From: Pezicula radicicola
Taxonomy: Eukaryota > Ascomycota > Leotiomycetes > Helotiales > Dermateaceae
Assembly: GCA_003008705.1 (NCBI GenBank)
Contig: PDUO01000009.1
Span: 868,001 to 932,000, forward strand
Length of the DNA: 64,000 nt
Direction: 5' to 3'
Shown here: piece by piece, positions 1-64,000 of the stretch
Layout of the letters: the number at the start of each line of letters is the position of its first letter
Numbering within the stretch: the stretch's first letter is position 1
The notes under the pieces: model-generated
The model's database searches: none
What the model was told of the DNA's origin: nothing
Seen by the model: the letters and a program-made list of their open reading frames with translations, nothing else
Position numbers and translations under genes: made by a program

Positions 1-3000
1 CGCTCGATAGACCTCGGTCACTACGGGTTGGATACGTAATGCCTTCAGTTGGTTGCCAGTCCAAGACAAGAGAGTTTCTATGAGATCGGAGTATGGCGCC
101 CAGCCGGCCTCGGCGGGAAGTGCCATAAGAGGAGGAAGGAAGTCCCGGTGGCTGATGAGACCGATCCAACCGGAGAAAAACCCAGGGAAGTAAGAAGGCT
201 GAAGCTTCTTGAAGTTACGCGCAAATACCAGAAGAATCTGCTGATTTTCGAGCTCTCTCAGTTCCGCAGCCAATGTCTTGAACTCGTAAAGAATCGTCGA
301 TAGTAAACGGAAGAAGACCTTCTGGTTGAACTCGACATTACTTGTTACATGGTGGTGGTTCAAGACCAATACTACAAGGGACAGGATTAGGTCGAGAAAC
401 GCAGGTTTGTCGCCTTTGACCTCTCCATCTTCATCTAGTCCCTTGACGAGCATAGAAATCAGCTTGGCAAGAGCATCAGTTGTACTGAAGGCTTCATTAA
501 AGTTGTTGGTAGTCATCATGGACTGATCGAATCGCTCCAAAGAAACTTCGATGCATACACGAATGAATCTGCATAAATCATCCCTGTTGTTGATCAACTG
601 CCTGTTGTAGAGCTGAGAGATGAACTGTGTTACCGCCTTTGGAGTGGCGTTAGGATTGTTGCATAAAGCATTCCATTCGTTAAAACAGTATCGCATCTGC
701 TCTAGACCACTGTGAAAATCGATGTCGTGAGTAGTCTGCTCATCGCTGGCATGGCTATCTTGTCGCCGATTAATACTGTTCAGCTTTTCCTTGAATTGTT
801 GTCCTGCCTCCAGTGACGGCTCTTCTGTAACCCACTGAAAAGCAACTTCCAAGCTTCTTGCGAGGTCGCCCAACATGGCAAGAGGGGGTTCGTTGAGCAA
901 GACATTGCTGACGAGTGAAGAAAAGAATTCCAAAGATCCCTCTTTTCGCATCAAAAGTGCTTTGGAAGTCGTTGCATCTACTCGGGGCCAATCCAAGAAG
1001 TCGGCTCTAACCAAAGCCATAACTAACGGTACATTCAGGAAAACCTCGGGGGACTCCTGGGCTAGATGTCCAAGTCTGATAGTAACTTCTCTATGCGTCC
1101 GACCTGGAATTCGACAGATGTTCTGCAATGATATCACCAGACTTTCAATCAGGAGATCATTGCCTTCATTTGAGATTGAGAAGAGAATGCCACAGATCTG
1201 GTCCGCAGTGTAGATAGAGAATTCGTCTGTGGACTGCGCACTTCGAATGATAAAGCCGTATAGGGTATCAAGAATGTCCAAGACTGAATTCGGCCGTGGC
1301 AGGTCTGCGTAGTGTTGTTCAGGTGTCTCGCTAGCCGCTCGTTGTAGATCTAGCAGAAGCTTCTGCACCCTCTCAGCCAAACCGCGCGGATCCATCTGTA
1401 AAGCTGGAAGCCTGCCATTTGCCATGGCAGCAGTTGGTTGAGGATAAGATGGCTGCTGGGCATTGAGATGAGGCATAGCAGGAGGTTCAGCAGGAGTTGG
1501 AAGATTGGGAACGGCCGGGTACTGCTCCTGCAGGAGATCATTCGCAATAGATCTTGTCGCATCCGAAGATGTGGCAACGTGTGTTGTCCCGCTCAGGGAT
1601 GGCGGTGGACGGATTGGCCTGGCGAACTCCTCGTAAATGGCCATTTGTTGTTCATTCAAACCATGGAGGTTTGGCTGCAATTTGAAAGGTGCGGGTATTG
1701 TCCATGCCCATCGACTCAAGGATGGATCAATGTAAGGTTCGTCACTAGGCCGTGTCAATCGGTGCCGGCGGCGTGCATCCAGTTCTCCTTCAATCATCTC
1801 TTCGATCTCCGGCACGGCACGTTCCTCAGCTTTCTTCTCTACTTGACTGCACGCCAAGTCAAGGTTTGAATTGACGGCCATAACAACAATACCTTCCGGC
1901 AGCCCAAGTCCACTATCCCCTGCATGCGAACGAATGTAGTTGGTCATGCTAGCGCGCAAAGGCTCTTTGGATGTTACCAACGCAAGTGCACCGGCAGTTT
2001 TCTTAACCATATTTACGGCTGCAGAGCGAACGCGGGCCTCATTTGGCTCAGTAGCGAAATCCTTGTGGATCATTTGAGCAGTTGATATGGCAGCAATGGT
2101 AACAGAGCGCTCGACAACAGGAGATATGATCTCATGAACTGCACGTGTGATTGCCGTCCGCATTACATCCATAAGACGGTTCTGGGCGCTAGCATCGCTC
2201 ATAGGTGGGTACTGGAGCAAAGGCCCCAAATCAGGAATGCTAGATGTGATGTCCTGGGGAGAGAATCGACCACTTCCAACTCCTCCGCCCATGCCATTCA
2301 AGGATAGGTTGTCAAATCTATCTAATGCTTCGGCTGTCATTGGTTCAGTAGGTTCTTCGACAGGCGGGACACGGGTAAGAATGTCTGTGGAAGGTGGAAT
2401 GCTCTTGTGATCCAGATTCAGCCCTTTGCAAAGAACTTCAATCTCGAATTTCAAATTGAGTTTCAGCTCTCCTAGATGGTATAATTCGATGAGTACTTGA
2501 ATGACGTCCATAAGCCAAGGATTAGGCGGACCGAAAACAGTTGACTTTTGTCCTTGTATGAGTACCTTACAGACGAATGGAATAACAACAATGAGGCGTT
2601 GAGTGTCGTAAGCCTCGATGAGTAATTGCTTGAAAGCAATGTTTCGATGTTTGATAGGCTTATCACGGGCTAGAGTCAAAGATCCAAGCCATCCACCGAG
2701 GTTCTTGAGATGGGTTCTTTCTGATGAAGACTGCATTGTAGTTTCTGCATTGAGCATTCTGATAACACTGACATAAGTCTCTCGGAGGATTTCAGACCAG
2801 AGTTTCTTGTTGCCAAAGAGTTTCACAAGATCCAGGTAGAGTTCGTGGTAGTTGGGTTGCATTTTAGCTCGCTCTTCAACCAAATGTCCGGCAAACCACT
2901 GTTGGTGCTTCTCATCAATGACCTCTTTCAGCTCCTTGAATTTCGACTCAAGGTTTCGCTCAGTGATGTTGTTGAGCACAAACAACACTATCTCTTGGGT

Positions 3001-5880
3001 TTTCTCGTTTGGCTCCTCATAGATTCCTTCAGGAGGGGGTGGATCAACATTCAGCGAGGCAAAAGGAGGCGCGCTTGGCTCAGCCAAAAGCATATCGTCA
3101 ATAGCACCGTTGGGCATGGCCCCGCCATTCATAAGATCGCCATGACCAGCCGCCCCAAGTCCATTGGTTGCCATTTCTTCTCGTTCTTGAAGGACAACTT
3201 CTTCAGCTTTGCTCCACGCTTCGGTGCCTTGAAGGCCTGGGATCTGCAATAGTTGTTTGCAGAACGCGGGCCATTCTCTCAACCGCGAGAAGAGTTGCAT
3301 CAAAGCCTGCAGACCGAATTTGTACATTGACTCATCAGGGTTGTGATCTCGTACTGCTTCTAGAATCATGCCTAGACCAATTTCAAGAGGAATTGAATCA
3401 ATTAGTTTGTGTGAGATGATACCTCCAAAGAGAACAGCAGTGGTTGCTAAAGCCTCAAGGGGGTAGGTTCCATAGAGATTGTACTCGTCGAACAGGCCAT
3501 GAATCATGCAGGCGAAGACGTCCTGATCAAAGGGATTCCGCGAGTGTTTGTATCTTTCAAGTGCCTCGACAACAGTTCGGACTTGCAAATCGTCACTGTA
3601 CATTTTTTTGTAGTGCTCTTCCATCTTGTCATTAGCCTGCAGTGGCAATGAGTTCTTCTCTTGTCCATTCGCATCAATAATATCGTCATATCCTTCGCCG
3701 TAGTTAATTAATCGTGGGTAAGCCGTGATACAGGCGCGCTGCACCAGGATGAGATCTTGCAGAGGTCTCTTTGGTAGCAGGCTTCCCAATATATGCAACA
3801 TCGCGTCTATGGTCTTTACAGGAAGCATGACGCTATAGAGCTGTTCGGGTGCCGCATCTGGCTGCAGACGTTGATATTCGAGCTCGTGTTTTGCTTTGAT
3901 GTTTAGGAAGGTCAAAAGAGCTTGGGTCAACTCCTGGCCTCGCGCTGAATTTATCTCGGCCCAGTTATCCAAATCAAGACAGCCCCGTGCATGTGCCAGC
4001 GCTGCCAAATCAAGCCCAAATCCATTAAGCATAGTCATTAATTCCATAAGCCATCCGTGTCTAACAAGGTGATCGAGAATCGTAGGTAGGTCTAAAGGAG
4101 CCTTGGCGTGTGTTTCCACAAGGTTTTGTACTACCCAATGCTTATCCTTCCGCCACAATGCTTCTAGGACAAAATCATAATTGGGATCAACCTTGTATAA
4201 GAAACGATTGAAGAGATTAGTGACAGTGTCACTCGCCAATTCCGGCCATGGTTTTGGCACCCCGAATGCGGCTATTAGGAATATGTCCAGCTTTGGGACA
4301 ACAACCTGTTGAAATAACCGCTTGGCTTCTACCGTATCCGATGCGTTTGATGTGTGTAGGGCGACATGGAACATGGCTGACAATGCTGCAAGTGAGACCA
4401 GCGGGTCCTTCACGCACTGCGCGGCACGGGACCGGATAGCTTCCTGTAGAGGTGTTTCCGCAGCAAAGTCTTGTACCGAGAATGACGGAACTAGGCCAGG
4501 AATCGTCGTTGCGTCAAGTTGTGCTGGCGATAGAGATGCAAAGGCGCTGATAAAAGACAGCTGGGTCTCAGAATTATGCCAGTTTCCACCCCACATTTGC
4601 TGGATATCGATCAATCCTTCTAGAGCAAGTGGCTCTAAAGCTTGATAAATGGCCAAAAACTGCTCTTGAGACACTCTCAAATTGTACTGGTCAAAATGGG
4701 CTATTACATGCTGCCAATTGAAGTCGCGCGGAACCTCATTCTGTAAGCTCCTAACCAGTATAGCTGGGGAAAAAGGTGGCGTCTGGCTGATGGCGGAATA
4801 CAGCAATGCCGTAGCAACTTGTTCCTCGTCAACCCTGATGTTTCCGATATTACGCAACCATTTCCTACACTCCCCTTCCGTTGAAGTGATTATCGATCCT
4901 CGGCCGTGCATATCAAATGCAAGACCGTTTCTATCGCTAAGGCATCGCATGAGGTAGAGAGCAGCAAGAACTTCCGTCGGAGGAAGTCCTTGTGACGTTG
5001 ATCCATCAGGCAATTGTATTGTGAATCGGTACATGGTAGCCATGCGTAACTCCTCTTGAGATCGCTCGTCGAAACTTGGAGGATGTTCTTGAATATATCG
5101 GTCTAGGATGGTGGCAAGAAAGGTAGGGGTTATGTCTTTCTGGTCTTCAGTGGGGTGGGCGATGAGCTGCAGGAATTGGGAATAGTTTGCAGTCATGATG
5201 GCGTCCGCTTCAAATGATTAGCTCAATGGTCGAGGGCAGCTGGGGTCTATACATACCCTTTGTGTTCAAATCTGGTTTTGAAGCGGCCTTGAATGCTAAA
5301 GCTAGTATTGTCTTCTCGAGCGCATCTAGCTTGAAATGTTCCATGAAGGTTGATAGATCGAAATCGCGGAACAGGTCCTCATTTGAGCCAAGGATTGACT
5401 CTGCTATGTTTCCAGCCTTTTCAACATTGTGTGAAATTTCGCGAATTTCCTTCACCAGGACCGAGTAGCTGGCCGAGTTGGATACCGGTCTGTTAGGGCC
5501 TGGGAAGATCTGTGAAGCATTGCCAACCACGAGACGGCTGAAATATTTTGGGAACACTTCCATACCGTGTTCATCGATGAGCTAGTCAGCGCTGCCGTCA
5601 GTACCATCCGACCGAACAGACAAACTACAGATGCGCATACCTTTTTCAGTTGTTCAGCTTGCGGTCCTCCTTCTTTAATTGTGCTAAGTAGCAAATACAC
5701 CTGGGCGACAACTATCTTGGTGAGAGGGCTCGCGCCAGTGGTAGGGCTATTGGTACTGGGGCTCGCCGCTGTGCTAAAGGCACTGGTGTGGGACCCGTGT
5801 GGTGAATGACTGATGCCTCCAGTCACTATGGTCTGCTGCGCTGGCGACGGTGTGAAAGTCCCCCCTCTTGGGTTGACCAT
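1..5880 (-). CDS. not1: CCR4-NOT complex scaffold subunit NOT1 (3' end outside window)
   Basis: NOT1 is the scaffold of the CCR4-NOT deadenylase, which shortens mRNA poly(A) tails and represses transcription and translation. Three exons fit: 5880-5641, 5581-5257, then one long open exon from 5207 off the left edge; introns of 59 and 49 nt have GTATGC/TAG and GTATGT/AAG borders. About 1,924 residues are visible. The N-terminal HEAT region contains the conserved stretch HGMEVFPKYFSRLVVGNAS. A MIF4G-like Caf1-binding region lies near residues 905-1115 and a DUF3819-like helical region near 1175-1325. The start of the NOT1 C-terminal domain follows, and the frame is cut at a typical conserved segment ending VVTEVYRA. 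The start at 5880 follows an in-frame stop 15 nt upstream; a further 5' exon cannot be excluded. The gene is head-to-head with the F-BAR gene at 7232. Confidence 0.95.
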
Positions 5881-7231
5881 CGAAGATGCTTGTGTTCAGG
5901 CGCAGACCCACTCGCAGAGAGCGGCCTCTCGATGGATAAAGCAGGTTAATTAATCGGAAGGTACGGGCATCTAGGTATTAAGGAAGGAGCTTGTTATTAC
6001 GGACTTTTGGGCGACGTTGAGGGGTGGATGTTCCGATGATGAAAATCGAAGCTGAAGCCAGCACGATCGCGACTGATTCGGCTACGCAGCTAGATGCGGC
6101 TCTGCCAGAGCTAGCGGCCTTTGAAGCACAAGCACATAGTACCCCAGTCTCGAAAAGAGCTTCGGGGTCGACGTGAGCGGAGATGCATCAGTCAAAACAC
6201 AACCACAGGCACCGAAATACAAATATAAACACCAGATTATCATTGAGACTTTACTCAACAGCCTTGGATTACGGATATATTCTAGTGGTAGCACCAAAAG
6301 ATTCTAGGCTTGCACAACAACCACAACCGAAGAATCACTTTGAATCCCACCCCAGAGAAGAGGTTCGCGAACAGAGCATGGCATGTTTGTTCACGCAAAG
6401 TTCTAGGCGGTAGGCCGACGATTAGGCTCCGTGGTCATTCCATTGTTAGTAAGTATTAGGAAGAGCCACGGAAGCTCTAAGACCGATAATATTCCCTTAC
6501 ATCCTATTGCTTGCTACGGAGGTACCACAGTACTAATCCAAGACCTGCGCATTTGCCCCTTGATGTGATGCTGACCTGCAGGTACGCCCGCTATGGACCC
6601 GTGTCAAAGTTGGTCTACATACCTACAGAGTACGTATCATTATTGTTTCCCCATTTATTGTCTCTGCTAGACGTAAAGCAAGGTAGGGAGGATTGTATAG
6701 GACCAAGTGTAAGCCGATCTCTCGGTGATCCCTTTGTGTCTCGGAAGTTGGAATACTTGATTGAATAAATATTGTTGATAAAATAGTAGAAGCGTTGTGA
6801 GCAGAGCCAATTATATGCTCTACCAAACACCGCCTACAAGAGTCCCATACATGAATCGATTCACGCATCAAACCAAGAACAAGTTTTATTCCGGCTTCTT
6901 TGGCCACCGCGTCGAGAGCAGCCTTGTCCTGTCAAATGGGCGTGATTAGTACCAGCCACCCGTTATCAGCCGTTGCTCATGGCAACCCCACCGACAACAG
7001 ACTCCCCAACCTCCTCCCCACTTCTACTTCTCTATTCATATCATCACCCCGGTCAATATCTCAGACTTGATCACTCCATTCCATTCTTTCTTTTTCTTAC
7101 ACCTCAGCTTTAGGCACAACCGCGCCGACCTCATTTATACCGCGCAATAGGTAACTTAATACATTCCGAGGACGCGACAGAGTCAACAAAGTCGAGAGAT
7201 ATTCCAGCAACAACCCGAGGAACAGGGTAAG
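5881..7231. promoter_or_regulatory. Divergent intergenic region between NOT1 and the F-BAR gene
   Basis: This 1.35 kb separates two head-to-head genes and must hold both promoters and 5' leaders. About 7015-7130, just upstream of the F-BAR start, is strongly pyrimidine-rich, as is common in fungal leaders. Short open frames on either strand (for example 6511-6768 and 6082-6297) show no recognisable domain and I do not call them. Confidence 0.5.
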
Positions 7232-10161
7232 ATGCCCGGTACAATATCTGATGGACCCTCGGTCTCCATGAGCTTTGCGAACAACTTCTGGGGCAAAGAT
7301 GATGCTGGAGTTGAGCCATTACTCTCGCGCATGCACAATGCGAAGCAAACGTGCGACGAGTTGAAAAGCTTCTATAATGGTACGTTGACTTAAGTGGTCG
7401 CACACAACCATATCTAACTGGCACTTCTATAGCTCGATCTACGATTGAGGAGGACTATGCCCGGAAGTTATTACAGCTGTCCCGCAAGCCGTTGGGGTCA
7501 CAAGAGGCCGGAACACTTCGAACTTCGTTAGACGTCTTGCGCGGTGAGGTCGAGGCTATGGGAAAGGCACATCAGAATATTGCTGGGCAAATGAAGACTG
7601 AACTCGAGGAGCCGCTGGCGGCCTTTGCTGGTGCCATGAAAGAACGAAGAAAGATTGTCCAAGGTGGAGTTGAGAAGTTACTAAAGGTCAAGGTTCAGCA
7701 AACGCAGCAGGTTAACAAGGTATGTCGTCCGGTACCCTATTTCGATCCTTCAAATTAATGAACAATGCAGACTCGGGATCGTTACGAACAAGAGTGCCTA
7801 AAAATCAAAGGATATTTAGCACAAGGCCATATGGTGATGGGCCAGGAAGAGAGAAAGAACAAAGCGAAGCTGGAGAAGACACAGATAAACCTCGCAACGT
7901 CGAACACCGAGTACGAAACTGCTGTTAAGATTCTTGAGGAAACAACAGGTCGATGGAATCGGGACTGGAAAGCTGCAGCCGATAAATTCCAGGATCTTGA
8001 AGAGGAACGACTAGACTTCACGAAGAGCAGCCTGTGGAGCTTTGCCAATATCGCGTCAACGGTTTGCGTGAGTGATGATGCATCTTGTGAAAAGGTCCGA
8101 TTATCGCTCGAGAACTGTGAGGTAGAAAAGGATATTATTGGTTTCATAAAGGATAGAGGGACTGGACAAGAGATACCTGATCCGCCAAAGTATATCAATT
8201 TCTGCCGGGGAGACGTCAGTGACACTGAATCACAAAGCTCGGAAGACGACAGTTATTCAGTAGCACAATTTCAACGTACCATCAACCCAGCTTACAGAAG
8301 CTCCTCGCCTCAGCCCTCCACCTACGAATCTCACCACGATCCTCAGTCTGCACTAGCTCGAGATTTAGGCCATCAACCACCAGAAACTCCACCCAGTCGG
8401 GAGGCTACTCTTACTCCCCAGAAGGCTGCTACAGACAGGTCGAGGCAGGCACCACCACCACAACCAGAATATCAACAGCAACCAAGCAAGCTTTCATATG
8501 AGCAATCACAACACGGCCCATTAGCAGCAGTGCCTCATGATCCATATCCAATGGATGGAATGACTATGCTATGTCGAACGGGCCCTCCCTCCGAGAGAAG
8601 TTCTAATCCGTCTCCGATCAGACCGTCAAGCCGCGACTCTCAAAGCGATTACTCTGACCCGACCTCGTTTTCAAGCCAAGACCCTCCTAGTGGAAAGACG
8701 TCTCCCATCAAGCAAAATCCCGGACCACCAGCTGAGAAGCAAGTTCTGAAGAAGAAGAGTGGATTTTTCCAGAGCCATAGTCCCTTCAGACGTAAGAGTA
8801 TCAAGGAGAAGGATAACCCGGTGGTTACCCCATCTAACCGCAACACTTGGTCATCACGCCACACGGCTCAAAATACTCCATCTCGACGAACTCAGACGTA
8901 TGCCCAAGAGCCACAGAGCATGATGATCAGTGACCGGCCAAGTAATAGTCCAGAGCCTATTGATCCTCGAGCAAACCTGCAGCTTAACATTGGTAACAAT
9001 GTATTCGATGTTGCGACACCAGATAGGAAGAACAAAACCATGCAAAGTCCATCTCAAGAACAGGAAGACTTGGATCCAATAGCCCAGGCTCTAGCAGAAC
9101 TCAAAGGTGTGACCAAGGCTTCCTCTACACGGGTATCTGCCGACAACTATCACGGAATCCCCACACCAGCTCCAGGATCCACGCCTCACTCTCGATCAGG
9201 GCCCCCGCCGATGGCTAATGGTGCGCTGATGGCTGGCATGCGAGGGACACCCCCACCATCTTATGACCAACCACCAATGCAGAGGCTGGGTGCTCCACAG
9301 CCTGCCTTTACTTCTAAAGCGATGCAACAAACGCGGCAAAAGTATGTCGACCAAACCCAAAATATGTTTGGCTCACAAGGCCGCTCAGAATCACGAGGGG
9401 GATACGGTTCAAGTACCCAATCTCGTCCAGGTACTCGAGGTAATGACATGCCACGAGCCACATCCCCAGCTCCCCCTCGAAGCGTATCACCACGTCCTGG
9501 GATGCAACAACCATCCCCAAGACAAGACTCGAGACAAGCATATAGATCCGCATCTCCAAACCCTTATGCCGGTAGCCAACGCCGTCCCCAGTCTTCAGCA
9601 GCTCCCCCAAACCGGGGCTCCGATCAAGGTTATTACCGCCAAAACTCTCCAAACACGGTGACCCGTGCTGTATCGCCTGCTCCATTCCGTGACGACCGCC
9701 CAGGAAGTAGCCACATGAATAATGAACTGTCTATGCAACTTGCTCAAGCCCCCGAGGATGGTTATGGATCTCAGAAAGGACGCTCCAGACACGGATCTGT
9801 CGCGATGGTCAATACGAGACCTATGAGCAACTACTACGGTGGCCAAGGAGGACAGACACCAGGAGCGTCTAGACAGCGCAGTAAGAGTGTTGCAGATGTC
9901 AGGCAATTCAATAGGGAGGGTCGTCCCATTTTGAACTTTGGTAAGGCTTTCTTTACCATTTTTGTCATCATTCACGCTAACATTTCAATAGCCCGCGCTC
10001 TTTATATGTATCAAGCTGCAATTCCTGAGGAGTTGAGCTTTGCAAAGGGGGACATCCTTGCAGTATTAAGACTTCAAGACGATGGATGGTGGGAGGCAGA
10101 AGTGGCTGGGAAGAACGGAAGGCCTGGGCTGGTACCGAGCAACTACCTCCAAAACTGCTAA
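7232..10161 (+). CDS. F-BAR and SH3 domain cytokinesis protein (Cdc15/Imp2/Hof1 family)
   Basis: Proteins of this family bind membrane at the contractile ring through an F-BAR dimer and recruit ring and septum factors through SH3. Four exons fit: 7232-7379, 7433-7719, 7771-9940 and 9992-10161, giving 924 residues. The N-terminus SFANNFWGKDDAGVEPLL, then a charged coiled-coil with STIEEDYARKLLQLSRK, is the FCH/F-BAR module (about residues 10-280). The middle (about 300-840) is a long disordered Ser/Pro/Gln/Arg-rich linker with many SP and RSxS sites, typical targets of cell-cycle kinases and phosphatases. The C-terminal SH3 shows ALYMYQA, the DDGWWEAE tryptophan pair and LVPSNYL; the last intron falls exactly at the linker/SH3 border. 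A single C-terminal SH3 argues for Cdc15/Imp2 rather than Bzz1, which has two. Confidence 0.93.
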
Positions 10162-10484
10162 TTCTATTCTGAAGCGGAGAGTGGTTATAGAAGGAATATG
10201 CTTGGTGATTCTTTGATTCTTTGATTCTTTGGGTGTTGATAGTTTTGAGTCTGAGTCTTTATTTTCTGGATGGGGTGTTTTTTTAGGGTTTTTAGCACGG
10301 GATACAGTACAGTAGGTATGTACATTTCATGATGAGACGGACATGTCAAAGGATGAATGAATTCTAAACAGTCAAAAAGAAAAGTTGATGTAGGAAGTCC
10401 AGTCTGTGAAATATAAATAATGTGCCTAGTCCTCCTCGGTATTGATTGTACAAGACATCTTGAATTATTTGAATTTCCATCGTG
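10162..10484. other. Short spacer: F-BAR 3' end and seipin upstream region
   Basis: This 0.3 kb lies between two genes on the same strand. It begins with the 3' untranslated part of the F-BAR gene, where the 8-mer ATTCTTTG is repeated about three times in tandem near 10208-10232. I see no gene on either strand. Confidence 0.4.
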
Positions 10485-12023
10485 ATGGCTCTTTTCTTGC
10501 TTGCGCCTAGGTCTTCGCAGGTATGGGGGTCCGAAGAAGCTATGGCTATTCCCAGGCATGTGACGGCGCGTGACGACATCGCTGCGAGCTCAGCTTCACC
10601 TCCATCTCCCATTCCAGCTCAACAAGACCAAAAAGTTCACAACTCAGTACCACGGCCTCAATCTCCGTTTGGCGCAAGCCAACCTGCGGCATTTAGTGCA
10701 ATGGTATGTATCAATATTTACTCTTTTCAATTTTCATGGACATTTGTATCGCAACTCCAAGGACCTAACTAACGCGTTGTAGGATTTAATTCTAAAGCCG
10801 TACCGCATAGCTACGTCGAAGCCAGCACAGAAAACCTATCTAAACACCATCCTGTTCGTGATAACATCAGCGATACTTCTTGCTCTTGCAACTGTTGCAT
10901 ACCTGTTGTTCTACTACAGCTATGTACCACAAACCAGTATCGAGAAGATCGTCCATCTACAATATGGGTTTGTAGACTCCCTCCCTTGCTTCAGAAACGC
11001 TGCCAGTACTGATTGAATTTTGTCTAATGTAGTGATGGGCCTCACCCCTATGGCATCACAACCCTAGACTCCTCTCTCGTCTCCCAACAGCCTTACGACA
11101 TAAGTCTGACCCTCTCACTTCCACGCTCGCCGTCAAACCTCAAGACAGGCAACTTCATGCTCTCGCTCTCGCTCCTCTCCCCATCCTACAAGCCTCCCCT
11201 CGCCGGTACCATTCCTCTATCAATCCAAGAACCGGGACCCTCATCTACCATCGATCCGAGTACAATCCTCCATATCTCTCGCCGCCCCGCAATTCTCTCG
11301 TACGAAAGTCCCCTCGTCTCCTACAGTTCGCGCCTGGCTGCGCTTCCCCTCTACATCCTCGGCCTGCGGAAGGAAGCAGAAACCCTCTCAATACCCATGG
11401 CGGAATCCACAGAATTCGCAAAGGGCTGGAAGAACATCCCAAATTACGTGCTCCTGGAACTACAAGCAGGACAAGATGTCCAAGTTTACGATGTCCGCGT
11501 ACACTTCACCGCAAGGTTCGGCGGACTTCGCTGGCTTATGTATAACTACCGGCTCCTCTCTTTTATCGGCTTCACTACGGCATTCTGGCTGTCCGAGGTC
11601 CTCTTCACTATCTTTGCATGGGCAGGGCTACGCACGATCTTCAACCCCTCGCCCACGGCCAAAACTGGAGGGATCAAACCAGAAGATGGGGAAACAGAAG
11701 ATTCTTCCGGCAACATCATCAAAAAAGAAGACCCACTCACAGAAGATGAACCAGATCTCTCTGACACACCACGCATGTTTCCTACTTATGGTCGTCAGCA
11801 ACCGTTAAGATACGTACCAAAGGTTAAGGATGAGGGTGATAGTGAGGAGTATGTGCTTGGCGAGACGAGCATCCAGCCACTCGCTGGGGTTGAAGCCGAC
11901 GATGAGGAGGATCTTGATGCGGAGTTCAGGGGCGGGTTTAGGGATTCTGGTGTTGGCACTAGTTTTAGTGATGCTAGTAGAGGTGTCACTAGGAGGAGGA
12001 GTAGAGGTGGTAAAGGCGCTTGA
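10485..12023 (+). CDS. Seipin, lipid-droplet biogenesis protein
   Basis: Seipin is an ER membrane protein that organises lipid-droplet budding sites. Coding exons are 10485-10703, 10783-10967 and 11033-12023 (464 residues). A shorter start is the ATG at 10701, which sits directly before the first donor (ATG|GTATGT) and would give 392 residues beginning MDLILKPYRI. The first membrane helix (TILFVITSAILLALATVAYL) is followed by the luminal beta-sandwich with DGPHPYGITTLD. The second helix is RLLSFIGFTTAFWLSEVLF. The cytosolic tail is long and acidic and ends in an Arg-rich RRRSRGGKGA. Both introns have canonical borders and restore the frame. The family is clear; the start codon is not settled, because the extra N-terminal 72 residues are Pro/Ser-rich and not diagnostic. 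Confidence 0.9.
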
Positions 12024-12577
12024 GTGCGAGGATATCTCAAATGGAATGAAGCATTACGGGAATGATTGACGTGAAACGATACCCACAAATATGCATGGAA
12101 TACGGTTGGTTTTGGATGGTTGGTGTCTAGTTTTCAAAGATAAGGGGGAACAGCAAGGCGTTGCTACGACTACATAGGCACAACCTGGATTCAAGGTAGG
12201 AGATGGGATCACTCCTTGTAACTATATTCAGCATGATTAATTGACCCATGAGTTCTCAACCTCGAATTAGAATTTTCCGTGCACTAATATGAGTACCGTA
12301 GCGATTGCTCCATATGTAAAATAGGTTTAGGAAAGTCAAGTAAGTTAGTAAAGATGAGTTACTCAAGGAAGTTATTACTCAAGTCGAAGAAGTTATCTAC
12401 TTAGGCTAATACATATTCGTATATAACCATCTCTCACTCCAGTAGGGTCAAGTCACATAGCAGTGGTCGGACCTGGAATTCCATAGAAGATAAAGCACGA
12501 AGGCACGCATGTTCTCTTTTCGATTAATAACATATATATATTCTTATTACGTAGGCAATAGAATAATTATTGAGAAG
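12024..12577. other. Convergent 3' spacer with AGTTACTYAA-type motifs
   Basis: This spacer lies between the convergent seipin and SR140-like genes. It is AT-rich. About 12336-12408 holds several copies of a GTTACT/AGTAA motif with CAAG flanks, part of a motif family seen elsewhere in the window. No open frame of interest is seen. Confidence 0.4.
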
Positions 12578-15067
12578 TCAATTATCCTCATCATCAGAGT
12601 CCGCAAACATATCTACAGCTCTCGGTCTCCTCCTCACTTGCCCAGCTGTAGTAGGTTCCGTAGTATTATCTCCTTTTGCCTGTGAGGGTGGAGCAGAGGG
12701 AGTTGGTGGTTTATCCTCCATTTCTTTAGATTCCGTAGCTGCGGCTGAATAATCTAATGGTGAGCCCGGAGGAGAATCTTCCATGGGCACGCCATCCACA
12801 TCTTCATCGTCTTCATCCATGGGTTCGCCATCAACATCTTCGTCCATAGGTTCGCCATCCACATTCTCTTCCTCTTCTGCGTGTCCAACTTTAGCGGGAG
12901 AAGGAGAAGCCGCAACCTCAACGGCCTTCCATCTACTCTCCCCTTTCTTCTTCTCCTTCTCTAATTCCTCTCGTTTCTTGGCTATTTCTTCGTCTTTGGC
13001 GAGTAATGGTGGATCATTGAAGACCTTTACGAAGAAATCTTGGCTTTGTTGTGGGAAGACACACCAGCCCTCCCAGAGACTTAGTATGTTTCCTACGCTT
13101 CTTTTCCATTTCTCGGCTCGTAAACGGCCCCAGTTCAATTTTTTTTCCATGCGTCCTAGCTTCTCGAAGACTTGTCTTTGTTTGAGTGCTGTTTCGAATA
13201 GTTGGCGATACCGCCATGCGTGTCTGACGCCGGAGGTAGAAGAGGATGAGAGGATATCTGAGATGATATATATACCAATCAAACTCGCCGAACTCGTATC
13301 CTCTTCTTCATCGTCTTTTGGAGTTGGGTCATCATCTCCACTTGACTTAGGCTCTTTGTCCTTCCGGCGATCAGGGTTGGCTGAAGTGTAGGCAAATGGC
13401 TTCTCGACGTTAGACACAATTGCTTGCACAACTTCGTCCGCACCTCGGCCTGCATGTGTGATGGCAAAAGCCGTAACCCGTGCTACATCACCCTTACGGA
13501 GTTTGCCTGTACTGGTTGGGAGGCGCGAGAGGAGGTGCGTTAATTTTGCTTTTTCAAGTGGGTTGAGATACGCTTTTCCATCCTCGTTCAATGTGCTTGC
13601 ATCAGGAGGACCACCACTGTGATGTTGACGCCGTGCTCCCTCATCACCAGAGTCATCTTCGTCTGAAGAGTTATACTCAGAGTCCGAGATGAATTCGTCG
13701 AGGCGAGTTGTGTATTCATATGCTAGTGATGAATCGGGGGATTTCCACGCAGAGCTGCCTTCGAACAGTGGTAGATATTTACCTTGCCCTCGACGAGTTT
13801 GCGAGCCGGTGAGAACTTCCCATAGGCGCCAACGGTACCATACACCACCTGTACTTCTAGGATCCCATAGCCAAGCCCACTTTTCTTCTTTCTGCACATC
13901 TGGTCTGCTCATGAGTAGAGCTTCAAATTCCGGTCCATGAGTGAGTAGTGATTCGATGACTTTGTGAATGAGCTTTAATTCCTTAATATCTCGAGGCGCC
14001 TGTACAGGGACATGTAGCGGTGGCCCACGGTTAGTCTGGCCCGGTCCTGCAGGGGCATAAGAGGTTGGCGGTGCAAAACCTCTCTGGTGTGGAGGTGGTG
14101 CATGCCCTCTCCCGGCGGGAGCTATGACTACTGGCTTCGCCCCAAATGGTTGAGAGGCCATTGATGTTCCAAGAGACGGTAGAGGCGCTGAGGAAGATAT
14201 AGCAGCAGAAGATAGATGCCTATGTAGCGAAAGATAATGGCCATGGCCTAGGTATCTGTTCTGCAATGTGTTGACCGCAGCGTCGATGTCGTTGGCAGCC
14301 GTATCCTTCGCCAAGGTGACAATTGCAGACATCGATTTCCTCTCCGAGTGAGCGCCAGGTCCAGAAGGTGGTAGGATACGAACGGCATCCACCGTCAAAT
14401 TAGAAGGCAAAAGGGCCTTAATAACAGCCGGCGATGTCCCAGGAGGTAGAGATGCCAGGCGCAATGTAGGCTTAGGAATAGCCCTATCCTCCGCTCTTCC
14501 ACCACCAATACCCTCATCTTCACCATCCTCCATTCTTAATGCCTTGCTAGGAGGCGATGGATGATCATAATCATCAAACGCCAACAGCCCTCTGTCATCC
14601 CTCCTCCGTCCCATAGGTTCCTGCTGAAAGCCCTCATGCGTTCTCTTCTTTGACAAGCTCATAGGCGGCGGTCCCAAACTACCCGGCCCACTACCAAGGC
14701 CCCCTCTCCCACCACCAAAGCCCCTTCCGACAGCAGGTCCCGTTGGTACAGAGTTGGAAGTAGTGAAATGTCGTTTCGGTGGGCCGCTGAATCCTGCATT
14801 CCCAAATCTGCCTCCGTCATCTTGTCTGAATCCTCCTCCACCACCACCACCTCCTCCTCCTCCGGGCAGACCAGGTATATCTTCATCATCGAATGACTTC
14901 ACAAAGTCCTCATAGACAGCTGCGGTCTCTGCTTCCTCACGCAGACGTTTCGCTTCAGCCTCTGCTTTCTGGCGCTCGAAGAGGGACTTCTTGGTCGGTC
15001 CTTGAAGTTTATTCTCTATATCAGGAAACTCCTTTATTTTCTGTTTATCTTTCTTATTTTCCATCAT
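12578..15067 (-). CDS. U2 snRNP-associated SURP-motif splicing factor (SR140/U2SURP-like)
   Basis: SR140 proteins accompany the U2 snRNP and link splicing to RNA polymerase II. One uninterrupted frame encodes 829 residues. The N-terminal segment KAEAEAKRLREEAETAAVYE, then DFVKSFDDED, is the family signature. A glycine-rich stretch follows. The RRM-like region is about residues 199-289 (LRLASLPPGTSPAVIKALLP), the SURP module about 358-415 (LIHKVIESLLTHGPEFEALL) and the CID about 500-686 (AIVSNVEKPFAY, IGIYIISDIL, WEGWCVFPQQ). The acidic tail contains a tandem DGEPMDED-type repeat, three copies near 12775-12860. Two adjacent ATGs open the frame (MMENKK). The gene shares a 316-nt divergent spacer with the flavoenzyme at 15384. 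Confidence 0.92.
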   Translation of the reverse strand: MMENKKDKQKIKEFPDIENKLQGPTKKSLFERQKAEAEAKRLREEAETAAVYEDFVKSFDDEDIPGLPGGGGGGGGGGGFRQDDGGRFGNAGFSGPPKRHFTTSNSVPTGPAVGRGFGGGRGGLGSGPGSLGPPPMSLSKKRTHEGFQQEPMGRRRDDRGLLAFDDYDHPSPPSKALRMEDGEDEGIGGGRAEDRAIPKPTLRLASLPPGTSPAVIKALLPSNLTVDAVRILPPSGPGAHSERKSMSAIVTLAKDTAANDIDAAVNTLQNRYLGHGHYLSLHRHLSSAAISSSAPLPSLGTSMASQPFGAKPVVIAPAGRGHAPPPHQRGFAPPTSYAPAGPGQTNRGPPLHVPVQAPRDIKELKLIHKVIESLLTHGPEFEALLMSRPDVQKEEKWAWLWDPRSTGGVWYRWRLWEVLTGSQTRRGQGKYLPLFEGSSAWKSPDSSLAYEYTTRLDEFISDSEYNSSDEDDSGDEGARRQHHSGGPPDASTLNEDGKAYLNPLEKAKLTHLLSRLPTSTGKLRKGDVARVTAFAITHAGRGADEVVQAIVSNVEKPFAYTSANPDRRKDKEPKSSGDDDPTPKDDEEEDTSSASLIGIYIISDILSSSSTSGVRHAWRYRQLFETALKQRQVFEKLGRMEKKLNWGRLRAEKWKRSVGNILSLWEGWCVFPQQSQDFFVKVFNDPPLLAKDEEIAKKREELEKEKKKGESRWKAVEVAASPSPAKVGHAEEEENVDGEPMDEDVDGEPMDEDDEDVDGVPMEDSPPGSPLDYSAAATESKEMEDKPPTPSAPPSQAKGDNTTEPTTAGQVRRRPRAVDMFADSDDEDN

Positions 15068-15383
15068 GATTGCATGTTTCGGTGTGTCGATAGAGCCGTG
15101 TTTTTAGACTGGGAGGGAGGGCTCACTTCATTTCGCGACTTGTGATATCACACTAACTTCAACTCTGCCAAGCCATGCCAAGCCCTTCCAGAGACAAGGC
15201 TGACACCATTCCCCCCACTATTCATGTACAAAGGACGGGGAACTAACAGTATGTACCACACATTTGACAAACAGACCAAAGGATACTCACCACGCCATTT
15301 CTCGCAAGTTCACATAAAGCTAAGTACATCTCTCTTTTAAATCCCCTTCTTCTCCTCTCTACTTCAATCCATCAATTTCCAAT
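15068..15383. promoter_or_regulatory. Compact divergent promoter (SR140-like / flavin oxidase)
   Basis: Only 316 nt separate the two start codons, so both promoters and leaders are packed here. The right part, just before the oxidase ATG, is CT-rich (about 15330-15375). I could not place a convincing TATA box. Confidence 0.5.
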
Positions 15384-16700
15384 ATGGCCTCACCAAATCC
15401 CATCCCTAAATCAATCCTGATTGTAGGATCTGGTGTCTTCGGCCTCAGCACAGCTTACTCACTCGCCCTAAACCCCAAGTACATATCAACAATAATCACA
15501 GTCCTCGACCGCTCACCATTCCCCTCGCCAGATGGCTCCAGCATCGATACATCACGTATCATCCGCGCCGATTACAGCGATCCGGCCTACGCGTCACTAG
15601 CCGCGCTCGCACAAGAAGAATGGCGGAAACAAGGACCTGATGACCTCGGAGGTGAAGGCCGATATTCGGAGAGTGGATTGGCATTGGTTGCTAATAAGGG
15701 AGAGCAGGGTGAAGATTATGTGAGGCATAGTTTTGAGAATGTTCTAGGTATAATGGGGGAAGGTGATGTGGTGGAGTTGGGGGATAGTGAGAAGATTGCG
15801 AAGGAGGTTGGGACGGGTGGTGGGACTGGGAGTTGGGGGTATGTAAACAGACGGAGTGGGTGGGCAGATGCGGAGGCCAGTATGAGGTGGTTGAGGAGGA
15901 AGGTTGAGGGCACCAATCGAGTGAAATTCGTACTTGGACAAGCGGAGAACTTGGTTACTGAGGGCAAGAAAGTAACCGGTGTCAGGTTGGATGACGGGAG
16001 TATTATGAGCGCTGGGTTGGTCGTTTTGGCTACGGGTGCTTGGACGGGAAAGCTGGTTAATCTGACAGGAAGAGCTATGGCTACAGGTCAGGTACTGGTG
16101 TACTTGGATATCACGGAGAAAGAGCAGCAGCAATTGAGCAAAATGCCCGTTTTACTAAACATGAGCACAGGACTCTTCATAATCCCACCAGCGAACAACG
16201 TCCTCAAGGTTGCTAGGCACGCTTACGGCTACTCGAATCCAATTCAGATTCCCGATCCTTCTGGCTCAGGCAACATGATCGAAGTCAGTCTGCCAAAAAC
16301 CACGAGAGATGACCCACTGCAATGGGTGCCAGCAGAGGGGGAAGCAGCCTGCAGAGCAGCGCTCGCAGAGATGGTGCCCACGTTGGCAAACCGGCCCTTT
16401 AAACAAGCTAGAATATGCTGGTATACCGATACACCTAATGGTGACTTCTTGATCACATATCATCCAGACTATGAAGGTCTCTTCTTGGCTACAGGAGGAA
16501 GTGGGCATGGGTTTAAGTTTCTGCCAAATATTGGGGACAAGATTGTGGACACCATTGATGGAAGATGCCCACCCGAGTTTAAAGAGAAATGGGCCTGGCC
16601 AAGAGAGCAAGTGGACAAGGTTGTGACCGAAGATGGCTCGAGAGGTGGCCAACCTGGCATGATTTTGGAGACAGAATTCAATAAGGGAAGCAGGTTATGA
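15384..16700 (+). CDS. FAD-dependent amine oxidase, sarcosine/saccharopine oxidase type, peroxisomal
   Basis: DAO-family flavoenzymes of this type oxidise secondary amines such as sarcosine, pipecolate, saccharopine or fructosyl amino acids, releasing hydrogen peroxide. The intronless frame encodes 438 residues. The N-terminal dinucleotide fold is ILIVGSGVFGLSTAYSLA, followed by an acidic LDRSPFP at the end of the second strand. The C-terminal segment CWYTDTPNGDFLITYHPDY, then GGSGHGFKF, matches the monomeric sarcosine oxidase family. Cys345 corresponds to the cysteine that holds FAD covalently in that family. The protein ends in SRL, a type 1 peroxisomal signal, consistent with peroxide production in peroxisomes. 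The substrate cannot be told from sequence alone. Confidence 0.88.
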   Translation: MASPNPIPKSILIVGSGVFGLSTAYSLALNPKYISTIITVLDRSPFPSPDGSSIDTSRIIRADYSDPAYASLAALAQEEWRKQGPDDLGGEGRYSESGLALVANKGEQGEDYVRHSFENVLGIMGEGDVVELGDSEKIAKEVGTGGGTGSWGYVNRRSGWADAEASMRWLRRKVEGTNRVKFVLGQAENLVTEGKKVTGVRLDDGSIMSAGLVVLATGAWTGKLVNLTGRAMATGQVLVYLDITEKEQQQLSKMPVLLNMSTGLFIIPPANNVLKVARHAYGYSNPIQIPDPSGSGNMIEVSLPKTTRDDPLQWVPAEGEAACRAALAEMVPTLANRPFKQARICWYTDTPNGDFLITYHPDYEGLFLATGGSGHGFKFLPNIGDKIVDTIDGRCPPEFKEKWAWPREQVDKVVTEDGSRGGQPGMILETEFNKGSRL

Positions 16701-17475
16701 GTCCCGAAACTGCAGGTACACAGTTGAACTAATGGGTGAAATGGATCTCCAATATAGTTTCCTCTTGAGGCACCAAGCAGAGTAATTCTTACAAGCACTC
16801 AAGACCAGAGGTCGCGTTATAACAGGGTCATCATATTAATGATCTGTGGTTGAATTGGTCTATCTCAATGAAGAGCAAATCTATGACAGTCCAATGCGAG
16901 CAGCATAAGTGTTCGCAGATGTGAATCCACTACTAACAGTAAAGAGCAACGGAAAGCAAAGGTCCTGTCCCACAAATTACGAGGCCAGCCAAGACGTCAA
17001 GCGTTCGTCTGCTGCCTCCTAAACCTCACTTGCTACTAAGCCTCTGTATCTTCCTTTAATGGAAGTGGGGCAACTACTTCTGACTATGAAAAACTCTCTG
17101 GCCGAAGCAAATTATGACGGCATCTTCGACCTGCGCACATGCCATCGCGAAGCAGACGTGTGCAATCTATGTATCTTCTGAAAAGCAGGCCATGCTAAAA
17201 ACCAAATGTAGAGAGCCATCTGAACTCTTTCCTTGAACGCCGGGGCAATGCAGAACGGGACAACGGGACAAAAGAACGACTACCGCAAGACGCAATGACT
17301 TGTCAAGGCGGTGAGGGGGGGTCGTCGCATTATGTCAAAGGCTTTTGAAATATTCATGATATCGTGAGATCGAGAGTACTTGTACAATGATGGATATGGA
17401 GATATGTTGGTACACCGAACGGTAGAGTAGGGTGGAGTGATCGGACCGCTGGTGCAAATCGTGGCCGCAACCAGA
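16701..17475. other. Convergent spacer, no gene seen
   Basis: This 0.8 kb separates the convergent oxidase and TBP genes and presumably holds both 3' untranslated regions. No long open frame or RNA gene is seen. Confidence 0.4.
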
Positions 17476-18414
17476 TTAGACTTTCTTGAAATCTAGGTGG
17501 ATGTTAGCACGTTCATGTTAGTTCGAATGAAAGAATAAGTTTACCTTGCAAGACAGGGTAGATCATCTCGAAGGCCTGGTAAATTTCTTCACGGACTTTC
17601 GCACCGGTCAAGACAATCTTGCCACTGACGAAGATCAAGAGGACGATCTTAGGCTTGATCATTCGGTAGATGAGACCAGGGAACAACTCAGGCTCGTAAG
17701 AGCTGAAATTGTGATGGCGAGATGCAAGACCTTCCAAGCGAATGGGGAACTTGATGTCGCAAGAGCCAACAATGTTCTGGATCTTGAAGTCCGTGAACTT
17801 TGCGTTGAAGCCGAGCTTCTGAATGATACGAGCATACTTTCGTGAAGCAAGCTTCGAATCATCCTCCGACTTTGCACCAGTAACGACCATCTTGCCAGAG
17901 GCGAAGATCAAAGCAGTAGTCTTGGGTTCGCGAATGCGCATGATAACAGCGGCAAATCGCTAAACTGGTTAGCAAAAAGAAAAAGATTGGTGCATCCTAG
18001 TGTCAGCAAGTACCTTTGGGTTGTATTCAGCATTTCTAGCATGAAGGGCGATCGTCTTAAGATCCAAACGGCAATCGAGATTGACCGTGGCAACGATGTT
18101 TCTTATGCAAGATAAGCCTCATGAATAGAAAATGAGGCTTGGGGGTATACATACTGCAAGGTAGGAACAATACCAGACACACCCTGTGTTGCGCCAGGGG
18201 TCGCAGCAGGAGTCGCGGGTGTCACCCCATTGCCATTCTGAGCTTGACCTTGCTGCTGACCATTCACTTGACCGTTCTTCTGACCGTTCTGCTTGTCTGC
18301 CTCTGAGGATGGAGGAGTCAAGTCACCAGCACCACCTGGGAAGGACAGAGAGCCGGGCGCGATGAAGTTCTTAGCCTGGACTGCGGTGGAAGGATGTGTT
18401 TGTATTTGCTCCAT
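17476..18414 (-). CDS. TATA-binding protein (TBP)
   Basis: TBP is the promoter-recognition core used by RNA polymerases I, II and III. Four exons fit exactly: 18414-18155, 18101-18014, 17959-17545 and a last exon of only 17 nt, 17492-17476, encoding the end of VLQDFKKV. The protein has 259 residues. The variable N-terminus (about 80 residues) is rich in Gln, Gly and Asn. The two-repeat saddle follows: [20 protein letters not shown], the [20 protein letters not shown] motif, [20 protein letters not shown], and [22 protein letters not shown]-contacting Phe residues and the VVTGAK/VLTGAK turns are intact. Intron borders GTATGT/AAG, GTACTT/TAG and GTAAAC/TAG all keep frame. Confidence 0.97.
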
Positions 18415-21400
18415 CTTGAATGATGGGATGCGATGAGCGAAGTTGTTTGTTTGAGTAAGGAGCAGGTCTGGTAGGGAAGATGTCAGATCGAGGGAGTTAT
18501 GTTTGAGGTAGTTCGAGAAAGCGTGGTGCGCGATACTCGAAGTCGGGGCTTAAATAGAGGTGAAGGTGAGGGTGAATGTGGATGTGAATATGAAGAGGGG
18601 AGATTTGCGGTGGCAGATGGGGGGAAAAGATCTGCCTTGCGCGCGCGCGCCGAGAAAGGGTTTGTCGTACCGTTTGCGGGAGATGAACAACTCAATGTCT
18701 CCCCTACAGTCGCTGCTCGACGATGATAATAGATCCTGATCTGCTGATCGCAACCGTCTACGAGTGTGATTAAGAAGTGCGGAAGGTCAAGTATCGCCGG
18801 CGCAAGTTTGCGACGATGTCAATGACGTTTGTCGCAGGGAACAGAGAGCGCAAAAGCAAGCGACTTTTGGCTTTTCACGAGATCCGTTCGGCTCGCGTGC
18901 AGTTCAGCGCTGGTAAATAGTAAGAAGGTAAATGAATGTCTTGACCAGAGCACTGTGATCTGTGCACTGTGTGGTGTTGCGTGCGGGGTGTGGTGGGTGA
19001 AGGGTGAAATGTGAAGTGGGTGTGATGAGGTGAGATGAGGTGAGATGTGGTGGAAATGGAAGGACGGTGTTCACAGCCACTTCAAGATTTTAGCGAGAGG
19101 ATCAAAAAAGTCGGAGTGCGAGGGGAAGGGCTCTCTTAAGTATTCCGCGCGAAATGAGGCACCCAATTTCTGGTCAGGCTGCAACCAGCGTTTTCCTGCC
19201 AGCTTACGCACTAGTCAAATACCGGACCAACGCTAAATGCAGCGCACCCAATCACCGCCATTCTAAGTGGCTGCGACTCAGGATGCCCCTGCTTATGGCC
19301 CCCTTGAAACGCTCTCTTTGGGCGTCCTTGGGTCCCCCTGGCTCTCCTTTTTTCATGGAGAAGAGAAAGATAAGAAAAGATCCAAGGTTCAATCAAGGCT
19401 TACTAACGCCGCCAGATAACCGTGCGCGCTTCTCTGTCGACATGATATGGACATAAACAAAACTTTAACTTCCAAGACCCCTTTTTTGCTTGTTTTGACC
19501 CTTTCTCCCTTTCTCTTCCATCCTCTTCTTGCATCTCCCACCACACACACATCATTGCGACTCGATCGACGGCGGTTCACACGAGTCCAAGCGACAAGAG
19601 AAAAGAGGTCTATTCTGCTGCAGCCACTACCACCACGAGACAGTATCACCGTCATTTCTCTGTCGAAGACATATTTTTCGAATCAAAAGGGAGTCGCCAT
19701 GATGACGCTACCACCACCACTCCCTTCCTCCTCCCTTCCTCCTCCCTGGCCCCAACCCCGACGCTATCCGATTCCTCGACAAAACCTACAAACATAACAA
19801 CCTGTCCTTTCCCTCGCCACCAAATCCACCACGGTTCAGTCCACCTCTCTGTAACTTTAGCACCAGCCCAGCCCAGCCCTGTCTGACTCGATTCCTCACC
19901 GTCCAAGCCTTGCGCGTTGCGACATCTTCATGCGATGATAAATCAAGAATAAGGTATCCTACAGCAAAACTGTAAAGTATCACAAAAATGCAACATATTA
20001 TTGCGCGCTTTGGAGAGAGTTTTTCCAGAAGGCTATGGGGGTGAGCTGAGGGTCTATTGGGGAGGGTGGCTGCTGATTTTGCGCATGGATTTTCCTGTCT
20101 CGAAATGGGTGCAAGCGATGAGTCACCTGCCTTGACGGCCTACCATTTCGCATTGAACGATCTTTTGCCTGCAACAGATGAACCCCCAGCCTCGAGACAA
20201 CAATCTTTATGGAAGCCTGAACTGCTACATTTGCGACAGGCATCCCTTTGGATCTTCGAAAGAGTCGACAAAGGCATTTAAAATCGCGAGGAAGGCAGAT
20301 TTAATTTATTAATCTAATCCCAAGCCAGATCTTCGGTTCTTTGTGCCCTGCGCCAATGCGTAATGCGAACCACCAAGGGATAATAGGATCAGCCCCATTT
20401 TCTCGACAAAGGCAAAAACGGTATTCGGTGTCGCCTTCCCGCAGATCAGCCTAGTCGGTCAAGGATCATGAGCGATAAAATTTTCCCAAGAGCCCACCAC
20501 CAGAGCCTCACGACTCACGCATGAGAGTGCTGACTCCTTCAACCCCGCACTGTGTCAGTTCCCGACAATAATAATTCAATCCTTCTAGTGTCCACTCGTT
20601 CTACCGTATTTACGCGCGTTCGATGCTTCACCATTCAACTGGTTCGTCTGTGGTTCCGAGGCTGCGCACGGCCAGCTCGCTGCTCGCAGCCTTGGAGGGG
20701 AGGAGGGGCACTTCACTACCACAATGGCCTTCCGTCAGCGCTTAAATAAAGAACCTGAGCGATTAAAAACGTCATCACATGCCAGTCATGCCAGTCATGC
20801 CAGTCCACCAGTCCGTTCGTACACTCTTACTATTTAGTACCAATCCCAATCCTTCACCGACAGGGTGTCTTTTGAGTCTCACCGAAATCATCAAAAACAG
20901 GTTCTATGGGTTGCGGATCTTAATATCGAAGGATCGGTCCTGGATGTCGAATGTTGATATGGGGCGATGGAAAAGACAGGTTTTTGAAACTCTCTGCCAA
21001 TCGATGATGCGAGGACGTTTCCGATGATCCTTGGTAGTGCCCTCTCTAAACTCATTATCAAATCTTATAGTCGAGATTTATAGTCATTCTTGAACTTTCG
21101 CATCGTTGATAAGCTTTCGCCCACTCCGGGCTCAGCAGTCTTTGCCGCATATGCGGGCATTTCAGTCTAGTAGTCGTATTACAAACTATCAAACGTCTGC
21201 AAGTGCAGGCGAAGGTCAGCGTCTGAGTTATACCAATTGAAAATCTAAAATCGAGTCTAGCATGATACCATTTATTGACTATCAAAACCTTTTTAACCAA
21301 TGTCGACAGCAATATTCAAGCGATTCAAGTCTGGCCCAATATTGCCGAGAAACAGTGCCAGAACAGGTAAGGAGTCGCGTCTATTGGCTTTATCCAATTG

Positions 21401-21518
21401 ATTTTTCACTCTTTGCACGCACTAATTCAATCTTCTAGAAATTAGAGTATCATATGGTGTCGGGGTTCTTTTCCTAGATCATGGGCATTTATTTCATGTG
21501 CTTGAGTTACCTTGATCT
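18415..21518. other. Long intergenic region upstream of TBP
   Basis: About 3.1 kb without a gene I can support. It holds the TBP promoter; an alternating GC run lies near 18639-18650. There is a CT-rich tract about 19480-19800 with CCA/CCT-rich stretches, and a 9-mer TGCCAGTCA repeated three times at about 20779-20807. The frame 19447-19797 could encode 116 residues with a hydrophobic start, but its composition simply follows the pyrimidine tract and no domain is visible. Confidence 0.4.
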
Positions 21519-22863
21519 TTGGAACGCTCCAACATTTTTCTACCTAAGCAGCACCCCATGAAGGAACATCTTAGGGAAGCGGAAGTCGTAAGGGTTCTTG
21601 ACAGTGACGACGACTCGGAACCAATTAATACTCGCAAGCGGCCAATCTATATGGTACGGTTCTCAAAAGCATACGGATTCGGCAAAGACATCGAAGGCCC
21701 CCATCATCATTGAGTCTAGTGACGACGACGACGCAGAAATCCTTTTTCTGGAAAACCCTAGCGTCACACACAAATCCAAACCTTCTGGTCGCAACTCGGA
21801 CCGAAAGAACCATGCCCTCTTGGCTTCCGATATGTGGTCCATCGATCTAAAATACCTTGAACACCGTCGATAGGCAACAGACCTTATTGCTGTTACTGAT
21901 ACCAAAGTTCGGGAAGGCTTGTCGATGGCAACCATGAACCAACGATACCAACAACCTAATGAAGCAGCGTGTTGCGAGAAGGCGCCTTGCTTTGCGTACT
22001 TTATGACGACTCCAAAGATGATGGCGATGTGTGACGACTTGTGCATCATGTTACTAAGCTCAATTCATCCTGACGAGTTCATGTGCGTGAGTCCGACTGA
22101 TGAGATCAAGATTACATTCTTGTGAACCGATTGTACAAACCAGGATTGCACTTCTGGTCACAAGAGTACTGTGCACGAATTCGAGATGGCGTTTCATCGT
22201 TTTTAACTCTATGTTCACTTGCGGCAGGACCAAATGGGAGAGAGAATGTTGAGTATTTCGCCGAAGGGCACGGAACATGCCCACATGTATGTGGGCGTCG
22301 GTGCCTTATACCTGCGCACCAGTGCCCCGAGGACCATTCCAAGAACGTCCACACAAAAAGGCATCATAGCCTCCTTGCTCGTGGGGAACCAGTAGGTTGT
22401 GAATGAGCCGGTGTGTTTTTATCTGAGAGAAGATCCGGATACACAGAATCCCTTACGACGGCTATACACCCTGGATTTTTCAAAGGGCTTTTCAAAAATT
22501 AATCTCAACATATCCGCAACATTATTTTCGCCTGGAGCTGTGACAAACAAAGCGCCCAAGGACAAATCAAAGCTGCTATTTCTCCCACCAGCAACATTTG
22601 TCAAAGTTGTCGAGCGTATGGAGCTCGTCGTTGCTGAGTACCCGGCGGATACAATCCCCTCTTACACGGATTTTCTGCCATTTTGCTGCCCCTTCGACAA
22701 GGGCGATAAGTCGTTCTACATTCTAGGTCATTTGAAGAATCGCATGGAGACGCATAGATTCGCTTTGACTCAGGACCAAAGCAACCAACTCAAGCCATAT
22801 CTGTGTTGGATTTGCTTCAAGCGCCATCAGTCATTAACCACACTAAAGGCGGATATAAAGTAG
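21519..22863 (+). CDS. Unrecognised Cys/His-rich gene, multi-exon or decaying
   Basis: Several open stretches on the plus strand look coding but lie in two frames. The first (21519-21713) contains VVRVLDSDDDSEP. The next (from 21598) contains PIIIESSDDDDAE and runs to a stop at 21873. A continuation (about 21919-22086) ends EFMC. A 57-nt segment 22087-22143 has GTGAGT and CAG ends, and removing it deletes an in-frame stop and joins EFMC to DCTSGHKST. A Cys/His-rich segment (CPHVCGRRCLIPAHQCPEDH, about 22277-22337) lies in another frame, and a 154-residue frame 22399-22863 closes the locus. I could not build one continuous model, so either small introns are missed or the gene has frameshifts. 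The hydrophobic-acidic stretches resemble SUMO-interacting motifs. No family is recognised. Confidence 0.35.
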
Positions 22864-24401
22864 CATGAAAATAAGGAGTTGGCGCCGTAAAGTATATGCT
22901 ATCATAGGTTCCTAGCCCCGCGACTAAGATCATCGAGGAACTATAGCTTTGCAACAGGTCTCTACTCACAGTCTGTGCTACCTACTTTCTTCTTCGGTAC
23001 TAGGTGTATTCGAGGAATTTTTGTTATATGGTACGTATTGCATAAGCTTTAAATCGAATGCCTAGATTAAGTTACTCGAATCAAGTAAGTTGCTCAAATT
23101 AAGTAAGCTACTTACATCTTAACTCAAGTTACCTAAATCAAGCCCGTTATTCAAATCAAGCCAGTTATTTAAATTAAGTTACCTAAATCAAAAAATACTA
23201 GCAGAGCTCACATAGCATTGTTCAAATGTTAATCCTAGCATTGTAAATGTATTAGAATTCTATAGATTGGCCGCTTGCAAGTCGTCACTGTCGAGAAACC
23301 CCTATAATTTCTGCTTTCCTGAGATTTTCACAGAAAGCTTTCTAGTTCCTATATATTGCTGCCAACCATCTTAATCACGAATTCCTTAGGCTCTTTAATT
23401 CTTAGAGGTATTGTAGTACTTCGACGCTTGATCTAAAGGGATAGGGGAGGTAAAAGGCTTGTTAGCACTTTTTTTCTCTCTTGCTTCTATATAATTCTCT
23501 TCCTTTCATTTAATAATGCTACTCTGCTACAATCCAGCCTGAGGTCGAATTGTCACCTAAAGTAGGTATGCTTTGGTATACAACATAGGCTTCGAATTCA
23601 ATTTTAGCTCTGAATTCCATACGCGAGTCTCCTTTGTAAAGGCCCCTTATCTCTACAAGGATATAAGATGTTTGCTTTTCCTAATATGGGGGTTGGATGC
23701 TCTTTTTGTTTTGGCTTGTCTTGTCTTTTCGGTTGCGATTCGCTTTTTCCATCTCTACTTGTAGTTTCGCTTGAAGACGAGGAAGGAGCAAGACATCCTC
23801 AATCACCATCCAACTTCCTCTTGAATTATTGAACTTTTAAGAGCGAAGTTGTGTTATGAGGCTGGCTGAGGCTGTTGACGATAATATCGCACCGGCATTG
23901 CCTTCTAGGAAATAAGCATTTCTGCAAGGTCTGGTATATTGTACTAAACTTGTGTCATCTATAACACAATGATTTATGTACATTGTCTTTACAGCGATCA
24001 GCCCAAAATACTTTTGTTGATTGAAATGGAGCTTCAAAAGTGGCTGCCGCAGGCTCTCGTCCATCGATTCAAGTGAAAGATCAGTGAGTTACTCACTCGG
24101 TCCACCAGTTGGTTCAAAATAGGTTATATACTCGACTTCCAAGTCTTGATTCACTTGTTAGGCTAACAAATGGTCAAGTAACCACGTCGCTCCTACTCAC
24201 TGTACCAAAAGCCGTTCCTTCCTTTCCTTCACAACACTCTTAAGTAGAGGTCATTCTTGCTCGCCTCTTCTCTCCTCAATCAAACAGCATTCAAGTATCA
24301 CCATCACTCGTTGCCACTCTTGGAGATATTCTATACAACTTTATAAAATCAGCTCTTCTTTATATCGGTATTTCAACAATTCTTCATCACTAATCCTCAT
24401 T
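22864..24401. other. AT-rich intergenic region with clustered CAAGTTACYYAA motifs
   Basis: No gene is supported. About 23065-23192 contains a dense series of related motifs (AAGTTACTCGAATCAAG, TAAGTTGCTCAAATTAAG and similar), and 24070-24180 holds further copies. The right end, about 24200-24400, is the presumed promoter and leader of the next gene. Confidence 0.4.
23065..23192. repeat. Densest cluster of the AGTTACTTGA-like motif family
   Basis: Roughly nine imperfect copies of a 10-14 nt motif (AAGTTACYYAAATCAAG and its variants) follow each other without strict period. Related clusters lie near 12336-12408, 24080-24180, 25955-26025, 35275-35360, 50690-50735 and 56745-56910. Confidence 0.6.
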
Positions 24402-25860
24402 ATGAGTGGTCGTAACCTTCGTAGCCGAGTCCCCAAAAGCCAGGCTAGATCGGAACACAGCACGTAAGTATTCGCATCTCTTTATCTTCTTTCTAGGAAT
24501 GGATATTCCAACGGATCTCATTACTAGTCCGAGATTACCCTAACAGTAGTTGAACAGTGGCAGTGTACCGCAACACCTATCCAGCGGTTCATCTCAGAGA
24601 GATGCCAATACCCAAGCCGAAAATGATCTGGCGAATGTTAGCGAGGAAAAGAGACAACGTGAGGAAACTCCAGAAGACAGTAGAGAATTAGTTGAACCGT
24701 TCAATCCGGATCTTGAGCTGAGCCTTGATATGTCAACCAGCGAAGACGAACCTGACGATCCAAAGAATAATAACCCGTATGGAACTGCACGTTCTTTTCT
24801 TCCAGCACTACAACCCGCGAGTGTAGTACCTGACGAAGAGTCAATAGACGACGATACTGATTATCTATATGATGGTTTATTTCAGCCTCCACGTCCTATT
24901 CCATCAGGCCACATGAATCCGCAAGGTCAATGGCCTCTGGTTAATAGTTCAACAACACACGGAGAGTCAAGAGAGAATGTTGGTAGCTTCTATCCTCCTT
25001 CATTTACGCCTTCGCCTCCAGCTTCTGCTCCATTCTATATGAATCCACAAGGTCAACTACCTCTATCTAATATTCCAGTACCACATGGACAGTCAATGGA
25101 CCATGATGGTGGTTTCTATCCACCTCCGCCTCTGCCTCCACCTCCAACTTATGCTCAATCATTCTACATGAATCCACAAGGTCACTTGCCTCTTTCTAAT
25201 AGTTCAGTACCACACGGAGTATCAAGAGAAATTAACAATGGCGTCTCTCAGCCTCCAGCTTCCAATTCATTCAGAAGCTCTCAAGGTCAACTGTCTCTGC
25301 CTAAGCGTACACCCCTTCCGTCTGAAAGGCCTCAAAAGCATCCATCATTGTCAAAGTCGACGCCAGAAAATCGAGGTGCCTCAAACACCAAAGCCAGCGA
25401 ATCTACAACAAACAAGGCATTAACATCGGGAAGAATGCCGGTCAAGCATACTCCTCATCCTAAGAGCATGGCGGCAACAATCTCGGAGAAGCCAGTCTCT
25501 CCAGCAGTACAACCTATGGAGCAAGGAGACAACCGAACTTTCGAGCATAGTGAAGGAAACATGTCGATCCCGCATGAAGTTGATGACAAAGTAGTCGGGA
25601 AGATCGCCAGACTAAAAAATCAGAAGACGCACCCATATATCGCAGAGGCTGCGGGTCTGATGATGGCTGCTGTTGAAGGAGGAGGCAAGGTGTGTAAAAC
25701 CTGGTCGTGTCCAGAAACTGATGTGGGAGCAGTAAACTGGAAAACAACAGAACAGCGCTGTTACAATTGTTGGCAGTATAAAATTAAGACCGGCAGAGAG
25801 CGACCAGCGCAAATCATAAATAGACTCCTTAAAGATAAAAGCGACGGGAAAGATCGGTGA
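24402..25860 (+). CDS. Low-complexity repeat protein with divergent GATA-like zinc finger
   Basis: Two exons, 24402-24463 and 24558-25860, give 454 residues beginning MSGRNLRSRVPKSQARSE. The 94-nt intron has GTAAGT/CAG ends and is needed to link the ATG to the long frame, which has no early ATG of its own. The middle has three imperfect repeats of about 45-50 residues around FYMNPQGQLPLSNSSVPHG, separated by Pro-rich linkers (about 24900-25240). The rest of the middle is Ser/Thr/Pro-rich. The C-terminus, about residues 385-445, has CKTWSC, a central NWK, then RCYNCWQYKIKTGRERP. That spacing and sequence resemble a GATA finger (WR core, then LCNACGL-type helix), although the first cysteine pair is Cys-x4-Cys and the residues are diverged. 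It may be a DNA-binding protein; function is unknown. Confidence 0.75.
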
Positions 25861-28462
25861 GGAACTAGAAGACTAGGATAAGAAAGCAGGGAACAAGCGA
25901 GCTAGTAAATAGATTAGAAAACTTGAATAATACACATTAGGTGAACTTCTGGGTATTTCCCTTAAATTTCTAAAGTTAGGTGAGCTACTTCAAAAAAAAG
26001 TGAGTTGTTCAAAACAGGCAAGACGCTGAACATTATCTTAGCTTACCTTGCTAAGAGATTTCTTTTAGGCTTATAGTTAGAGTATAGAAGTTACTCTACC
26101 TTTAAAAGGAAAAGTGTTAGTACTAGTGTAACAGGTAATAATATCTCTAGAGAGAATACTATATAATAATACGCTTAACGTTGTAGTAGATTAGTTTATA
26201 GGCTTCTTGTTATTCTGATATTAAATACAGTAAGTGAAAAGTGAAGAAACTCCCAGATAAATTATATTTGTACTACAAAATCACGCTACAACATCCTACA
26301 TCTACTCCAAACTCCCACTTAGCAGCCTGAGAAATCAAACCCTTAGATCTATAACTTTAGAAACTATTACTTCCCTCCAACTAAAAACTAACAGCCACCC
26401 CCTCGATCCTCTCTCTCTCTAAAGTCCCTTACCCTAAAAATGAACAATAGCAATAACTAAAATCTAAGTCTCAAATGGCAACAAAAGGCCCCCTGACAAC
26501 TGACAAATAAAATCGCCGCTTATACCTAAAACAATCTCTAAAGTCTACCTATAGGACGTAGGAAAATTGTTTGTTGTACACTATAAATTACTTTAATAAG
26601 AGATATGGATTTGATAGGAAGTATATATATACGCTTGAATTGCCTATAGAAACTAGCTCTCGTACTTAGGAGTCATTAATAGTTGCTGCTTAGAAGAATA
26701 AATTAGAAAGTTATGTTCCTGAAAATCGACTTAATAAGTAAAATTACTGCTAGCTCTTATAACTATTCCGCTTCTGTTAGAAGTAGAGCACAACTTGTAT
26801 AATCTAACTATGTGTAAAGTGCGGTTGTGTATATATAGACAGAGAGAGAGAGAGTAAGATAAGTCCTTTAAATTTAAGTCAAACGAATTTAAATAGAAAG
26901 TATGTTCGAGTAGGTTCTTGCTTGAGGGGAGTAAGATAGTTACCTAACTAAGCTACGAGATGTGAAAAGGCACTATGCTTCTCCACCTACTAATTGATGA
27001 ATGAAAAATGCTGGGGATGTGTGATAGTCTCTAGATTATACTATAAGAAAAGGTATGTCTTGAGGAGCTGAACTATATTAGTCCAATTGAAGAGCTTTGG
27101 AAGAAGGTAATATTTGTCTAGACCAGATGTACGAATATTGTACTTACTACAATGATACTATTTGTTTTGTTTTTTATACAAAATCTGAAATGTCTTTGCA
27201 CTGATTCCTCACAGTTTAGAGCCTGGCTAGATTGTCAGGAGAATACCGAGTATTTAGACAAAGTACATGGTAGGAAGGAATACATGTAAACAAAAGAAGG
27301 AAGAAATACCACAGGACCCGAGCGAATAGGACTTGAATGTTACGTAGTTATGTGATAAATCCTACCAGTCTTTGGTTTCTTGGAATGAGACAAAGGGTTA
27401 TTCCTCTATTGACAGGTACTAAGTACTTGACAGTAACTCATAAGACTGTTATTTTTTGATTTTCTACACGCTTTCCTGATACAATAACCTTAAGCCATGT
27501 GATTTAAGTTGTTTTTATGGACCCAATGTAGTATTGTCGAGTACCCAAATAAAGCTGGTCTGGTCGAGCTCTAGAATGTGTTTTATTAAGTAGATAGATA
27601 GTATGAATGTCTTCATTTCTCTCTTTTAAGATATTCCACCAATACCACGATTTACTCCTACCGTAAAGCAATACTCCGTAGTCATCTATTACACTTTCTT
27701 AAAATACAACCACTATAACTACCTAAAACTCATACTAAGGAAAGAGTATAAAAGTAGAGCCTAAAAGCTACTATAATGGCCAAGGCAGACACAAGTGGGA
27801 CTTCTATACATGTATACCTATCTATCCACCGTAGAATTTTACAACAGAATTACAGAGTCCTAAGTCCTTAGAGTGTGAATTATGCATACTACTTTACCTT
27901 CTACTTCGCGTCCCTTAATTCAACTATTACTTTAAAGAAAAATCTTCGGTCTTCTATAATAAACCATGCAATTAGAAGATAGGTAGAATGTAAAGAAATC
28001 CATATCAAGTTAAGACATCCTAAACTGTTGTCAGCTAATCTCAGATTGTCATCTATCACCTACCAAAGCCCCCTGGACACATAGGCAGAACTAAGAGTCA
28101 TGCACTAAGTTCATAGCTATGTAAGAGGAGCGAGAATAACTGAAGTTTTGTATATGTTAAAGTATATAGTGTATGTCTCATAAACATCTAAAGTCTTTCT
28201 TGCCCAGTATTCTGCGATACTTCAATATCTCTCAAAGTTTTAACACTCAACTAGCCCATTAAAGCCTCTATAAAAAACCAAAAATACCACCACTTTCATA
28301 TCACAAAGCACGATTACCGGGTCCTACCTCCCATCCATAGTCGTCTCCCACCCACCAAAATATCTAGCCGACCAAAAACAAACCAACCGCGCTCTCGCCC
28401 CCAACCCAAAAAATCAAAAAACTCACAACCACAACAGAATTTTCAAAACAAAAGAGTAATTT

Positions 28463-28495
28463 TCTGAAACGGGGAATTGAATCCCAGCCTCCAAG
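28463..28495 (-). other. tRNA-like 3' half fragment (pseudo-tRNA)
   Basis: On the minus strand this reads GGCTGGGATTCAATTCCCCG followed by TTTCAGA. That is a T arm with an intact B-box-like core and a 3' acceptor strand nearly identical to the tRNA-Glu gene 70 nt away. One T-stem pair is mismatched. No matching D arm or anticodon arm can be folded upstream, although TCTGATA near 28545 could weakly pair with the acceptor strand. A T4 run follows. It is best read as a degenerate copy of the neighbouring tRNA. Confidence 0.5.
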
Positions 28496-28554
28496 TCATA
28501 CAACGAGTTCAGAGTCGAAAGTGTGTGGACATGTGAGGGAGCAATATCAGAAAC

Positions 28555-28560
28555 AAAAAA
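28555..28560 (-). terminator. RNA polymerase III T6 terminator of tRNA-Glu
   Basis: On the minus strand a run of six T residues begins five nucleotides after the tRNA discriminator base. This is the usual position and length for Pol III termination and supports a transcribed tRNA gene. Confidence 0.75.
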
Positions 28561-28565
28561 GAATC

Positions 28566-28700
28566 TTCCGAAACGGGGAATTGAACCCTATCCAATTGTT
28601 AGTTAATGTCATACTATTATGTATGCTCAAATTGTTACTTACCCGGTCTCCTGCGTTCATAAATGAGAGGCAGAAATGCTAGCCACTACACCATTTCGGA
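28566..28700 (-). tRNA. tRNA-Glu(CTC) with two introns, one mRNA-like in the T arm
   Basis: The minus strand starts TCCGAAATGGTGTAGTGGCT (acceptor strand plus A box) and ends with the B box GGTTCAATTCC and TTTCGGA, which pairs with TCCGAAA; the discriminator is A. The anticodon stem TCTGC pairs with GCAGG around loop CTCTCA-C, giving anticodon CTC. An 8-nt intron (28663-28656) sits at the canonical position after base 37. A second interruption, 28642-28588 (55 nt), splits the T arm. It begins GTAAGT, has CTAAC at 28602-28598 and ends ATAG. Removing both leaves 72 nt with a perfect T stem CGGGG/CCCCG and the variable region AGACC, as in other fungal tRNA-Glu. T6 at 28560-28555 is a good Pol III terminator. 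No other copy is visible in the window. Confidence 0.88.
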
Positions 28701-29183
28701 CATTTGTTAGTTGTGTTTGTTGAAGATATTCTTTGTATATTGGGTATTATAGGAACTAGGAAGTGGGCGACGAAATTTCCTTTTAGATTTATTTAAGCTT
28801 AAGTAGAGAGCTTTTACACTTGATGCATCTCTTACTCTTGATTCAATCAATTGAAAGATTGGAGAAGCAGTTAGTTAGAGGGTTATATGACGCTCATCTT
28901 CCAAATAAATCTCTTGTATTGATCGCTTCTTAACGTGATATTATGTGCAGGCCCTTATGCTTGATGAATGAGCTTCTTACAGTCTGTCTCGTGCACCTTA
29001 AACTTATTGCTGGGAATTAGGAACCGCTGTTGGCATTGATGTTTTATTTCTACCTAAGGATCAATATCCATCAACATTTCAACAAGCACACTAAATGCCA
29101 TCTAGATATTTAGGATTGGCATTGTTTATATATGCTCCTAGCTGTATGTACAATGAACGATAACGATAGCATATATTCCGTTC
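28701..29183. other. Spacer between tRNA-Glu and ETF-QO
   Basis: This is AT-rich DNA of 0.5 kb, upstream of the tRNA and downstream of the ETF-QO stop. It includes the ETF-QO 3' untranslated region. No gene is seen. Confidence 0.4.
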
Positions 29184-31251
29184 CTAAGTCATGGAGTACT
29201 TCGGGCCTTCGCCTCCTTGTGGTGTTGACCAATTTATATCTACACATATCAAATTAGCAGGAATATTCCTCTAGGATATAGAGATTGGCATACCCTGATC
29301 TGGAACCTTGATATCGCAAGTCTTACAATGAATGCAGCTAGAAAAGATCAGCGGTGAAAGCATGTAAAGTATGATGGACCTACTTTTGGGCGTTGATCTG
29401 AAACCTTACGCCAATATCCTTCGTCTCGTCCTCTACATATTCATACACTCCCGCTGGACAGAACCTATTCTCAATTCCCTTGTATTTTGGCCATTCCATC
29501 TGGGCATGCTTATCCCAATCTTTTACCTGTAGATGAACAGGTTGGTCTTCTTCATGATTCGTTCCCGTCCTGCTGACACTTGTTAAAATATCGAAGCTAA
29601 TCTTTCCATCCGGCTTCTCATATTCAATCTTTTTGCATTGGTCAGCGGTCTTTGTCGCCGAGGCGTCTGTTCCCTTATGAGCAAGAGTCCATGGAACTCT
29701 TCCTTTCAAGACGTAGGCTTCCAGTCCGGAGTACATAATACCACCATATAATTTCAATGGTGTATGGAATGAAGGTCGCATGTTACGTACTTCCTTCAGC
29801 TCTTTCCAGATGAAGGACTTCCGCAGTGCATCTTCGTAATCGTAGAGGAACACGGTACCAGTATCTGAAGCATCGGAAGCACCCAGGGCGTTCCAAGTTG
29901 CTTCTGCTGCAAGCATTCCAGACTTCATGGCAGTATGAGTGCCTTTTATCTTTGGAACATTGAGGAAGCCAGCTGTGTCACCGATCAAGGCACCGCCAGG
30001 GAATGCAACCTTAGGTATAGATTGGAATCCACCCTCATTGAGGGCCCGAGCCCCGTACGAGATGCATTTCCCACCTTCAAGTACTGACTTGTACAACGGA
30101 TGTTGCTTCATCTTTTGAAATTCGCCATAAGGCGAGAGCCAAGGGTTTGGGTAGTCAAGTCCAACGACGAGACCAATACTGACAAGATTGTCACCAAAAT
30201 GGTACATCCAACCACCGCCGTATGTATCCGCCGCCAGAGGGTAGCCCATAGAATGCACAATCTGACCCTTTTGGAACTTTTCTGGTTGCACCTCCCATAC
30301 TTCCTTCAGACCTAGGCCGTAGGTTTGAGGCTGACTCTCTCGGCGGAGGTCGAATTTCTTTATGACCTGCTTTGTGAGACTTCCGTGGCATCCTTCAGCA
30401 AAGAGAGTGATTCTTGCATGAAATTCCATGCCTCTCTCAAAGCTATCCTTGGCCTTGCCATCTCTGGAAATACCCAAGTCGTTTGTCGCCACTCCCTTAA
30501 CAGAGCCGTCCGACTTATATAGAACCTCGGAGGCAGCGAATCCAGGGTATACTTCGACACCAAGCTCTTCTGCTCTTTCTCCAAGCCAACTGGTGAATTG
30601 GTTCAAACTCACGATATAGTTCCCTTTGTTATGCATCTGCGGAGGCGCAGGTATTGGGATCGCACTCGATTTTGTGAGGAATCGCATCTTGTCACCTCCC
30701 GCGGGAGTGACATGTTCAAATCGGTTTTCATTGTCTTCTGCAAGCCAATCTGGTATGAGTTCATTGATAGCTGTCGGTTCGATAACTGCTCCTGAAAGAA
30801 TATGTGCTCCGATCTCGCCCGCCTTCTCCAAGACCAACACCCTGAAATCTTCATTGCCGGCCTCATTGGCAAGCTGCTTCAATCGAATGGCAGCGCTTAG
30901 CCCAGCAGGACCTGCATTGACTGGTCAACCATGGTTATACAAGAGGAATGCTATGATCTCACCTCCGCCGATTATGCATACATCAACCTCGTCGGTCTCT
31001 CGATCAACTGACTTGGGATCAAAAGCCTCAGTCACGTCGGCAAAGGTTCTGGGGAGTGAAACAGAGAAAGAGGCACGTTGTTGACCAGGGCGTCGGTAGA
31101 TGCATGTGGTGGCGGGGCGGGTGTAGGAGGGGCTTGTTTGGAAACGAGGTCGAGGGATTCGAGAAAGACCAGCAATTGAAACCCTCAGAGAATTCTGGCT
31201 CACAGCGGTGCGCTGCAGGCATGCGGTGACGGACCTAGATGAGGAAGCCAT
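29184..31251 (-). CDS. Electron transfer flavoprotein-ubiquinone oxidoreductase (ETF-QO)
   Basis: ETF-QO passes electrons from acyl-CoA and amino-acid dehydrogenases, via ETF, to ubiquinone at the inner mitochondrial membrane. Four exons fit: 31251-30963, 30911-29384, 29337-29294 (44 nt) and 29239-29184, giving 638 residues, close to the family's usual size. The Arg/Ser-rich N-terminus (MASSSRSVTACLQR) is a likely mitochondrial presequence. The FAD fold DVCIIGGGPAGLSAAIRLKQ is assembled across intron 1. The ubiquinone/flavin regions GAHILSGAVIEP and GDTAGFLNVPKIKGTHTAMK are intact. The 4Fe-4S ligands are FCPAGVYEY in exon 2 and NCIHCKTCDIKVPDQDINW, which exists only after splicing exons 2, 3 and 4. 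The protein ends GGEGPKYSMT. Reading straight through would stop at 29382 and lose the cluster. Confidence 0.96.
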
Positions 31252-32995
31252 AATGAGATGTGCAGTCTGTCACCGCATTGTTTGGTTGAGTTTGAGAAGA
31301 ACGGAAGCACAGCTCTCGAGTCTCCCGTCTAGTCTGGAGAGAGTCAAGTGAGTCGTGAGGCGTGAGGCGTGAGGCGTTAGGCGTTTACTGAGGCTACCAG
31401 AAAAAGCTATCATTTGTGTGGGCCAATCATATGGAAGCCGAAAATAACCAAGGCGAGATGTTTGGGTCTTTTTTTCATCTTCTGCTCTGATGCTTACCTT
31501 ACATAGCCGAACTCAAGCCGAAAGTGAGTACAGGGCAGTAAAATTACTGGACACTAAAATTACTACCAGTACACCTGCCGGTACATGTATTGAAATTAAA
31601 TCCCTTACTGTATCCGATGGGTCCAAAGACCCCAAAGGAAAATAAAGATTAAGTTGCTTTAACAGATCGCCAATCGTCAACTTCAATGTTGGGGACTTCT
31701 TGGGGACTCTACAGATCTATCGTGGGCCTCACTCATGCAATCTGTAGGCACAAGCTTTGAGACAATACGCCCCAGCCGTCAAACGTAGCTTCACGTACAT
31801 ACAAACAGAAACAGTAATTACCGTACAGTACCACTACTCTCCTTTCCCCAAATCGAAGCCCGCAAAACACATCTTGCACGTCAAACCGCTGCCAAGTGAA
31901 CATTCATAGAATGTGCACTCTTGGCAGACCATCTCGTCTCCTTTTGCAATTTATTTCATGTCGTCATTTGCGCATATTCTTGCAATCTTCGGGGGGTTGG
32001 GGAGAAGCTGTCTCGTCGACAGATGAACTTCTGCCCAAGTACAGCGCCCGTACCCCAAGTGCGCCCGGTGGCCATGATACATGATCACCACGGTAGAGAG
32101 GCATTCCGGGACACAGTTCGCTTCCCGAGCAGGTTGTTGCTGCTGCTCTTGTTTTATCCTGTAGCCGAGAATGTTTGATGGCCACGGCCCCCTGTTATAT
32201 TCTCAACCGCCACTGGCTCACCATCAATCAACAAGGAGGGACATGAGCCGCATCCAAGTGCCCAGCCCGCCAAACTCCCTTTGGCACTTTTTCGTCTGTT
32301 GTGGTCTCCTGTCACTTGTTTCGTCGAGGCCTAAACTCTGCAACGCCCGCTGCTTCCACTGTCCGCCGGGACACTTCTTGGCGGACCTCGAGTATCGCCG
32401 TTTGGGCCAACTTTCATTTCTTCTCCAGCCTCTTCCCCGTTATATTATTTGTGGGCAGTTGTATCCCTGGATCGTTTGACTGCTCGATCGGACCCAGAAT
32501 GCTTGATCCCTCTTGGCGGCAACATTCCTATTTTGGGACCTCTCCCGAGCCCATCTACCACCAGAGGCAGCTTTATTCGTCCAATATGCCTGACAGCGGA
32601 GAGCATCGTAACCTTAAACCTACTTAAAAATGCTGATCAGACGAGAGGTGGATGAGGATGATGACCTGGATCTTCTCTCAAAATCCCATATTGTTTCATC
32701 GACCAAAGGAGCTTGGAATCTTCCTTCGCACATCTGTACCTACTACGTACAGCGGATCTAGGGAGGTTATAAGATGCTCCTCCTCCACACACCATAATCT
32801 TTTCTTCACCTCCCAAGCCAATTCTCTTCTCTAACGTGCCGGTCATTCCTTATATTCAAAAGAGGTAAGTAAAGCCGGATAGGCTTCCTTTCTCAGTGGT
32901 TTGTGCTAATCGTCATACGCAGCTGTGCTCTCTACTTCATTCTTTCATCCATATACTTCTACTAGCTTGACGCCAATACCACCTAGTTTTCCAAC
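31252..32995. promoter_or_regulatory. Divergent intergenic region, ETF-QO / alanine-rich gene
   Basis: This 1.7 kb lies between head-to-head genes. A GTGAGGC unit is repeated about four times at 31353-31385, just upstream of ETF-QO. The region 32850-32995 is the probable leader of the alanine-rich gene. Open frames near 31900-32660 overlap in several phases and show no domain, so I do not call them. Confidence 0.4.
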
Positions 32996-34285
32996 ATGAA
33001 GTTTTCCAGCTCCATTCTAGCGCTTGTCGCTATTTCGGCCTCGACGGTCTCCGCATTCCCTCTTTCAAATAGCAACGGCATCGCTGCTAGAATACCATCA
33101 TACCCCGGTCTTTCTGAGATCTACAATCGTTCACCAAAGAAGGGAAAGGCTGCCGCTAACGCTACTGCGGCCGCAACTGGTAAGTGACCCTGAAGTTCAG
33201 AGTACTTTCTATGCAATTCTGACCAGTCTTAGCTGCCGATGCTGCTACATCTGCAACTGGAAAGAAGGCGAAGGGTGCTGCCAAGGGAGCTGCAGCTGCA
33301 GCCGCTAGTAACGCAACTGCTACAGATGCCACAGCTGCTACAGGAAAGAAGGCCAAGGGTGCGAAGGGTGCTGCCGCCGCAGCCAACAACGCAACCGCCG
33401 CAGCAACAGACAGCACAAACACTGCTGCCACAGGAAAGAAGACAAAGGGTTCTGCGGCCAACTCTACAGCAGCTGCAACTGGCAATGCCAACAGCAATTC
33501 TAACAACAATGCCAACAACAATAACAACAACAACGCCGCATCTGCTGGAGGAAACGCTCAGCTTAACGATATCGTTGAGAGCTTGACTGGTGTTGATCTT
33601 GGATCTCTTGGACTTCGTGATCTCCCAGTACTTGAGGCAAGAAAGGGAAAGAAAAACGCTACAGCTGCCGCCGATGCCGCAACTGATGCAGCAGCTGGAG
33701 CTGCAACTGCCACTGACAAGAAGGCCGTAAGCAATTAATCAATTCTCTTTTATAAACTCGGTATGTCTAACAATAGAACAGGCAAAAGCCGCAGCAAAAG
33801 CTTCAAAGGCCGCTGCTGCCTCAGCTGCAGCTGCAACTGATGCCGCCGCCGCAACTGGCGATGCTGCCGCAGCTGATGCTGCCACTGCCGATGCTGCCAC
33901 TGCTACTGACAAGAAGGCCGTAAGTAATCAGTTAATTCCTTTTATAAGCTCGATACATCTAACAATTTAATAGGCCAAAGCCGCAGCAAAGGCTTCAAAG
34001 GCCGCTGCTGCCTCGGCTGCAGCAGCAACTGATGCTGCTGCCGCGACTGACGATGCTGCCGCGACTGATGCAGCAACTGGAGCTGCTACTGCCACTGATA
34101 AGAAGGCCGTAAGCAATCAGTCAATTCCCTTTACAAGCTCGGCATGTCTAACAATTTAATAGGCAAAAGCCGCAGCAAAGGCTTCAAAGGCCGCAGCTGC
34201 CTCAGCTGCCGCCGCAACTGACGCTGCCGCCGCGACTGATGCTGGTTAGTAACCCTCCAAGCCCATCTCTTTAGAACATCTTATG

Positions 34286-34334
<49 letters not shown>

Positions 34335-34951
34335 GGGAAATGGGGTTGTTGTGATCACGTGGTTTCGTCGGTTATATCACGTGTTGACACCCCTTTCACA
34401 ACCTCCGCAGTACATAGTAATCAACTACATTGACTAACACAACATAGCAACGGCTGATGCTGCCACCGCTGATGCCGCCACAGCTGATACTGCCGCCACT
34501 GGTAAAGCTGCCAAGGCCGGAAAGGGAGCTGCAGCCGCCACGGCAACAACTGCAGCAGTAAGTCTATCTATCTTATCTCGCCAAAGTCTACTTTCTAATA
34601 CATTATCAGGACCCAGACGCGCCAAACGCAAACGCCAGTAACGGATCAGCCGGTATTGCTGCCGCCGCTGCAGTAAGTAATGGACAATCTATCACTCAGA
34701 AGAACTATAACTGACTTACAACAACAGGCCGCTAGCGCAGTTGCAGCTGGACCTGGTGCCATCGATCCCGCCATTGCTGCTTCAGCCTGTAAGTAACATG
34801 TTTTTCTATTCTCACCCCTGAAGCAAAACCCCATGACTTCGACGGAAGGAAAGAAAAAACATAGTACTAACTTATCACAGCTGCCGCAACGGCAACCAAA
34901 GCAGCAAAGGGAGGCAAGGGAGCAAAGGCCGCCGCGGCCGCAGCAAACTAG
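32996..34951 (+). CDS. Secreted alanine-rich repeat protein, nine exons with duplicated units
   Basis: Exons are 32996-33179, 33233-33726, 33782-33919, 33974-34108, 34163-34244, 34448-34557, 34610-34672, 34728-34788 and 34881-34951. All junctions are GT-AG, and the frame closes at 445 residues. The signal peptide is MKFSSSILALVAISASTVSA. The mature chain is dominated by Ala with Thr, Asp, Lys and Gly. It has ATGKKAKGA repeats in exon 2, an Asn-rich patch (33480-33535) and one non-repetitive segment, NDIVESLTGVDLGSLGLRDL. Exons 3, 4 and 5 are near copies (AKAAAKASKAAAASAAAATD) and so are the introns beside them, at about 190-nt spacing. No family is recognised. It could be a cell-wall or extracellular-matrix protein, but this is unproven. 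Confidence 0.85.
33727..34244 (+). repeat. Tandem exon-plus-intron duplication (~190-nt unit)
   Basis: Three successive units start with introns at 33727, 33920 and 34109. Each intron runs GTAAG(C/T)AAT...CTCG...TCTAACAAT...AG with only a few differences, and each following exon encodes AKAAAKASKAAAASAAAATD. The units lie 192 and 189 nt apart. Near identity inside the introns argues for recent duplication rather than selection on the protein alone. Confidence 0.85.
34286..34333. repeat. C8T40 homopolymer tract inside an intron
   Basis: Eight C are followed by forty T inside the 203-nt fifth intron of the alanine-rich gene. This intron is about four times longer than the other introns of the gene. 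Tract length in the assembly may be inexact. Confidence 0.85.
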
Positions 34952-36766
34952 ATTTGCTCTTGCTGTTTTTTTGTAAGCTTAATGGAAAGGAGGGCGGTTC
35001 TTCATAGGGGATGGTATGTGCTTGGTTTGTTTTAGACTGGAAATTTTGAACGGGAACCTTAACGAAATTTTGGTGCATGTGCGGTCAGGATAGGAGTATG
35101 AAAATTTAAATACCATGAAAGATATAAGGCTGTATTATGTTTCTTGGGCAATTTGTATATTTTGATAAAGAGTGGAAAGTTTATACCCATAAATGACTAA
35201 TTTACCACCATGTTCTTTGGACTTATAATATGTGCCGTTATACTGCTTACCTCATCTATGTTTGCTTAATTTAAGTACACTGGTTGATGTGAGTAAGTCG
35301 AATTATATGACTTGAGTTACTTGAAAAGTTCTCTCACTTCAACTTAATCAACTCAACGCACATCACTCAGTAAATACTCTTACAATATCTTCCACTACAG
35401 TACATTTATTCCCTTCAAAGATTTCGCACTTCTTTACATTAGGCCCACTAACTTTGTTTTCTTACAGGCTACAAACTACAAACTACAGTACCTACAGCAT
35501 ATTAAGAAAGGTGGATTTCATTTTTAAGATATAACATCTACTCCTACTTGCCAAGGTATCTAAGTAGCTTAATCTGTGCATAGAGATTATAAGTGAGAGC
35601 TTGGAAAAATTAGTAGTTAGGTTATTACCTGTTTCTGTTTTCTAGGTTCTGTGCAAATATACATGTACTGCCAAGTATAATTCTTCTTTGAATGAAAAGT
35701 TTAGAATTTTCACCTCCAAGTCGTACGAGTACTAAACCAGGACGTGAATACTTGATTGCCACCAGTGCCATCTTTCTTCTCAGCCATTCATCCCACGTTA
35801 TAGTCACAAATGGATCCACCAGTCCTTCTGATTGCCTATATCGTGTCCGTAGATGCACTACGAGACAGTCAGTATATGGAAGAATATCTCAATCATAGAA
35901 GAAAAGAGAAGATATAGCATAGTCATACCTCACTAAAGTTTCCAAGATATGCAGATGACAAGTGCCTGTGAATCAACTTCGCATACCCGCCCTTCTACTG
36001 TCGAGTCGAATCCATATTGGTGAGCTGAAAAAGCTCTTCCGTGCTTGCTACAATGGGTAATTGCCGCCAAGGCCGAATAATTATATCAAGAACAGCCTTA
36101 ATGCCCTCCTGCAATGTCCTCTTGCTTCAGCTGATGTTCACAATTGATGTTTGGAATATAGCCAAGTTTCGCGAGGTTCGAGGTGAAGCAAAGCTATTCG
36201 GATATCTAGAATATCTCCGTACGGGTCCTTATAGCTATAAGACTATTAGCATATATAAGTTTTGCTTGCTTGAAACAGTAAAAAGGAGATAGATATTACC
36301 TCTTTGTATCGCTAGACATTGTGGTACGACAATCTAGGGAAGCTCTGGCCGACCAGAGGCGACAATTCCTCTGATGAAGACAGAGAGGCAGCACTATCAG
36401 AGAGCTCTAACTTACGAGAGGCGGTTTAGGTATCGAAGACGCGTAGAGGAGGATGTGGTGTTGTTGATAAAATGTAAGAGGGAGGAAGGTGTTGGAGAAA
36501 TTGTCTACATATGGTGGGGAGACTAGGAGGTACCTGAGTGATGGGTCTACCATTTGAGGCAGTGGCACAAAAGGAAGGAGTGGTTTAGTGGACAATATCA
36601 CGAGAAACCCAGAGTTCAATAGCAAACCCCCATCTCGAAATCAAACCAGCTCAATTATCAGGTGGAAAATCATGCTTGACCAAATTGCATCCATCCATGA
36701 AAGCAGTCCAAAGAAAACCCAGAGGATCATAGGTCATAACTCATTATGGATCATTCCTTTCATCAT
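34952..36766. other. Intergenic region, no supported gene
   Basis: About 1.8 kb downstream of the alanine-rich gene. A cluster of AGTTACTTGA-like motifs lies at about 35275-35360. Frames such as 36041-36292 (+) and 35625-35858 (-) have no recognisable domain. The right end is the 3' region of the KGG-repeat gene. Confidence 0.4.
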
Positions 36767-37414
36767 TTAAGAAGCAGAACCACCCTTTCTGCCAGCCTCA
36801 ACAGGATCAACCTTTCCATGAGCAAATTCTATTGTTATCATCAGTACATTGTTCACTTCCATGTTGAATACGAGGGAGAAAGCATGGGATAGAGTTTCAG
36901 AATAGAGAGATATGAACGTGAATACATACCACCCTTAGCACTTCCAGTACTGTTATCACTACCACCTCCACTAGCAAGACCTCCCTTATGTCCAGCCTCA
37001 ACTGGATCAACCTTTCCATGAGCAAACTCTACTTCTCATCATCAGTTTACCATTTCATTGAAGAAGAGAGCGGGGATGAATAATGGTCAGAACATACCGC
37101 CCTTAGCACTTCCACCGGAATTTCCACTGCTGGAGGTATCATGTTCGGTGCTCCCACCACTGGTGTGACCTCCTAGCTTGCCGGCCTCGACTGGGTCGAC
37201 TTTGCCCTGTGCGAACTCTGTTGTTATTAGTATTGTTTTGATGAAATGAGGTAGGTTCAGATGATGGAGAAGTTACCGCCAGTTCCTACGCGCTTGTCTG
37301 GGGTGCCATCTTGCTTGAGGCCGTCGTGCTCTGTGAAAGTGTTAGTCATGTTGGTATGGCATGTGAAAGGTACATAGATGGTGAGGTACCAGTTGGCTTG
37401 TAAACGTCAGACAT
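36767..37414 (-). CDS. Small KGG-repeat protein, conidiation/stress type
   Basis: Five exons, 37414-37390, 37330-37277, 37217-37098, 37028-36930 and 36838-region ending 36828-36767 (acceptor at 36829-36830), encode 119 residues starting MSDVYKPTEHDGLKQDGT. Exons 3, 4 and 5 each carry one copy of EFAHGKVDPVEAGxKGG followed by a Gly/Ser linker. All introns are in phase 1, so exons can be gained or lost without breaking the frame. The EAGxKGG motif resembles the KGG repeat of fungal Con-10-like and bacterial stress-induced proteins. The chain is hydrophilic with no Cys and no membrane segment. A cytosolic protective role is inferred from that family only. The leader (37415-37510) is typical of a short, well-expressed transcript. 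Confidence 0.82.
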
Positions 37415-39298
37415 CTTGACTTTTGTGTGGTATTTGGAGTTGATGGTTTAGTTTGATTGTGTGACTTGGATCGAGAGTATGTAGTTGTTGAAGAGAAGAA
37501 GTGCTTGAAGGGGAAATGGTCCTGTCTTTATATATCCCATTCATTCCTTCCTAAGGCTGTCCATTGCGTCTTCTGAGCCTGGCATATCATGATCATCTAT
37601 ATCGGACAGAACCCCTCACAAATAATGATGTAGTTGCAATTTCCCATCCTCACTACTTCAGTAACCAGCACTTACTTACCTAGCCCTGCAGATCATAAGA
37701 TAAATGATCTTCGTTTGACTGGGAAGCCGCAAGAGCCTAAAGCCCATGCTCTAACATTCTTTTGAAAGAAGGCAATAAGCCATATGTCTGTGCACATGCA
37801 CACTTTTGATTTGCTTGGTCAAACCTAGAAAGAGATTCTGTTTGCAACAGACTAATAGGCTTGGGTTAAATCTATTGGGTATCAGATTCTGTAGCTTTCT
37901 GCAGCGTGGAGGCAGTAGCAACTAGCAATATGCTTCAATACCTCAGAAACAGGGCTTTGGATTATAGGCAACCAAAACCCCGTGGCAAATGCTTCGGCAG
38001 TAGCCAATCCAATCAATACAATCGTAGTATTGACGGTATGCTCTTGTTATTATTGTGAGCTGTGAAGGGAAACTTGAAAGCTACTGAGGTACAAGATCTG
38101 ATATCATAGTGGTCGAGAAAGAATGAGGAGTGGCGTTGTGGCGGGGTACAAAGTCGCCTAGTATATACCTAGGAGTCGGGGAACTGGAAAGGTTCATGCA
38201 GGGTAGAGGCTAGAGGCTAGACCAGGTACCATCGCCTTGGGCTGCTGTTGCATAACCCGATTTTGCTTTTCAAGTCAATGATGGCATTTGAGAGATATCC
38301 ATCTGTGCCCTACCGCAAAAGAGATACTTAATTTGAAAAGATAAGATCCATGACGTCTCCATGTTGACGCTCTGACAGGTCCACCTTTTCTTCTGGGAAA
38401 AGAGTGAAGGCAGGGCTTGAATGAAGGAGGCTTAGCAAAGACGAAATATGCTCATCATGACGCTGAAGAGCCGCAGAAGCAACGGGTGTCGGGTTATACT
38501 GGGTTCTGTGTATTCAAGTTTGTTGTTACAGTATGCTTGAGCCTTCATCTTCGTCTCAAGATACTTACTGTATGCACTGCACATCGATACATAGTACCTT
38601 TCGTACAGTACAAAACCAATGTCTTCTGCCGATCCAACAGCTAGTAAAGCGTCCGCCGCTATGCATATGCACTTGTAATCGATTGAAATTGGTCGCGCTT
38701 GTCGAGCTGGAGGTTGACGCGTTTGTTTTCGGTTTGCATATAAGATGTGACGTAGAGTACAGTCGTCGCTTACACTTGCCCAGAGGGAAATCTACGCGCA
38801 TTCAGCTCGTGATCATGAGCCACTAAGTCACATGGCAGGCCTGGTAGATTCTGTACTTTCGTACTTCCATACAGCAGAAGCTCAATAAGGTATATGATCA
38901 ATCTAATAGATATGGATAATGCGTATTATGAAGGGGGCTCGGAATATTAATTAACGAAGAGACAATCAGAATTACCCGATCAGCTTTCCTTGATTTGTAA
39001 CCAGCTCTAATAGGTCCATTGGTCGGTTGCGTGCTTTCAGCCAAGAAGCATCTCTGTCGTTCATCTGTAGACTCAGGTTTCAATATCAGGTCGGACTTAC
39101 TTGAGCGCCCATTGCCTGTGCAAGCTGTGGCCTTGATATCAATGGTTTGTTCTGACATAGCACTCCACTCCACTCCACATCTGTCCTATCGCTGAGGAAA
39201 TCTAGCACGTACGAAGAAGAGAGCAATCCTTCTCCCGCTGGCCACTTAGGTTACCGTTGATTTAAGTTGGCTACAAGTGACTCAATTGGCCTGGCGCC
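37415..39298. promoter_or_regulatory. Divergent intergenic region, KGG gene / serine hydrolase
   Basis: This 1.9 kb separates head-to-head genes and holds both promoters. Short overlapping frames near 38417-38826 and 38898-39173 are not supported by any domain. A repeated CACTCCACTCCACATC sequence lies near 39161-39180. Confidence 0.4.
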
Positions 39299-40641
39299 AT
39301 GCAACTTCAAAACTCCCCTCTTCTAAAGGCAGACGTCGTAGCACGCCTGCAATCAATTCTACAGACCGGTATCAATGCCGGAGTTCCTGGCATCTCGGCT
39401 GCAATCAGTAGTTCTCGCGGTATATTGTGGCAGAGTACTGCTGGCGTTGCAAATATAGTAGATAGTACACCTATCAACAATACGCATATCTTTGGCATCG
39501 GGTCAATCACCAAAGTCTTTGTCGCCGTCGTTATCCTCCAGCTCATTGACGAGAACCGGCTCAAGCTCTCGGATACTGTTGGCGACTTTCTGGATCGTGA
39601 AGTGTACAATGGCATTGAACATGCTAGGACTGCGACAGTAGAGGGCTTGTTGAGTCACACGGCCGGCGTTGAGAGTTGGGAAGATGACCCGCGTTGGATT
39701 GCTGAAGGTAGAGGTAGAGATCTCGATGTCGAGAAGATATGGGGGAAGACAGAAACATTGAAGTATATTCGTCGGCCGAATCCATCTGGTCCCATAGTGG
39801 GACAATTCTCTTACGCCAACACAAATTTTACATTGCTGGGGCTTATCATTGAGAAAATCACGCAACAGACAGCAGAGAGCGAAATCCGTAGTCGGATCTT
39901 AAACCATTTGGATATGCGAGATACGTATTTAGAAGGCTTTGAAGGTACCTTATCCATAATTTCTCTCAAAATCCCTGAGCCCTTTGAATTACAGGTATTG
40001 ATTCGGTCGTCTAGGTGCACACCCAGAACGCTTGCCGCATCGCTATCACTGGGCGACGGAAACTTTTCGAAAGACAGCAGGAATCTGTCCATCATTTTCA
40101 GAGCCCCGTTCTGGCCTCATTGATGCAACTCCCTCCAATCTCTCCGTTGAATGGGTCGCCGGCGGTATGCTCTCATCTCCGACCGACCTCACCACTTTCG
40201 CCTTGGCACTGCGTGATGGCAAACTACTCAGTGCCGCCTCTATGGACATCCTAAAAGACTGGCAACCAGCAAGCGAAAGTACTGAAGTGGGCCATGGAAT
40301 ATTTCGATCTAGTCCGTCTGGAAAATGGCTCGGCCACAATGGAAGTGTTCTAGGCTTTACAGGTGCGCTTTGGTGGGATGAAGATGCTGATTGTGCGATT
40401 TCTGTCCTGGCTAACGTTGGAACTATGGTAAGTCTCAAGTGCTTCGAGCTTAATTACCTTCCTAGGATTCATTACTTCTTGCTCCTGAATTGAGTTTGAG
40501 TCACTCCTGAGTTACCTGAAAGAAGCAAACTAACTTCGAGATTTTGATTTACAGCATGCTGGCTATGTGCCTTTAAGCGCTCCAGATGTTGCTTTCAAAT
40601 CCGACTTCTTGAAATTGGCAGTAGAGCTTGCAGCATTGTAA
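39299..40641 (+). CDS. Beta-lactamase-like serine hydrolase (class C / penicillin-binding fold)
   Basis: Three exons, 39299-39944, 40015-40427 and 40555-40641, encode 381 residues. The catalytic set of serine beta-lactamase-fold hydrolases is present: S69-x-x-K72 in FGIGSITK, Y172-x-N in SYANTN, and the third motif near GHNGSVLGFTG. The segment VEWVAGGMLSSPTDLTTFA is also typical. In fungi this fold serves esterases, peptidases and lactamase-like enzymes, often beside secondary-metabolite genes; none is visible next to it here. No signal peptide is obvious, so it is probably intracellular. Intron 1 (70 nt) has GTACCT/TAG ends and avoids in-frame breaks; an earlier CAG acceptor at 39994 would give a stop. 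The substrate is unknown. Confidence 0.88.
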
Positions 40642-43600
40642 AGGACAGTACTACCTTTTCTGCGTCATTGCCTTTATAATATCATGCCACTATAGGCATC
40701 TATTGCAAAGCCTGAGGTGGAAGGTCTAGCTCAACACGACTTGCCAACAATCCCTTTATCTCCGTCACATGCGAGGTCATGGCCGTAGGGTAGTCGCAGG
40801 CCAACAGTTGTTGACTTATTGTAAGTAAACCAGTCATGGAAGAGTAGCTACGGGTTTGTTGAAGCCCAACACGTCTTCTATTCATTGTGCTATTATATCT
40901 GGCTACATGATTGGTGGTCACCAGAGCAAATCATTCAGTTGCAAACGCACGTTATTCTATAAGCACAGAACTATTCTAGCACGGCGAAACTTTCCCTTAT
41001 CTCGGTAGTACCAAAGCATCTGCTTTTTTTCTGGAGCTAAGTACTGAAAGGAAAAGTTTTACACTGATCATTTAAGCAACATTGTAGGCGCATAGGCGAC
41101 GGCATCTTATCCCAAGCATTTCAATTATCTGACATGCAAATATTACTCTCGCATCCACTCCTCAAATATTTTCAATTAAATATCTCTTCTTCCGCATTTA
41201 GCGTGCTCTGAAGTCGCGTATATATATATCGTCGAACAGATTCACTACTAAGAGACTTCGCAATACCCAGACCTTTTGGAGAGTGGATTTTTGGGACCTA
41301 AAGCCGTTCTTCCACTCTTGAAAGGTTGCCAGTCTACGGCCTTTCCTTGTACCTAGTATCATTATCCTTAGTCCACTGCATCGGGTTATTGGATGCACCA
41401 ACGTAGCAATGTCCCGTCCCAACGGAATGGGTATCCCGTGTGTAAAGTATTAATCCAGAATGATGGTACAATCAATCAACGGGGTAGATCTTTCTCAAGC
41501 CACAGAGAAACAGTAAATAAAAGTTAGACACTGTCAATCTCCTTGTAACACTTCCCCCTCCAACTAGCCCACTTCAGACGAGCCGTTCTTTAGAGTTACC
41601 TAGTTTGTTAATATGGTGGAAATCGGCAAGCAATTCTTGCGCAAAGGATGACAACTCCAATATATGGAATTGTAAAAGCATTCGAACAAGTGTCATTGCT
41701 ATATACAATCGTATTCACTAGTTGTAAATGAATTGGCTATACACAGGTCTTTCGTACTAGGGAAGTGAGACTTTGATAGTGATAGTAGGTGGCGTGGTCA
41801 GTTGAACGAGGTTGGTTAAGGTAAGGTAGGTAGGAAGCTGCGAAAACGTAATATTATGATCTGTGTAGGTTTTCGAAGTTAACCTATTTTGTTTTGTTTT
41901 GTTTTATCGGTAGCTGTTGCATTCTAAGCAAAAAACTCTATGCCAAGATATCCTACACAGCAGTTCAACAAACTATCAACACAGAATGCAAGAGTCCCTA
42001 CAGCAATCTTCAAGCCTACAAGACAAAGCACTTATTAAGGCCGTGAATGGTAATTACATGGGTAACTAATCCAATAACTAAATTTTTTGAGTTATCCTTT
42101 AGTTTTGTTGTTATTTGTAACTCTGTTGTCATTTGTAATATTTAGGACTTGATAGTTGGTCTAGACGAGTCTCGTTCTATTTCACATTCTACTGAAGTCA
42201 GTATATACTAAATAAGCGAATGAAAGGGGGAGTGGTTACACCACAGTACTAAGATGATTACCACTTATACATCGGTACGGTGAAACCTTTCTCTGAAAAC
42301 AACTTTGCCATGCTGCGAAGGAATGTTCGCAGCGAAGATAAATAGGACCACCACGCCATGATTTAAAATCTCATCAAGATCATTTGTTAGCAGTTAGTAC
42401 ACCTATACTAGGTGGCATTCTGAGAGATTAATAGCTAAGGAAAGATAATCACCTCAAGTGGCTCCTCAGACCTAGAATGGAATCTAACAGCAGTACTTCG
42501 CAATATCAGAAGAATCCTTTCCTGTAATGCCTATATACTCTAAAAGGCTGTTAAAAAGAATGGTTATTTGGGAGTAATATATGATAGTAAAGGTGTTTGC
42601 TGTATTCTATTTAATCTTAAGGTATATTACAACTAGAAGTTATAACACAACTCTTCTCTTGCCTTAAGGATTATGTTATCCTTATAAAATCATAGGCTAC
42701 TTGTAGACCTACTTAGAAAGAAGTAAATTTAGTATAGATGTTAAAGAATAAAAAGAATTTGGTCTACAGATCTATAGGTTAGTGAATTAGAGGTGTATAT
42801 AATAACTCTATTTAGTATATCTACTAGTAACGACAATGAATGTCACTAAGTGTTAAAACCAAGCTCGCTATAACTTTAGCCCCGTTCTAACAATTCCAAT
42901 TCTTGCTAAACAGCACTATGATTTATACGATATGTACAGTACTGTTGGAATAAATGTCATATGATTAGTCACGTGGCTCTTGGCTCCTATAAAAGACCAC
43001 TTCTTCTTGTAGATAGCCTCTTTCTACTACAACTAATTCAACACATTTCGACAACGAGCATACTAAGTGAGACCACTAGTCTGCCCGTTGAGTAGTTGAT
43101 TAAGTTAACCGATAAGTACAGTACAAAGAGCATGACATTGTATATACTGTATAGAAATAAGATTAAAAGAGTAGTAATATAATATAAGAATTAGTAGTCT
43201 AGTAAGGGAGTTACAGCTAATAATAAAGAGAATTAATGCTTTCTAATATGTATAGTAGTATTAAGTCCTAGAGTAGAAGCTATTGTATAACTTATGTTTC
43301 TATAGTCCTCTATTATTTCCTTATTGCCTTCACTATAACCACCTTATAGTCCCTTATACACGGCTTGATTTGTAGGATTCGGAAAGCTAGTAACTTAAAC
43401 CTCCTTTATATTAATTGATTTATTCGTCTTATTCAAGCTAATACCTACTAAACCCTAATTTCCATTATATTAGTTAAACTCGATAAATGCACTCTCTGCC
43501 TACAGAAGAAAAAACAGAAAAACAAAATGGAAAGATAAGGTTATGTTGAATTGGAAGGTTATTTGGGAAGAAACATGTAGGTGGCAATTGGTTGTATTGT

Positions 43601-43982
43601 GTTCTGTGAGTAAGCAAAAGAAGCTCCGAATGGCCTCTTATAGTTGATATCACGTGACTATTCCCATATATTCACTGTATTCAACAGGTTATAACAAATA
43701 TTAATGGATTTGGCAAAGTGAATCCTTTATCTTGAAGTGCTGAGTGAGTGATCGTTAAGGTAAATGGTAAGTGCAGCTATAGCGTGATTATATTAGGAAA
43801 CCAAGTACTGTTTGAGTTTGGGGGAAATAGAAGTACCTTCTTTGGTCAAAGATTGCCTTGTTAATCGAGAGCGGATCATCAGTTCTACCACGTCTAAGAG
43901 CATACAATAGGTCCTCGATTTATTGGATAGGCGTATAGACTATGTTTAGTAGAATGTCAAATCGGCAGAGAAGCAACTTGAG
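40642..43982. other. AT-rich gene-free region
   Basis: About 3.3 kb with no supported gene. The base composition is strongly AT-rich from about 41000 and stop codons are dense in all frames. A TTTTG run repeats at about 41889-41905. I found no terminal repeats, no transposase fragment and no tRNA. It may be decayed repeat DNA. Confidence 0.4.
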
Positions 43983-44156
43983 ATGGCAGGGCACAAATTA
44001 GCCGTGGCGCCCGTGATAAGCGTGCCGGAGGTCAGGAACGAGGACGGCCTACTAATGATAGAGATCATCGAAGAGTTAGATGATAAAGGGAATATAATTT
44101 CAAGTCGGATGTCTCTACCCGGTTCGCCGAAGCAACAACTTTTGCAAGTCCTCTAG
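43983..44156 (+). CDS. Possible small ORF or terminal exon, 57 residues
   Basis: A GC-richer patch in AT-rich DNA has an open frame from ATG 43983 to TAG 44156. It starts MAGHKLAVAPVISVPEVR and continues NEDGLLMIEIIEELDDKGNI. The frame is open nine codons further upstream, to a stop just after a possible TTTAG acceptor. The acidic/hydrophobic pattern looks like real protein rather than chance, so it may be the last exon of a gene whose other exons I cannot see, or a relic. No family is recognised. Confidence 0.3.
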   Translation: MAGHKLAVAPVISVPEVRNEDGLLMIEIIEELDDKGNIISSRMSLPGSPKQQLLQVL

Positions 44157-44564
44157 AAGGCGTAACTCATATATTGGATTGATAATTGTAGATCATCATT
44201 TCATAGCTAGCTATACTTGATACATTCTTTCTACCTAGCTGACCCGAATCCCTTTGTGCCAACTTTTATCTATCCTGCTCAACATCGCGTTTCATCGCAG
44301 CTCTTGCTCCACACGTCTTATATCATCCCATGATGGGACGCTTCCTCGTTTTCCTTTTCGCGTGTCGTATACACATACGTTCGACTCTTGCTTGTGACAT
44401 CAAGCACCACTCGTCATCATATCATCATTGGTACCAATGACATTCTCTACCCTCACCCAAGTATCCAGGTTGTCCTCGAACACCCAACCCCAACTCCCAA
44501 CTCCTTGCCTGTACTCCTCAGTAAAAAGACCAAGTATCCTCAAGTCCCAAATAATACCAATCAT
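44157..44564. other. 3' spacer, no gene seen
   Basis: This is CT-rich DNA downstream of the hypothetical gene on the minus strand. It is likely to include that gene's 3' untranslated region. Confidence 0.35.
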
Positions 44565-45221
44565 TCAAGTCCCAGGGTACGGTACACCCTTATACTCCTC
44601 CCTCCCACCACCACTCCCCCCAGAACTCCCACCAGTCAAAGCCCTCAATCTCCCCTTAAACTTCTGTCCAAGCTTCCCCACCTTCTCCAAACCCTCCTGC
44701 ATAAAAATCTCATGTTCATTCCCACCAATACTCTCCCTCCTCCTCCTTCCCCCAAAACCAATACCAACATCTAAACTCTTCCTCCCATACGTATGTTCTA
44801 TACTTCCTCTTCGGCTTCGGATACGAGTACTATAATGACGATGCATACCCATCTCCATCAACCTAGCTTCTTCTCTATTACTTTCATTTGTAATTTCATT
44901 CCCGTTTCCGACGTAATTAGATCCGAAAGAATGATTTCCTGTTGGCGAGGGACAAGATCCATCGCTAGATGCGGATGAGGAGTTTCGATGTCGATGATGG
45001 GTGTGTGGTTGAGGATGTGTTTGGGAGTTGGTTTGAAGAGAGAGTGGTTGGGTGGCTTGTCTTTTTCTCTCGAATTCATCCATTTCGTTGAGGATTGTGA
45101 AGAATAGTTGGTTTGAGGTGGGTGTTTGGGAGAGGAAGTCTGGTCGGGTTAGAGGTTCGCCTTCTGTGAACTTGGAGTGGCGAGGGGGGGAGGTGCTTGT
45201 TGGTGAGGGAGTTGTTGTCAT
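44565..45221 (-). CDS. Hypothetical basic Ser/Arg-rich protein
   Basis: The frame from ATG 45221 encodes 218 residues beginning MTTTPSPTSTSPPRHSKF. The same frame is open further upstream to 45527, but that part is hydrophobic and Tyr/His/Thr-rich and looks like leader sequence, so I chose 45221. The conserved-looking parts are LTRPDFLSQTPTSNQLFFTI and NEMDEFERKR near the start and a C-terminal block (RRGSIEH, RRRRESIGG, EGLEKVGKLGQKFKGRLRAL). RRxS sites could be phosphorylated by basophilic kinases. No domain is recognised. Codon use is C-rich in one half and G-rich in the other, as in some neighbours. Confidence 0.6.
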   Translation of the reverse strand: MTTTPSPTSTSPPRHSKFTEGEPLTRPDFLSQTPTSNQLFFTILNEMDEFERKRQATQPLSLQTNSQTHPQPHTHHRHRNSSSASSDGSCPSPTGNHSFGSNYVGNGNEITNESNREEARLMEMGMHRHYSTRIRSRRGSIEHTYGRKSLDVGIGFGGRRRRESIGGNEHEIFMQEGLEKVGKLGQKFKGRLRALTGGSSGGSGGGREEYKGVPYPGT

Positions 45222-47760
45222 GGTTGATTCTGAGTATATAGGTGTTTCTTGGTGTTGTTTAGTAGGTTGTATATGATGGTGAGTTGTATGTGATGATAGA
45301 TATTCAATATGATTATTGATTAGAGATGTAGTAACACATCCAGTACGAGTGTGTGCTTGATTGATAAAGGGAAGTACGGAGTACGGAAGTATTACGAAGC
45401 AAGTGGAGGTGATGAGGAGGAGGGAAACAAGACCATTAAGAAGCACCGCACAAACTAAAACTCCACCAAATAAACTCTCCCTATCAACCCCCCCTCTCCT
45501 TATCAATCCCTTTACCCGTCCATACAAGTAGGGTATCAGTAAAGTGACTCAGAAAAAAATACGAAAAAAGTTCCACAATCCTCCACACCTAAAAGAAACA
45601 AGAGGGCCTCAAGAACCGTCGGAAGTCTAAAAGAAACACATGATCCCTACAAGTCCGCCCTCTTCCTTCGTCATACTACCGCACCCGCCACAATTCGGAC
45701 GACTAATCGTGGTTAGTTCCGGGATACTAAGACGTTTTAAGATGTGATAAGACATACCTGACATGCCCAACATGTGTTGGACTACACTAAGATAGGCTAA
45801 AGACCCAGCATTTACCTGTGCTGCTCGAGCTACTCCACGGTAGGTGTGGTGGTGATGCACAATTGATCGGCGGAGGATGATGCACAACAAGGGAACAAAG
45901 CTCCCCCTGCATTCCCGTGCCTAGCGATTCTAGGCTCTCCTCCTCCTCACCACAGAAACAGAAAAGAACTCGAAAGCTCAAAGCCACGGGCCACGCATTG
46001 CGGCGACATCAGATGCATACTTTACGGAGGTATTTTAGATGCGCAAGGTAATGATCTTCAACTTGTTCCGTCGAAAAAAGACACGAGAAGGATAGGATTG
46101 CGTGCCTTTGTAATGCGAGGAATTTTTAAGTACCGAAATACCGGTGGTGTCTGATCGCTCAGATGTGTGTTCTGGACTTCCGGGATGGAGCTTCTAGATA
46201 CCAGTAGGCTTGTCCTTTCTTGACGTGAGTTTGCGTCTCGCAGCTATGCAACGCCCTTGATCCCACACCGTGCCATGCGCTGCTTATCGAAACTACGACA
46301 GTGCGATCGCTACATGATTCGGTTAGGCTTGCCAGGGAGTTTATGTGTTGTTCATTTAAAGGGAGTCTTTAAAAGTCTTAATTCATCTGGTGCATATTCC
46401 TTTACTTCTTGATACCTCTGGTAAGAAATGACGATTTTCTTAATTTACTCCTCTACTTCTAGGCCGCGTACAATATGCTTAGTATAGAATCGAGTTGAAC
46501 AGGTGACACTTTTTCTATCCTCAGCTCCTCAAATTGGATTACGGATTACGGATTACGGTACTACTCAGCACAAAAGTTCTAGGGTTCCGTTCCTGGTCTA
46601 TTTTTGTTTATTTCTCTACTACTGGCCAAGTCATTATTTTCCTACTCCCATTTCGGTATTGTCTTCTCTCGGGTGGTATTTAGTACGGAAGTACGAAGGT
46701 ACCTACCTCCTGTTCATAATTCATCATCAAAAGCCGCAGCATCAATACTTGCGCGCCACCACCACCACCACCACCACCACCAAACCAAATGCAATACTTT
46801 AGCGCTAGCTCTAGGCTTATTGCATACGAATTCACTCGAAGCGCATTCCCTTCTGTACTCATCTGCCTGCTTTCAGAATCCAAGTAACTCTTTTCGGCTC
46901 AGTAGTGCAATTTTCCAAGCTTAGGTACTCCGTATATTCGGGCTTAGAAGGGAAAAAACAAGAGGTGGCAGGTACACCTGTGATGGTTGCGCGGCCTTGG
47001 GTGGTGGTGCGCCTTCTGGGCACGTCAGTGGCTTGGACCCTGAATTTAGCGATTTTTGGGATTTTAGGGCTTTACTTCGTAGGCTCGTACTCACGGCACG
47101 AATCCTTCTTCCTTGTTATCCTTGACTCCCGTCACCTGCGTTGACCCTGCGCAGGGAAGGACTTAAGCTCTTTGATAGAGGGTGATCCGGTTTCGGTACG
47201 GTACTTGTTCACTACTAGTACTAGGTTGTTGATGGGAAACGAGGGAGATCCCGAGGGACAGAATGGAATGTTTGTGAATGACTCGCTTACAGATAGGAGA
47301 GAAGGAAGGCTTAAGGGCTGTACGAGGTACGAATGAATGTACGAATGTACGAAACTAACGTTCTTTGAGTTTATGTGAATTGCAAGTTTTGATGCAGCGT
47401 TTTACCTCTTTGCGCAGGGACGAAAACATATGCAAGGAGGATGTTTTGATTCCTGCAGCTCTGAAGGCTTGTTTTCCTTTGGTGCTTCACTTACTTTCTT
47501 TCATTTATCGCGCCGAGTTCGAATTGAAAGTGCGAGACTGACAGGACGCTTGTGAAAACGATTGTGATGCTGAATTGCTTCTGTGCTCCCCTCGAAGTAC
47601 AGTAATGTCATCAATAGACAAAGGTAGTATAGAAAAGAAGTGAAAGTCTCCCAATTTCCCCCAAAGTTTCCATCCTTCAAACCAGACTCTCTGTTCACTT
47701 TATTTTTTTTTAAATTTTTTTTTTCCTGACAAGATATGTCCTCGCCAACGCTCTTAAACT
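45222..47760. other. Intergenic region with simple repeats
   Basis: About 2.5 kb, including the leader of the hypothetical gene. It contains GGATTAC repeated three times (about 46534-46556), a CCA/CAC microsatellite (about 46757-46785) and GTACGAAT-type units (about 47320-47352). The frame 46503-46924 merely reads through the CAC repeat. No gene is supported. Confidence 0.4.
46757..46785. repeat. CAC/CCA trinucleotide microsatellite
   Basis: About nine tandem copies of the trinucleotide CAC lie in non-coding DNA. Confidence 0.85.
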
Positions 47761-48987
47761 TTACTTGGTGGGTGGAGCACCACCAGCACCACCAGCACCG
47801 CCACCACCGCCACTGTTGCCAGTAGAATAACCACCACCCGCACCATAAACAGCGGCAGCTTGAATGGTCTCTGCACTACTCACGTCGATACCGAAAGCGA
47901 TCCAAGCAAAGATGCCATCCTCGACATTGTCCGAAAGGAGCGAGTACTCGACAACAGGATCACCTGTAGCTGCTTCTTGAGTGAAGATGGAGTCATTAGC
48001 ATTGGTGGTAAGATCCTGGGTGTTGGTTGCGTAGTTGCCGGTTGCTTCGACTTGGGTTGTGAGATCTTGATCGAAAAAGATTTGGCCGATGTGGGAGACT
48101 GTTGAGCCTGAGAAGGTGTTGTTTGCGAGTACACTATTTTTGTTAGCATGATTCTTTATTGGCTTTAAGGGAGTTGGCTAGGTTGACTAACGTTCCGTTG
48201 AAGTGAGTAGCGACATGAATGTGGTTAGTGCGACCAGTGTAATGACCAGGGTAGTTGGTAATAAATTGAGCTACTCCGTCATCGCTGGTTGGCTGTAAGC
48301 CTCTGTGGTTGGTCTCGTTGATGTTGCTCGAGTCGGCGGAGTTACCATTTCCGCTTGCTACGACACCACTGTACACGCCAGTGCTGTTGCAATGCCAGAA
48401 GTCGACATATACATCTGCGATGGGGTCACAGGTGCTTGTGTCAATGACCTCGACGTCGAGGATAAGTTCAATTCCGGTTCCATTTTGATCATCTCTCACA
48501 TCAGAACGAATTAACTCTCCCGAGACATAGTATGGACCTTCAGTGACCTCGGGAACAAGAATACAAGAATTGTTGCCTGCGAAGAGGGTGGCGACATCGG
48601 TGTCTGGGGTATAGGTAGTTGACGAGAGATGGCTGGTGTTAAGAACGGTCGCTGCATCGCGAGCATCCAAGTAGGGGATGCTGCGAGCTTTGTAGAAGGA
48701 TGGATCTATTCGGTGTTAGATATATCTAGTGTGCCTAGGGCTATGAAATTACCTGTTGGCAGACCACGCTTCTCTCTTTCACGCCTCAAGATCTCGGAAC
48801 GTCTCTCGATGGTGCGCGCATGATGGCCACGAGCCTTGAGTTGAGCAGCACAATTGCCAACACTTCGTGTGTTGAGCTTCAAGTAGGCTGCCCGTTCGGC
48901 AATCTCTTGCTTGATATCATGGCCTGGATGTGCTTGCACTACAGAGCTCGCCAAGGCGGCAACAGAAAGAAGGTTGGTGAAGTGCAT
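47761..48987 (-). CDS. Secreted intradiol ring-cleavage dioxygenase-like protein
   Basis: Three exons, 48987-48753, 48705-48192 and 48133-47761, encode 373 residues. The signal peptide is MHFTNLLSVAALASSVVQA, followed by HPGHD. A helical pro-like segment follows, then the dioxygenase fold with EVTEGPYYVSGELIRSD, DVYVDFWHCNSTGVYSG and FITNYPGHYTGRTNHIHVATH. The Tyr of GPYY, the Tyr and the two His of HYTGRTNHIHV match the non-haem Fe(III) ligands of intradiol dioxygenases (catechol or protocatechuate type). The C-terminus is Gly-rich. Secreted fungal members act outside the cell on aromatic compounds, probably from plant material; the exact substrate is unknown. The introns are 47 and 58 nt. 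Confidence 0.92.
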
Positions 48988-51426
48988 GTTGACAGAGGCT
49001 TGAATGGAAGTAGTTTACAAAGATTGAAAGGTTGAAAGGTTGAAAAGATTGTTATCCTTGTGGTTCCAAGGGAGTTGGGTGCCGATCAAAAGCTCCAGAC
49101 ACATGAGGTACTTATAGATGCATTTCTGCTTGCCTTTCAAGTGGAGTGCAAAGAAGCAAAGACATTTTCCCTTGAGCCATGATCCAGCAATTACGCTCGA
49201 ACAGGGGCGAAATACGTATTGCCAGCTGATGTGAAGTTTTCAACCATATGCTAACAACTTGTACAGCATCACGAAATACTCAAGACGCGCGTTCTATTCC
49301 ATGTTTTTCCATCTTGGCAGGATTTGAGGACCTGCACATAGCGACGAGAAAGACAGCAGCGCGGCAACGGGGCCCACTAGGGCTTGCATTCTTGTGGACA
49401 GTATAGCAGCCAGTGCGCCGCCAATGCGGCGAATGGGAAAGGGAATATAAGCATAAGGCAAGGGCACGGGGAAAATTCCCCATCGCTACTACCCCAGAAT
49501 TCTCAGATGCCGGCAGTGGTCCCTCACAGCCTGTGATGAGCTTCACTGAACCGGCTTGGCGGTTTCGAAACAGGCCATGCTCCGACCAATTGGCGTGCTT
49601 CCATTAGCAAAGCACTGTTGTTTAAATGAAGTGATAATACGCGATGAATTGAAGACTTACGACGCCCCGTCCACTTTGATGTGACGTGGATGCTGAAATG
49701 CTGAAGGACCTGCGAGTCATTAGTAATTCAGAGTAGGGGATTGGAGGAGGCAAGCAGTTGCAAGCGAAATTCCGGATGAACCGAGCGTAGATTGTATCAT
49801 CATACCGCTAGGGTAAATGAGACACGGGGAATTTAAAAGAATTGGAGTTGAGAGGGGAAGCGGATGATGATGATGATGATGATCATGTTGAGGTGGAGGG
49901 GAGGCCCTTTCTAGGCTAGTCCACCGCTAAACAGCCCCTGAAGACCCTCTCTCTCAGTGCCTCCAAGTCTCCAAGAACTTCACAAAGACATCCAAGACAA
50001 GCTGAACAACGAGAGGATCAAGGCCCGTTCCACAGTTCCACGACAACAGTAGTATGACTGTTGTATTAATAGATTCCAATCAACAAGAAACCAATTTTCT
50101 ACATGACTCTCACTCCTTTACTTTAAAATGGAGAGAAATGCGACTCAATAGCATCATTGCAACAGTGTATTTCAAAATGGCAAAAATGGACAACGCCTCG
50201 TAGAACGTCATGCACATGAATGTAACGCAGTGACAGGAAACAGTAATATGCCCCTTTATCCCGAGGTATCACAGGGCAAAAGATTATGCTCAAAGCATCC
50301 AGAACCGAAATGTAAACCATCTACAAAGAACCTAGGCTTCGTTGGTATTCCTCTGCATCACAAGAGACCATCCTGGCCACTTGTGATTCCCTTGACCAAT
50401 GGAGCCACAAATATCACGTCCAAAGTAGATACCCGACTTATGTTAAGGGGATACTAAGACGGTTCCACAACATCGGTAAAATTAAATTTAATGCTTCAAG
50501 ATCCAGCACGAGTTACACCTGCCATTATTGACCAATATGTGATGTATCCATTCACCGCACGCTCTCCCTCTCGACAGGAAGTAATAGTGGAGAAAGGACT
50601 TGACGTCTTATTGACGGTAAAATAGATATAAGCCAAGAACTCATCAGTCATATTTTCATAAATCGCTTAATTTATAAATGCCGCGCCAAGTATTGGGTAA
50701 TTACTTAGGTTAAGTGGGTTACTTGAGCCTAACGCGTAAGTCAATGCCTACTATAAGAATATTATATTCAGGAAAATGGTAATGGTTGCTTGCTAAACTA
50801 ACTTGGAGTCATTGCGGCTAAATTTATAACAATAAGATGGGTTCATACGGAATAGATTAAGTGAATCATGATTTCTTCGCTTTGTATGTACACAAGTAAT
50901 CCGCCGGCTCTGTTTATGAATTTCGAGGGAAGAAATTAAGTAGGTAGGCTCTTCATGTGATTTCCACAAATTTCGAAAGACAAGTAAGTACAGTACAAAC
51001 AAAAACTATTGAATATGAATCAACTGAGCCCGGAAGCATTTTCTAGTGACTAGTCCACCCTTAATAAAAGAAACATGTAGAATAAGAATTCAAGGCTAGA
51101 AAAGAAATTTAAAGGAAGTTCTATCAATCAAAGGCAATATAGTATTATCAAGAAAATTCCACATGATTTACTGTAGCACACAAAGATATATCTCACACAA
51201 AGACTGAGAGGATAGAAGAAGCCTCAAGATAACTTTTACAAAACTATATAATCAAACTTCTTATCCTCGGATTCTATGAGCTAGAAGAAAAATACAAAAC
51301 CTCAACACTGGTAAAACAGACTACTCGCCGACCTGTCGAATCAAGACCACAAACAGTGTGCAGCACCTTCAAATTTCCTTGATTTCAGCCTTCCTAAAAC
51401 CACCAAACTCATCACTCTGACCAACA
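48988..51426. other. Intergenic region, no supported gene
   Basis: About 2.4 kb. The left part is the dioxygenase promoter. It contains a GAT microsatellite (about 49863-49884) and AGTTACTTGA-like motifs (about 50690-50735). The frame 50230-50457 shows no domain. Confidence 0.4.
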
Positions 51427-52092
51427 ATGTCCAAGAAAAAGCAAGTCCCAGTCCGCCCCTCCGGCTCTCAAAATGAGCTAAACGACGAATATTCCGACGC
51501 AAGAGAAGAGCAAGATCGCGCATCAGATCCCAACCCATCAGATGAAGAACCAGAACCAGAACAAGAAAATCAATCACCCAACAACCAAGCCTCAAACCAA
51601 GCCTCAAACCAAAAAGCAAACCAAAAAGCAAACAAAAACAAAGAAGAAAACGGAGAAAACGAAGACGAAGAAACCCACGAAATTAAACACGTAAAAGGAC
51701 ACTGGACAAACCAAACCCACAACGAATTATGGTTCCAAGTAGAATGGAAAGGCTACGCAGCACAAAAAGATTGGACATGGGAACCCGGCGAAGGTATATT
51801 GGAAGATACTCCGTTGATTTGTTACGAGTATTTGAGGGGTTTGATTACGCGGCAGAGTTTGCATCCGAATAAGAATGTTAGGAGTGGGTTTAAGATGGAT
51901 TGGAGTAGGGGGCAGAGGGAGAGGGAGAAAAAGGTGAAGGAGAAGAAGGAGATGGAGAAGAAGGGGAGTGGTGATAGGGTTGTTAAGAGGAGGAAGGGAA
52001 GGAAGAGACAGGTGAAGAGAAAGGCGAAAGTGGATAATCCTAAGAGAAAAACGAGGTCTAGGGTTGAGAGCGGTGGAGTTGTAGATTCCTAG
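51427..52092 (+). CDS. Chromodomain protein
   Basis: The intronless frame encodes 221 residues. The N-terminus is acidic and Gln/Asn-rich, with direct NQASNQASNQKANQKANK repeats. A chromodomain spans about residues 84-140: EIKHVKGHW, ELWFQVEWKGY, KDWTWEPGEGI and a helical CYEYLRGLI. The aromatic residues needed for a methyl-lysine cage can be placed in VKGHW and VEWKGY...WTWEP. The C-terminus is highly basic (RRKGRKRQVKRKAK), fitting nuclear localisation and nucleic-acid contact. It may read histone methylation, but the family also includes retroelement integrase tails; there is no integrase sequence here. Base composition shifts from A/C-rich to G/A-rich near 51790. Confidence 0.8.
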   Translation: MSKKKQVPVRPSGSQNELNDEYSDAREEQDRASDPNPSDEEPEPEQENQSPNNQASNQASNQKANQKANKNKEENGENEDEETHEIKHVKGHWTNQTHNELWFQVEWKGYAAQKDWTWEPGEGILEDTPLICYEYLRGLITRQSLHPNKNVRSGFKMDWSRGQREREKKVKEKKEMEKKGSGDRVVKRRKGRKRQVKRKAKVDNPKRKTRSRVESGGVVDS

Positions 52093-52524
52093 TCTACAGA
52101 AACCACCTGTGGAGGAGTTGAATTCAGGCGACAGCCGAACTTCTGATTTTAGGAGCCAAAATAAAAGACGAGAGAATGCAGGAAGAGGAATGAAACCCAA
52201 TACAAACATCGCACACTTGTTCAAGGTATGAAAATACAGTGGCAGGCAGAAACAAAAGGGCAAACAACAAATAGGTAAGCTTCTCACCTACCTACACACA
52301 CAACTTAAAAATATGCACTTGGTTTTTATGATATAACGTTACAATTGCACTTTAAGCTACGCTTTCAAAATGCTACATATCGAGCCGCTGGTAAGAGAAC
52401 GCAAGGTAATTACAGTGAACTAGATGGGAGGATCTATTTGCTTCATTATTTCAAACTAATACCTAGAAACAATTTTGGTATCCAATAGCCACACGCTCCA
52501 AAGTGTCGTAACCAAATATCTCAT
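52093..52524. other. Convergent 3' spacer
   Basis: This is non-coding DNA between the convergent chromodomain and MET10 genes. No gene is seen. Confidence 0.4.
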
Positions 52525-55500
52525 CTAGTAAACCTCGAGCACATATCTCAACTCTTCCTTCAACCTCTCAATCTCCTTCCTTGAATCGACCTTCTTTCCT
52601 TGAGCCTTAGCATCTCTTGAAATAGCCTCCTCAAGCACCTCCGTCACATCAGGAACAGGCCAGGTAGGACCACAGAGGTAGAAGGCTCCTTCTTCCTTGA
52701 TGTACGCCTGGATAATGTCTGCAATCGTTTGCCGCATACGGTCTTGGATGTAGATCTTCTCGGGCTGATCACGAGAGAAGGCACGACCGAGAAGTGTGAT
52801 GACGCCGGCGTCTTGATAGGCCTCCCATTCTTCACCGTAAAGGTATTCCTCTCGCTGGTGACGGGAACCCATGTACAAGAGGATGGAACCAATTTCCTTT
52901 CCTTGCGCCTTTTGCATAGCACGATATTGGACGAAGGCACGGAAAGGAGCGAGTCCTGTACCGAGACCGGCCATGATGAGAGGCGCGGTATCTTTGGCTG
53001 GGAGCTTCATAACTGATGGCTTTACGCTCACGGTAACCTTGGAGCCGATTGGGAGTCCAGAGAGGTAACGGGTGGCTTGGCCGAAGCGGTCGCGGCCCTT
53101 GGGGTCGACCCAGCTGACAACCACGATCATAAGAGCAACTGTTGAGGGGTTGACCATTTGACTGGAAGCGATGGAATATTCACGTCTCTTCATTGGGCTA
53201 ACAATTCGTGCAATGTCGTGGAAGCTAGGGTGAGCAGACTTGAACTCGAGGAGAATATCAGCATATGTGATGGTATCAACCTCGGCACGACGCTTGAACT
53301 CGTTGGCACCTTCTGGCCCACCCAGTGTGAGCAGCTCCTTCTTTTCGTTCTCATCTGATGCGAATTCTGCTAGGGACTCGTAGAATCTCTTGGGAGGTTT
53401 GCCGAAGATGTCAATGTTCTGAACCAGAGATTGGAACACAGTTCGGGTATCAAGAACAGATGGGTCTTCTCGAGATGGGACTTCCACAACATCTTCTGGG
53501 TTCAGGCCATAGAAACCCATGAATTCCTTAACTTCCTCGACATTGTTCTCGGCATGGATGCCCAAAGCTTCACCAATGTTGTAAACGAGGCCGGACTGTC
53601 CAAGATCAAATTCGATATGGAAGATATTTCTGTCGTATGTGATTGGAGTCAAACGACGATTCTCTTTGACAGTAACTTCGAAAGTCTTGGCAGAAAGATC
53701 TGGTCGCAGGGCAGACTTGGTGCCGTATGCTTCCTTGAAGATGAGGCCTTGTGCAGCGGATTGCCAGTCTTTAAGCAGGGGTTGTGGCTCAGCCTCTTCC
53801 TTTTCAAATCCTGTGAAGCTGTTGGTGTGAATCGTGGGGGGAAGGTCAGGCACTTCAGCATCAACCTCAACCTCGGACCATGATTCAGGGATCTCGACTT
53901 GTCGGAGAGCCTTGTCAAGGTCGGCAGCCGCTTCCTTTAAGCGAGCCCCATTTCCAAGAGCAGAAAGCTTCTCCAAGGCAGCGGTCAATAACTCCGGTCG
54001 GGCAACCTTGAGGAATGCAAGTTCGGTGAAGTAAGTTTCCACAGCAGCATCGCTTTCGACGGCAGAAGAAAGAGTTGGGTCCAGCACAAACAATTGTAAG
54101 CCCTTAAACTTGATATCGTTTCGTACAGACGTTAACAACTTCTTCTCCAAATCCTCATCCTTGGCTCCTGGAAGCTTGAGAATGATCTTACCACCCGTCT
54201 TGACATTTTTGACGATGCCAATGTCCTTTAGCAGACTTTCCGCACCAACGAAAGTCACATCGGCCTCCTCAATAGGATATGGAGCATCGATAGTCTTCTT
54301 AGAGCTACGGATGTCCGTTCTAACAGTACCACCTTGTACAAAATTATCCTGAGCTTGATTGAGAACAATATTGCTTGAAGAATCGCCCGAGAGAAGCTTG
54401 CTGATTGCAGATGGTGCAGCGACCGCAGCAGAGTCCTGGAGATCCCAGAAGGTGTATTGACGAACTGCGTCGACATTGAGCAATTTCAGAGCCTCATCTT
54501 CATCAGAAGTCTTGTGGGGAAAGATTGCTGCCATCGAACTTGGTGTGAAGGTTTGATCACGGGCATACTTGATATCAATGATAGAAGGGGGTGTGGCCCA
54601 TCTGTCTGAGAAAACTGTAGCCGCTAATACGTCCTCATAAAGGCTGGAGTGAGTTGAAGGATCCTTGACAGTGGTTTCATCGGGAACTTGACCAAGAACA
54701 GCAATTGACCGAACAGAGCCGGGAATAGCTCTCAAGAAAGCCTCTTCAACGAAAGGTCTATAGACTCGAACGTTGATGACACCAACGTGGGCGCCAGCAT
54801 TGGCCAACTTGGTTGCGACCTGAGCTGCCAAAGACGCCTCAACGGTACCGAACACTACCAGTATAGTCTCAGGTGAGCTGTGACCAGAGTATTCAAAGAA
54901 ATTGTACGATGTGCCAAGTTCACCATTAAAAGCTTCAAGTAGTTTAATCAACTTGTTTTCCGGACTGGATCTTTTGCTGAACGTAGAGACGGTTTGCGAC
55001 ACGTTTTTGTATGCTTCGTCCAAACGACCCTGGCTCAAGGCATCGACAACTCGCAGAGTGTTGCGCCCAACATTAATACCATCATAAATGTGAACCGTTG
55101 GGAGTACAGTCGCGAGGAGAGTAGCAAACAAGGCCATATGTTGCGTCTCGTAGGCAGAAGAGCTAGAAACAAGTCCCAGTCCCAACTCTTCAGCCAGAGA
55201 CAAAGCGGATGCATAGTCAGTGACGAGACCACTGGAAGATCCGGGCGCATAGTCAACTGCAGCAACATGTGCGACAAATGGATTCGCGACCGAGTATAAC
55301 AAAGCCAACTGATCCAAAGATGCGCGCAGATGGTTCAAGCTTGAAGATGACGCAAGAAGCGATTGTGGAATGTGCCTCTTCGCGAGGTCAAAATCCTTCG
55401 AAAACATGTACCCCAGAGCAATTGAACCAGCCCCAGTGCGTGTCTGCATTGGAGAAACGTCCGTAGTATAGCCATTGGCATTGGGGACCTTGTGCGCAGC

Positions 55501-55916
55501 CCAGTTCTTGACTGCGACATCGAGATCAAAGGATTCGGGGGAGTAGGAGAATATCTTGTCGGAAAGTGAGTATGCGACTTGTTGGATCAATATCTGCGCA
55601 GTAACGTAGGTGGGCCCGTCGATTGAGGAAAAGGCAACCGGCTGGCCGAAGGGTAGGCTGGAGGATTGCGAGCTGAAGGGCTTTTCGGACGAGGTGTCAT
55701 TATTTGCGGTATTCCATCTGCTGTCAAGGACAGCGCCTCCAAATGGCTTTTGCTGTTGGTATTAGCAAAGCGCAATAGTTCCAGATTGAGAGGGTGCTGC
55801 GGACTTACCATGGTCTTGTTGGGACTTTCGAGAACTGACATGGCATCGTCTGCCTTTCTCTTCATTCCTTTGGAGACATTGAACTCCAAGTCCAGATCCA
55901 TGGCTTCTCCAGGCAT
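52525..55916 (-). CDS. met10: Sulfite reductase [NADPH] flavoprotein alpha component
   Basis: This subunit feeds NADPH electrons to the haemoprotein subunit that reduces sulfite to sulfide in methionine and cysteine synthesis. Two exons, 55916-55809 and 55752-52525, give 1,111 residues. The N-terminal half has a pyruvate:ferredoxin-oxidoreductase-like fold and no flavodoxin, as in yeast Met10. The C-terminal half is a cytochrome-P450-reductase-type module: FAD region near residues 713-900 (NIFHIEFDLGQSGLVYNIGE, REYSIASSQM) and NADPH region with GLGTGLAPFRAFVQYR near 963 and AFYLCGPTW near 1060, ending LEVY. The acceptor at 55753 (ACAG) was chosen; one 6 nt further (AAAAG) would also keep frame. 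The start could instead be the ATG at 55901. Confidence 0.94.
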
Positions 55917-56990
55917 CTTGTCCTTGTCGCAGAGTTCAGGCGCTGCTGCTTCTAGTGGGGATTGGGGAAGAAGCCAAGAAAGAACAAAGCGTTGGTAGGT
56001 AAGAATATAAAACAATTCAATTGCTTAACTGGCACTCCTGAAATAATGCGCCTTGCTTTCCCTTTCCCTTGGAAAAGAAAAAATGCAACAGATGCGAACG
56101 CGGAAGAGGCAACTCAGCAGAATGGCGCAATAGTGGAAAAAAGAGGACTAGGCACGAACTACTTAGCTTTATTGGAACAAGGAGAGGTTTCTCCGAAGAT
56201 TTCGGTGAATTTAGTGATTTCTTTCGGTCATGATGGCCTCTTAGAATGCCCAGATTTGTCAAAGTCCAAAGTGTTTCGAAGAAAGATCAAGCACGCCATC
56301 GCACGAGCAGCACCCTGGCGAAATAGGCTATGAAATTTATAATTCATTCACAATCAAAAGTTGTTCCGCCCGGATACGAACCGACTTCGGCAGCCCACAT
56401 TTGCTGGTGATCACGTGCGATGAGAACATACTTACTTTGAGGTAGATGGAGGCCTAGACTTATGAACAAAGACATGATTCAACTTGAAATTGGTAATGTA
56501 ATCTTTTGAACTAGTAAAAGTAATATATACACTTTATCCAATAGCACAATATTATCTTTTGGTAGAGAATTGGATTCGAATTGTTTGCCTATCTACCTAC
56601 TTACATATTACCCTGTATTTGCTCGCTAAAGTTGTATTGGCCCGTGTCGAGGCACGTTGACTCGAGACGAGGTATTTCGTGAGACCGACTTTATTGAGTT
56701 GGGTGTTATTTTCAGGAGCCGTCTATTTCATCAATTCAGGGAAAGTCATTCACTTGTTTGAGTTACCCCCTTAATCTTGATAACTCACCTTTTTTTTTTT
56801 GAATAGCTTATTTAGTTTGGGTGGCAGACACAGTAATTCGCTTCAGCTACTTGAGCCGAGCTACTAGGAGGAGCCTATCACTTTTGGAGCAATCAAGTAA
56901 ATCACAAGTAACGCACCAGTACTTCTATCCTCAACCATCAAATAAACCACCTATTCTCCCCCCTCAAAATCAATAATCCTAACCTACCCC
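55917..56990. promoter_or_regulatory. MET10 upstream region and AflY-like 3' spacer
   Basis: The left part is the MET10 promoter and leader. From about 56740 to 56910 there are several AGTTACTTGA/TCAAGTAA-type motifs and a T10 run. Apart from the candidate frame at 56045, no gene is seen. Confidence 0.4.
56045..56333 (+). CDS. Candidate small ORF upstream of MET10, 95 residues
   Basis: An open frame divergent to MET10 starts MRLAFPFPWKRKNATDAN, continues with acidic and Gln-rich sequence, and ends KHAIARAAPWRNRL. It overlaps the likely MET10 leader region on the other strand. The composition is protein-like, but no family is recognised and a chance frame is quite possible. Confidence 0.25.
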
Positions 56991-58554
56991 TCAACCCTTC
57001 ACCGTAACCGAAGACTGCGACCCTATCATCACAGTAAGCTGCTCAATCATATCCCCATCCACAGGACCAAACCCCCCATAATAATCAAACTCCCCAGCAA
57101 ACCTACCAGCCGCCTTCAAATACCAAGATTGCTCCCTCTTACCCAAAAGACTCGCTTCTTTAAATCCTCGAATAGCTAATCCACCATCCAAATCATTAGC
57201 AATGGAACATTTCCTCTTCCATATACACCAAACAAAGAACAAAAAGAAAAGAGAATGGTGAGGAGGTACTCTACATTACCTTTCAAATAATGAACATCCA
57301 TAGCCCCAACACCAATCAAAGCTTGTTTCCCAACCCAATCCCAACCTCTCCCTTTCAAATCCCATGAAGAGATTCTCTCATCTCTTAATTCCGGTCGCTG
57401 TTGTACTACGTATACACTAAGTGTATATAACCACCAAGTCTTCAACAAAGCCAATTGACCCTCAGGACTTATCTCCGGTAATATGACTCGTACAGCATGA
57501 CAAGCTGTCAATACATGAAGTAAGATGAAATCATAATGTTCACTTTCCACTTTAGTAGCAACCAAGAGTGAAACGCTCACATCAAAAGCTTCTTGAAGAG
57601 CTTTCTGAAGATCCGTAATCGTCCATGCATTGTAATATTGAAGGACGATTTGGGAATGGTTATCGAAGAGTGGTCGAAGATTCTCTCTTCCTTGGTGGTT
57701 TGGGAGGGAATCGAAAGTTGAGTCGGCGCGGATGCGGGAGAGGATGTTGTATAGGGAATCGGTGGAATAGGTGGAGGTAGATGGGGTTAGAGTGAGGAGG
57801 TGTTCTTGTGTGGGATCGTAGTGGATTGCTGAGAGGGCAAGTGTTTCCATGGCGATTTCTTTGCTTTGGAGTTCGTAGGCGTATGCGAGGTGGATTAATG
57901 GATGTGATACTGTAGATGTAAGCTTAGAAATTGTTTTTTTTGAAAGGGTTTCTTACAGTCACTAAGTGTGATGGCTTTGGCGAGCGGTTTATCCCCTTGG
58001 AACATATACTTGTGCAAAACGCCTCGCCAGTCTCCATTTGCTTTGGTGAGTTCTCCCTCGAAGAAGTCCAGATACGCTCGAGAATATCTATTACAAATCA
58101 GCCATAATTGTATGTGATTTTGAAAGTGAACTTTACCTCTTGTCATTAAAGTGCTCTGTCCAATTTCCCTCGTTAATTTTGCTCGGTGAAGTCTCCCACG
58201 GAACAAGCTTCATAGACTCATTCTTATAGACCTTTTCCAAATGTTCACTTGGTGCTCCTAAGAAATAGGCAGCACCGAGCATCTTTACATCCAAAATATC
58301 AGTGAAATTTTCATCAGTCCAGGAAAACGTGGATAATGATCTTATCTTACATGAGGTGTATGAACAATATGAATTCCTGAATCTTTATGTTCATCAGGAA
58401 TGCTAATCCCAAAATTGGCCATATTCCAAAAGATCGAATGGTCGGCATGATTATCCTTGAGGAGCCGAACTAACGTCCGTTCGGCATCCTTTGTTGATGT
58501 CTCGAGATGAAGGTCTTGAACTGGAGAAAGACTGAGAGGAGCTGGAGATGCCAT
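56991..58554 (-). CDS. Questin oxidase-like protein (AflY/DUF4243 family)
   Basis: Members catalyse Baeyer-Villiger-like ring oxidation in fungal polyketide routes (AflY, questin oxidase), but many homologues lie outside clusters. Five exons, 58554-58351, 58282-58137, 58087-57957, 57909-57280 and 57175-56991, give 431 residues. Family features are DHSIFWNMANFGI and HIVHTPH near the start, MLGAAYFLGAPSEHLEKVY, then YSRAYLDFFEGEL, DWRGVLHKYMFQG and SHPLIHLAYAYELQSKEIAM. Later come ILLHVLTACHAVRVILP and the C-terminal FDYYGGFGPVDGDMIEQL. The conserved His residues (HIVHTPH, HPLIH, HVLTACHAV) are present. All junctions keep frame. No polyketide synthase is near, so this looks like an orphan member. 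Confidence 0.88.
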
Positions 58555-59685
58555 AATTGAATAGATGGGTATTTTACACGAATTAGAATAACTTTATTAG
58601 ATGCAATATTTCTGCCTTTATAAATTGTGATTTGAAATGTACATTGGGAGAGCTTATACTCGACGGGGAGCTTGACGCTACCGGTACTTCCTTACTATAT
58701 TCTTACATCTCTCTCATTGACAAATGAACGCGAACGCGAACGCGAAAGTAGTGTGACAACCCTAAGTTTTCACGTATAATACACGACATTAAGTTAAGAC
58801 CTACGTCTTGTTTCTTATGACAGCTCAACTTGCCCGGTCCTAGACCTGAGGTAGTCTAGCAAGCGGTAGACGTGCAATCGTGAATTACTGAGCGACAGTT
58901 TGAATGATGAAAAATTGGAACGACTTCTTTTGCGGCCACTTGACCAATACAGTACTAGGCTTTCTAAGTCCTATGATACATAGATCGTCAAATAAGTCTA
59001 TACTTGAAGATGAATTTCGTAGTATAGGAGATAACTCAAATTTAGTAAAACGTTGATCTTGAGTTGTCATATGTGTTGTCCAGTTGCATCGTGCATAACC
59101 TACATGCCTGGGAACACGATTAGCTTCCTGCTCCTCGTTACAATTTGGTTTCAATAATCTTAGGGGAATTTTACGAAGCATCCTAGGTATGTCTCGTTTT
59201 AAGATACCAACATAGTTTGTGTAACCAGGATAGTATCTCCCAGGCTCAAGTACCCGAAGATACTCAATCATCGTATCTCGGAACACTCCCATTCACAGAA
59301 CATGCCACATTATTCCGCTATGATATCAATTCCCCGTACCCAAACCAAAGCTCGGGATGACCGAAAATCTCCAATTAATTCCAACCTCGGAACAAAAGAA
59401 ATCAGGAATAAGATATTTACTCATATTTTCTTAACACCGAAAAATAACAGTATTGTTGGAAAGGAATCTAACCGTGTGCGGTTTCTTCCACCCGTCGTCC
59501 GGCCGAAAGAACCTGCCCCCCCTGTCACAAGTGTTGATGAACGAGGCTGCCAAAATGACGTGTGTGATCTTCTTTCTCTTTCCATCAATTGACTTTTCTC
59601 TTTGTATATAAATCAATCTTCAACCGCTCCATTAATTCTCTATACAATATCAAAGACCCACAATTTAAGTCAAAGCAACACAACA
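58555..59685. promoter_or_regulatory. Divergent intergenic region with a short uncertain ORF
   Basis: This lies between the AflY-like and FMP52-like genes, which are head-to-head. AACGCG is repeated three times at about 58729-58746. The minus-strand frame 59292-58885 is listed separately. The part 59580-59685 is the FMP52-like leader. Confidence 0.4.
58885..59292 (-). CDS. Uncertain hypothetical ORF, 135 residues
   Basis: An open frame starts MGVFRDTMIEYLRVLEPG and continues with mixed, protein-like composition (VPRHVGYARCNWTTHM, SSSIDLFDDLCIIGLRKPS). No domain or homologue is recognised and there is no sign of splicing. It may be a small lineage-specific gene, a relic or chance. Confidence 0.3.
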   Translation of the reverse strand: MGVFRDTMIEYLRVLEPGRYYPGYTNYVGILKRDIPRMLRKIPLRLLKPNCNEEQEANRVPRHVGYARCNWTTHMTTQDQRFTKFELSPILRNSSSSIDLFDDLCIIGLRKPSTVLVKWPQKKSFQFFIIQTVAQ

Positions 59686-60486
59686 ATGACATCCACAGCA
59701 CTCGTCGGCTCAACCGGCCTCGTCGTAAGTATTCATCCCATCCTCCACTCCGCGGCATATCCGAACATCAACAATCAGCCTCGCACCACACAACATAACA
59801 GCTAGCACAAATAACACAATTCTAACAACTCTACACAGGGCTCACACATCCTCTCAACACTCCTAGCCCTCCCCGCAATCAACGCCGTTCACGCCCTGGC
59901 CCGCCGCGAACCCAAATCCAAAGACTCAAAACTCCACCCACTCATCACTACCGAAACCTCAGAATGGGCAACTCAACTCTCCTCCATCTCACCACCCCCA
60001 AGTATCTTCTACAGCGCCCTAGGCACGACCCGCGGACAAGCCGGTAGCGTAGAAGCACAACGAAAAATCGATTACGATCTTAATCTATCCCTTGCTACAG
60101 CAGCCAAGAACTCGGGTGTAAAAGTGTATGTGCTTATCTCTACGGGTGGAGCTTCAGCAACATCACGGTTCGCATATCCGAAGATGAAGGGAGAATTGGA
60201 GGAGAGTGTTAAGGGATTGGATTTTGAGCATACGGTTATTGTGAGGCCTGGGTTGATTGTGGGGGATAGAGAGGATTTCAGAGGCCCGGAGTTGGTTTTT
60301 AGGAAGATAGCTGGATTGGCGGGGAAGGTGGGATTGAAAGATGGGTGGGCCCAGGATGCGGATGTTATTGCTAAGGCGGCTGTTAGTGCTGGGATTAAGG
60401 CGCTTGAGGGGGGCGATGTACCAAAGGTTTGGGAGATTGGTCAGGCTGATGTCGTGAGGTTGGGGAGGACGGAGTGGAAGGCTTGA
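59686..60486 (+). CDS. FMP52-like NAD(P)-binding Rossmann protein
   Basis: FMP52 relatives are short-chain-reductase-like proteins of the mitochondrial outer membrane with unknown reaction. Exons 59686-59724 and 59839-60486 encode 228 residues. The nucleotide-binding motif is assembled across the 114-nt intron: ALVGSTGLV joins GSHILSTLLAL. Other family features are VHALARREP, a YSALGTTRGQAGS stretch, KVYVLISTGGAS, and the YPKMKGELEE and VRPGLIVGDR segments typical of atypical SDRs. The first half of exon 2 is C-rich and the second half G-rich on the coding strand. Confidence 0.9.
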
Positions 60487-60853
60487 TTTTGGATTTTGTG
60501 TGTGCCTTTTTGTTTTGCAGGATACCAGGGTTCGTACTTGGAGTCTTTGGAGCTAAACTCGCTTTATATTGGGTTGAAGGAACGACGATTATAATTGGAG
60601 CTATTCTCACATCTCATCATGGAAGTGTACCCAGTATGAATGAGAAAAAGAGACCGGAATGATGCAGTAATGCTTTAGGGTTTAAGCGAACTTCCTCTGA
60701 TGAATGCAACAATAACGCCTTTTAAGTTGAGCTGAGTCTGTACTTCCAGCCTCGGCTTTTCTCTTCCTCAAACCCCCATATAAACTCAATTCGTCTCAAC
60801 CACAACATCCGCACAAACTCATCTCACCCACTCAGTATAAAAGCCACCTTCAA
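60487..60853. other. Convergent 3' spacer
   Basis: This 0.37 kb lies between the convergent FMP52-like gene and the small gene at 60854. A frame continues from 60474 for 62 residues, but it is in another phase and shows no domain. Confidence 0.35.
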
Positions 60854-61245
60854 CTAAACACCATTCTTAGGCGGACTCTCACCACCACTTCTCTTCCTCC
60901 CCTCATCACTCCCAACCTGACTTCCCGTCTCCTGACCTCCCTGTTTAGAAACCTCTTTATTCACAGGACTCACATCTATAGAGTCACCACCCTTCTCCTT
61001 CTCCTTCCGAGGACTAGTCTCTTGATCAAATGCTTCCTTATTTTGAGCTGCGCTCTCTCGTCGGTGCCGCTCTTGGTGTACTTGGTGCGTTCTGTGTTGA
61101 TTGAGTTAAGGTCTCGGTTGTTGTTCTTAGGGTGGTATAATACTGAGGTTTGGGGGATAGAACGTGTGAGAATTGGGGTGGTTCACAGTGGTTGAGGCCG
61201 AATTGAACGGAGAGTGTTGCGGAGGAGGATGCTTGAAGATGGCAT
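60854..61245 (-). CDS. Small hydrophilic protein with mitochondrial-like presequence, 98 residues
   Basis: Two exons, 61245-61187 and 61091-60854, join across a 95-nt intron (GTGAAC ... CACAG). The N-terminus MPSSSILLRNTLRSIRPQPL is short, Arg-rich, free of acidic residues and amphipathic, like a mitochondrial presequence. The mature part is very hydrophilic: HQERHRRESAAQNKEAFDQE, then KEKGGDSIDVSPVNKEVSKQ, ending RSGGESPPKNGV. Without splicing, the first exon stops at once and the second has no start, so the model depends on this intron. The donor is not the best consensus but is the only one in the right phase. I believe similar small proteins occur across filamentous ascomycetes, but I cannot name one with certainty. 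Confidence 0.65.
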
Positions 61246-61701
61246 TTTGAGGTTACGGTGATCACTCCGGTAGTAATTGACGAGAATGAGAGTCCTGGGT
61301 GGATAATTGGCTCTGTACTGTAGAGAAAGAACGTTATTTAAAGCTCAACGAAGTTTGTTTGAAATAATAGAGCTGTCTGAAATTGTTTACATTGAGGTGA
61401 CTTTTCTAATAGTGATGTCGTCACAATAGCAGGGGCGTTCTGCTCGCTAAACAATTCCTATTCGAAATCGCGTCACGTTTCTCATGCCAATCAGCCGAGC
61501 TGAAGCTACTAATAAGCCTCTAGAGTATTCAAAATGCTTCATTCTCCCAAGGGGCATGGAAAGAAATCATTTAATTATCTCTCTAAAACCGCTTTTTCAT
61601 AAATCCATCGTCATCATCTACATCGTTATAAACCTCAAGACCCAGACCCATACACACCGCAAACGCCTCTGATCTATCTAAATCTTGAGCAGATGCAAAA
61701 T
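61246..61701. other. Spacer between the small gene and the SNF2 gene
   Basis: This is the promoter of the small gene and the 3' region of the SNF2 gene, both on the minus strand. Nothing else is seen. Confidence 0.35.
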
Positions 61702-64000
61702 CTACCATCGTCTACCATAAACTTGATCTTCTTTCGAGGCTGGAGCTTTACTAGCTGGAGGAGTAGCCCTACGCTCAGAACCTTCACGACTCGCTTGGCT
61801 ACTGTCGGTTGATCTCTCTTTCAATATCCTCGGCTTGGACATATCGTAGGCCACATTCGTGGTTGGTGGTGCATGTTCCGCATCACGACGGAAGAGCGAC
61901 AGAATCTCCTTCATGCCAAGCTTGCCTGCATTCTTGTTGGCGCCTCCCTCAATTGTCTGATTAGCCAGCTCGCGCTTCTTCTCTTGCAACTCCAGAATTC
62001 GCTCTTCGACAGAATCTTTGATTGTAATCTTGTATACAATTACATCGATCTTCTGTGTGAGACGATGGACTCTGTCAATGGCCTGCTCTTCTACGAACTG
62101 TGCAAAGTTAGCAATGGAGAAATGAGACGGGATTAGCATACATACGGGATTCCAGAAGGGCTCAAGAATAACTACGCGAGTGGCCGCCGTAAGATTGAGT
62201 CCCAGAGATCCACACTTGAGACTGCAGAGCAAGATCCTGCAGTTTGCATCATTTCGTAACTTATTTAGACTGGCTTCACGAAGGTCGTTCTTCATACTTC
62301 CATCGTATCTAGTGAACTTGAATCCTCTCTGGCGTAAGAAAGGCTCGATTAGATCAAGCATTGATGTGAATTGCGAGAAGACGATGAACTTGTGCTCGTC
62401 GATCTCCTTGCCAAGAATCTTGACCAAATGGTTTATCTTGGTCGAGGTGACAATTGTGGCGAGTTGTCTCTCGTCTTCCGAACCAAATTCGTCTTCGACC
62501 TCTGATCCAGACTCGGATCCAGACTCGGATTCAGACTCAGATTCAGATTCAGTCTCCGAGTCACTAAGTGCGACGACTTTCTTCTTGATGCCATCAATAT
62601 CAGGGAAAGTGTCATCCTCAGAATCGAGCCATTCTCCACCACCTTCAGCATTTTCATCTTTGAGTCCACCGGCCTTCCCTGTATGTAATGAATCTCCATT
62701 CTTATGAGGAACAATCCACTCACCATCCTCTTCCTCGTCATCACTGTCTAGAACGACAGCGCGGTTTCGTGGCTTGCGTGAAGCAGCTTGAGAACTTGAC
62801 TTCTTCTCGCTATGCGTCTTCTTGTGTTTCTTTTCCTTACGAGACTTCTTATTCGCTGCTACAAGGCTCAAGTCGGCTTCGCAATCCAAGCAGCGAATTG
62901 CTCCTTGAGATACGGCCTCCTTACCCAATTCAAGTTGACAGACTTCACACTTCTTGGCCCCTACACCAAGATTTCCAAACATGTCGGCCATTTCGTCAAC
63001 ATCTGCTGAGGCCTTCGCTTTCTTAGAGACTTCTGTCTCAGCTGAAAGCGCATCACTATCTTTGCCCAACTTGCCAGCAACAAGCTTAGGATGGTTACAG
63101 GCCTGTCTGAGACGGAGCAGCAATACCAAAGCACTGGCATAATTGACCTTCTCCCCACCCATCATCTGCTCCAGGCTCTTATCGGTACGCTGTTCGAGGC
63201 GATCGTAGAATTTGCGTTCCTCTGGAGAGAACTCTGCAAAGACCTTTTCGATCCTACGCTCTGTAACTTTAAAACCAGTTGTGCTGCCTTCTCCAGCCAC
63301 GGATGGTTTTCCTCCTGGGTTGAGTGCGCCGTCCTTCTTCAAAATGTCCTTGGTACGGCGCTTCATGAAGATCTTCAAATAGTGACGAAGACGCTTGATA
63401 GCTACATCTCCTCTACCGTTCTTCATGGGCCGATCGATTTGATCCTTCCACTCTCTCAAATCGTCATAAGGCTTGATACGCAAGAATTTGATAAGACTTT
63501 GGAGCTCATCTAAATTGTTTTGCATAGGAGTTCCAGTTAGACACCATCGATACTCACTTCGTAGGGCGTAACAAGCCTGGGTAGCTTTGGCGTTGCGGTT
63601 CTTGATGGTATGGGCTTCGTCGAGAATGACTCTGTACCAGTGCAGACCAAAACATCCGACCTTGATACCATTCTCGCTATCCGAAGAATTGCCAAACTCT
63701 GAAACGAGGATTTGATAAGTTGTGATGACAACATCATACTTTTTCAAATCTTCAAAGCGCTTTGTGCGTTGAGGACCGTGGTGGACGCAAACTCGAAGTG
63801 TGTGAGTCTCTTCTACTTTGTCCTTTATCTCTATTTCCCATTGTCGGATAAGAGCTAGAGGCGCAACAACGAGAGTACATTTCTCCACACCAGAGGGTAA
63901 TTTGCGAGTAACCGTTTCTGAGTCGGTGGACTTTGGCTTGGGATTCGTAATGATCAGCGAGATTGACTGCAAGGTTTTGCCAAGTCCCATATCGTCTGCA
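61702..64000 (-). CDS. SNF2-family DNA-dependent ATPase (5' end outside window)
   Basis: SNF2 ATPases remodel chromatin or protein-DNA contacts. The window starts just before the Walker A region (ADDMGLGKTLQSISLI), so the N-terminus is missing. Visible parts are VVAPLALIRQWEIEI, the DEAH box in RVILDEAHTIKNRNAKAT, WCLTGTPMQNNLDELQSLI, and then the C-terminal lobe (FIVFSQFTSMLDLIEPFL, CGSLGLNLTAATRVVILEPF, DRVHRLTQ). An insert between the lobes has CEVCQLELG...IRCLDC, a basic region and a long acidic Ser/Glu-rich tract with tandem SES repeats (62500-62560). A 48-nt intron (62145-62098) is needed: it removes a non-conserved stretch and joins WNP to FVEEQAIDR. The gene ends at 61702. The arrangement resembles Rad5/Rad16/Uls1-like members, but a full RING is not visible. 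Confidence 0.9.
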   Translation of the reverse strand, partial: ADDMGLGKTLQSISLIITNPKPKSTDSETVTRKLPSGVEKCTLVVAPLALIRQWEIEIKDKVEETHTLRVCVHHGPQRTKRFEDLKKYDVVITTYQILVSEFGNSSDSENGIKVGCFGLHWYRVILDEAHTIKNRNAKATQACYALRSEYRWCLTGTPMQNNLDELQSLIKFLRIKPYDDLREWKDQIDRPMKNGRGDVAIKRLRHYLKIFMKRRTKDILKKDGALNPGGKPSVAGEGSTTGFKVTERRIEKVFAEFSPEERKFYDRLEQRTDKSLEQMMGGEKVNYASALVLLLRLRQACNHPKLVAGKLGKDSDALSAETEVSKKAKASADVDEMADMFGNLGVGAKKCEVCQLELGKEAVSQGAIRCLDCEADLSLVAANKKSRKEKKHKKTHSEKKSSSQAASRKPRNRAVVLDSDDEEEDGEWIVPHKNGDSLHTGKAGGLKDENAEGGGEWLDSEDDTFPDIDGIKKKVVALSDSETESESESESESGSESGSEVEDEFGSEDERQLATIVTSTKINHLVKILGKEIDEHKFIVFSQFTSMLDLIEPFLRQRGFKFTRYDGSMKNDLREASLNKLRNDANCRILLCSLKCGSLGLNLTAATRVVILEPFWNPVCMLIPSHFSIANFAQFVEEQAIDRVHRLTQKIDVIVYKITIKDSVEERILELQEKKRELANQTIEGGANKNAGKLGMKEILSLFRRDAEHAPPTTNVAYDMSKPRILKERSTDSSQASREGSERRATPPASKAPASKEDQVYGRRW
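62500..62560 (-). repeat. In-frame Ser/Glu minisatellite within the SNF2 gene
   Basis: A GACTCAGATT-like unit is repeated in tandem and encodes alternating Ser-Glu and Ser-Gly dipeptides in the acidic linker of the SNF2 protein. Confidence 0.7.

Follow-up and report, generated by a model that had tools for sequence, protein, structure and literature searches.

A tRNA-Glu(CTC) gene on the minus strand of the window (the 64,000-nucleotide stretch of Pezicula radicicola DNA that was analysed) is interrupted in its T arm by 55 nt. This insert carries the signals of a GT-AG intron of the spliceosomal type and would most likely be removed from the Pol III transcript by the spliceosome; counting this gene, 13 or more tRNA genes of the genome are so interrupted.

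The features of the gene are collected in Table 1. A first-pass annotation of the sequence had described an A box, a B box, a T6 run, a CTC anticodon, and a T-arm insert that starts GTAAGT, ends ATAG and contains a CATAC/GTATG pair; all of these are present by direct reading and mapping, and the 8-nt anticodon-loop intron is likewise confirmed. The A and B boxes are assigned by consensus. One detail needs adjustment: CTAAC, which had been placed 10 nt before ATAG, does end 10 nt before the end of the intron, but that is only 6 nt before ATAG. The insert can be set in three registers, all of which lead to the same product. The element CAACAAAC upstream of the gene is common to many tRNA genes of this genome and is presumably a start-site element.

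Table 1. The tRNA-Glu(CTC) locus, in positions of the window
Feature	Position	Strand	Basis or remark
tRNA-Glu(CTC) gene, two introns	28700-28566	minus	sequence reading and mapping
tRNA-Glu(CTC) exons, 72 nt in total	28700-28664, 28655-28643, 28587-28566	minus	72/72 identity with six paralogues
Anticodon-loop intron, 8 nt, at 37/38	28663-28656	minus	register can slip
T-arm insert GTAAGTAACAATTTGAGCATACATAATAGTATGACATTAACTAACAATTGGATAG, 55 nt, predicted spliceosomal intron, between tRNA nt 51/52	28642-28588	minus	sequence
Predicted 5' splice site GTAAGT of T-arm insert	28642-28637	minus	sequence
Predicted branch site CTAAC of T-arm insert	28602-28598	minus	ends 10 nt before intron end
Predicted 3' splice site ATAG of T-arm insert	28591-28588	minus	sequence
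CATAC/GTATG hairpin within T-arm insert	28625-28610	minus	sequence; hairpin and role putative
A box TGGTGTAGTGG	28693-28683	minus	sequence
B box GGTTCAATTCC, immediately 3' of the 3' splice site	28587-28577	minus	sequence
T6 run, likely Pol III terminator	28560-28555	minus	begins 5 nt past the tRNA-Glu end
Upstream element CAACAAAC, 22 nt 5' of the gene	28722-28715	minus	
Degenerate second tRNA-Glu 3' half, 82 nt downstream of the gene	28484-28462	minus	2 mismatches over 21 nt

With its insert in place the gene escapes standard searches. ARAGORN reported no tRNA in the whole window and Rfam at gathering cut-offs gave no match there; the Rfam tRNA model scores the interrupted gene at 27.5 bits, below the cut-off of 29. 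When ARAGORN was given the gene itself, neither the unspliced form nor the form lacking the anticodon intron alone was called; removal of the T-arm insert alone gave Ser(cga), and removal of both introns gave Glu(ctc). The same Ser(cga) miscall was returned for an intact paralogue (L036) with an anticodon intron of 9 nt. Upstream of the tRNA gene and on the same strand lies a gene for ETF-ubiquinone oxidoreductase (ETF-QO; about 29185-31245, minus strand), which has three short introns (46-54 nt) and ends about 485 bp from the tRNA gene. Among the best 120 of 8000 scored, the top matches to its protein are 93% identical and come from Coleophoma cylindrospora, C. crateriformis and Phlyctema vagabunda, which places the host in the Helotiales.

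The remainder of the 61.0-Mb assembly (152 contigs) was searched for related genes. A 21-nt pattern from the 3' half of tRNA-Glu, allowed up to three mismatches, matched 14 places in the genome. Seven are tRNA-Glu(CTC) genes and four are tRNA-Glu(TTC) genes; the others are one relic near the window gene and two more loci that resemble tRNAs. A count of other intact tRNA-Glu(CTC) genes had been proposed beforehand, and there are six. Each has the same 72 of 72 exonic bases as the window gene and an anticodon intron of 9-31 nt, and in the alignment the T-arm insert is absent from all six. Since these insert-free paralogues share the same exonic bases, the insertion in the window gene is exact and its exons are undecayed; the decay of exons, promoter or terminator by which a pseudogene would be recognised is not seen, the exons being identical at 72/72 bases and the boxes and T6 run being kept. 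Six intact copies also make the window copy dispensable, so that, as one of seven, it could be silent even if the class of intron is real. Two tRNA-like loci with long anticodon-loop inserts (L040, L042) and a relic of a 5' half (L046) were set aside after reading.

Further interrupted genes were recovered by two routes. The first was a genome search with a pattern of CTAAC, AG and B box, which gave 12 matches compared to 3 for the reversed control. Six are T-arm introns (the window gene and five tRNA-Asp(GTC) genes) and one lies in a tRNA-Ser(TGA) gene; the other five were not counted, that on C68 being an ordinary tRNA-Asn and those on C36, C65 (two) and C109 being loci where no intron-bearing tRNA was recognised. 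As the pattern requires CTAAC and AG, the presence of these two signals in the five Asp genes and the Ser gene is no independent evidence.

Searches with exon patterns gave seven tRNA-Asp genes, of which six are interrupted (on C79, C80, C95, C98, C112 and C131) at one shared position in the T stem, while the seventh, on C76, has no insert. The sixth interrupted gene, which has CTAAT, was found without the CTAAC/AG pattern. The exons of the interrupted genes are 0-1 base different from those of the C76 gene. All six introns share GTANG, TACTAAY and ATAG but vary in length (52-60 nt) and in their remaining bases; they are copies of one another and do not count as independent cases. A conserved stem in the Asp intron was considered and rejected, covariation being unsupportive (72.7% of cells paired, no two-sided change).

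A separate feature of this family is a leader of ACTCTGATNNTTCATC and a hairpin, about 38-40 nt, found 5' of the mature end in all seven tRNA-Asp genes (L068-L074). The element ACTCTGAT with its hairpin is paired in 7/7 genes with two two-sided changes, a result matched by 40 of 500 shuffles. It is read as a leader because TCTTTGA pairs fully with the 3' end; such a leader would be long, and the alternative is another interruption, one that is not of the GT-AG kind. The C76 and C131 Asp genes (L068, L074) are preceded by further decayed tRNA-Asp 5' halves, which give the locus the look of a tandem duplication.

The second route, a search with the Rfam tRNA model, required no splice signal. It gave 57 matches, with 63 of 2516 candidates scored; 53 of the matches were read, the other four spanning 72 nt and thus being too short to hold an insert. 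Inserts outside the anticodon loop were present at five of the 53 loci. Each of these inserts starts with GTAAG, contains a branch-like site and terminates in AG. They lie in the variable region of two tRNA-Val(TAC) genes at 47/48, in the acceptor stem of tRNA-Thr(TGT) at 4/5, in the D stem of tRNA-Arg(TCT) at 10/11 and at about 9/10 in tRNA-Lys(TTT); the Arg and Lys introns split the A box. Exon patterns reaching up to three mismatches, beyond which more diverged copies are missed, showed that both Val(TAC) genes found are interrupted, with exons identical to each other, as are one of two Thr(TGT) genes, one of three Arg(TCT) genes (plus a relic) and the one Lys(TTT) gene of its sequence type (also plus a relic). 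The interrupted and intact Thr genes differ at positions 6 and 67 and nowhere else; the two positions form a pair, and pairing is kept. Two further tRNA-like loci, L085 (C77:252794-252942) and L088 (C109:672923-673077), have unusually long anticodon-loop inserts, 84-85 nt in the model alignment.

The thirteenth gene is the Ser(TGA) gene on C81 (L062), which has GTATGT, CTAAC and two candidate 3' AGs, both of which lead to Ser(tga). With the window gene included, the count of tRNA genes that have inserts of the GT-AG type comes to 13, spread over seven families. This count is a lower bound, since an interrupted gene receives a low score and only a small part of the candidates was scored. Together with 51/52 and a site near 48-50, the positions listed above make six in all, none of them at the canonical 37/38. 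Both kinds of intron are found in 11 of the 13 genes, and Thr and Lys have the GT-AG kind alone.

It is clear that the inserts share the signals of mRNA introns. GTNNG, a branch-like site of the form CTRAY or TTAAY, and AG are present in all 12 inserts tested, and the Ser insert is alike; the branch-like site stands 9-15 nt before the 3' end in each of the 12 and is CTAAC in nine, CTAAT in two and TTAAT in one. When each insert was shuffled (20,000 trials each) the full set of signals appeared in 0.01-0.09% of shuffles per insert; for the window insert, where the register was allowed to slip, the figure for GTNNG, a branch-like site and AG together was 0.06% of 20,000. Furthermore, none of 46 anticodon-loop introns of the genome has even GT..AG in any of the seven registers tried. 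A chance origin of the splice signals was set aside on the basis of the shuffles and this 46-intron control. The inserts are 50-60 nt long, compared to 52-63 nt for five U6 introns and 46-54 nt for the three ETF-QO introns, which form a small yardstick.

The proposed boundaries were examined with ARAGORN, which called none of 12 interrupted genes correctly in unspliced form. All excisions of 45-65 nt were tried. For 12 of the 13 genes the predicted one led to the expected type of tRNA, and in seven it was the sole GT..AG excision to do so. The exception to this single-excision test is the window Glu gene, where the correct call comes when the anticodon intron has been removed too. In Val and Ser many GT..AG excisions pass, and the test is therefore weak there. 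The window intron was also considered as a mobile introner copy; its first 33 nt, with up to three mismatches, occur at one place in the genome, the intron itself, and this origin was rejected for it.

Splicing signals of this kind bear on which enzyme would remove the inserts. They might instead be ectopic introns cut by a relaxed, archaea-like tRNA endonuclease, as in Cyanidioschyzon or nucleomorphs, with GT-AG being incidental; anticodon-loop introns are indeed present in these genes, and ectopic D-arm and T-arm introns handled without a spliceosome are on record (PMC4090602, in excerpt). The 4-bp central helix of the bulge-helix-bulge motif is, however, complete in none of 12 inserts, the best having 3 of 4 pairs in two genes, and the GT, branch-like site and AG found in 12/12 are not a requirement of that enzyme. 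Cleavage by such an endonuclease thus appears extremely improbable.

The nature of the transcript is addressed by another gene of the same genome. U6 snRNA genes are transcribed by Pol III. The U6 gene on C3 (394362-394523, minus strand) has two introns and that on C109 (377193-377402, minus strand) has three; these two genes bear the labels L145-L147, and removal of the introns from both leaves nearly the same U6. The five introns are 52-63 nt long and have signals like those of the tRNA inserts, one of them beginning with GC. A U6-like locus at C146:17702 (L144) has a diverged sequence and no intron. With introns of a like kind in a Pol III gene, it is hardly probable that splicing takes place on Pol II read-through transcripts containing the tRNA and not on Pol III precursors. 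The window gene does lie, at the distance given above, downstream of the ETF-QO coding sequence and on its strand, as read-through would need; against this, it keeps its A box, B box and T-run, a run of at least four T begins 4-22 nt past the tRNA end in 12/12 genes (latest in Arg, 22 nt), and the interrupted loci are scattered over many contigs.

The first-pass annotation had offered two readings of the window gene: its tRNA may depend on both splicing systems, or a recent intron insertion may have silenced the gene. The second, extended to the whole class, would mean that intron-like sequences entered tRNA genes that are redundant and that the copies so interrupted are unspliced pseudogenes. 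Glu, Thr and Arg do have intact copies, and several of the interrupted genes have decayed relics close by. Insertions in the D or T arms of eukaryotic tRNA genes, which mostly affect a single member of a large synonymous set, are held to be marks of pseudogenes (PMC4090602, a 2014 review, in the portion available). Such an explanation is nevertheless unlikely, given that six of seven Asp genes and both Val(TAC) genes found are interrupted, that exons are undecayed in Glu, Asp, Arg and Val beside relics that are decayed, that the splice signals have been kept across six diverging Asp introns, and that pairing in Thr has been kept by a two-sided change. For the class, then, the need for both systems is favoured (seven families, 6/7 Asp, 2/2 Val(TAC), intact exons and two intron-bearing U6 genes). 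For the window gene itself, the presence of six intact Glu(CTC) genes is one of the two conditions under which the first-pass annotation would have called it a disrupted pseudogene, and this copy could be silent.

The relics carry some information on history. The window Glu gene and each of the six Asp genes with an intron are followed, about 70-215 nt downstream, by a second, often decayed tRNA 3' half. Four of the Asp relics have 0-1 mismatch to a 22-nt pattern, and the other two, on C95 and C112, have decayed and were recognised in the alignment; among the pattern matches there is no 3'-half relic beside the six intact Glu genes or the C76 Asp gene. In the 3 kb around the Val, Thr and Lys genes no 3'-half relic was found, and there is one near Arg. 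Two truncated relics, of Lys (L137, C2:1589671) and Arg (L143, C62:85322), still have the 3' end of an intron (CTAAC..AG) before the exon. The relics beside Asp, Glu and Arg genes indicate a tRNA gene set that is turning over. The C76 Asp gene has a 5' flank that can be aligned to the 5' flank of the C131 gene, and 37 of 38 bases at the 3' end of the C76 gene are those of the C131 relic; this similarity fits loss of the Asp intron through recombination between gene and relic, with gain as the alternative. The introns may have originated by repeated, independent gains in Pol III genes of this lineage, to be followed by copying in the Asp family and probably by one loss (Asp on C76).

On the favoured reading, that of splicing from Pol III precursors, maturation would run as follows. 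Pol III would transcribe the window Glu gene from its A and B boxes and stop at the T6 run, and the spliceosome would then remove the T-arm intron in the nucleus. This removal would complete the T stem and with it the L-shaped body read by the tRNA endonuclease; the 8-nt anticodon-loop intron would therefore be cut second. Because the inserts carry the splice signals of mRNA introns, the mRNA splicing machine would likely be required for the maturation of these tRNAs; both machines would be needed by 11 of the 13 precursors, and the spliceosome alone for Thr and Lys. Where the intron splits the A box, in Arg and Lys, part of that box would be supplied by the AG at the 3' splice site; this split, and the late T-run of Arg, count against the favoured reading. 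As far as the sequences allow, the spliceosome is thus probably a tRNA-maturation machine in this fungus, serving most tRNA-Asp, both tRNA-Val(UAC) and members of five other families, usually with the endonuclease acting next, and its Pol III genes are probably open to intron gain. If this is true, Pol III transcripts beyond U6 are routine substrates of the spliceosome, tRNA supply is tied to pre-mRNA splicing and translation depends on it directly; intron gain and loss could furthermore be followed in genes for which every base of the product is known.

How does this compare with known systems? The first-pass annotation knew of no such arrangement in a nuclear tRNA, and in the published open-licence literature searched no report of spliceosomal introns in tRNA genes was found; the window gene does not stand by itself, as there are at least 13 in the genome. 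Splicing of tRNA is described as independent of the spliceosome (PMC13149111, in the part available), and a further review yielded no mention of the spliceosome. Here one genome appears, from its genes, to route many tRNAs through it. For tRNAscan-SE 2.0, detection of non-canonical introns is described for archaea (PMC8450103, in excerpt); with this focus, with none of 12 unspliced genes called correctly by ARAGORN and with the window gene below the Rfam cut-off, other fungi may hide such tRNAs.

Canonical anticodon-loop introns are found in the same genes and the same genome as the inserts, and differ from them by position and by signals, none of the 46 having GT..AG. Ectopic tRNA introns are described in archaea, in the red alga Cyanidioschyzon merolae and in nucleomorphs at positions away from 37/38, D and T arms included, and at times alongside a canonical intron of the same gene (PMC4090602, in the sections available). 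Those introns rely on a bulge-helix-bulge motif and the endonuclease, or on an unknown mechanism, whereas here the helix is never complete (0/12) and the signals are GT, branch site and AG. A spliceosomal-type intron in fungal nuclear rDNA is given as one example in a methods list (PMC11782384, in part); such introns are alike in having a non-coding host RNA that is not made by Pol II, and differ in that the host is rRNA and the polymerase Pol I. Nearest are the introns of fungal U6 snRNA and U3 snoRNA, which are likewise short, of the GT-AG kind with a branch site, and placed in a small structured RNA. They are described as normal spliceosomal introns, and among small structured RNAs frequent interruption is said to be known so far for these two hosts alone (PMC5832005, 2017, in excerpt). 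In the present case, by contrast, the hosts are tRNAs, the promoters are internal and most precursors also contain an intron of the endonuclease type; the kind of intron is already known, and it is the class of host gene, tRNA, that appears to be new.
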